DNA of 36,574 bases from an uncultured Chlorobiaceae bacterium (lineage in GTDB: Bacteria > Bacteroidota > Chlorobiia > Chlorobiales > Chlorobiaceae). The DNA lies in contig CAJAIK010000008.1 in assembly GCA_903939765.1 (NCBI GenBank), positions 1 to 36,574 of the forward strand, given 5' to 3'. The translations under genes were made by a program, and so were the position numbers. Below, one piece after another: positions 1-36,574 of the stretch. The notes beneath the pieces are model-generated. The model was not told the DNA's origin and ran no database searches. It saw only the letters and a program-made list of their open reading frames with translations. How positions within the stretch are numbered: the first letter of the stretch is position 1; each line of letters opens with the position of its first letter.

Positions 1-1161
1 CATGGTGTCCTCTATATGAACACCTCGGTAGAAGTGTGGGATCCTTATACAGGGGTTGAGACGAAGCACCCTGCCGAAAGAACACTCTACTGGCGGCATA
101 TGAACATCCGCCGCATGACTGCACAGTGGAAAGATAAAGGTGTCACGGCGGTGCTTGAGCATGGCGCCAATCCCGGATTGATATCGCATTTTACCAAACA
201 AGGGTTACTTGATATTGCCAGCGCAGTCATTGCGCGGAACAAGGTCGGCCCAGCTCAAGCCGAAATTATTAAAGAGTTGGCCGAAAAAAGAATTTTCAAT
301 GAGCTGGCTATGGAGCTTGGCGTCAAAGTGATTCACTGCTCTGAAAGGGATACGCAAATTTCTGATGTTCCAAAACAGGTTGACGAGTTTGTCAATACCT
401 GGAGTGTCGAGGGATTCCGGGAAGAGGGTATGACAACGGCTGAAATGGGTTGGGGAACACATGAAAAAGAGCTTCCACAATTTGCCTATACCCATACTGA
501 TGGGCCACAAAACCAGATTTGTCTTGCCAAAATGGGGATTAATACCTGGGTGTGCTCCTGGGTGCCTGATTATGATATACGTGGCATGGTCGTCCGCCAT
601 GGCGAGGCTTTTACGATTTCAGACTATCTTACTGTTTCTAAAGAGGGGCAAGCCATCTACCGTCCGACGGTACATTACGCCTATTGTCCGAGTGATGCCG
701 CCATTACCTCTCTGCATGAGCTGCGTGGTTATGATTACAGACTTCAGTCCAATTTCAGAATTATGAATGATGAGATCATCAAGGGTTCTGATATTCTTGG
801 TGCATTACTGATGGGTCATGCCTTTAATTCCTGGTGGACAGGCTCCGACCTGAGCATAGAGCAATCCAGGGCGCTGGTACCTCATCAGAATGCTACCACC
901 ATGCAGGTGGCAATATCCGTGGTCGCAGCCTGTATGTGGATGATCGAAAATCCTGACAAGGGTGTTGTTGTGCCAGATAATATCGATCATGAATATATTC
1001 TTGGAATTGCAAAACCCTGGCTTGGCAACTTCATATCAAAAGCTTCCGATTGGACACCTCTAAAATACAATCCAAACTTTTTTGCAGGGTTTAATACACC
1101 TGATATTGATGAAACAGATCCCTGGCAGTTCAAGAACTTCCTTATTACCGATAATGATTAA
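1..1161 (+). CDS. hss: Homospermidine synthase, C-terminal part (5' end outside window)
   Basis: The reading frame is open from the first base (HGVLYMNTSVEVWDPY...), so the ATG at 16 is probably internal. Family members are about 470-480 residues; about 386 are present here. The stretch resembling YINT-x-VE-x-W, the following HGANPG region and the C-terminal WW/LSIEQSR/NATTMQVA segment fit bacterial homospermidine synthase of the saccharopine dehydrogenase-like fold. The enzyme makes homospermidine from putrescine (or putrescine plus spermidine) using NAD+ without net redox change; the N-terminal Rossmann motif would lie upstream of the window. An ornithine-decarboxylase-type gene starts 15 bp downstream, which would supply putrescine, so the two are read as a polyamine operon. 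The family call comes from recognised motifs and context, not from a search. Confidence 0.8.
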   Translation, partial: HGVLYMNTSVEVWDPYTGVETKHPAERTLYWRHMNIRRMTAQWKDKGVTAVLEHGANPGLISHFTKQGLLDIASAVIARNKVGPAQAEIIKELAEKRIFNELAMELGVKVIHCSERDTQISDVPKQVDEFVNTWSVEGFREEGMTTAEMGWGTHEKELPQFAYTHTDGPQNQICLAKMGINTWVCSWVPDYDIRGMVVRHGEAFTISDYLTVSKEGQAIYRPTVHYAYCPSDAAITSLHELRGYDYRLQSNFRIMNDEIIKGSDILGALLMGHAFNSWWTGSDLSIEQSRALVPHQNATTMQVAISVVAACMWMIENPDKGVVVPDNIDHEYILGIAKPWLGNFISKASDWTPLKYNPNFFAGFNTPDIDETDPWQFKNFLITDND

Positions 1162-1176
1162 AACAGAATACACCTG

Positions 1177-2316
1177 ATGACAGCTCAACATTTAAAACAA
1201 TTGGCTTTAGAGCATGGCACGCCCCTGTTTGTGGTCGATCATGAAGTATTGCGCGCTAATTACCGCGAGTTTAAACAGCATCTTCCAAGGGTTCAGGCCT
1301 ATTTTGCCGTTAAAGCCAACTCCTCAAAAGAAATAGTTAAAACCTTCTATGATGCTGGTGCCAGCTTTGATGTTGCATCAATGCCCGAGTTTCTTACTGT
1401 TTATGAAAATATTAAAAGCCTGACGCCTGAAGAGCAACAGGATTTTATCTGGGACAAGATCATCTATGCGAATCCGATAAAGCCAATACCTACTCTGAAG
1501 GAACTCGACCGTTACAAGCCGCTGGTCACCTTTGATAATGAAGATGAAATAGCGAAAATCGCGACCTATGCACCGAACACGGGTCTTATTTTACGCATCA
1601 AAGTCCCTAATACGGGAGCGATGGTAGAACTCTCTTCCAAATTCGGTGCAGATCCTGGCGAAGCTGTTGATCTTATAGACAAAGCATTCAAGAAAGGGCT
1701 GGTGGTCGAAGGTTTAAGCTTCCATGTCGGCAGTCAATGCACAAATTTCCAGAATTATGTTCAAGCCCTTAATCTGGCATCCAATATTTTCAAGGAGTCG
1801 TGGGAAAGAGGGTATAAGCAGGTAAAAATTCTTGATATTGGCGGCGGTTTTCCCGCTCCTTACGACAACAGCGTAAAACCTTTTGCCGAGCTTGCCGTAA
1901 TGCTGAATTCCGAATTTGACCGGCTCTTTCCGCCCGACATTGAAATCATAGCCGAACCCGGAAGATTTTTAGTGGCAACTGCCGCCTGGGTCGTGATGGA
2001 GATTATAGGTACAGCTTATCGTGACGGCAAACGATGTTATTACGTCAATGACGGGGTTTATCATACCTTTTCAGGCATTATCTTTGATCACTGCGAGTAT
2101 CCTTTAAAATCATTCAAAGAGGGCAATGAAAAAATGTGTGCGGTTTATGGCCCCACCTGTGATGCTCTCGACACGATCACGATGGCCAATCTTTTACCCG
2201 TAGACCTTGCGATAGGGGATTTGCTTTACAGTGAAAATATTGGTGCCTACAGTCATGCATCATCGACCTTTTTTAATGGGTTTCCGCCTGCAAAGGTTTT
2301 GCATATAAATAGATAG
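1177..2316 (+). CDS. Ornithine decarboxylase-type PLP enzyme (fold III, group IV decarboxylase)
   Basis: 379 residues, a normal length for a eukaryotic-type ornithine/diaminopimelate/carboxynorspermidine decarboxylase. The PLP lysine is in YFAVKANSS (Lys46). HVGSQ, the glycine-rich DIGGGFP phosphate-binding loop and AEPGRFLV follow in order. The catalytic cysteine motif GPTCDALD (Cys328) near the C-terminus is the form typical of ornithine decarboxylase and is donated across the dimer interface. Expected reaction: ornithine to putrescine plus CO2 in the cytosol. It sits 15 bp behind the homospermidine synthase gene, and the pair would convert ornithine to homospermidine. Lysine/ornithine dual specificity cannot be excluded. 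No terminator with a T-run is evident directly after the stop. Confidence 0.8.
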   Translation: MTAQHLKQLALEHGTPLFVVDHEVLRANYREFKQHLPRVQAYFAVKANSSKEIVKTFYDAGASFDVASMPEFLTVYENIKSLTPEEQQDFIWDKIIYANPIKPIPTLKELDRYKPLVTFDNEDEIAKIATYAPNTGLILRIKVPNTGAMVELSSKFGADPGEAVDLIDKAFKKGLVVEGLSFHVGSQCTNFQNYVQALNLASNIFKESWERGYKQVKILDIGGGFPAPYDNSVKPFAELAVMLNSEFDRLFPPDIEIIAEPGRFLVATAAWVVMEIIGTAYRDGKRCYYVNDGVYHTFSGIIFDHCEYPLKSFKEGNEKMCAVYGPTCDALDTITMANLLPVDLAIGDLLYSENIGAYSHASSTFFNGFPPAKVLHINR

Positions 2317-2667
2317 TTCAAGAAATAATCAAAAAATCCGTCCCGGCACTGTAGAGCCTGCATGGTCGGCAATTGTCAATTTGGATAGAGAGCGTTTGCA
2401 AAAAATAAGAGCTGTACAGCGAATATCGATGTAACGCTCTCTCGTCAGTTTGCGGTAGCGCGTCTGCTCGATATCCTCAACCTTTACACTCCTTCAGCCC
2501 CGCCTCTGCGCCGAGGTGTGTAAGTGGTCGACTTTAAACTCTTTTTGGTGGCTCGAACAACAACAAACCAACACGACCGTTCGAGGTATTGTAACAGGCG
2601 CCTCGGTTACGGTCGTAAGTGTAAATTGGTTTTGTTTTTTTGCCGACGACTGACAGACTGCTTGAAG
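2317..2667. other. Intergenic stretch between convergent genes
   Basis: About 350 bp between the decarboxylase stop and the autotransporter stop. No convincing gene is seen on either strand; the short frames at 2524-2844 and 2607-2798 overlap the autotransporter end and have no coding character. It contains one long imperfect stem (annotated separately) and no clear T-run terminator for either flanking gene. Confidence 0.5.
2387..2442. repeat. Inverted repeat with nested palindrome
   Basis: AGAGAGCGTT at 2387-2396 is matched exactly by AACGCTCTCT at 2433-2442. Almost at the centre is the perfect 10-bp palindrome GCTGTACAGC (2411-2420). There is no T-run after either arm, so it is not a standard terminator. 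It could be an RNA structure, a protein-binding palindrome or a remnant of a mobile element. Confidence 0.4.
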
Positions 2668-5667
2668 TTAGAACCTGATCGTGTAAGTACCATAAGCCGA
2701 TATGGTGCTGCTGTTACTAAAGGCTTCTTCTCTATACATCGCGCTGAATTCCAGTTGTTGACTGTTATTAATCGATACTGTCGTGCCAATGCTGGCAACA
2801 GGTCTTGTCTTGTTGATGTTCGTATTAAATACGATTGGGTTTAGAGCTGAAATGATTGGGCTGGTCGCCGTGTAATTGGCGCTGTTGTAACTTGCATCAT
2901 GTTCAACACCAGCACTGCCATGTAACGAAACTCTGTCAGTAAGCCTGCCCGCCCAACGAATACCCGCCAAGAGCGTCGTTGTGGTTTGGCTGAGGCTGGC
3001 ATACGAAAGTGGTGATGTTACCGTGTCACTTGCAGCTTCTGTGTAGCCATCTGCTTTTACATCAGTATAACGAATGCCTGCATACGGCGATGCAATCCAA
3101 TGGCCCTGCATCTCAACCGCATAACTACCAACCAAAGAGAGTGCCTGGCTGATAAGGTTTGTCGAGCCCGAACCTGCGTCAGAAGTCCCCACCACTGCAC
3201 GGGTGACGGTCATGTCTGAATTATTGTAACCAGCGGCTACTTTCACTTGCGCCCCTAAACCATCTTGTCTTGCTTGCCATGCACCAAAGGCACCGAATAA
3301 TGGGCTCTGTTGTCTTAACTGAATCCCTTCAGGTAAAGATGAAGATATGCCCTGGTCAAAATACAAGCCTGCACGCACATGTTCATTTACACGGTAACCG
3401 CCAATAACTAAAGCTCCAGTACTATGGTTGCTGTAACGACCACCGACTGAGATACTTAGATTATTTTTATCAAACGATGAGCAGTCATAATCCAGGCCAT
3501 TATTAATGACTGAAGTTTGCAGGCTGAAGATGTTTTGCAGGGCCTGGGCATTGTTTGCTAATGATTGCTGGGTGTCAACGGTTGAAGCCCGTAGTGTCAA
3601 GTATGCATTATTAGCGTCATAACTCAGGTAGTAATCCAATGCGCTGAAGGTGGATAAGTTACCCGAGGCGCTTGAGAATGAGCCGCTTAACCCAGATGAA
3701 GTCAGCAGCGTATACGTTTTTTTTGTGTAAATGCCACTGCTGGCATCAATGGTAAAACTTCCGGCAAGGCTCGCTGTGCCAGTGACGGCTAAAATGCTGT
3801 TAGCCGCAGGCGTAATTGATGTGGTGAGATTTGCACCACTGTTTTGCACATAATTACCGCTAAGCGTCAATGTACCAATCGAACCTCCAGGAGCGACCGT
3901 GCCGTTATTCGTCACTGAACCAACAATACCACCGTGACCAGCTAACGTAGCGCCAGAAGATACGGTCACATCACTAACCAACCCTGCAGTGTTATCAGCT
4001 TCCGATGAGCCCACCATCAAGGTGCCACCACTTGAAATCGAAGTGCCACTTGTGAAGGTATTACTCCCGTTCATGCTGGTAGTACCCCCGAGCACATTCA
4101 AATTCTGAAAATTGAGAATAGTTCCGCCCGCAAAAGTCTGTGTGCCATGGGTTTGCAGTATGTTGGTACCCGTGCCGCCATCGATGGTACCGATGACCGT
4201 GCCGCCGAAGAGCTGGACAATATCGTCACCTTTACCTAAAGCAATGGCTTTTCCGCTACTGCTGCCATCGATGATCCCCCGGTTCATCATGGTAATGTTG
4301 GGGTTGGCAGGAACATTATCAGAGCGAACCCATATCGCTGCATTGGCTGCTCCACCACCCTGAATTGTTGCACCACTGTTGTTGTTGATTTGGACCGTGA
4401 AGCCACTCACGCTTGCTGGACCTTCCACAGTGATAGCTGAATCGGAGTCACCTCGAATCAAGCCGCCTGCATTATTGGTGACAACAGCATTTCCGTAGAT
4501 GGCCTCACGTGTTCCCGTGAGAGGGCCTGTCGTAATATCATTTCCCGAGAACGTTATGCCGCGGCCTACCGCATTGGTATTGCCTGAAGCGACAAGCCCT
4601 TCAATGGTGCCGGTGTTGATGATGGTGCCGCCGCCAATAGTGATTCCCTCGCTTTTAGCTACACCATCAGCAGAAATGGCAAAGGCGTTGATAGAGCGGA
4701 TGATGCCAGTATTGGTAATGTAGGCGAGCCCGTCTACGTCAATACCATCGCCGTCATGGCTGCCCGGAATACCACTAATTTCATGTCCATTTCCCGTAAT
4801 CGTGCCGTTATTGATGATGGTTGCGGTCTGGAGTGCACTGAAACCATCAAGATTGATGCCTGAACCATTGTCACCCTTGATGGTGCCACCGAGATTATTG
4901 GTGACGGTTGTGGTGAAAGCGATGTCAGATCCCGGACCGCCAGTGATACCATGGCGAGCACCCTCAATGAGACCGGTGCCGGGAGTTAACGAGGTAGCAA
5001 AACTCCAATTATTTGCGTTAGCAACGGTAACGCCCGTATTGTCTTGTACATCCACACCGTCACTGCTTGAGCCGCTTGTTGATGAAGAGATTATTTGCCC
5101 GGAATTGTTGACGAGACCATTCACGCCAGGCCGAACCGCGTCGGCTTGGGACGCCTGCATGATCCCTGTGGCAAAGTTGTTGACGGTGTTGGCACCCGTA
5201 ATCGCATAAAAATCCACCGCCTGACTTCCCCCAGCGGATGCATTTAGTGAAGTCATTGTGCCGTAGTTATTCAGCGTCACCGTGGCTACAGCCTTGGCCA
5301 TCTGAATAACATCCGCATCGGCCGACTGCATCAGCGCAGTTGAATTGCTGGTGCTGCCGTTATTGATAAGCAAGCCCGTCACGCCGGTGTTATCCCTGAT
5401 TAGGCGACCGGTACCGGTTTGCTTGATTGTGCCGTCGTTGTTCAGCGTAGCGTTGTTTCCGGTAATGGTTATTGCGATTGTGGAACCGCTAACTGAAAGG
5501 GTTCCCGTCGTGCTGACGGTGCCGGTTTGGCCGGCGGCGGACCCCAGGGTCTTTGCTACAGTGTCAGCGCCGTTAACAGTAAAATCGGCAGCCCATGCGC
5601 TTGAGGAAGCTAACTGAACCGTAAGGGCGAAGGCAATAATGGTGGTACGTGGGTATGGGTGGTACAT
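2668..5667 (-). CDS. Type Va autotransporter with beta-helical passenger
   Basis: 999 residues. A Sec signal peptide occupies roughly residues 1-27 (basic start, hydrophobic core, ending SSSAWA-A). The passenger is Gly/Asn/Thr/Ser-rich with many NNxGTI-, TGTIxG- and GDDIV-like turns, as in right-handed beta-helix passengers. Around residues 510-600 lies a passenger-associated repeat segment (FTSGTSISSGGTLMVG, VAPGGSIGTLTLSGNY), followed by a linker. The last about 270 residues look like an autotransporter beta-barrel with alternating strands and a terminal ...TYTIRF; the C-terminal Phe is the usual BAM recognition residue. The product should be surface-exposed or released; the ligand is unknown. 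It is monocistronic and convergent with the decarboxylase gene. The architecture resembles proteobacterial autotransporters, which suggests acquisition by transfer. Two 11-bp-period repeats lie 88-155 bp upstream of the start codon. Confidence 0.85.
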   Translation of the reverse strand: MYHPYPRTTIIAFALTVQLASSSAWAADFTVNGADTVAKTLGSAAGQTGTVSTTGTLSVSGSTIAITITGNNATLNNDGTIKQTGTGRLIRDNTGVTGLLINNGSTSNSTALMQSADADVIQMAKAVATVTLNNYGTMTSLNASAGGSQAVDFYAITGANTVNNFATGIMQASQADAVRPGVNGLVNNSGQIISSSTSGSSSDGVDVQDNTGVTVANANNWSFATSLTPGTGLIEGARHGITGGPGSDIAFTTTVTNNLGGTIKGDNGSGINLDGFSALQTATIINNGTITGNGHEISGIPGSHDGDGIDVDGLAYITNTGIIRSINAFAISADGVAKSEGITIGGGTIINTGTIEGLVASGNTNAVGRGITFSGNDITTGPLTGTREAIYGNAVVTNNAGGLIRGDSDSAITVEGPASVSGFTVQINNNSGATIQGGGAANAAIWVRSDNVPANPNITMMNRGIIDGSSSGKAIALGKGDDIVQLFGGTVIGTIDGGTGTNILQTHGTQTFAGGTILNFQNLNVLGGTTSMNGSNTFTSGTSISSGGTLMVGSSEADNTAGLVSDVTVSSGATLAGHGGIVGSVTNNGTVAPGGSIGTLTLSGNYVQNSGANLTTSITPAANSILAVTGTASLAGSFTIDASSGIYTKKTYTLLTSSGLSGSFSSASGNLSTFSALDYYLSYDANNAYLTLRASTVDTQQSLANNAQALQNIFSLQTSVINNGLDYDCSSFDKNNLSISVGGRYSNHSTGALVIGGYRVNEHVRAGLYFDQGISSSLPEGIQLRQQSPLFGAFGAWQARQDGLGAQVKVAAGYNNSDMTVTRAVVGTSDAGSGSTNLISQALSLVGSYAVEMQGHWIASPYAGIRYTDVKADGYTEAASDTVTSPLSYASLSQTTTTLLAGIRWAGRLTDRVSLHGSAGVEHDASYNSANYTATSPIISALNPIVFNTNINKTRPVASIGTTVSINNSQQLEFSAMYREEAFSNSSTISAYGTYTIRF

Positions 5668-5754
5668 ATTATTTTTTCTACGATCGTTTGTAAAATTTTA
5701 TTTATTCAATTGCTGTTACAATTCCGGGTTATGTAACAAAGTGCTGAACAATCA

Positions 5755-5771
5755 TGTTAAGATTCTGTTAA
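5755..5771 (-). promoter_or_regulatory. PhoB/PhoP-like direct repeat, proximal copy
   Basis: On the minus strand, towards the autotransporter, this reads TTAACAGAATCTTAACA: two perfect TTAACA hexamers with 5-bp spacing (11-bp period). That is the geometry of PhoP boxes in Bacillus (TTAACA repeats) and of the PhoB box in Escherichia coli. It ends 88 bp upstream of the start codon. Other OmpR-family regulators use similar repeats, so the regulator is inferred. Confidence 0.35.
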
Positions 5772-5805
5772 ACAAACAGTTCCAGTGCCATTATCACTCT
5801 ATCAA

Positions 5806-5822
5806 TGTTACTGTTCTGTTAA
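5806..5822 (-). promoter_or_regulatory. PhoB/PhoP-like direct repeat, distal copy
   Basis: On the minus strand this reads TTAACAGAACAGTAACA: TTAACA and GTAACA with the same 5-bp spacing. It starts 51 bp from the proximal copy and shares the TTAACAGAA core with it. Two repeats of the same form argue for an operator rather than chance, but the region is AT-rich. Confidence 0.3.
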
Positions 5823-5886
5823 AAATCATGGATAGGCCGGAAACCCCTGCTGTTTCATCCTGATTTGTAGCGAACGCCCTTCGTCC

Positions 5887-5920
5887 CTGCCCGAAGAGGT
5901 GGGAATCCACTCTTTGGCAG
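5887..5920. other. Long imperfect hairpin
   Basis: CTGCC..AAGAG.TGG on the left arm pairs with CCACTCTT.GGCAG on the right arm around a GAAT loop, with small bulges. There is no T-run on either side, so terminator function is unlikely. It lies between the autotransporter promoter region and the decayed cassette. Confidence 0.35.
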
Positions 5921-5976
5921 CATCATCCCCCGATTATTCCGCATAAAACTCGGTTTGATTTTTCCCGTAACTGCCG

Positions 5977-6011
5977 TTATCTCTTTTATTTGATGTGAAT
6001 AAATGAGATAA
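5977..6011. other. AT-rich hairpin immediately before a decayed gene
   Basis: TTATCTC (5977-5983) and TTATT (5986-5990) pair with AATAA (5998-6002) and GAGATAA (6005-6011) around a 7-nt loop. The right arm ends 2 bp before the ATG at 6014, so it could be an operator or a leader structure of the decayed cassette. Confidence 0.35.
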
Positions 6012-6013
6012 AT

Positions 6014-6337
6014 ATGAGGCAGTGTGCAAACTCAACCTCCAATGAAACCCGGGCTCATGCTCACCACTGTAAACTTGATGGCAGACCGCTGCAGTCGATG
6101 AGCATCACATCTCATCATGGCAAGTATTTTGCTTTACCCGGCACAGGCAAGGTGGTTCGCTATTAGGTCTTGAATGGTAGTGAACAGTTATTCGCCAGCC
6201 GCTCTAAATTGGTCTTGCCATCCGAAGAAGAGCTGCGAAAGGAGCTGGATCGGGAACGCACACTGTTATTGGAGCAGGCAGAAGTGTATCAAGCGGATGG
6301 GGGCGATAATGAGCAAAGCCGCTCGCAGCTTCCATGA
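6014..6337 (+). pseudogene. Decayed gene of unknown family, internal TAG
   Basis: From the ATG at 6014 one frame reads about 50 codons (..GKYFALPGTGKVVRY), hits TAG at 6164-6166, and continues in the same frame for 56 more codons (LNGSEQLFASRSKLVLPSEEELRKELDRERTLLLEQ..) to TGA at 6335. Both halves look like real protein: the first is globular and the second an acidic/basic helix. They read as one sequence broken by a single stop codon. I do not recognise the family firmly. The ATG of the next decayed gene lies inside its last codons, as in a compact operon. Confidence 0.45.
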
Positions 6338-6790
6338 GGAGCTGCTGCAAATGGATGATGGGCTTGTTCAACATGGGTAAGGGTGAAGGGGAGGATGAGT
6401 CTGTTATTTTGACCTCACTCTATCTTGAGAAACTGGGTTGTTTTCAGCTTGAGTTACTGCAGAAGAAAATCGAAGCAGCCACAGGCTTAAAATGAAAATG
6501 AAGTTGATACAGGCCGCAATAAACCGCAATGAACAGCCTGATTTACAGGCGATAGAGAAGTCCATAGATAAAAAATTCAGGGACTATTATGCTGAAATTG
6601 AGGCTCAAGCTGCCGCTTTGGATCAAGCAAAAGAGGTACTTTCACATCTGGTATCAGAAGAAGATACCCTGAAGCCGAAAAGAGTTGTTTCAGGTACTCT
6701 GCAAAAGACTTCACCCTGATTTGAATCCAGATCAAACGGAAAATGAAAAAGAGTGGTTTACATTACATAATCTCATCCAGCAATGCCACA
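6309..6790 (+). pseudogene. Frameshifted J-domain-like protein remnant
   Basis: Three consecutive frames join into one plausible protein: 6309-6380 (MSKAARSFHEELLQMDDGL..), 6373-6495 (..LTSLYLEKLGCFQLELLQKK..) and 6492-6719 (KMKLIQAAINRNEQPD..LSEEDTLKPK, coiled-coil-like). The frame then shifts at the A-run 6678-6681, where one extra A separates it from KELFQVLCKRLHPDLNPDQT. The KRLHPDLNPDQ segment resembles helix II and the HPD motif of DnaJ-like domains (HPD present). The frame is cut off inside the 3' end of the convergent phosphatase gene (stop at 6763), so the C-terminus is lost. The 6492/6493 ATGA junction could be natural overlap, but the A-run shift and truncation indicate decay. Confidence 0.55.
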
Positions 6791-7425
6791 ATCTCTTCCG
6801 GGTGGTGCACCAGAGATTTTGCTCCAAATTCAAGAAGCTCGCTTTCCGGCCGGAATCCCCAGAGGACGCCGAGGGGGTACATGCCGGCTCTTGTAGCGGT
6901 CAGCATGTCGATGCCGCTGTCGCCGATATAGAGGATTGAGGAGGGCTCTTCCTTGAGCATCCGGGCGACAAGCAGGGCGCCTTCGGGGTCAGGTTTGTGG
7001 GCTATGGCGCTGTGATGGCCCATGACTACATCGAAATCCCACTCTTTCAGGATTTCTTCTGCACAGAGTTGGGTGAAGTGATCGGCTTTGTTTGAAAGGA
7101 TTGCTTTTTTGATGCCGCGCTCGGTAAGCGTATTAAGCATGTTGCTGATGCCAGGGTAGGGATGCGAGTTTTTGTTCCAGTTGTCGGCATAGTGCGTCAT
7201 CAGCTCTTTGAGCAGCAAGTCAATGGTCTCCGGAGTTCCGGCCCCGTCGGGGAGTGCTTTTTTGACCAGCTCTCTCATGCCGTGCCCGACAAGAAAGCGG
7301 CACTCATCAACGGTATGGATGGGATAGTGATGGAAGGCAAGGACGCTGTTGAGGGTGTTGACAATATCCTGAAGGGTGTTGAGCAAGGTGCCGTCAAGGT
7401 CGAAGATAACTGCTTTGCAGGTCAT
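6763..7425 (-). CDS. gph: HAD-family phosphatase, phosphoglycolate phosphatase-like
   Basis: 220 residues from the ATG at 7425. An upstream in-frame ATG at 7467 would add 14 residues before the catalytic motif and is less likely. HAD motif I is IFDLDGTLLNT with nucleophile Asp9 and acid Asp11. Motif II is the Ser of AILSNKADH, motif III is the Lys of HKPDPEG, and motif IV is YIGDSGIDMLTA. The helical cap lies between motifs I and II (C1 type). Length and motifs fit phosphoglycolate phosphatase, which clears 2-phosphoglycolate; other small phosphate esters are possible. Its 3' end abuts the decayed cassette on the opposite strand. The chlorosome-type gene upstream on the same strand ends 118 bp away and has its own terminator, so the two are probably separate units. 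Confidence 0.8.
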   Translation of the reverse strand: MTCKAVIFDLDGTLLNTLQDIVNTLNSVLAFHHYPIHTVDECRFLVGHGMRELVKKALPDGAGTPETIDLLLKELMTHYADNWNKNSHPYPGISNMLNTLTERGIKKAILSNKADHFTQLCAEEILKEWDFDVVMGHHSAIAHKPDPEGALLVARMLKEEPSSILYIGDSGIDMLTATRAGMYPLGVLWGFRPESELLEFGAKSLVHHPEEIVALLDEIM

Positions 7426-7486
7426 GGTGGAGATTCTCTGGTTCTGGGGAATTCGCGAGCGTGTCAAAGAAAAAATTTATCGTGCA

Positions 7487-7524
7487 ATAAAAAAAGCACC
7501 CCATACCGACGGTATAAGGTGCTT
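7487..7524 (-). terminator. Rho-independent terminator of the chlorosome-type gene
   Basis: On the minus strand, GGTGCTT (7518-7524 strand arm) pairs with AAGCACC (7494-7500 arm), and an inner 5-bp stem (7503-7507 with 7511-7515) encloses a 3-nt loop. A T-run on the minus strand follows (A-run 7488-7495 on plus). It lies 20 bp after the stop of the 7544-7870 gene. Confidence 0.8.
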
Positions 7525-7543
7525 CTTTTATAAAAAAAGCCGC

Positions 7544-7870
7544 TTATTTTTTAGGGATAATCACAGCGGATACGTTCTGTACTACCTGTCCAGCCGTGCA
7601 TGTTACGCTCTGGAAAGCCTGACCGGCGGTGTTGGTTGCGCTCTGCAACAACTGGCCAGCGGTGCCGGTTGCGTCCTGTAATAACTGACCAGCGGAGCAG
7701 GTTACGTTTCCGGCAAGATCAAGAGCTGATTTTGCGATTGGCTCAACAATCGATACAACAGCTTTTGCTCCGGTGCTTACCAAATCAAGCTCCTGCTGTA
7801 CAAATTTGCCCGCGGTATCGACAAGATTGTTGAGTGCAACTGAAAAATCGTTGATTGCGTCGTTTGCCAT
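7544..7870 (-). CDS. Chlorosome envelope protein, CsmB/CsmF-like, with hendecad repeats
   Basis: 108 residues, small, Ala/Val/Gln-rich. The N-terminal half (FSVALNNLVDTAGKFVQQ..AVVSIVEPIAKSALDLAGNV) and the C-terminus (QNVSAVIIPKK) resemble CsmB/CsmF chlorosome envelope proteins, which sit in the lipid monolayer around bacteriochlorophyll aggregates. Between them are four 11-residue units, SAGQLLQDATG, TAGQLLQSATN, TAGQAFQSVTC and TAGQVVQNVSA (residues 59-102), making it longer than the about 75 residues I recall for CsmB. An 11-residue period suits an amphipathic helix lying on a membrane. Two Cys (58 and 91) lie in or beside the repeats; chlorosome Cys are interesting because CsmI/J/X proteins carry redox centres, but no ferredoxin motif is present. 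It is monocistronic with a strong terminator. The family call is from memory of the sequences. Confidence 0.65.
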   Translation of the reverse strand: MANDAINDFSVALNNLVDTAGKFVQQELDLVSTGAKAVVSIVEPIAKSALDLAGNVTCSAGQLLQDATGTAGQLLQSATNTAGQAFQSVTCTAGQVVQNVSAVIIPKK

Positions 7871-8127
7871 GATGGTTATTATTTTAAGATTATAAGGAAA
7901 ATATATGGGTCAAAATTGATTCTTATACCTTTGTCTTATGATAGCATTAACGCAATCTCCAGATGTTGCCGCAATTTAATAAATTTTAACGAGAGAAGCC
8001 AACAAAAAACTGCTTCTGTAACACGTTAACCACTTTCGCATGGATGATGCTGGCTCAGATGAAATTTCACAGTTACACTGTTGCTGCGTATCTTGCCTTT
8101 AACTTTAAAAGAAAGAGGATTGAGACT

Positions 8128-8940
8128 ATGATAAAAAAATTTTTGTTGTTAGTTGTTTTGCTTGCTGTTTCCCTCTCTGCTACAGCGGGTGCTGCCGTTG
8201 GTACTCTTGTGCTTGACGGCTCTACGACTGTAGGACCCCTTGCAAAGACGTTTGCTGCATATTTTACTAAAAAATACGGGGTGCGTGTTACCGTGAGCGA
8301 GTCGGGCAGCGGTAATGGTGCCAAAAGCCTGATTAACGGTTCATGCACCATTGCCACCATGTCACGAGCAATGAAGGCGGCTGAAATTGCAGCGGCTCGC
8401 CAAAAAGGGGTCAATCCTGTTGCCTCAGTTGTTGCGCTTGACGGTCTTGCCATGGTTGTTCATCCGGCAAATCCGGTACGCTCGCTGACGAAAGCGCAGA
8501 TCAGCAGCATCTATCGCGGCTCTATTACCAACTGGAGAGAGGTGGGAGGTCCCAATGCCCGTATTGTTGTTATCCAGCGAGAATCGAACAGCGGGACTGA
8601 GGAGTCGTTCAAGGAGCTGGTGATTGGCAAAGGGGTGGCGATTATTGGAAGTGCAGAAACCCAGTCGAGTAATGGTTCGGTAAAAAGCCGGGTGAGCACA
8701 ACCCTTTCAGCCATAGGTTTTCTCGGCCATGGATTTGTTGATGGCTCGGTAAAAGTTATTGCTGTCAACGGTATTCTTCCTACGGTGACCACGGTAAAAA
8801 ATGGTACCTATCCAGTATCGAGGCCGCTCTATTTCTATACGAACGGCCAGCCTTCGGGGGTGGTCAAACAGTTTGTTGATCTGCCGAAAAGCCCTGAGGG
8901 AAAGAGGATGATCACCGAGCTTGGTTTTATTAACCGCTGA
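8128..8940 (+). CDS. pstS: Phosphate ABC transporter, periplasmic phosphate-binding protein PstS
   Basis: 270 residues from the ATG at 8128, preceded by an AAAGAGGA Shine-Dalgarno-like stretch 8 bp upstream. In-frame starts back to 8044 would place extra residues ahead of a clean signal peptide and are rejected. The signal peptide is about residues 1-23 (MIKKFLLLVVLLAVSLSATAGAA). The mature protein begins GTLVLDGSTTVGPL, the PstS phosphate loop. SESGSGNGAKSLINGSC, TMSRAMKAAE and QRESNSGTEESF are the further PBP-like phosphate-contact regions. It binds phosphate in the periplasm and delivers it to PstC/PstA. A terminator between it and pstC would let it be made in excess of the membrane subunits. 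Confidence 0.92.
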   Translation: MIKKFLLLVVLLAVSLSATAGAAVGTLVLDGSTTVGPLAKTFAAYFTKKYGVRVTVSESGSGNGAKSLINGSCTIATMSRAMKAAEIAAARQKGVNPVASVVALDGLAMVVHPANPVRSLTKAQISSIYRGSITNWREVGGPNARIVVIQRESNSGTEESFKELVIGKGVAIIGSAETQSSNGSVKSRVSTTLSAIGFLGHGFVDGSVKVIAVNGILPTVTTVKNGTYPVSRPLYFYTNGQPSGVVKQFVDLPKSPEGKRMITELGFINR

Positions 8941-8983
8941 GATTGTTAATTTTTTGCAGACACGAAGAGCACCGTTTTACATG

Positions 8984-9016
8984 AAAGCCGGTTAACCTGT
9001 TAATCCGGCTTTTTTG
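8984..9016 (+). terminator. Terminator after pstS
   Basis: AAAGCCGG (8984-8991) pairs with CCGGCTTT (9005-9012), extended by TTAAC (8992-8996) with GTTAA (8999-9003). The stem runs into a T-run. It lies 44 bp after the pstS stop and separates pstS from pstCAB-phoU. It may be partial, allowing read-through. Confidence 0.85.
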
Positions 9017-9041
9017 TTTTTGATGCTTGACACATGGTAAA

Positions 9042-9058
9042 TGTTTCATACTTGTAAC
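9042..9058 (+). promoter_or_regulatory. PhoB-box-like repeat upstream of pstC
   Basis: TGTTTCATACTTGTAAC contains TGTTTC and TGTAAC 11 bp apart, the spacing of the two halves of the Escherichia coli PhoB box. A TTGACA hexamer lies just before it (9027-9032), but no good -10 follows. It would allow pstCAB-phoU to have its own phosphate-responsive promoter after the pstS terminator. The match is weak. Confidence 0.25.
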
Positions 9059-9175
9059 AGAAGGGTGGTTGTATTGTGCGGTGAAAGCTCTTAGATTGGG
9101 CCCGTAACATTGAAGTCACCGGGAGAGAGAAAAGGGCGCTCGCCCTGGTAATTGTAAAAGAAAACATTCAAGACT

Positions 9176-10339
9176 ATGGCTGGAGAGAGTGGAGGGGAGT
9201 GCAACCGCACCAATGTATTTGTGGTGAGCGCCCGTAAACGCACCATGCAGAAGCTGGCAAAAAAAACCGGAGAGAGTTTGCTTTTTGCCGTAGCTTCTTT
9301 TGTGGCCGTTATTGTTCTTTTCATCTTCTATTTTGTGGCGCGTGATGCCGTTCCGTTTTTTCAGATCCGGGGATTTTCTGAATTTTTCACCAGCTCAAAC
9401 TGGTATCCGGCCGATGACCCTGCCCAGTTCGGGGCACTTGCCATCATTTACGGCAGTCTGATGGTGACGCTCGGTTCTGCCCTGATTGCCGTGCCGATGG
9501 GTGTGGCTGCCGCAATATGCCTGAGTGATATCCTCCCGTTTTCGATTCGGCAGTATGCCAAACCGGTCATTGAGATGCTTGCTGCAATTCCTTCGGTAGC
9601 CTTTGGCTTTTTTGCCCTTGTCGTTCTTGCCCCGCTTTTGCAGAATAACGGCGGCCCCATGCTGATGTGGGCGTGGTGGATACTTGTTTCACCTTTCATG
9701 CTGCTTGCTGTTATCGTTCTTTCCGATCTTTTGACTACGAAGATAACGGAGCCGAAACGGCGGGAGCAATTGCATATTTTCTTTCTGATTTTCTTCGGCC
9801 TTCTGTCGGTTTTGTTTTTGTTCAAGGTTGGTACCGTTCTCTACGGGATTCAGATACTGACTGGTACCAATGCACTGACAGTCTCCATTATTTTGAGCTT
9901 TATGGCCCTGCCAACTATTGTCAGCGTTTCCGAAGATTCCCTTCAGGCGGTCGGGCGCGACATTCGTGAGGGGAGTTATGCCCTTGGAGCTACCAGGGCT
10001 GAAACGATCATCAAAACCGTTCTTCCTGCTGGAAGCAGCGGCATTCTTGCGGCAGTCATTCTTGGCATCATGCGCGCACTCGGCGAAACGATGGTGGTCT
10101 GGATGGCTTCGGGCAACTCCTCCCAGATTCCCGAGCCATGGTTCAATTATCTCCAGTCAATCAGGACGCTGACGGCAACCATTGCCGGTGATATGGGCGA
10201 AGCTGACCAGGTAACCGGATCGGCCCGTTTTCATGTGTTGTTCGCTATGGGACTGCTTCTGCTTGTTATCAGTTTTGTCAGCAACCTGGTCAGCGAGAGG
10301 ATCGTTGTCCGCCAGCGGAAAATTCTTTCAGGTCAGTAG
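9176..10339 (+). CDS. pstC: Phosphate ABC transporter permease PstC
   Basis: 387 residues from 9176. An internal ATG at 9245 (MQKLAKKTGESLLF) gives a more typical permease N-terminus, and neither start has a clear ribosome binding site, so the start is uncertain. Six hydrophobic helices are visible. The first is ESLLFAVASFVAVIVLFIFYFVA. The EAA-like cytoplasmic loop is IREGSYALGATRAETIIKTVLPAG, which docks on PstB. The long region between helices 1 and 2 (RDAVPFFQIRGFSEFFTSSNWYPADDPAQFG) is the typical PstC NWxP-containing periplasmic loop. Forms the channel with PstA in the inner membrane. pstA starts 54 bp downstream. Confidence 0.9.
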   Translation: MAGESGGECNRTNVFVVSARKRTMQKLAKKTGESLLFAVASFVAVIVLFIFYFVARDAVPFFQIRGFSEFFTSSNWYPADDPAQFGALAIIYGSLMVTLGSALIAVPMGVAAAICLSDILPFSIRQYAKPVIEMLAAIPSVAFGFFALVVLAPLLQNNGGPMLMWAWWILVSPFMLLAVIVLSDLLTTKITEPKRREQLHIFFLIFFGLLSVLFLFKVGTVLYGIQILTGTNALTVSIILSFMALPTIVSVSEDSLQAVGRDIREGSYALGATRAETIIKTVLPAGSSGILAAVILGIMRALGETMVVWMASGNSSQIPEPWFNYLQSIRTLTATIAGDMGEADQVTGSARFHVLFAMGLLLLVISFVSNLVSERIVVRQRKILSGQ

Positions 10340-10393
10340 TTGTTGATGGTTGGAAATTGATTGTTGTGCATCTGTTCATCAAACCCTGTACCT

Positions 10394-11740
10394 ATGAATA
10401 TCGGAACCAGAAAAATACTTGATCGATCATTTACTGCGGTTGGTATCGGTTCTATTGTCGTCATGGCCGTTGCCCTGATGATTGTTGTTGTGCCGATTAT
10501 CACGAACGGAATCGGTGCGGTATTTTTTACCGGTACGGTTGAGCACCGCAAAATGCTGTTCAGTGAATTCAAGCGTGGCGACAGCGAAAACCTCTCCAGT
10601 GAAGTTGCCTCGTCAGAGCGTTACCGTGCAAAAGTGTACGGTATGCTCACCGGTTTTGAGGCTGAACTGGAAACGATGGCTCCGGAAAAAAAGGCTGAAT
10701 ACAAGACGAAATATTCAGAGGTCAGAACGGCCCTCCAGGCTTTGCTTGGCCCTCTGCCCGGTGATCAGGAACCGATGCTGACACGTTTCAAGTATGGCCA
10801 GACCCGGTGGGAGAAAGCGGAAGAAAAGCTGCATGACCTCCTTTATGAATCAAAGTGGGACAACTCCAATCCTGAGGTAATGGCCAAAGAGTACTTTGTG
10901 AGCCGCGCCATCGGCTTTGAGGGAACCTCTCTTGTCAAGCTGTTCCCTTATGTCAAGGATAATCTTGATAAGATGCTCCTCCCCGAGTTCACCGTTTACT
11001 GGGGATTTATCACGGACAGTTCGGTTGATTCGCACTTTTTTGGAGGGATCTGGCCGGAAATTCAGGGCACCTTTTTTCTTGCCATCGGCGCCATGCTCTT
11101 TGCCTTTCCCCTCGGTGTGGTCGCAGCAGTCTATTTTACCGAATATGCCAAGCCGGGTTTTTTGAACAGCATGTTGCGCAGTGCCAACAGCACCCTCGCC
11201 GGTGTTCCAAGTATTGTTTTTGGTATGTTTGGTCTTGCTTTTTTTATCAATACTCTCAAGGTTTCTGAATCTAAAAGTGTGATTGCCGGAGCACTGACAC
11301 TGGCCATCATGATTCTGCCAACCATTATCCGTGCGGCTGAAGAGGCGATTCTTGCCGTACCAAAGACCTACAGGGAGGCGTCACTCAGTCTTGGTTCTAC
11401 AAAATGGAATACCATCGCAACGGTTATTCTGCCCGCAGCGCTTCCTGGCATTCTGACCGGAGGGGTTATCAGCCTCGGCAGGGCGGCGGGCGAGACGGCT
11501 CCGATTATCTTTACGGCCGCGGTCAGTGTTGGGTCAGCGATAGGCTTGGCGGATGTCTTATCCTCTCCTACGCCGGCACTCTCCTGGAACATTTATAACC
11601 TTGCCAGTGAACATGAGGCGGCAGCCCAGATTCGTCATGTTCAGTATGGTATGGTGCTCGCTCTTGTCAGTATCGTGTTGATGCTTAACCTGTCGGCAAT
11701 TGTGCTGAGGGCCCGTATTTCGAAAAAATTAAAAGGCTAA
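10394..11740 (+). CDS. pstA: Phosphate ABC transporter permease PstA with large periplasmic insert
   Basis: 448 residues from the ATG at 10394; the upstream TTG at 10361 would add 11 unconvincing residues. Typical PstA proteins are about 280-300 residues. Helix 1 (about residues 16-38) is followed by about 175 hydrophilic residues (40-215), helical and charged (LSSEVASSERYRAKVYGMLTGFEAELETMAPEKKAEYK...), then the normal permease core: FFLAIGAMLFAFPLGVVAAVYFTEY, the EAA loop TYREASLSLGSTKWNTIATVILPAALPG near residue 325, and GRAAGETAPIIF. The insert should face the periplasm, where PstS docks. Such extended PstA proteins are known in some phyla; the role of the insert here is not known. Pairs with PstC; pstB starts 12 bp after its stop. 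Confidence 0.9.
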   Translation: MNIGTRKILDRSFTAVGIGSIVVMAVALMIVVVPIITNGIGAVFFTGTVEHRKMLFSEFKRGDSENLSSEVASSERYRAKVYGMLTGFEAELETMAPEKKAEYKTKYSEVRTALQALLGPLPGDQEPMLTRFKYGQTRWEKAEEKLHDLLYESKWDNSNPEVMAKEYFVSRAIGFEGTSLVKLFPYVKDNLDKMLLPEFTVYWGFITDSSVDSHFFGGIWPEIQGTFFLAIGAMLFAFPLGVVAAVYFTEYAKPGFLNSMLRSANSTLAGVPSIVFGMFGLAFFINTLKVSESKSVIAGALTLAIMILPTIIRAAEEAILAVPKTYREASLSLGSTKWNTIATVILPAALPGILTGGVISLGRAAGETAPIIFTAAVSVGSAIGLADVLSSPTPALSWNIYNLASEHEAAAQIRHVQYGMVLALVSIVLMLNLSAIVLRARISKKLKG

Positions 11741-11752
11741 AATAACTTATCA

Positions 11753-12613
11753 ATGCTCATGACAATGGATGCCAGAGAGAGTTCCGGAAGTGCGCCGGCA
11801 CAGAAGGCAACAAGGGATATGTATCTCCCTCCTGAACGAAGAAAAATAGCCGATGGCGGCGCCGCTCATATTTCGGCCAAGGAATTTTCGGTCTATTATG
11901 GCGAGTTTGAGGCGGTAAAGAGGGTGAGTGCCGATATTCTTTCAAAATATGTGACAGCAATCATTGGCCCCAGCGGCTGCGGCAAGAGCACTTTTTTACG
12001 CTCCATAAACCGCATGAACGATCTTATACCAAGTTGCCACACAACTGGTGCGCTGCTTTTTGACGGTCAAGACGTTTATGGAAAATTCACTGATGAGGTG
12101 CTGCTTCGCAAAAAGGTGGGCATGGTGTTTCAGAAGCCAAATCCCTTTCCAAAGTCCATTTTTGACAACATCGCCTATGGGCCCCGCCTGCATGGTGTGA
12201 ATGACAAGAAAAAACTGATGGAAATTGTCGAACGCAGCCTGAAAAAAGCGGCGATATGGGATGAAGTGTGTGACCGTCTCGACAAGAATGCCCTCGGTCT
12301 CAGCGGCGGCCAGCAGCAGCGTCTCTGTGTTGCCCGTACGCTTGCCGTTGAGCCAGAGGTGCTTCTGCTCGATGAGCCCACTTCAGCTCTTGATCCAAAA
12401 GCTACCGCAAAAATCGAGGATCTCATCCAGGAGCTGCGCGGCAGTTATACCATCATGATTGTTACGCATAACATGCAGCAGGCATCCCGGGTATCGGACT
12501 CTACCATGTTTTTTTATGAAGGGCTGCTTGTTGAACATGCCTCTACCGCACAGCTCTTTACCAATCCGAAGGATCCTATGACGGAAGATTATATAACCGG
12601 AAGATTCAGCTAA
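11753..12613 (+). CDS. pstB: Phosphate ABC transporter ATP-binding protein PstB
   Basis: 286 residues. Walker [11 protein letters not shown] (about 71-80), Q-loop [21 protein letters not shown] signature LSGGQQQR, Walker [14 protein letters not shown] and the H-loop THNM are all intact. The Q-loop and TGRFS C-terminus are characteristic of PstB. Residues 1-40 are a poorly conserved, probably disordered extension, and the ATGs at 11759 and 11765 are alternative starts. It hydrolyses ATP at the cytoplasmic face of PstCA to drive phosphate import. phoU follows after 18 bp. Confidence 0.93.
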
Positions 12614-12631
12614 CGAAACCATTACACGATC

Positions 12632-13318
12632 ATGTCAGAACGTCCGGTCCATGAGCATATCAAAGAACTCTCCCATGTTCTTGTGCAACTTTCCGACAAG
12701 GTGGTCGGGAATTTACTTGATGCGCTGCATGCAGTCAAACATCAGGATGAGCAGGGTGCGCGAAAAATCAAGCTTGTTGATGATGAAATAGATGTGGCTG
12801 AGGTCGATCTTGAGGCGCGCTGCCTGGCATTTCTTGCCCTTCAGCAGCCGGTAGCAAGAGATCTGCGTACCATTGTTACCATCATCAAGATCAACGATGA
12901 CCTTGAGCGTATTGGTGACCTGGCGGTGCACATTATTGAGCGTATGCCCGAAATAAGCCCGGAGATGCTTGAATCCTTTGATTTTGAGAGTATGGGCATT
13001 CGTGCTGGCGACATGGTTAAAAAGTCCATCAAGGCATTTGTCTCCAAAGACCGCATGCTTGCCGACCAGGTGTGTGCCCTTGATGAAGAGGTCGATGTGA
13101 TGCATCGCTCAGCCTTCAAAAAAGTGACAGCGCTCATGAAGGGGACTGATTCTGATGTTGACCAGCTTATAGCGGCATTAAGCATATCGCGCTATATTGA
13201 GCGCATGGCCGACCATGCCTCACGCATAGCCAATGAGGTTATTTTTCTGGTGACGGGTGAAATTGTGCGCCACAGAGGTGGCTTTTATGAAAAGCTTATT
13301 GAGTCGCTCAAAGATTGA
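12632..13318 (+). CDS. phoU: Phosphate transport regulator PhoU
   Basis: 228 residues with two PhoU three-helix repeats. The first contains DDEIDVAEVDLEARCLAFLALQQPVARDLRTIVTIIKINDDLERIGDLAVHI, and the second DEEVDVMHRSAFKKV...ISRYIERMADHASRIANEV. The E/D-x3-D clusters that bind metal are present in both (DDLERIGD and RYIERMADH). PhoU damps PstSCAB activity and, where PhoR/PhoB exist, signals phosphate sufficiency. It is the last pst gene, 18 bp after pstB. A 7-bp perfect hairpin overlaps its stop codon. No phoR/phoB pair is in the window. Confidence 0.92.
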   Translation: MSERPVHEHIKELSHVLVQLSDKVVGNLLDALHAVKHQDEQGARKIKLVDDEIDVAEVDLEARCLAFLALQQPVARDLRTIVTIIKINDDLERIGDLAVHIIERMPEISPEMLESFDFESMGIRAGDMVKKSIKAFVSKDRMLADQVCALDEEVDVMHRSAFKKVTALMKGTDSDVDQLIAALSISRYIERMADHASRIANEVIFLVTGEIVRHRGGFYEKLIESLKD

Positions 13319-13321
13319 GCG
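13305..13321 (+). other. Hairpin over the phoU stop codon
   Basis: CGCTCAA, a 3-nt AGA loop and TTGAGCG form a perfect 7-bp stem that includes the phoU TGA. No T-run follows directly, and the nearest (13364-13376) is 43 bp away. It may protect the 3' end or partly terminate before the PhoU-like gene; function is inferred. Confidence 0.35.
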
Positions 13322-13450
13322 CTTGCAAATGTGGGGGCAATGGGGCAGGTCTGGTGGGGTTTTAGTTTTTTTTCTTGCAATTAACCTTGCAGGTCTGCTA
13401 AATTAACGTCACTTTGTATTTTTTAAACATAAGCATGGTGTTTGAACCCT

Positions 13451-14182
13451 ATGGCTAACCTGTTAGGCAAATTTTTCGGCGATTCACCGAAAACCGCAGA
13501 AACCCCGAAAGCCTTTACCATCCAGATTGATCCTGCGAAGTTCGCTCTTTCGATTAAACCGCAGGGGACGGTTCATGTGCAGCTTGAATCACTCAAGCAG
13601 AAGCTCACAAAACTCTCTTCGAACGTTGAGAACAATCTGATGCTGAGTATCCGTGCATCAACAAAGGGTAATGTTGAGCTTGCGGCTTCGGCCTTCAAGT
13701 TTGATGAAGCCTATATCCGCAAAGGGAAGTTCGAGGTTGAATATCTTACCCTGGCCTACGCAGCCTTCCAGAATCTCGGTGAATCCGATCTTAAGGCGGT
13801 CAACCATGCGAGGATGATCCTCAGGGAGCTTGAAAAACTGGCTCAGCTTGCACTCAATATTGCCGATAAAACCGGTTATGTGCAGTTTGCCAATGTGCAG
13901 GAGCTGCACAAGGATGAGTATGGCCTGAAACCGATGGGTGATATTACGGCTGAAATGATCAAGAAAGCGGTTGAGGCCTACGTCAGCAGCAACTCAAAAC
14001 ATGCCAGTGAGACGCTGGTGATGATGAAGGAGATCAAGGATCTTTACGATACGGCGGTTGCCAAAATCAAGGCATCGGTGAACGACCAGAATATCACCAA
14101 TCTTACCGGTATTCTTTCGATTGTTGAGCATGTCAAGTCGTCAGCGGATATCTCCTGTTCCATTGCGAGCCATTTTTGCTGA
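13451..14182 (+). CDS. Divergent PhoU-like protein
   Basis: 243 residues from the ATG at 13451; an in-frame TTG at 13442 adds three residues. Residues 22-45 form a short beta-rich start (FTIQIDPAKFALSIKPQGTVHVQ). The rest is helical with PhoU-repeat character: NVENNLMLSIRASTKGNVELAASAFKFDEAYIRKGKFEVEYLTLAYAAFQN, then ARMILRELEKLAQLALNIADK where PhoU has DLERIGDLAVHI, and a second half ending VEHVKSSADISCSIASHFC. The acidic metal-binding positions are largely replaced (Glu-Lys-Leu-Ala-Gln for Glu-Arg-Ile-Gly-Asp). It lies 132 bp after phoU, with its own strong terminator, so it may be a separate transcript. Likely a PhoU-fold partner or regulator tied to phosphate uptake; the role is unknown. 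Confidence 0.6.
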   Translation: MANLLGKFFGDSPKTAETPKAFTIQIDPAKFALSIKPQGTVHVQLESLKQKLTKLSSNVENNLMLSIRASTKGNVELAASAFKFDEAYIRKGKFEVEYLTLAYAAFQNLGESDLKAVNHARMILRELEKLAQLALNIADKTGYVQFANVQELHKDEYGLKPMGDITAEMIKKAVEAYVSSNSKHASETLVMMKEIKDLYDTAVAKIKASVNDQNITNLTGILSIVEHVKSSADISCSIASHFC

Positions 14183-14203
14183 GCCGCTCCTCTTTTTTAT
14201 GAT

Positions 14204-14235
14204 AAAAAAAGCGTGCTTCGGTTCGCTTTTTTTTA
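14204..14235 (+). terminator. Strong terminator after the PhoU-like gene
   Basis: AAAAAAAGCG (14204-14213) pairs with CGCTTTTTTT (14224-14233) around a TTCG-containing loop, followed by more T. It is symmetric and would work on both strands. It ends the phosphate region before the RND genes. Confidence 0.85.
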
Positions 14236-14277
14236 TTATGGTGCATGTTGCCCTGATTATCTGATGACTGTTTATCA

Positions 14278-15378
14278 ATGAAAAACCAACAAACGATAGT
14301 TGAAAAGCTGAACAAGCATAAAGTTTTTGCTGTAGCCCTTCTTGCCCTGCTTCTGGGACTCTTCTGGTTTTTCCAGCATCGTGAACCGAAAAAAGTTGCG
14401 ACAGAGAGACCGAGCGGACGTATTCCCGTTTCGGTTGCCCTGCTTTCAAACGCTGCTGTCCGTGACAGCTTCAGTACCATCGGTACCATTGAGGCATTCA
14501 GGGAGGCTGATATCTTTTCTGAATCCGCCGGTCTTGTTCGCAGGGTTTCGGCTGAACCGGGAACCCCGAAAAAGGCAGGAGAAGCGCTCTTTTTGCTTGA
14601 TGACGAACTTGCTTCGGCCCGGAAGAGAAGGGCGGAGGCATTGTACAGGAAGGCGAAACGGGATGCTGAGCGCTACAAAATCCTTTACAGCGAAGGAGCT
14701 GTGGCACTTTCAGCCAGTGAAACGGCGCAGTTGCAGCTTGATGAGGCTGAAGCCGAGTTCATTACAGCCAAACGCAAATACGGCGACACCAGGGTGAAAG
14801 CTCCTTTTTCAGGGATGGTAACTGCCCGCTTTGTTGAGCAGGGGGAGCTGGTTCAGGAGGGAAAGAAGGTTGCACAGATGGTTGACCTCTCGAAGGTGAA
14901 AGTGATCATCTTTGTGCCCGAGCAGCAGATTGTCAAGTTTGTGCCGGGAACTCTCCTGACTGTTACCAGCGATAGTTATCCGTCAGAGGCTTTCAGCGGC
15001 AAGGTAAGCTCGGTGAGTGACAAGGCGGGGCGTGATCACACCTTCAGGGTTGAAGTGGTGCTGCAGAACTCCGGCCACAGTGTCTTTCGATCAGGCATGT
15101 TTGCGAGGGTACTCATGAAGGATGAGAGCGGGCGGCAGGCGCTGCTTGTTCCTCGTGTTGCGCTTGTGTCAGGGATCAGAAAACCTGAACTTTTTGTTGT
15201 TCGGAACGGCAAGGCTTATTTGAAGCCGTTTGTTGCCGGTATGGAGCTGCAGAAACAGATTGAGGTTCTTGGAGGGCTTTCAGCGGGCGAGAGTGTGGTG
15301 ATCAGCGGGCAGAACGAGCTGCATGATGGCTCTGATGTGGTTGTCATCGATCAGCAAAAGAGCCTCGCCCAGCCATGA
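14278..15378 (+). CDS. RND efflux periplasmic adaptor (membrane fusion protein)
   Basis: 366 residues. An N-terminal membrane anchor (VFAVALLALLLGLFWFF, about residues 18-35) is followed by a periplasmic domain. The two half-lipoyl segments flank a short coiled hairpin: FSESAGLVRRVSAEPGTPKKAGEALFLLDDELASARKRRAEALYRKAKRDAERYKILYSEGAVALSASETAQLQLDEAEAEF and DTRVKAPFSGMVTARFVEQGELVQEGKKVAQMVDLSKV. The beta-barrel and membrane-proximal domains follow (LLVPRVALVSGIRKPELFVVRNGKAYLKPF). This is an HlyD/AcrA-family adaptor that links the RND pump to an outer-membrane channel. Its TGA overlaps the pump ATG by 4 bp (ATGA), so the two are translationally coupled. No TolC-like gene is in the window; substrate unknown. 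Confidence 0.85.
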   Translation: MKNQQTIVEKLNKHKVFAVALLALLLGLFWFFQHREPKKVATERPSGRIPVSVALLSNAAVRDSFSTIGTIEAFREADIFSESAGLVRRVSAEPGTPKKAGEALFLLDDELASARKRRAEALYRKAKRDAERYKILYSEGAVALSASETAQLQLDEAEAEFITAKRKYGDTRVKAPFSGMVTARFVEQGELVQEGKKVAQMVDLSKVKVIIFVPEQQIVKFVPGTLLTVTSDSYPSEAFSGKVSSVSDKAGRDHTFRVEVVLQNSGHSVFRSGMFARVLMKDESGRQALLVPRVALVSGIRKPELFVVRNGKAYLKPFVAGMELQKQIEVLGGLSAGESVVISGQNELHDGSDVVVIDQQKSLAQP

Positions 15379-18300
15379 CACTGACAGAGCTCTCCATAAA
15401 ACGACCGACACTCATTGTTGTCCTCTTTACCGTTCTCGGTATTCTCGGCCTGTTCAGCTATCGGCAGTTGCAGTATGAGCTTTTGCCGAAGATGACTCCG
15501 CCCGTTGTGACGGTCTCCATCCGTTATCCCGGTGCTTCGCCTGCTGAAGTTGAGACATCGCTGACCAAACCGGTTGAAGAGGCGGTTTCGGCCATTGAAA
15601 AAATTGCATCCATCACCTCGACTTCGACCGAAGGGATGTCGGTTGTCGCCATCGAGTTTTCCAACTCCGCCAATATTGAAAAGGCGCTTCAGGATGCACA
15701 ACGCAAGATCAATGAGGTGCGCGACCGCTTTCCCACTGAAGCAAAGGCTCCGGTTATCACCCGCTTTGCGCTTGATGAGGCTCCCGTCCTGCGTATCGGG
15801 GCGACCTCATCGCTCCCTGATACCGATTTTTACCAGATGCTCAAGGATGACATCAAGCCCCAGCTTGCGAGTATTGCCGGTGTGGGCCAGGTCTATCTGC
15901 TTGGAGGGCGCGAGCGTGAAATCAAGGTCAATATAGATCTCGAACGGCTGCAAAGCTACGGCATGACGGTGCCCGATCTGCTCAAAGAGGTCGGCAAGGC
16001 AAATATTGATTTTCCAGCCGGGAAAATTGATGATCGCGACAAAGAGTTTGTGGTGAGGCTGGCCGGAAAGTTTACCAGCCTTGAAGAGCTGAAATCGCTT
16101 GTGCTGCGAGCCTCTTCTGCCGGCACAGTCATGCTTCGCGATGTTGCCGAGGTTGAGGATGGCTTCAAAGAGATCACAACCCTCACAAGGGTCAATGGCC
16201 GGAGTGCCGTTGGCATTATGGTCATGAAACAGAGTGATGCCAACACGGTTGACGTCAGCCGCCTTACCAGGGCAACCCTTTCGCGGCTTACAGCACTCTA
16301 CCACGACCGGAACCTCTCGTTCGATATTGCCCAGGACTCCTCGACCTTTACGCTTGAGGCGGTCACTGCTGTGCAGCAGGATCTTATGCTTGCCGTGCTG
16401 CTTGTCGCCCTCGTCATGATGCTTTTTCTGCACAGCCTGCGTAACTCCCTCATTGTGCTGGTTTCCATACCGACTTCGCTGGTAACCACCTTCATTGGCA
16501 TGTATCTCTTCGGATTCTCCCTGAATTTGATGACGCTGCTCTCCCTTTCGCTGGTGGTGGGCGTCCTGGTGGATGACTCCATTGTAGTGCTTGAAAATAT
16601 TTACCGCCATCTTGAGCGCGGCGAAGAGCCCCGCGAGGCAGCGCTTCTTGGCAGAAACGAGATTGGTTTTACCGCACTCTCCATTACGCTGGTCGATGTG
16701 GTTGTTTTTCTTCCGCTCTCTCTGGTCAGCGGTATTGTCGGTAATATCCTGCGCGAGTTTTCTGTTGTCATGGTTATCTCTACCCTTGTCAGCCTTTTTG
16801 TCTCATTCACCTTGACGCCGCTGCTTGCATCACGCTTTTCAAAAGTTGAAAATTTTTCGGGCAAGAACATTTTTGAGCGTTTTGCCATCGCCTTTGAGAA
16901 CAACTTTCAGCGCATGAGGGATCGTTATCTTGATCTCCTCCAGTGGTCTCTCCGCAACCCATACAAAGTCTTTTTCAGTGCGATACTCCTGCTCTTTGCC
17001 TCTTTCAGCCTGCTTGCATTCGGTCTTATCGGTGGAGAGTTTATCTCTGTCTCTGACCGAGGGGAGTTTGCCGTCAAACTGGAGCTCGAACCAGGAACGC
17101 CTCTTGCTGAGACCAACCGTCTGACAAGGAGTGTGGAGCGCCGTCTGACTGGAATGGCTGAGGTGAAAAAGGTGATGGTCAATGTCGGGTCTTCGAGCGA
17201 GGGATTTTTGAACCAGAGCGCAGACAATATTTCCGAGATCAATGTCAAGCTATCAGGAAAAGAGGAACGGACTCGATCGACCGATGCCATCATGCAGGCA
17301 ATCCGCCGCAATTTGCAGGATATTGCCGGGCTCAAGGCAACCATCAACCCGATCGGTATTTTTGGCACAGCCAATGAGACGCCGGTTGCCGTCATTTTAA
17401 GCGGTCCATCGAGAAATGAGGTGACGCTTGCAGCGCGGGCGTTGCGTGACAGCGTTAAAACCATTGCAGGCACCGCCGATGTTCTGCTCACCTCACAGGT
17501 TGGAAGTCCGGAGATGCGCATCGTCGTCGATCGTGAAAAAATGGCTTCGTTCGGCATCACGATTGCCGATGTCGGAGCTGCGCTCCGTACCGCTTATGCC
17601 GGAGATGAAGCGGGCAAGTACCGGGACGGGAGTGATGAATACGATATCAGGGTCATGCTCGATAAATACTACCGTCAGGATACCTCCACGCTGGCTGAAA
17701 TCACCTTCCGTACGCCGCAGGGCGATATGGTACGCCTCGGCCAGTTTGTTACCTTTGAGCAGGATCGGGGATATACGCAGTTACAGCGCAAGGATCGCAA
17801 CAATGCTGTCTGGGTCAAGGCTCAGGTTGTCGGCCGTCCTGTCGGCAGCATTGGCAAGGAGATTGAGCGGATTCTGGCAAACATGAAAAAAAAGGGGCTC
17901 ATGGCGGCAACCGTATCGGTAGCCTACGACTCGGATTTGAAACGGCAGGGTGAATCGAACTCAACACTTCTGCTCTCCTTTCTTGTTGCCATTATCTTTG
18001 TCTATCTTATCATGGTGGCATTGTATGATTCATGGCTCTGGCCGATGGTGGTGATGTTTTCCATTCCTCTGGCCATTATAGGGGCGCTTTTCGCCCTTGC
18101 TCTTACCGGCAAATCGCTCAGCATCTTTACGATTCTCGGTATCATCATGCTTGTGGGGCTTGTTGGAAAAAATGCAATACTTTTGGTGGATTTTATCAAT
18201 AAATTCCGTCTTGAGGGTATGGAGCTTCTGGTCTCGATTCGTGAAGCCGCAAAAGAGCGGTTGCGCCCCATTCTCATGACCACTCTGACGCTGATTTTTG

Positions 18301-18512
18301 GACTTCTGCCGATTGCGCTTTCGGGAAGTTCGGGCTCAGAATGGAAATCCGGTCTTGCTGTTGCACTTGTTGGCGGTCTTGCCAGTTCGATGTTTCTGAC
18401 GCTTCTGGTCATTCCAGTGGTCTACGTCTGGTTCGACAGTAAGCCCAAAAAGTTTATTGGCGGGGTTGAAAAAATAATCAGGAAGTTCACCACACGAAAC
18501 AGACCGCAGTGA
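15375..18512 (+). CDS. RND-family efflux transporter (HAE type)
   Basis: 1045 residues, the usual length. The N-terminal helix (RPTLIVVLFTVLGILGLFSYRQL) leads into the first porter domain (YPGASPAEVETSLTKPVEEAVSAIEKIASITSTSTEG). Transmembrane helix 4 carries the proton-relay pair in VGVLVDDSIVVLENIYRH (Asp400, Asp401). The second porter half and helices 7-12 follow, with VGLVGKNAILLVDFIN supplying the helix 10 Lys. Twelve helices and two large periplasmic loops are evident. The VDD motif and the KNAILLV segment place it with the hydrophobe/amphiphile efflux group rather than heavy-metal (CzcA) pumps. It works with the adjacent adaptor by proton antiport in the inner membrane. The substrate cannot be read from the sequence. 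Confidence 0.9.
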   Translation: MTLTELSIKRPTLIVVLFTVLGILGLFSYRQLQYELLPKMTPPVVTVSIRYPGASPAEVETSLTKPVEEAVSAIEKIASITSTSTEGMSVVAIEFSNSANIEKALQDAQRKINEVRDRFPTEAKAPVITRFALDEAPVLRIGATSSLPDTDFYQMLKDDIKPQLASIAGVGQVYLLGGREREIKVNIDLERLQSYGMTVPDLLKEVGKANIDFPAGKIDDRDKEFVVRLAGKFTSLEELKSLVLRASSAGTVMLRDVAEVEDGFKEITTLTRVNGRSAVGIMVMKQSDANTVDVSRLTRATLSRLTALYHDRNLSFDIAQDSSTFTLEAVTAVQQDLMLAVLLVALVMMLFLHSLRNSLIVLVSIPTSLVTTFIGMYLFGFSLNLMTLLSLSLVVGVLVDDSIVVLENIYRHLERGEEPREAALLGRNEIGFTALSITLVDVVVFLPLSLVSGIVGNILREFSVVMVISTLVSLFVSFTLTPLLASRFSKVENFSGKNIFERFAIAFENNFQRMRDRYLDLLQWSLRNPYKVFFSAILLLFASFSLLAFGLIGGEFISVSDRGEFAVKLELEPGTPLAETNRLTRSVERRLTGMAEVKKVMVNVGSSSEGFLNQSADNISEINVKLSGKEERTRSTDAIMQAIRRNLQDIAGLKATINPIGIFGTANETPVAVILSGPSRNEVTLAARALRDSVKTIAGTADVLLTSQVGSPEMRIVVDREKMASFGITIADVGAALRTAYAGDEAGKYRDGSDEYDIRVMLDKYYRQDTSTLAEITFRTPQGDMVRLGQFVTFEQDRGYTQLQRKDRNNAVWVKAQVVGRPVGSIGKEIERILANMKKKGLMAATVSVAYDSDLKRQGESNSTLLLSFLVAIIFVYLIMVALYDSWLWPMVVMFSIPLAIIGALFALALTGKSLSIFTILGIIMLVGLVGKNAILLVDFINKFRLEGMELLVSIREAAKERLRPILMTTLTLIFGLLPIALSGSSGSEWKSGLAVALVGGLASSMFLTLLVIPVVYVWFDSKPKKFIGGVEKIIRKFTTRNRPQ

Positions 18513-18536
18513 GTGTTGATGCGGTAATCTCATTCA

Positions 18537-18953
18537 ATGAAAAATGGTAAGGCAATGCGTGTTTTTTCAAGCCAGACTCCAGTTTTGCTGATTTGCCGTG
18601 CGGCCCTTGCCTTTTCATGGATTTATCAGGGAGCAGTCCCGAAAATTGCCTGCCAGAGCAGCGGTGAAACCGAGCTGCTTGGTCACATTATCCCTCTCTA
18701 CCAGTGGGTCTGCGAAGCGGTTTTCTGGATCGGAGTTGCCGAAATACTCTTCGGCCTTTTGTTGCTTGTTGCTTTTCGCGCGTGGGTATTCTGGCTGAAT
18801 ATTGTCGCGTTGAACGGTCTCCTCCTCTTTGTAGCCATCTTTGAGCCCGCGATGTTTGCTTTGCCGTTCAATCCGTTGACCCTGAACTTTTCGCTGATCG
18901 CGCTCTCTGTGGTCGCTTTGCTGGAACTGAAGAAATTAAAAAACCACACCTGA
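18537..18953 (+). CDS. DoxX-like membrane protein
   Basis: 138 residues, four hydrophobic helices, ending in a basic KKLKNHT tail. The sequence LICRAALAFSWIYQGAVPKIACQSSGETELLG..EAVFWIGVAEILFGLLLL fits the DoxX-like family (PF13781-type as recalled), small membrane proteins of uncertain role sometimes linked to redox or thiol stress. A second ATG at 18555 is an alternative start. It lies 24 bp after the RND gene and its stop touches the start of the next membrane protein (18954), so the genes probably share a transcript. Confidence 0.65.
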   Translation: MKNGKAMRVFSSQTPVLLICRAALAFSWIYQGAVPKIACQSSGETELLGHIIPLYQWVCEAVFWIGVAEILFGLLLLVAFRAWVFWLNIVALNGLLLFVAIFEPAMFALPFNPLTLNFSLIALSVVALLELKKLKNHT

Positions 18954-20225
18954 ATGAAGCTGAATCGTTTTGATGGAGAGTTGAGTACTATTGCCCGGCT
19001 TTTTCTCTCCGTTTCAGTCACCGTTATTGCCCTTGCATCCCTCCTTGGTGCGGCAGGCGCAGTGACCGCCAATCCATTTCTTCTGAAGCTCCACCCCTAT
19101 CTCTTTTTTATTGGTTTCGGCAACCTTGCCATCCTTATTCTCAACCGTTACCTGACCGCAGCAATCTATCCTGAACTGAAGATCAATCCACTCCGGCAAG
19201 TGCAGTATATTTATGCCGTGCTGCTCTCTCTCGTCATGATTACCGTTGCTGTTGCAATGGAGTGGCCACTCTTGAAGGCTCTGACCGGGTTGATGCTCAT
19301 GATTCTTGTTGTCGGGCCGATCAGGGAAATTTTTACAACACTCTCGATTCCAAAAATCTGGAAGGAGGTTTCGGTACGCTACTACATTTTTGATGTACTC
19401 TTTTTGCTCAATGCAAATCTCGGACTCTTTACGCTCGGCCTCAAGGAGGCTTTTCCTGATCAGCGGCTCATTCCCTTCTTTGTGACTCAGTCATCCTATT
19501 TCCTTGGCTCCTCTTTTCCGCTCAGTATCAGTGTGATGGGCTTTCTCTATACCTACGCATGGAGCCGATCATCAAAGCGGGAGCTGGTCAAACGCCTCTT
19601 CAGTCTCTGGTTTTATGTTTTTGTTGGCGGAGTGCTGCTTTTTCTGATTGTTATTCTTGCAGAGAACTATTTGGGGATGATGCTGATCAGCCATTTTCTG
19701 CTCTTTGGCGTGATGACCCTGCTTGGCAGTTTTGGCGTCTATCTGTACAACTTTTTCCATAAAAATTTCCCCCATCCGGCACTTGCTTTTCTCTTGAGTG
19801 GTCTTGCGCTCCTTTTTGCTACAAGTGCCTACGGTATCATGAATATCTACTTTCTCAAGGGGATTCATTTCGGTACCATCCCCCCGCTGCATCCCGACAG
19901 GATGTGGATTTATCACTCCCATACCCATGCGGCGCTTCTCGGCTGGATAACATGCTCTTTTATTGGTATGCTCTACATTGTCATACCATCAATTATCCGT
20001 TCAAACTCTCTTGAAACACTCAGAAGCGAGAGGGCACTCTCAGCGCTGCTTGCCGGGAGTGTGATGAACAACGCCTTCACACAACTCACCGTGCTTCTGC
20101 TCTCGGCAACGGCAATCCTGATGGCTTTTTTTCTTGAAAATAATACCCTGCTCGGCGTTGCAGGTGCGGTGTACGGATGTGCGGTCTACTATCTATCGGT
20201 CAATCTTCGGCTTGAAATGAAATAA
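18954..20225 (+). CDS. Polytopic membrane protein resembling heme-copper oxidase subunit I
   Basis: 423 residues with about 12 hydrophobic helices. His47 lies at the start of helix 2 ([19 protein letters not shown]), where oxidases place a low-spin heme ligand. His247 is in another helix ([15 protein letters not shown]), and a cluster [11 protein letters not shown] (His321, 323, 325) precedes a helix reading [10 protein letters not shown]. HxHxxLLGW followed by a LYxxIP turn is familiar from heme-copper oxidase/NO-reductase-like and NnrS-like proteins. No paired His-His CuB motif or proton-channel Glu/Lys set is obvious, so activity as an oxidase is doubtful. It is immediately downstream of the DoxX-like gene with no gap. 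Could be a heme-binding membrane protein or an unrelated fold. Confidence 0.45.
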
Positions 20226-20247
20226 TATCCTGACGGAGTATACCATT

Positions 20248-21195
20248 ATGGGCATTCTGAATCGACCTTATGTGACCGTTACCATACCAATGTACAACAA
20301 TGCCCGTTTTATTGGTGAAACAATAGAGTCGGTGCTTTCACAGAGCTTTACTGATTTTGAACTCCTTATTTATGACGACCATTCGACCGATGGCTCTTAT
20401 GATATTGCGGCCTCATTCAGCGATTCGCGCATAAAGCTCTTCAGAAATCCTGAAAACCTCGGACCGGAGGCGAACTGGAACAGGGCGATCAGCAAGGTCA
20501 GAGGAAAGTATGTCAAGCTTGTCTGTGGTGACGATATTCTTTATCCTGAATGTCTTGAAAAGCAGGTGGCGGTTTTTGACGATCCGCTCATTACCGGAGT
20601 AAGCCTGGTGAGCAGTCAGAGGACGATTATTGATCCAGCAGGCAAGACCCTTATCAAAAAGGTGAATTTTGTGGACGGGGGTCGCATGGAGTCAGCCGAG
20701 GTGGTCAGAAAAATGGTACGTATGGGTACCAACATTATCGGCGAGCCGGTATGCGGACTTTATCCGGCGGAGCTGATTGCCAAAATCAGCGGCTACAGTG
20801 CCGTTGTGCCCTATACCATTGATCTTGACTTCTGGATACAGATGCTCAAGCATGGCGATCTCTTTGTTATCGACGAATCACTCTGTGCTTTCCGCATCTC
20901 CGATCTCTCCTGGTCATCAAGGATCGGGGAGCTGCGATATGAGCAGTTCATCGAGTTTATGGAGCAGGCAGCATCCGATGAAAGCCATGGAGTTACTGAT
21001 CTTGATCTCTTTATCGGTAAAATCAATTGCGCCGTACAGTCGATGACCAGCCTGATGGGATTTAAACTTTTTGCATCTTCAACTGCAAGAAACAGAGAGG
21101 GAGCGCTGGCCGAAGAGAGCTGGATGCCGAACGGGAATCGGGAATCCCTTTTTACAGCGAGAAAAATTTTTCACAACAACGAATTAATCAAGTAG
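20248..21195 (+). CDS. Family 2 glycosyltransferase (GT-A fold)
   Basis: 315 residues. The start ATG is preceded by GACGGAG at suitable distance. It opens [46 protein letters not shown], the nucleotide-sugar half of the GT2 domain. It continues [39 protein letters not shown], where GDD is the metal-binding DxD-type motif. The acceptor half contains [13 protein letters not shown]. Cytosolic, with no membrane helices. It would add a sugar to a surface polysaccharide, lipid or protein; donor and acceptor are unknown. It stands alone, without a recognisable polysaccharide cluster. Its stop is 7 bp before the DUF3127 gene. Confidence 0.85.
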
Positions 21196-21202
21196 GCAGG
21201 TT

Positions 21203-21568
21203 ATGCAACTCACAGCAAAGCTCGTAGTAATTCTTCCTGAACAGACTGTTGCGGGAAAAAATGGAACATGGACAAAACAGGATATTATTCTTGAAACGGA
21301 CGGGCAGTATCCGAAGAAGGTCTGCATCTCCCTGTGGGGCGATAAATATGACAAAAACCTCCTCAAGGTTGGCTCGAAGCTCACGATCTCGTTTGATATT
21401 GAGAGCAGGGAGTTTAACGGAAAGTGGTATACCAATCTCAAGGGATGGAAAGTTGAGGGTAGTAATGAGGGGGGAGCCTCTTACTCTGATGATGCAGGCT
21501 CCTATGCTCCACCAGTTTTTGAGCGTGAAGGTGCAACCACGGTTTCCAATGACGATTGTCCGTTTTGA
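21203..21568 (+). CDS. DUF3127-family protein, OB-fold-like
   Basis: 121 residues with an AGGCAGG-type ribosome binding site 5 bp upstream. The sequence (MQLTAKLVVILPEQTVAGKNGTWTKQDIILETDGQYPKKVCISLWGDKYD..LKVGSKLTISFDIESREFNGKWYTNLKGWKVE) matches the short DUF3127 proteins common in Bacteroidota/Chlorobi, with a strand pattern like single-strand-binding OB folds. The acidic, Gly/Ser-rich tail ending DDCPF recalls the C-terminal tip of SSB proteins (SSB ends DDDIPF), suggesting contact with DNA-repair proteins. The neighbouring exonuclease starts 51 bp downstream. Function is not experimentally established to my knowledge. Confidence 0.75.
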   Translation: MQLTAKLVVILPEQTVAGKNGTWTKQDIILETDGQYPKKVCISLWGDKYDKNLLKVGSKLTISFDIESREFNGKWYTNLKGWKVEGSNEGGASYSDDAGSYAPPVFEREGATTVSNDDCPF

Positions 21569-21619
21569 GCTTCAGGCTGCAAGTTTTCAGGAATTTCACT
21601 CTTCGGAGGAGACCTATCC

Positions 21620-22192
21620 ATGTATCTCTTTTTTGATACCGAAACAACAGGGTTGCCGCGTAACTGGCGCGCACCGGTGACCGATGTCAACAACTGGCCA
21701 AGGATGGTTCAGTTGGCCTATTTATACTGCGACACTGAGGGCAACCAACTCTCTTCCGGTGATTATCTCATCAAGCCGGAAGGCTTTGTGATTCCCCCAG
21801 GCGCCGCTCAGATTCACGGCATCTCAACCGAGAGAGCCACTCTTGAAGGAGCTGTGCTCGAAACAGTGCTGCAATTGTTCCATGAGCTTGTTGCTGATGC
21901 AGAGGTGCTTGTGGCCCACAATATCAGCTTTGATGAAAAGATTGTGGGCAGTGAATTGATCAGGGCCGCAATGCCAAATATTCTTCCGTCGAAAAGAAAG
22001 ATCTGTACCATGGAGAGTTCGACAAATTTTTGTGCCATCAAAGGGCCCTATGGCAACAAATGGCCCAAACTCCCGGAACTCTATTTTACCTTATTCGGTA
22101 CTGTTTTTGACGAAGCGCATAATGCGGCTATTGATATGCAGGCAACGGCAAAATGTTTTTGGGAGCTGAAGAGAAGGGGAGTCATTCTGTAA
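21620..22192 (+). CDS. DnaQ-family 3'-5' exonuclease (DEDDh)
   Basis: 190 residues; GGAGGAGACC gives a good ribosome binding site. Exo I is FFDTETTGLP (Asp6, Glu8). Exo II is the HNISFDEKIVGSEL segment, with its Asp as third metal ligand. Exo III is HNAAIDMQATAKCFWEL, giving the His and the fourth Asp of a DEDDh nuclease. It is shorter than DnaE-bound epsilon subunits (about 240) and lacks an obvious clamp-binding C-terminus. It is more likely an epsilon-like accessory exonuclease in repair than the replicative proofreader, though that is not excluded. Follows the OB-fold-like DUF3127 gene. Confidence 0.85.
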   Translation: MYLFFDTETTGLPRNWRAPVTDVNNWPRMVQLAYLYCDTEGNQLSSGDYLIKPEGFVIPPGAAQIHGISTERATLEGAVLETVLQLFHELVADAEVLVAHNISFDEKIVGSELIRAAMPNILPSKRKICTMESSTNFCAIKGPYGNKWPKLPELYFTLFGTVFDEAHNAAIDMQATAKCFWELKRRGVIL

Positions 22193-22211
22193 CCGATAAC
22201 CATCAACGGCC

Positions 22212-22970
22212 ATGCGTCTTTTTGAGAAAACAGCACTTGTCACCGGAGCAGCGGGCGGGATCGGCAGGGCCGTCGCGCTCTGTTTTGCCAAAGAGGGAGC
22301 TATCGTGATTGCCAGCGACATCAATGCTGCGGGATGCGCTGAAACCCTTGCGCTTCTTGAGCTGAGCGGGGGGAGTGGCATTTCGGTGCCAGCCGATGTC
22401 ACAAAGGAAGAGGAAATTCAGGCACTCTACGGCACTATCGGGGAGCGCTACGGGAGGCTCGATATTGTGGTGAACGTTGCCGGTGGAGATTATGAACCGG
22501 CCGCCGACGTTGAGGATATTGATTATGTGAAAATGAGCGCCAATCTTGATCTGAACCTCAAATCTTGCATCATCTCCTGCCGTGAGGCGGCACGGTTGAT
22601 GAAGCCGCAGGGTTTCGGTAAAATCGTCAATATGAGCTCGCTGGTCTATCGTGGGAGTCCCAACCAGTTTTCCTATTCGGCGGCAAAAGGGGGCATTTAC
22701 GCCTTTACCCGTTCACTTGCCCTTTCGCTCGGTCGCTACGCTATTACCGCCAATGCCCTGGCGCCAGCACTGGTCGAGGTTCCGGCCTTTGTTGCGGCAC
22801 TGGGCCCTGAGCGGTGGGAGAGGCTTCGACATGAGTGCGCACAACGCTATCCGCTTGGCCGGGTTGCAACGCCGGACGATGTTGCCCGTTGCGCCCTTTT
22901 TCTTGCCTCAGATGACGCCGCCTTTATTACCGGCCAGATATTGGAAATTTCCGGGGGAGCGAGGCTTTGA
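22212..22970 (+). CDS. Short-chain dehydrogenase/reductase
   Basis: 252 residues, classical SDR. The cofactor motif TGAAGGIG is at residues 11-18. The NAG-type motif reads NVAGG. Catalytic Ser is in MSSLVYRGSP, and Tyr155 and Lys159 in YSAAKGG; the active-site Asn region NLDLNLKSC is present. ASDI at the end of beta-2 (Asp) favours NAD over NADP. It ends FITGQILEISGGARL, the usual SDR C-terminus. Substrate unknown; family resemblance is to 3-oxoacyl-ACP reductase/secondary alcohol types. It is 20 bp after the exonuclease gene and convergent with the kinase gene. Confidence 0.9.
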   Translation: MRLFEKTALVTGAAGGIGRAVALCFAKEGAIVIASDINAAGCAETLALLELSGGSGISVPADVTKEEEIQALYGTIGERYGRLDIVVNVAGGDYEPAADVEDIDYVKMSANLDLNLKSCIISCREAARLMKPQGFGKIVNMSSLVYRGSPNQFSYSAAKGGIYAFTRSLALSLGRYAITANALAPALVEVPAFVAALGPERWERLRHECAQRYPLGRVATPDDVARCALFLASDDAAFITGQILEISGGARL

Positions 22971-23014
22971 GCTCCCTCCGGATTTGCGCGCTCCAGTAAG
23001 GTTTGGTTGTTAAT

Positions 23015-23047
23015 CGTGATAAAGCGGGATGGAATTCCGTCATCACG
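23015..23047. terminator. Possible bidirectional hairpin between convergent genes
   Basis: CGTGAT (23015-23020) pairs with ATCACG (23042-23047), with a GGAATTCC palindrome inside. It lies between the SDR stop (22970) and the kinase stop (23050). There is no T-run, so termination is only suggested by position. Confidence 0.3.
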
Positions 23048-23049
23048 GT

Positions 23050-26000
23050 TCATTTCATCTCATCGGAATTAAGGATATTGTAAACTGCTGTGGAGAGCGA
23101 TTTTGTGCTGAAGGGTTTCTGGATAAAGTTGACACCACTGTCAATGACGCTGTTGTTGGCAATAACGTCGGCCGTGAAGCCTGACATAAAGAGCGTTTTA
23201 AGCTTTGGCCGGTATACTCGAAGCTTTTTGGATAGCTCGTATCCGTTCATCTCCGGCATGATCACATCCGTTAACAGCAGCTCAATCGTTCCGTTATAAT
23301 TTTTAACGGTCATGAGCGCTTCCGTGGGTGTGGCTGCTGCAAGCACATGATAGCCGCTACGCTCAAGCAGGAGTTTACAGAGGTTCAGAATAGGTTGCTC
23401 ATCTTCCACAAGCAGAATGGTCTGATGTCCTTTAGGCGTCAATTGCTCAGGCTGGGCTTTCTGATCAACGTTCGACAGAGATCTGAAGAGGGGCAGATGA
23501 ATCGTGATGGTTGTTCCCTTGCCTGGTTCACTCTGGCATTCGATTGTGCCGTTATTCTGTTTTACAATACCGTAGACCATGGACAATCCAAGCCCTGTCC
23601 CTTTGCCCAGCTCTTTTGTGGTAAAAAACGGCTCGAAAATATGCTCAAGATCGTTTGGATCAATACCACATCCATTATCATGAACGGAAAGCGTCACATA
23701 CTCTACGAAGCGATCCTCAGCGCCGGAGACTTCGCTGGCGATTATGGGAGCAGAGAGGCTTCCGCTTTCGATAGTGATTGTACCGTTACCGGTTATGGCA
23801 TCACGAGCGTTGACACAGAGGTTGACAAGAATCTGGTCTATCTGCGACGGATCGATGTTTATCCAGGAGTTATTGCAGTCAGGAATCCATACCAGCGAGA
23901 TATGTTCACCGATGAGGCGCCGCAGCATGGGAAGCAACTCTCCGACGGCGATGTTCAATTCAAGAACTTTTGGAATGACAATCTGCTTTCGGGCAAAGGC
24001 GAGGAGTTGCCGGGTCAGATTGGCCGAACGGGTCGCTGCCTGGTGGATGGCCTCAAGATCACCATAAACTGACTCGGAAGGGTCAAAGAGTTCAAGGGCC
24101 ATTTCGGAGTGGGCGAGAATAAGCGTCAGCATATTGTTGAAGTCATGGGCTATCCCCCCGGCCAGCCTTCCTACCATCTCCATTTTCTGCGACTGCTGAA
24201 GCTGAATTTCAAGTTTTGATCTCTCCACCTCAGTCCGCTTGCGATCCGTGACATCAATAAATGATCCGGCAATAAAATCAGTCTCTCCATTTGCATTAAA
24301 GACGATTTTTGCTGTGTTACTGAGCGTAGCAACGGTACCATCCATGAGTAAAAAATCTGCCTCAAAACTGTTGACATGACCATGCTTAAAAAGAAGATCC
24401 CGGAATCGCTGACCTTCTTCAGGGTGAACGTAGGATTTTCGCGTATCCTGGGCAAACCATGCCTCCCGCTCTGATTTCTTGCACCTGGCAAGATCGAGGC
24501 AACGTTGGTTTGCTGCGATTACTTTTCCGTCCATGGTCGACTGGTAGAGTCCAATCGGAACACTCTCAAACAATTCTCGATAATTTTGCTCACTTGCCTG
24601 CAGAGCTTGCTCGCTTTGAATCCGTTCCAGTTCTCCGGATGCACGAATTGAAACCATTTTCAGCATTGTTTCTGCAAACTTGCGATTTACAAGCGGGCGT
24701 TGACTAATAACGGCAATCAGACCGATTGGTTGCCCGGAATGGTTCCACAGTGTTACACCAACATAACTTTCTGCTCGCAGATCCCGGAGAACCTGATCGC
24801 GGGGAAAAAGTTGACACACACGTGCCGGAAAACAACAGACATCCTTGCCAATAACTTCACCACAGGGAGTGTCTTCCAGGTTGTACACAACATTATCTTC
24901 AAAATGGCCATCGCTCCAGACTGCCAGCGTTCTGGCCGTCAATCCATCAACATCAAGACTGTCGATGCAGACAAAGTTCATATTGAGGCATTCGGCGATA
25001 TGTCGGGCAAGTGCATTAAAAAAAGGCTCTTTTTGTGCAAGATAGGTTGATGAAGAGAGAAACACCTGTATATCCTCAATTTTTTTCCTCTCAGAGATGT
25101 CAATACCTATACCGATCAGAAACGGATTGCCCTCCATAATTATTCGGCGGCCTGTCATCAGGTACCACCGAAATTCGGGTCCGCCATGAACAAGTACTCT
25201 TCCTTCCACATTTTCTTCAAGTCCATACTCAAGCACATTCCTGATTTTTTCCTGGACGAGCGCCCGATCTTCCGGATGAATGGTGGAGATGGCCAGAACT
25301 TCCCGCATCTCATTTTCCGGTTTTCCGACAATCTTATCCCGCTGGTAGTTATTCCACCCGGTATAGTAACCGTCTGTGCCTACGATATAAAAAGAGCCAG
25401 GAATACTGTCGATAATGGTTTTGCTGAAAGCCTGCTCGTTTTGCCCGATCTTTTGGGCCATTTTCAGTTTGGTAACCTCAATAAAAATTCCAATGTATCG
25501 GTTAACCTCACCGTCATCTTCTTTGAACGGCGTGCCTTTCATCATAACCCAACGTTTTTGGCCCGTCATATCCTTGACACGCCACTCAACGGTAAACTCC
25601 TCCCCATGTTCTACAGCATTCAGGACTATTTGTTCTACACGTTCTCTCTCTTCATCAGCGATTGATTGTTTCCATACCTCGTATGTTGCCTCGCAGGAGA
25701 AGGGTTCCAAACCAAGCAGACGCCAGAGTTCATTCGACCACATTGCGCGGTTGCTCTGTAAATCCCACTCCCAACTTCCGGAATGGGTTGCATCGATAAT
25801 GAGGCACTGGCGTTCATTCGTGACAAGAAGGGACTGCTCAATCTTTTTTTGTTTGCTGATATCCGACAGAATGGTTCTGCATGTATGTTCGTTATCATTG
25901 ATGACCGCTTCAATGCGCACGGTTTTCTGGCTGAGTGTGCCGTTGTCCGTCACGGAAAGTATTACCTCGCAATAGTTTGGCTCTTTTCGGCTGAACACTC

Positions 26001-26403
26001 TCTCCAGCAGTGCAGCGAACGTCAGGCGGTCTTCATGAACAATAAAGCTATTCAACCGTTTACCGCTCAAGCGCGAGCGTGTGCTATCAAGAATCGTTGC
26101 AGCAGTGAGGTTCAGCTCGATTATCCTGCTGTCCGGTTCAAGCGTCAGGTATCCCAATGGGGCGAAGTCATAAAGATCGGTGTACCGTTTCAGACTTTTT
26201 TCCAGTTCTTCTTTGGACTCGATCAGTTCTTGCTGATGAATTTCGAGTTCGATCTGGTGAACCGCCAGTTCATGGATCAATTGGAGCATTTCCTCGGGTG
26301 AAGAGGAAATACTGATGGTTTTTAGTTGACTTTTTTTCAGGCTCTGTTCAGCACGGGAGCGCAATTCAGAAAAATCATCAGTCGGGGTGATGTTTTGCGT
26401 CAT
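23050..26403 (-). CDS. Hybrid sensor histidine kinase with PAS, GAF and receiver domains
   Basis: 1117 residues with no membrane helix, so probably cytosolic. An N-terminal helix (about 30-75, [30 protein letters not shown]) leads into four PAS/PAC units: about 75-190, 195-315, 325-440 and 610-730. Between the third and fourth is a GAF domain (about 450-600), with several Cys ([21 protein letters not shown]). The dimerisation helix is [18 protein letters not shown] (phospho-His about 752). ATPase N-box [11 protein letters not shown] and G-box [13 protein letters not shown] follow. A receiver domain fills about 1000-1115 ([30 protein letters not shown], Asp about 1045, FIQKPFS Lys). No separate response regulator or DNA-binding partner lies next to it. 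The signal is unknown; heme or flavin in a PAS domain is possible. Confidence 0.9.
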
Positions 26404-26506
26404 GAGCGTTTATTCAGGAATCAGGGGCGTTTATTTCAAAAAATGTCGAGAATTGACCTGTTTTTTCATCTCCTTCCTGTGAACGGTTTGTGGTCGTGAC
26501 GTTAAT

Positions 26507-26896
26507 CTATCGTGTCTTCTGATCCTGATGATGGGCAATGCCGATAACAAAACCGTTAACAGGCTTGCCGAGCGTAAGGCAAACAATGCAGACAATATAC
26601 CCATCCGACTGCTGAAGCAGAATACCAACGGGCATGGTGTCAATCAAAAATCGGAAATTTTTCTCAATCTCTCGCAGACTTTCCTCCAGTTTTTTTGCGA
26701 AAGTGATATCATTAAAGGTAATTACCAGTCCGTTAATGCGGTTTTCATGTGTACGGTAAGGCATGATTTTGACCGTAAACCAACGATTGTTACTTGCAGA
26801 AACCTGTTTTTCACTGAAAACAAGAGTATGAAGAACCTTGCGGGCCTCGTCAATCAGTGCAGGATATTGGCTGTCATTTAAAAATTGGCACCTCAA
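26507..26896 (-). pseudogene. Decayed CheR/PAS-type fragment
   Basis: The frame YPALIDEARKVLHTLVFSEKQVSASNNRWFTVKIMPYRTHENRINGLVITFNDITFAKKLEESLREIEKNFRFLID resembles the PAS module and linker that follow the CheR methyltransferase domain in CheB/CheR fusion proteins. There is no methyltransferase domain upstream: the frame is closed by a TAA about 70 bp before this start, and only a TTG start is available. Downstream a new PAS begins (LIDTMPVGILLQQSDGYIV) but then turns into unrelated sequence (CIVCLTLGKPVNG..) and stops. Both ends are thus missing. It sits just upstream of the hybrid kinase on the same strand, as CheB/CheR-PAS and kinase genes often do, and suggests a deleted partner. Confidence 0.55.
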
Positions 26897-27069
26897 TAAT
26901 TGATAAAGCCTGAGAGTCAGGGTGAGCTGTGATTGTAGCTTGTAGAGTGTTGTGATTTTGGTTTACTATCGTTCTGTCGCTCTCATTTTTTGTTGAATGT
27001 TCAACTTTGAGTCCGGTTTGTTACTTTACCGTACATAACATATTGTTTCTACAATCAACAGGCTTGATA

Positions 27070-30000
27070 ATGGTGAACCCTTCGACGATTATTCCGCGTG
27101 AGATTCCTTTTAATTATACATCTGCCGGAGATCGACAGGCGATATCGTTCCTGCTTGGCCCGGATATTGTGCAGATGCTTGATGAACTGCGCGATCTGAG
27201 GGTTACCGGAAGGTCTGCGCGGTTGCTTATGGGTATTATCGGTGAAATTCTTATTCATCGCCGTAATCCCTATCTTTTTCAGGAGCTGGTGAACTCTTCG
27301 GCTCGCCGTCGCCGCCTTTTTGAGCGGGCCTTTGCCGAGCTTGATACTATTGCCGATATGGCGAATGGTGAGGCAAGGGTATCCTCCATTGTGGGAGCTG
27401 TGCGTGAGCAGCTTGAGCGCTTTCGCTCGGCAGTTGAGAAGACGCCTGAACTCAGGCGCCGCATGAAGCGCGAACTTGGTGCTGTCGCGGGGGTGAAAAA
27501 TGTTCATTTTGATCCATTTTCTCTTGCGGCTCATGCAACTGACGCTACGGACTGGAGGTTGCATCTCCCTGTCGCAGTGGTGACGCCTGACCAGGAGTCG
27601 AAGGTAGCGCCGCTGATTACGGCTATCGCGGCACTCGGGCTTAACATTATTCCGCGTGGTGCAGGGACAGGGCTGACCGGCGGGGCGGTACCGTTGCGAT
27701 CGAAATGTGTGATTATCAATACGGAAAAACTTAACCGTGTCCGGGGTATTTCGGTGCGTGATTTTCAACTGGAAAATGGGCAGATATCGCAGGCTTCGGT
27801 CATTGAGCTTGAAGCGGGCGTTATTACTGAACGTGCGATGGAGGAGGCTGATGAACACGGTCTTGTCTTTGCCACTGATCCAACCAGTGAGTGGGCTTGT
27901 ACAGTCGGGGGAAATATTTCCGAAAATGCGGGGGGAAAGATGGCTGTCCGCTGGGGCACCTGTATCGACAACCTGCTTGAGTGGCGTATGGCGATGCCTT
28001 CGGGTGAAAATTGGACGGTCAAGCGCGCTGATCACCAGTTGCGCAAAATCATGCATGAGGACAGGGTTCTTTTTGAGGTGTGGAATGAGTCGGGCAAGAG
28101 AATCGATCGCATTGAATTGTCTGGCACCGATATCCGCAAAAAAGGGCTCTGGAAGGATATTACCAACAAGGCGCTCGGTGGAGTACCGGGTCTTCAGAAG
28201 GAGGGGACTGACGGGGTGATTACTTCAGCTCTTTTTGTCCTCTATCCGAAGTATCCTGAAAAAAGAACGCTTTGCCTTGAATTTTTCGGGCCTGACATGG
28301 ATGAGGCCAGCCGGGTGATTCTTGAGCTTTCGAAAATTTTTCCGCTTCATTCCGAAAATCGTGAGGCACTGCTTGCGCTGGAGCATTTTGATGATGAGTA
28401 TATCCGCGCGATTGACTACAAGGTGAAAGCGCCCCGTGCCCAGACGCCGAAGGCGGTGCTGCTGATTGATATCGCAGGCAACAGTGCCGCGGAGGTGATG
28501 AATGGTGTGGAGCGTGTGGAGAGACTGCTTGAGCCCCATCCCAACACACTGATGTTTCTGGCCAGAGATAATGCGGAGGCGATCCGCTTCTGGGCTGATC
28601 GTAAAAAGCTTGGAGCTATTGCACGGCGGACCAATGCGTTCAAGCTGAACGAGGATATTGTCATTCCGCTTGAGGCACTGGCCGAGTTCTCCCGTTTTAT
28701 CGACACACTCAATATTGAGGAGGAGCGGTTCGCCCAGCGTCGATTTGTGGAGCGTGCACGCGACCTCATCGCGACGTCAACGGTAAGCGGGGATGGCGGG
28801 CAGTTTGCCTCAAAGATACCTGCTGGGGTTGAGCTTTGCCGCATGTTCAGCTCGAAAATTGATGCTGAGCCGGAAGAGTCGCTCCGTTCACTTGCTGTTG
28901 TGCAGGAGCTCCGCAGTGAGCTTGGAGAGCTGGTTCAGGGTTATCCTGATATGGAGGCCGCCCTTGATGGCGCCTATAACTATGTGCGCGACCGCCGTAT
29001 CGTGCTGGCGACTCACATGCATGCGGGTGACGGTAATGTTCATGTCAATGTACCTGTACTTTCCAACGACAGGCCAATGCTTGAGCGGACGGACAAGGTG
29101 ATTGACCATGTCATGGAGAGGGTGGTCTCGCTTGGCGGGGTCGTGTCGGGCGAGCACGGTATCGGTGTCACCAAGCTGAAATATCTCGATCCGGCCATTG
29201 TTGAAGAGCTTTCGAGGTACCGTCGCCGGGTTGATCCGAAAGGGATCATGAACCCAGGCAAGCTTGACGATTATGAGGTTCTTGATTATATCTTTACCCC
29301 ATCATTCAATCGGCTTGAGCTTGAGGCGCATATTCTCCGTCGAGCCCAGATTGAGGAGCTGTCAAAAAAGGTAGATTACTGTATCCGGTGCGGCAAGTGC
29401 AAGATGGACTGCTGTGTCTATTATCCGTCGCGGGGAATGTTCTATCATCCACGCAACAAGAATCTTGCGATAGGCTCGCTGATTGAGGCGCTGCTTTTTG
29501 ACGCGCAGCGTGAGCGTACGACCGACTTTGCCCTGCTGAAGTGGCTTGAAGAGGTGGCCGATCACTGTACCATCTGTCACAAATGTCTTAAACCCTGTCC
29601 GGTCGATATTGACAGTGGGGAGGTATCGGTGCTGGAGCGTGAAATACTTTCGGAGTGGGGTTTCAAGCACTCTTCACCGGTTACGGAGTTGACCCTGCAT
29701 TATCTTGAAAGCCGTTCACCCGCCTTTAATGCGCTTTTCCGCCGTGCTGTCCTGCGCATCGGCGGAGCCGTTCAGCGGGCAGGCAGCAAGCTCTCTTTAT
29801 CTATCCAGCCGGAACATGATGCTCCGGCACTCTATCCTCTCAGTCTGCTCCGCTCTGCGGTGCCTCCGGTACCTGAGGGTACACTGCGTGATTTTCTGCC
29901 GGAGTGTGGAGCTGATCAGGTGCTTGTTTTTGAGCCTGCCGGAGAGGTGGTCAGTAACGTTTTTTATTTCCCCGGATGTGGTTCCGAGCGCCTGAACTCC

Positions 30001-30702
30001 GCCATCTCAATGGCGGCACTCCATCTGCTCCTTGAGCTTGGTGCGAGGGTTGTGCTTCCGCCTCCCTTTCTCTGCTGTGGCTTTCCGGCGCATGTCAATG
30101 CCAAGAGTGACCATTATTCGAGCATTGTGTTGCGCAATACCGTGATCTTCAGCCAAATCAGGGAGATGTTCTCCTATCTGGATTTTGATGCCTGTGTCGT
30201 GACGTGCGGCACCTGCATGGAGGGGCTTGATGCGATTGAAACCGGCAGGGTATTTGGCGGAAAGATTGTCGATATCGCGGCTTATGGCCTTGGTAAAGGG
30301 CTGAAGCTTGAAGGGGAGGAAGATTATCTTTACCACGCACCTTGTCACGATTCGCTCTCCGGGCATGCGCGTGAAACCCTGCGCAATCTGGGCGGGTTTG
30401 GCCGAGTGACCGCTGTACCGCACTGCTGTTCCGAGGCTGGTACGCTGGCCCTGTCGCGCCCTGATATTACCGATTCCATGCTTCACCGCAAAAGGGAGGC
30501 CATTGTGGAGCTTATGCATGGACGAAAAAAGGCGGTTGTGTTGACCAACTGCCCCTCGTGCGTGCAGGGGCTGGGAAGAAATCTTGATCTTGGCCTGGAG
30601 CCACAGCATCTTGTTGTGGCTCTGGCTGAAAAACGGTCGGGCCCGGGCTGGATGGAGCTTCTGCGTAAACAGGTATCACGGGGAACAGCAGTCAGCTTTT
30701 AG
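27070..30702 (+). CDS. Large FAD/iron-sulfur dehydrogenase (DUF3683-type, D-lactate/glycolate dehydrogenase-like)
   Basis: 1210 residues from the ATG at 27070 (an in-frame start at 27007 has no family-like sequence). Residues 1-130 form a helical N-terminal region (DUF3683-like). The FAD-linked oxidase domain follows, with phosphate-binding PRGAGTGLTGGAVPL near residue 195, DPTSEWACTVGGNISENAGG and the C-terminal HMHAGDGNVHVNVPV/GEHGIGVTK motifs. Two ferredoxin-like clusters follow: CIRCGKCKMDCCVYYP (near 770) and CTICHKCLKPCP (near 833). The C-terminal third carries two CCG-type motifs (YFPGCGSERLN/FLCCGFPAH and CHDSLSGHA/PHCCSEAG). The fused GlpC/GlcF- plus GlcD-like architecture suggests oxidation of a 2-hydroxy acid with electrons passed via FeS clusters to quinone or another carrier; no membrane helix is seen. 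It converges on the cytochrome operon with a 4-bp gap. Confidence 0.8.
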   Translation: MVNPSTIIPREIPFNYTSAGDRQAISFLLGPDIVQMLDELRDLRVTGRSARLLMGIIGEILIHRRNPYLFQELVNSSARRRRLFERAFAELDTIADMANGEARVSSIVGAVREQLERFRSAVEKTPELRRRMKRELGAVAGVKNVHFDPFSLAAHATDATDWRLHLPVAVVTPDQESKVAPLITAIAALGLNIIPRGAGTGLTGGAVPLRSKCVIINTEKLNRVRGISVRDFQLENGQISQASVIELEAGVITERAMEEADEHGLVFATDPTSEWACTVGGNISENAGGKMAVRWGTCIDNLLEWRMAMPSGENWTVKRADHQLRKIMHEDRVLFEVWNESGKRIDRIELSGTDIRKKGLWKDITNKALGGVPGLQKEGTDGVITSALFVLYPKYPEKRTLCLEFFGPDMDEASRVILELSKIFPLHSENREALLALEHFDDEYIRAIDYKVKAPRAQTPKAVLLIDIAGNSAAEVMNGVERVERLLEPHPNTLMFLARDNAEAIRFWADRKKLGAIARRTNAFKLNEDIVIPLEALAEFSRFIDTLNIEEERFAQRRFVERARDLIATSTVSGDGGQFASKIPAGVELCRMFSSKIDAEPEESLRSLAVVQELRSELGELVQGYPDMEAALDGAYNYVRDRRIVLATHMHAGDGNVHVNVPVLSNDRPMLERTDKVIDHVMERVVSLGGVVSGEHGIGVTKLKYLDPAIVEELSRYRRRVDPKGIMNPGKLDDYEVLDYIFTPSFNRLELEAHILRRAQIEELSKKVDYCIRCGKCKMDCCVYYPSRGMFYHPRNKNLAIGSLIEALLFDAQRERTTDFALLKWLEEVADHCTICHKCLKPCPVDIDSGEVSVLEREILSEWGFKHSSPVTELTLHYLESRSPAFNALFRRAVLRIGGAVQRAGSKLSLSIQPEHDAPALYPLSLLRSAVPPVPEGTLRDFLPECGADQVLVFEPAGEVVSNVFYFPGCGSERLNSAISMAALHLLLELGARVVLPPPFLCCGFPAHVNAKSDHYSSIVLRNTVIFSQIREMFSYLDFDACVVTCGTCMEGLDAIETGRVFGGKIVDIAAYGLGKGLKLEGEEDYLYHAPCHDSLSGHARETLRNLGGFGRVTAVPHCCSEAGTLALSRPDITDSMLHRKREAIVELMHGRKKAVVLTNCPSCVQGLGRNLDLGLEPQHLVVALAEKRSGPGWMELLRKQVSRGTAVSF

Positions 30703-30706
30703 CCGC

Positions 30707-31852
30707 CTAATCGTCATCTTCGCCGTCACCTCCCCGTTCGCCTTCCCGGCTTCCATTGCGATGGCATTTTATGCAGTTCTGGTAGTTATAAATACCCTCT
30801 TCACGATGCACCGCCGCCATATTTGATGGCGTGTGCTCGTGGCAGCCGTAGCAGGTATACTGCTGGTAATTGCCCGGAGTGGTGTGGCAGGTTTTGCAGC
30901 TTGCCTGATGATCACGGTCGAGCCTGAAATAGCGGTCATGGTTGAATGTCGCGGGTTTCCATTTTGTCGTGTTGTGGCACTTCGAGCAAGCCGCCGTCAC
31001 CTCTCTATGGAGGTTGTCACTGGGCTGGTCAGCCTTGTGGCAACTGATGCACTCTTTTCCTGAAGCGACAAACTTTTTGTGATCGAATGTCGCGGGTTTC
31101 CATTTTGTCGTGTTGTGGCATTTCGAGCAGGCCGCCGTCACCTCTCTATGAAGGTTGTCACTGGGCTGGTCAGCCTTGTGGCAACTGATGCACTCTTTTC
31201 CTGAAGCGGCAAACTTTTTGTGATCGACGGTTGCCGGTTCCCATCGGTTTGTGCTATGGCAGTCGGCGCAGGATGCCGTTGCATCCTTGTGCAGCCGATT
31301 ATTGGGCTGGTCAGCCTTGTGGCAAGTGATGCAGCTCTTTTGGATCGATGCGGCAAGCCGTTTGTGATCAAATGTTGCTGGCTCCCATGCACGGATAGTA
31401 TGGCACTCGCTGCAATTTCCTGTTGCATAGCGATGCAGATTGTCTGCCGGTTTTTGATTTTTATGACAGGCAGCACAGTTTTTCTGGAGCGATATCGTCA
31501 GCGACGCATGCCTGAAGGTTTTGATTGCTTTTGATGCTTCAGCTCCCTTGTGGTCAGTATGGCACTCTATACAGGAGCCCGCTGAGAGCCCTTTGTGAAA
31601 AAGGACCTTCGATGAATCTTTTGGAAGGGAGATTCCGGCGACATTTTTGACTCCGATGAATCCCTCTTTGTGACAGTTGACGCACTGTACTGATGTTACT
31701 CCTTTGAATGGAGTGTGGCAACTCAGGCACTCTCTTTTCAGTGCATGATGGCCCTTCATGAGGGTGCCGGGGTCGAGCAGCACATCGGGAAATCGTATGG
31801 CAAGTGCTGCAAGAATGATGAGAGAAACAATAAAGGTATAAAGTGGTTTCAT
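30707..31852 (-). CDS. 14-heme c-type cytochrome with tandem diheme repeats
   Basis: 381 residues. An uncleaved-looking N-terminal helix (about 5-22) anchors it; there is no lipobox. There are 14 CxxCH motifs: CLSCH, CVNCH, CIECH, CAACH, CSECH, CITCH, CADCH, CISCH, CSKCH, CISCH, CSKCH, CKTCH, CYGCH, CIKCH. Four successive 47-48-residue units each hold two CxxCH plus two further His (in NLHRE- and FDHKKF-like positions), enough for bis-His ligation of both hemes. Two of the units are near-identical at DNA level. The tail is acidic (GERGGDGEDDD). It should lie in the periplasm as a linear heme wire. The gene upstream on the same strand (cytochrome b-like) is 10 bp away, so the two form an operon. 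Partner and substrate are unknown; similar cytochromes serve anaerobic respiration or extracellular electron transfer. Confidence 0.88.
   Translation of the reverse strand: MKPLYTFIVSLIILAALAIRFPDVLLDPGTLMKGHHALKRECLSCHTPFKGVTSVQCVNCHKEGFIGVKNVAGISLPKDSSKVLFHKGLSAGSCIECHTDHKGAEASKAIKTFRHASLTISLQKNCAACHKNQKPADNLHRYATGNCSECHTIRAWEPATFDHKRLAASIQKSCITCHKADQPNNRLHKDATASCADCHSTNRWEPATVDHKKFAASGKECISCHKADQPSDNLHREVTAACSKCHNTTKWKPATFDHKKFVASGKECISCHKADQPSDNLHREVTAACSKCHNTTKWKPATFNHDRYFRLDRDHQASCKTCHTTPGNYQQYTCYGCHEHTPSNMAAVHREEGIYNYQNCIKCHRNGSREGERGGDGEDDD
30945..31226. repeat. Tandem 141-bp duplication inside the 14-heme cytochrome gene
   Basis: Positions 30945-31085 and 31086-31226 align without gaps with only four mismatches by eye. 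The unit is 141 bp, exactly 47 codons, encoding one diheme module. A third, more diverged unit continues beyond 31226. The high identity indicates recent duplication or gene conversion. Confidence 0.85.
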
Positions 31853-31862
31853 CAGGCTATTA

Positions 31863-32438
31863 TTACCAGTTCCAGAAGAAAAGTATAGAGAAAATATGTG
31901 TCAGGGTTAATGCGATTAAAAGGGATACCATGGGCATGTGCACCATTCTCCATTGTTCAAGCGTCTTGATGGTCAGGCTGTCCCAGTAGTGTTGCTGCTC
32001 AATCTCCGCATCCACGGCGTCATTGATTCCCAGTTGTTTCATACTTATTTTCACCTCTTCCTTGACCTTTTTGAGCAGATATTGCCCAACATGGCCACTG
32101 GCGGTTACAACCATCATCAGAAAGGTCGCCGCCCATGGTAAAATTGCATTGAAATGGATTCCTGAATGAACCATGATCATCAGGGTTCCTATCCAACCGG
32201 TATTACAGTGGAGTTTGAGAAAAAATTTGAGCGCACCGTTGTTGAAAACCTTTTTTTTTCGGGCAGAATAGCCAAAGGAGAGTGCAAAAAAAAGAGTTCC
32301 GGCAATGCCAAGATATCGCCCGATCCACACAAGATGAGCAACATGCAGGATGTAGTCAAGTGAAATTGCGGCAATAATCAGTAGCAGATAAGAGATGGTC
32401 AGCGGTAATGTTCGTTGTACAAGGACAGATTTCCACAT
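31863..32438 (-). CDS. Five-helix cytochrome b-like membrane protein
   Basis: 191 residues with about five hydrophobic helices (10-30, 41-58, 75-95, 98-120, 165-190). Helix 3 carries His77 and His91 (LHCNTGWIGTLMIMVH), and helix 5 carries His167 and His181 (VHMPMVSLLIALTLTH). Both pairs are 14 residues apart, the spacing seen in the two heme-ligating helices of cytochrome b of bc complexes. Further His occur at 32, 35, 95 and 116. I infer a diheme b-type protein passing electrons between the quinone pool and the 14-heme cytochrome encoded 10 bp downstream. Ferric-reductase-like or cytochrome b561-type families are alternatives. A charged loop at 122-150 faces the cytosol or periplasm. No clear ribosome binding site. 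Confidence 0.65.
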   Translation of the reverse strand: MWKSVLVQRTLPLTISYLLLIIAAISLDYILHVAHLVWIGRYLGIAGTLFFALSFGYSARKKKVFNNGALKFFLKLHCNTGWIGTLMIMVHSGIHFNAILPWAATFLMMVVTASGHVGQYLLKKVKEEVKISMKQLGINDAVDAEIEQQHYWDSLTIKTLEQWRMVHMPMVSLLIALTLTHIFSILFFWNW

Positions 32439-32734
32439 GGTTCAACACGGTTAAAGTATATCATGATTTACAATCGGAAAAAGATACCTTTTGCCGGTTA
32501 AAAGAGTCTGAAAAGAGCCTTAAAAATTGATTAAAATTAACTGATAAAAGAGGCACAACAATTTTCAGTATGACGAGATATGGCAAGTTCAATAGATTGT
32601 TTTTTCCTCATCGAGAGCTTCTGCTTATCTGATCTCCGGCGTGAGCTTAAAATAATTTATCTCTTCTTCTCTTGTTTTTGTAAGTTCTTTCGATGAGTCG
32701 CTTCGATAATTGGAAAATATCACAGGGGGTGGTT
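32439..32734. other. AT-rich intergenic region between divergent genes
   Basis: About 300 bp separating the cytochrome operon (leftward) from the small membrane protein (rightward), so it should hold promoters for both. No gene, strong hairpin or recognisable operator is seen. A rightward start at 32693 in frame with the next gene is possible but lacks a ribosome binding site. Confidence 0.4.
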
Positions 32735-32971
32735 ATGGATGAACAAAAATCTCATGAAGAGCAGAAGGTTGTCGTTACGTGTCAGGTTACTGATATCCGT
32801 ATGCCCTTTTGGTCTATGGTTGTGTTTATGGTGAAGTGGGTATTTGCGAGTATTCCCGCCATGATTATTTTTTCTGTGGTGGCCGGGCTTGTGATGGCGG
32901 TTATGAGTCTCCTGTGTGGTTCTTTATGGGGATTTCATGGTATGTATCACGAGTTCAGATTGCCATTCTGA
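32735..32971 (+). CDS. Small conserved membrane protein
   Basis: 78 residues from the ATG at 32735, which is preceded by GGGGGTGG at about 5 bp; the upstream ATG at 32693 has no such site. A hydrophilic start (MDEQKSHEEQKVVVTCQVTDIRMP) leads to FWSMVVFMVKWVFASIPAMIIFSVVAGLVMAVMSLL, one long or two short helices, then a short polar end. Small proteins with the MPFWSMV-FMVKW-ASIPA core are, as I recall, found in many bacteria as uncharacterised membrane proteins. Function unknown. The aminotransferase starts 45 bp later, so co-transcription is possible. Confidence 0.6.
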   Translation: MDEQKSHEEQKVVVTCQVTDIRMPFWSMVVFMVKWVFASIPAMIIFSVVAGLVMAVMSLLCGSLWGFHGMYHEFRLPF

Positions 32972-33015
32972 ATCTTGAATATCTATCCTGTTTCGTTTAA
33001 ATAAAATATAAACTC

Positions 33016-34173
33016 ATGGGGCTGACCTTAAGTGACCGCCATGCCTGCGTGCTTCAGTCGGAAATTCGCAATATGTCGATTGAGTGCAATCGGGTCGGTG
33101 GTATCAATCTTGCACAGGGGGTTTGCGATACTCCTGTGCCCGAATCTGTTCTGCAAGGTGCGGTTAAGGCGATCGTGCAGGGGATAAACAGCTACACCCA
33201 TTATGCCGGTTTGCCCCGGCTGCGCGAGGCGCTTGCCCTCAAGCAGAAGAGGTTTTCGGCTGTAACGTTTGACCCCGAGAGTGAGATCATTGTCAGTGCC
33301 GGAGCAACGGGCGCCTTGTATTGCGCGTTTCAGGCCCTGCTCAATGCGGGCGACGAGGTGATTGTGTTTGAGCCCTTCTACGGGTATCACATCACTTCAC
33401 TGCAAGCTGTGGAGGCTGTACCGGTATATTTCCCGCTGAATCCACCGGAGTGGTCGTTCAGCGCTCATGAGCTGGAGCGTCTTGTTACTTCCCGCACCCG
33501 TGGCATTATTGTTAATACTCCGGCCAATCCCTCCGGAAAGGTATTCTCGTCTGACGAACTCGAAATTATTGCCGGTTTTGCTGAGCGCTACGACCTCTTT
33601 GTCTTTACTGATGAAATCTATGAGCATTTTGTGTATGGCGATAATGTCCATCGCTCTTTTTCCTCCCTGCCGGGGATGAGGGAGCGCACCATTACCATAT
33701 CAGGGTCTTCAAAAACATTCAGTGTCACGGGGTGGCGGATAGGTTATCTTTTTTGCGATGCCCGGTGGGCACAGGCGATTGGTTATTTTAATGATCTGGT
33801 CTATGTGTGCGCGCCAGCCCCTCTGCAGGCCGGTGTCGCCAGGGGATTGCAGGAGCTTGGTGACGATTACTACCAAAACCTTGCTGTTGCATATCAGGCA
33901 AAGCGCGACCGGTTCTGTGATGCGCTTTTTCATGCCGGACTGCATCCCTATATCCCTGATGGAGCCTATTATGTACTCGCCGATGTTTCCCGTATTCCTG
34001 GTATTTCAGGCAAGGAGAGGGCGATGCACATTCTACAAAAAACAGGTGTAGCCTGCGTTCCTGGTGGTGCTTTTTATCACGACAAGAGGGGCGAAAAGAT
34101 GGTTCGTTTTTGTTTTGCCAAGGAGGATGCGGTGCTTGACGAAGCCATTCGTCGTTTTCAGCTTCTTGCCTGA
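33016..34173 (+). CDS. Class I/II PLP-dependent aminotransferase
   Basis: 385 residues, fold type I. The substrate/cofactor regions appear in order: NLAQGVCDTPVP near the N-terminus, SAGATGALYCAFQALLNAGDEVIVFEPFY (PLP-phosphate region), NTPANPSGKVFS with the Asn, FTDEIYEHFVYG with the pyridine-binding Asp and Tyr, SGSSKTFSVTGWRIGY with PLP-binding Lys233, and the C-terminal MVRFCFAK Arg that binds the alpha-carboxylate. The closest relatives by motif are aspartate/methionine/kynurenine-type aminotransferases; amino-acid preference cannot be read from sequence. Cytosolic. No pathway partners next to it. Confidence 0.88.
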   Translation: MGLTLSDRHACVLQSEIRNMSIECNRVGGINLAQGVCDTPVPESVLQGAVKAIVQGINSYTHYAGLPRLREALALKQKRFSAVTFDPESEIIVSAGATGALYCAFQALLNAGDEVIVFEPFYGYHITSLQAVEAVPVYFPLNPPEWSFSAHELERLVTSRTRGIIVNTPANPSGKVFSSDELEIIAGFAERYDLFVFTDEIYEHFVYGDNVHRSFSSLPGMRERTITISGSSKTFSVTGWRIGYLFCDARWAQAIGYFNDLVYVCAPAPLQAGVARGLQELGDDYYQNLAVAYQAKRDRFCDALFHAGLHPYIPDGAYYVLADVSRIPGISGKERAMHILQKTGVACVPGGAFYHDKRGEKMVRFCFAKEDAVLDEAIRRFQLLA

Positions 34174-34205
34174 ATTTTTTAAACTTAAACCGGGGAGGAA
34201 CAGGT

Positions 34206-35030
34206 ATGGTCAGAAAAGGGTTGATCAGGGCTGCTGGATTTGTTGTACTATTGTTTTCTCTGGCTGGCTGCCTGGAGATCAGTACGATAGTCAGCGTTAA
34301 ACCGGATGGAACAGGAACTGTTTCTGAGCGGATGTTGATGAGCAAGAGCTCTTTCAGCGAGATGGTCCTTACTGATGGAAAGAAAAAAGGGCAGTCTGGC
34401 CAGCTTCCTGATAACGAAGCATTTGAAAAGAAGTCGCAGGGGATGGGTGAAGGCGTGCGTTTTGTTTCGGTTCGTCCGGTTGTAACGAAAACGCAGTCAG
34501 GATATGAGGCGCTCTATTCTTTCAGGGATATTAATCTGTTGCAGGTTAATAGTGCTCCTGATACCGGTGTTTCAGCCGATTCAACTTCCGGTGAGGAATC
34601 CCCGAAAAAGAAAAAGCAGTATGTCCGTTTCTCCCTGAAAGAGGGTTCTCCATCGTGGCTTGTCATTATGATGGATCAGGATAAGGAGGCGTCATTATCT
34701 CGTTCTCCTGCTGCAGCAAAGCCTCAGCAAAATCCTGAGCAACTGAAAATGGCAACCAGTATCATGAAACAGTTTCTCAAGGGAATGAGAGTGTTTATGG
34801 CCGTTGATGTCAATGGATCGATACTCAGTACCAATGCGACGTATCGAAAAGAAAAAAGAATTACGCTTATGGATGTGGATTTTGACAAGCTGTTAGCCAA
34901 TCCTAAACAGTTTGCATCATTTGCAGCTCTTGGCTCCGATCCTTCTTCTCAGGAGATGCAGAAAATCATGAAAAAAATTCCGGGAATCAAACTGGAGACG
35001 CAAAAAGAGGTTGATGTCAGCTTTCAGTAG
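34206..35030 (+). CDS. Lipoprotein of unknown function
   Basis: 274 residues with a GGGGAGGA-type ribosome binding site. The N-terminal hydrophobic segment and lipobox LAGC (Cys22) mark a lipoprotein; Leu-Glu after the Cys makes outer-membrane sorting plausible. The mature part begins ISTIVSVKPDGTGTVSERMLMSK, a pattern I associate with small secreted beta-rich proteins. It is then polar and Lys-rich, ending in a helical region with DFDKLLANPKQFASFAALG. No catalytic motif is recognised. It stands 32 bp after the aminotransferase and before rnpB on the other strand. Confidence 0.7.
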   Translation: MVRKGLIRAAGFVVLLFSLAGCLEISTIVSVKPDGTGTVSERMLMSKSSFSEMVLTDGKKKGQSGQLPDNEAFEKKSQGMGEGVRFVSVRPVVTKTQSGYEALYSFRDINLLQVNSAPDTGVSADSTSGEESPKKKKQYVRFSLKEGSPSWLVIMMDQDKEASLSRSPAAAKPQQNPEQLKMATSIMKQFLKGMRVFMAVDVNGSILSTNATYRKEKRITLMDVDFDKLLANPKQFASFAALGSDPSSQEMQKIMKKIPGIKLETQKEVDVSFQ

Positions 35031-35068
35031 TAATTGCAGAAGGCTTTTTGTAACAGGATATAAAAAAA

Positions 35069-35475
35069 GCTGAAACCGAAAGCTATAAGCCGAATTCTGT
35101 TCCTTAACCGGATACCCGGTTAAGGCTGCAGCCATTTATCTGATGCGGCTTACCCGAGAACTCTCCTTTCGGAATTGAACGGGCCGCTCTTTTCCCCGGG
35201 GGGAAAAGTCCTCTTATTTAGCCTTGCTTCGGGGAGGTTTGCCAAGCACATTCCATTACTGCAATGTCTGGTGGTCTCTTACACCCCCGTTTCACCCTTA
35301 CTCCGGCCATCCGAAGCGGTCTGTTTTCTGTTGCACTCTCTGTGACAAGCGGCTTGCACCCTTATCCCCGGACTTGAGCCTTGCGACTCTCGACCGGCAC
35401 CCTGCCCTGTGAAGTTCGGACTTTCCTCCGTGTAACCTTGCGGTTGGACGGCGACTGCACACTTGCGGTTTCAGT
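35069..35475 (-). ncRNA. rnpB: RNase P RNA, type A
   Basis: On the minus strand the conserved P4 5' strand GGAGGAAAGTCCGAACT (35413-35429) and the matching 3' element ACAGAATTCGGCTTA (35086-35100) are present. Between them lie ACAGGGCAGGGTG, GTAAGGGTGAAACG and AAGAGACCACC blocks, in the usual order. The ends pair as P1: CTGAAACCG (5', near 35474) with CGGTTTCAG (3', 35070-35078). Length about 405 nt is normal. The RNA is the catalytic subunit that trims tRNA 5' leaders. A T-run on the minus strand (35062-35069) follows P1 and probably ends transcription. Confidence 0.95.
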
Positions 35476-35528
35476 TTTACAAAGAACGATCATGAAAAAA
35501 CGGTCATATTTTTGAACGCATCTCAGTT

Positions 35529-36329
35529 TTAATCTTCAGCTTCTTCAAATAGTCGTTCGTGAACAACGATGCGTCCGCACGACTCGCAAAGATAGAATCC
35601 ACCCTGAACAATCAGTGTATGACGATTGGTCGGTACCCTCGTATTGCAACCGGAACAGGCGTTGCGGTTCAGCTTTACGACAGCATTATTCAAGGTGCCG
35701 CTTCTGAGGTGATCATATTTGTCGAGCAGCCTTTTTGCTTCAGTAGCAATAAGCAACCGCTGCGCCGTCACCTTTTTTTTCAGCGAACTGACATCTTCGG
35801 CAGTTTCGATAACAATGCTGTCAAGTTCCTCTTTTTTCTGGTCAGTCTGTTTTTTCAGATCCTGAAGTTGCTGATGCAGGACATCATCAGGCATCATCTC
35901 TTCGGTAATTTCGTCATAGCGATTCTCGGCAATGAGCAGCCGCCCTTTTTTCTGGATATCCTGTGATCGCTGTATGGCGTGGACAATATCCTGAAGCTGG
36001 ATTTCTGCCTGCGCTATCTCTTTCTCTTCGTATTCGATCTGCTTTGAGAGTGCGTCATACTCCTTGTTGTTGCGGGCGAGTGTCTGCTTCTCCTTAAAGT
36101 TCAGGATTTTGTTTTTACACTCATTGATCGTTTCGTGGAGATGTGAGCGTGCTTTCAGGTGCTCGTCAGCTATCTTCTTTCGTGATTCGATCTGGCGGTT
36201 GGTAAATACCAGATCTTCGTCAAGGGCATCAATTTCCTCTGGCAACCCTTTTTGAAGGCTGATGATGTTTTCTATCTGGTTGTCGAGGTGCTGAAGCCTG
36301 ACGAGCAGGTTTATTTTTGTATGATCCAC
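35529..36329 (-). CDS. C4 zinc-ribbon coiled-coil protein (CdsZ/DUF164-like)
   Basis: 266 residues. About residues 5-210 form a long antiparallel coiled coil (LVRLQHLDNQIENIISLQKGLPEEIDALDEDL..., LKKQTDQKKEELDSIVIE...). The C-terminus carries four zinc-binding Cys: CSGC (Cys225, 228) and CESC (Cys248, 251), with the typical RNACSGCNTRVP and FYLCESCGRIV context. Widespread and often encoded near rnpB/GTP cyclohydrolase-like genes in many phyla; proposed to bind nucleic acid or act in secretion-associated roles, but the function is not settled. It reads leftward towards rnpB, with about 50 bp between them. Confidence 0.85.
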   Translation of the reverse strand: MDHTKINLLVRLQHLDNQIENIISLQKGLPEEIDALDEDLVFTNRQIESRKKIADEHLKARSHLHETINECKNKILNFKEKQTLARNNKEYDALSKQIEYEEKEIAQAEIQLQDIVHAIQRSQDIQKKGRLLIAENRYDEITEEMMPDDVLHQQLQDLKKQTDQKKEELDSIVIETAEDVSSLKKKVTAQRLLIATEAKRLLDKYDHLRSGTLNNAVVKLNRNACSGCNTRVPTNRHTLIVQGGFYLCESCGRIVVHERLFEEAED

Positions 36330-36360
36330 TACTCCTGATATTTTTGGATTATTTAAAGCA

Positions 36361-36393
36361 ATAAAAAATGCACCCTCTCAAGAAAAGGTGCAT
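36361..36393 (-). terminator. Terminator after tRNA-Leu
   Basis: On the minus strand ATGCACC (36387-36393 arm) pairs with GGTGCAT (36368-36374 arm) and is followed by a T-run. It lies about 100 bp after the tRNA and 32 bp before the zinc-ribbon gene, ending tRNA transcription. Confidence 0.8.
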
Positions 36394-36491
36394 ACTCGTG
36401 CGTTGTATGTGAAAAACCTGGTCTGAGATGAATCGACTGATGATATGTTGTTGAGCGTATTCACTTCTATATCGTCTGGGAAGATTGTTTG

Positions 36492-36573
36492 TGCCCGAAA
36501 GGAGACTCGAACTCCTACACCTTGCGGCGCGCGTCCCTGAAACGCGTGCGTCTACCAATTCCGCCATTCGGGC
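36492..36573 (-). tRNA. tRNA-Leu (anticodon CAG)
   Basis: On the minus strand it starts GCCCGAA, pairs with TTCGGGC at the 3' end, and shows a Leu-type D arm (GCGGAATTGGTAGACGC). The anticodon arm is CGCGT-TTCAGGG-ACGCG, giving CAG, followed by a long variable arm and a T arm with GTTCGAGTC. About 82 nt with discriminator A73; CCA is not encoded (CAA follows). Reads CUG codons. The tRNA ends one base before the window edge. Confidence 0.95.
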
Positions 36574-36574
36574 A

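Follow-up and report, generated by a model that had tools for sequence, protein, structure and literature searches.

A conserved gene pair of Chlorobiaceae, encoding a predicted diheme membrane protein and a multiheme cytochrome c, as a candidate electron conduit across the inner membrane

In a 36,574-nucleotide stretch of contig CAJAIK010000008.1 from an uncultured Chlorobiaceae bacterium (the whole stretch is called the window here), a short membrane protein with two pairs of widely spaced histidines is encoded beside a cytochrome with 14 heme-binding motifs. The locus raises the question of what the membrane partner is related to, and of where electrons might travel between the two proteins. 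The features of the pair, whose products are referred to as the b protein and the c protein, are as follows:

31863..32438, minus strand: b protein gene, 191 aa, predicted diheme b; five-helix membrane protein, FRD/MsrQ-like at the profile level and a compact relative of the PCC3 inner-membrane protein
32208..32210, minus strand: His77 codon, helix 3; predicted heme ligand, cytoplasmic side
32166..32168, minus strand: His91 codon, helix 3; predicted heme ligand, periplasmic side
31938..31940, minus strand: His167 codon, helix 5; predicted heme ligand, cytoplasmic side, within WX3HX13H
31896..31898, minus strand: His181 codon, helix 5; predicted heme ligand, periplasmic side
31853..31862, minus strand: intergenic gap of 10 bp; both genes on the same strand, the b-then-c order being kept in relatives
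30707..31852, minus strand: c protein gene, 381 aa; N-terminally anchored cytochrome of the c7/class III type with 14 CxxCH and an acidic C-terminal tail
30944..31341, minus strand: 141-bp unit (47 aa, two hemes) repeated in tandem within the c gene; two copies 97% identical

The original prediction had described a 191-residue protein with His77/His91 and His167/His181, each pair spaced i, i+14, encoded 10 bp upstream of a membrane-anchored cytochrome with 14 CxxCH motifs. The histidines and the gap (31853-31862) lie as described, on the minus strand, exactly 14 motifs were counted, and the N-terminus of the c protein carries a hydrophobic stretch that resembles a membrane anchor. The pair stands alone in the window, its upstream neighbour being divergent and its downstream neighbour convergent. 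A 1231-aa fusion protein (DUF3683, GlcD-like FAD oxidase, 4Fe-4S and CCG domains) is encoded at 27007-30702, convergent with the module.

The AlphaFold model of the b protein (mean pLDDT 79.6, pTM 0.72) has five helices, so that the predicted fold bears out the helix count first proposed. His77, His91, His167 and His181 are invariant when the window protein is aligned with 67 homologues taken from loci of a GTDB contig scan (68 sequences in total, identity down to 41%). Further invariant columns of the same alignment include H32, H95, D28, W82, W102, W163 and the SGXXG of helix 4; once distant homologues of ~300 aa are added, the four ligand candidates H77, H91, H167 and H181 are left as the conserved histidines. 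Helices 3 and 5 each bear HX13H, helix 5 also bears WX3H, and helix 4 has SGXXG. Its charge pattern is positive-inside, with loops 2 and 4 predicted to be cytoplasmic, and His77 and His167 would therefore lie near the cytoplasm and His91 and His181 near the periplasm. The four invariant histidines and a profile match to the FRD superfamily make the predicted diheme character likely, with heme binding and the pairing of the hemes deduced from the protein sequence.

No curated family model recognises the b protein: Pfam and NCBIfam scans with the single window sequence gave no credible match, and a PDB sequence search with it gave none. At the profile level only, it is kin to the superfamily of ferric reductases, MsrQ and NOX (PF01794, FRD). 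Its profile, which is shallow (Neff 2.6), was aligned by hhalign to PF01794 proteins of the phylum with a probability of 87% in local mode (E 4e-6, 136 columns) and 93% in global mode (E 5e-8), the two modes spanning 136-153 columns, and all four histidines fell in register with the FRD ligands. Sub-threshold PF01794 matches fall on the b gene of three genomes and occur in 10 of the 68 members (best E 7.7e-5), where DUF4405 and cytochrome b561 models also appear; the best b-gene match, at 23.3 bits, does not reach the PF01794 gathering score of 28 bits. The b protein is also homologous to the PCC3 inner-membrane protein (phmmer E 1e-7 to 3e-11; hhalign probability 95%), and the PCC3 protein set by itself had no match to FRD.

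The ligand spacing had originally been taken to tie the protein to cytochrome b of bc complexes, as a stripped-down form of it. The spacing i, i+14 is indeed shared, and HX13H is common to the bc-type and FRD superfamilies alike (PMC5566968). Against proteins with the N-terminal domain of bc-type cytochrome b (PF13631), the b profile reached an hhalign probability of 5.9% over 25 columns (0.0% in global mode), compared with the 87-93% obtained for FRD, and here the prediction is not supported. Searches of the structural model by Foldseek and VIA-align returned mainly generic helical bundles, and the matches to cytochrome b561 (Z 9.6) and to b6f cytochrome b (a weak alignment, Z 8.4 at 15% identity) stand amid unrelated ones. 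As had been noted from the start, neither a Rieske protein, nor cytochrome c1, nor the rest of cytochrome b was found among the listed neighbour genes or the nearest six proteins scanned. Descent from a bc-type cytochrome b is accordingly very improbable. No relation to PF01292 (HydC/FdnI-like) proteins was found by hhalign either (probability 1.6%).

The c protein matches PF14522 (64.3 bits against a cut-off of 24.8) and PF02085 (62.1 against 22.9), and a PDB sequence search with it gave a weak match to the cytochrome c7-like chain 8k9e; its structural model is poor (mean pLDDT 65.8, pTM 0.39). Since it has 16 histidines beyond those of the 14 CxxCH motifs, bis-His ligation is possible for every c heme. 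The repeat unit of the window gene, 141 bp in tandem, encodes 47 aa with two CxxCH and two further histidines, and these copies suggest that heme number changes through duplication of a two-heme unit. The partners in relatives have 8, 10, 12, 14, 16, 18 or 20 hemes and nearly always an even number; the odd counts are two of 9 and one of 11, at least one of which is due to a stop-free extension. In most c proteins the C-terminal tail is acidic, frequently DD or DDD.

The pair is real, it is conserved, and it very probably has a function. Of 86 Chlorobiaceae genomes, 71 have a homologue of the b protein, as do 54 of the 65 that are of good quality; none was found in the 12 genomes searched from the rest of the class. 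The best 80 loci kept from the GTDB contig scan include Calditrichaceae (Calditrichota), KSB1, Spirochaetia (Spirochaetes), SAR324, Comamonadaceae, Azoarcus and Ignavibacteriaceae (Ignavibacteria), and the pair thus extends beyond Chlorobiaceae, across several phyla; a search of viral contigs gave no match. An automatic test placed the c gene directly after the b gene in 94 of 106 rows, and the remaining rows, read by eye, were overlapping genes missed by the test, or else copies that are frameshifted, truncated or cut by a contig end (L127, L130, L131; L and G numbers denote loci and genomes). Reading of the rows from the GTDB scan put a c gene directly after every intact b gene with downstream sequence, which shows that the pairing is not due to chance, and the linkage assumed in the original prediction holds at these intact loci. 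Frameshifted or truncated b genes occur at L127 and L130 and in genomes G066, G072 and G073, some of which have an intact copy elsewhere, and these damaged copies point to decay of the pair in some lineages. A core photosynthetic role was considered and rejected, since 11 of the 65 good-quality Chlorobiaceae genomes have no match to the b gene.

The neighbourhoods of the pair in relatives offer further clues. A membrane-anchored NAD(P)H/FAD/2Fe-2S reductase is encoded directly upstream in Azoarcus and one Comamonadaceae, and by analogy would be a natural partner for an FRD-type protein. In a Comamonadaceae MAG (L137:152-5947), the pair follows ORFs that by eye resemble ccoN/O, ccoP and ccoG. 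Some two dozen loci, KSB1 among them, have an OmpR-type regulator and a sensor kinase ahead of the pair on the same strand; for the one representative regulator/kinase pair scanned, the top NCBIfam models were heavy-metal sensor kinase and regulator families, with scores below their curated cut-offs. At L044:9597-10151 and similar Chlorobiaceae loci, a ~180-aa membrane protein of the DUF4405 type often comes before the regulator and kinase, and the N-terminal part of the kinase, probably periplasmic, contains a stretch rich in Asp. Of 27 genome loci, 14 have a CDF metal-efflux gene no more than 5 kb from the pair (0.33 expected), the 27 having been hand-picked for diversity and for having flanks and not being phylogenetically independent. 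The CDFs come from unrelated lineages (24-34% identity between them), and for the three tested MntE was the best among specific models, with scores below the MntE cut-off. Around the module in the window, neither two-component genes nor a CDF gene is present.

These metal-type neighbours suggest metals rather than core photosynthesis, and a metal role for the pair is plausible from the neighbour genes of its relatives. The fuller proposal is more tentative and, as a whole, rather unlikely: that the FRD-type diheme protein and its extensible heme wire form a metal-responsive transmembrane redox module, widespread in several phyla, which is switched on by heavy-metal-type two-component systems, sits beside MntE/FieF-like efflux pumps, and reduces or oxidises periplasmic metal ions (Mn, Fe or others).

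The general reading as a two-protein transmembrane conduit, with an FRD-type diheme b protein feeding a membrane-anchored periplasmic heme wire, is the probable one, and it upholds the electron conduit originally proposed, to which the tight genetic pairing lends weight. Helices 3 and 5 of the b protein would hold a stack of two b-hemes between them, one on His77/His167 near the cytoplasm and one on His91/His181 near the periplasm. Electrons would enter from menaquinol or, where the reductase adjoins, from the NAD(P)H:FAD/2Fe-2S protein, and would be passed at the periplasmic face to the anchored c cytochrome, in which bis-His hemes would form a chain, varied in length by duplication of the two-heme unit. 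The module might then work in the manner of MsrQ, FRE or NOX, with a heme wire replacing the usual acceptor. FRD proteins characterised so far move electrons outward. Quinone use, the outward direction and a metal substrate are what we infer for the pair.

The anatomy of the pair fits both directions, and in the converse arrangement Fe(II), a sulfur compound or some other periplasmic donor would reduce the c cytochrome, from which the b protein would take the electrons to menaquinone for photosynthesis or CO2 fixation. The presence of the pair in Chlorobium ferrooxidans (L095) is in keeping with this, as is the proposal that its PCC3 relatives are Fe(II)-oxidation conduits (PMC5566968), and the expression of a PCC3 inner-membrane gene rises during iron oxidation by Sideroxydans (PMC12442390). 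However, inward flow runs counter to the characterised FRD proteins (PMC8238504), and the pair occurs in most Chlorobiaceae, well past the known photoferrotrophs, while missing from the 11 good genomes mentioned above, which argues against a core donor route. An outer-membrane partner was not seen in this genome either. No porin or extracellular multiheme cytochrome is among the ORFs of window positions 26000-36574, and a genome search for c7-type multiheme cytochromes found only the c protein of the pair. A scan of the genome for closely spaced CxxCH motifs found a cluster only at the pair, with scattered single matches elsewhere near the control level. That no outer-membrane partner of the c7 type was seen weighs against extracellular transfer in this strain. 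Searches for a separate PCC3-type inner-membrane protein in this genome, C. ferrooxidans and G028 found none and returned the b gene, and inspection by eye of the sequence up to 8 kb from the C. ferrooxidans copy brought out no ORF resembling a porin. An inward conduit is thus possible but appears distinctly less probable than an outward one. In G025 (G025:C1:1355733-1357756), a 702-aa frame with c7-type matches adjoins a PF01292 cytochrome b match, perhaps a second and different b/c pair.

The two-component genes directly upstream in many relatives could also suggest that the pair reports the redox state of quinones or metals, or keeps periplasmic cofactors reduced. Such a sensing or maintenance role is improbable: 8-20 hemes and repeated growth of the wire suggest electron transport instead, and kinase genes are absent from many loci, including the window.

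Small b/c modules of this kind are candidates for linking the quinone pool with the periplasm in bacteria without a known extracellular pathway, and an FRD-type protein joined to a multiheme wire occurs in most green sulfur bacteria. Like MsrQ, ferric reductases and NADPH oxidases, the b protein is predicted to carry two b-hemes on the histidine pairs of two helices, and the route proposed for its electrons is the same, starting at quinol or an NAD(P)H flavoprotein and ending on the periplasmic side. It differs from that superfamily in falling below the Pfam cut-off and in having a multiheme c cytochrome as its partner. MsrQ-like proteins are two-heme carriers related to quinone-linked MsrQ, some of them fed by NAD(P)H, and are described with six helices (PMC8238504), one more than in the b protein. 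Geobacter CbcL and CbcBA are inner-membrane b/c cytochromes that lead from menaquinol to the periplasm, CbcBA being likened here by description; in CbcL, however, nine c-hemes are fused to a six-helix b part of the HydC/FdnI type (PMC6295460), whereas no PF01292 kinship was found for the b protein. Sideroxydans ircABCD was considered and rejected, being a different cluster with one- and two-heme cytochromes.

The closest counterparts are those of He et al. (2017). Their PCC3/PCC4 inner-membrane proteins have five helices, SGXXG and two WX3HX13H motifs (PMC5566968); the b protein matches the five helices, the SGXXG on TM4 and the WX3HX13H on TM5, and has F73 in place of the tryptophan on TM3. 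It thus shares with the PCC3 protein the same histidine pairs and SGXXG, whereas the latter has ~300 aa and a long loop before helix 5 and belongs to porin-cytochrome clusters; unlike PCC3, no porin or extracellular cytochrome was found near the pair. In Bacteroidota, relatives of ~290 aa adjoin cytochromes of 20 hemes and of 19 to 61 hemes, an arrangement in keeping with the PCC3 clusters in He et al. (PMC5566968). In these PCC3-like clusters (L053:12885-17297, L056-L060, L062), the ~290-aa homologue has a 2x4Fe-4S pyridine-nucleotide oxidoreductase in its vicinity, along with a 20-heme cytochrome and far larger ones (61 CxxCH in L057), and some include a TPR protein. At L053:5128-17297, a short b-c pair and PCC3-like genes are close together on one contig, with 34-heme and 19-heme cytochromes between them.

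Under 'Other multiheme cytochrome c', He et al. (2017) also described shorter conserved five-helix HX13H proteins, left unnamed, beside unassigned multiheme cytochromes (PMC5566968); the examples given there include Chlorobium ferrooxidans, where the pair meant is not necessarily the one described here. Five helices, two HX13H (helices 3 and 5) and an adjoining multiheme c gene of variable heme number are common to those pairs and the present kind, as are a further redox gene in many cases and the usual absence of a porin. The membrane protein gene is downstream of the c gene in He et al. and upstream here; lacking a porin, most of their pairs were regarded as less likely to transfer electrons outside the cell (PMC5566968). 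Most of the short proteins were reported to be without significant homology to PCC3 proteins (PMC5566968), whereas the present searches do connect this b protein to them. The pair has therefore been known in kind since 2017, its function being uncharacterised in that report. What is new here are the heavy-metal-type two-component genes upstream in several lineages and the nearby CDF gene, and if the metal link is true, a kind of gene pair unnamed since 2017 would gain a testable function.
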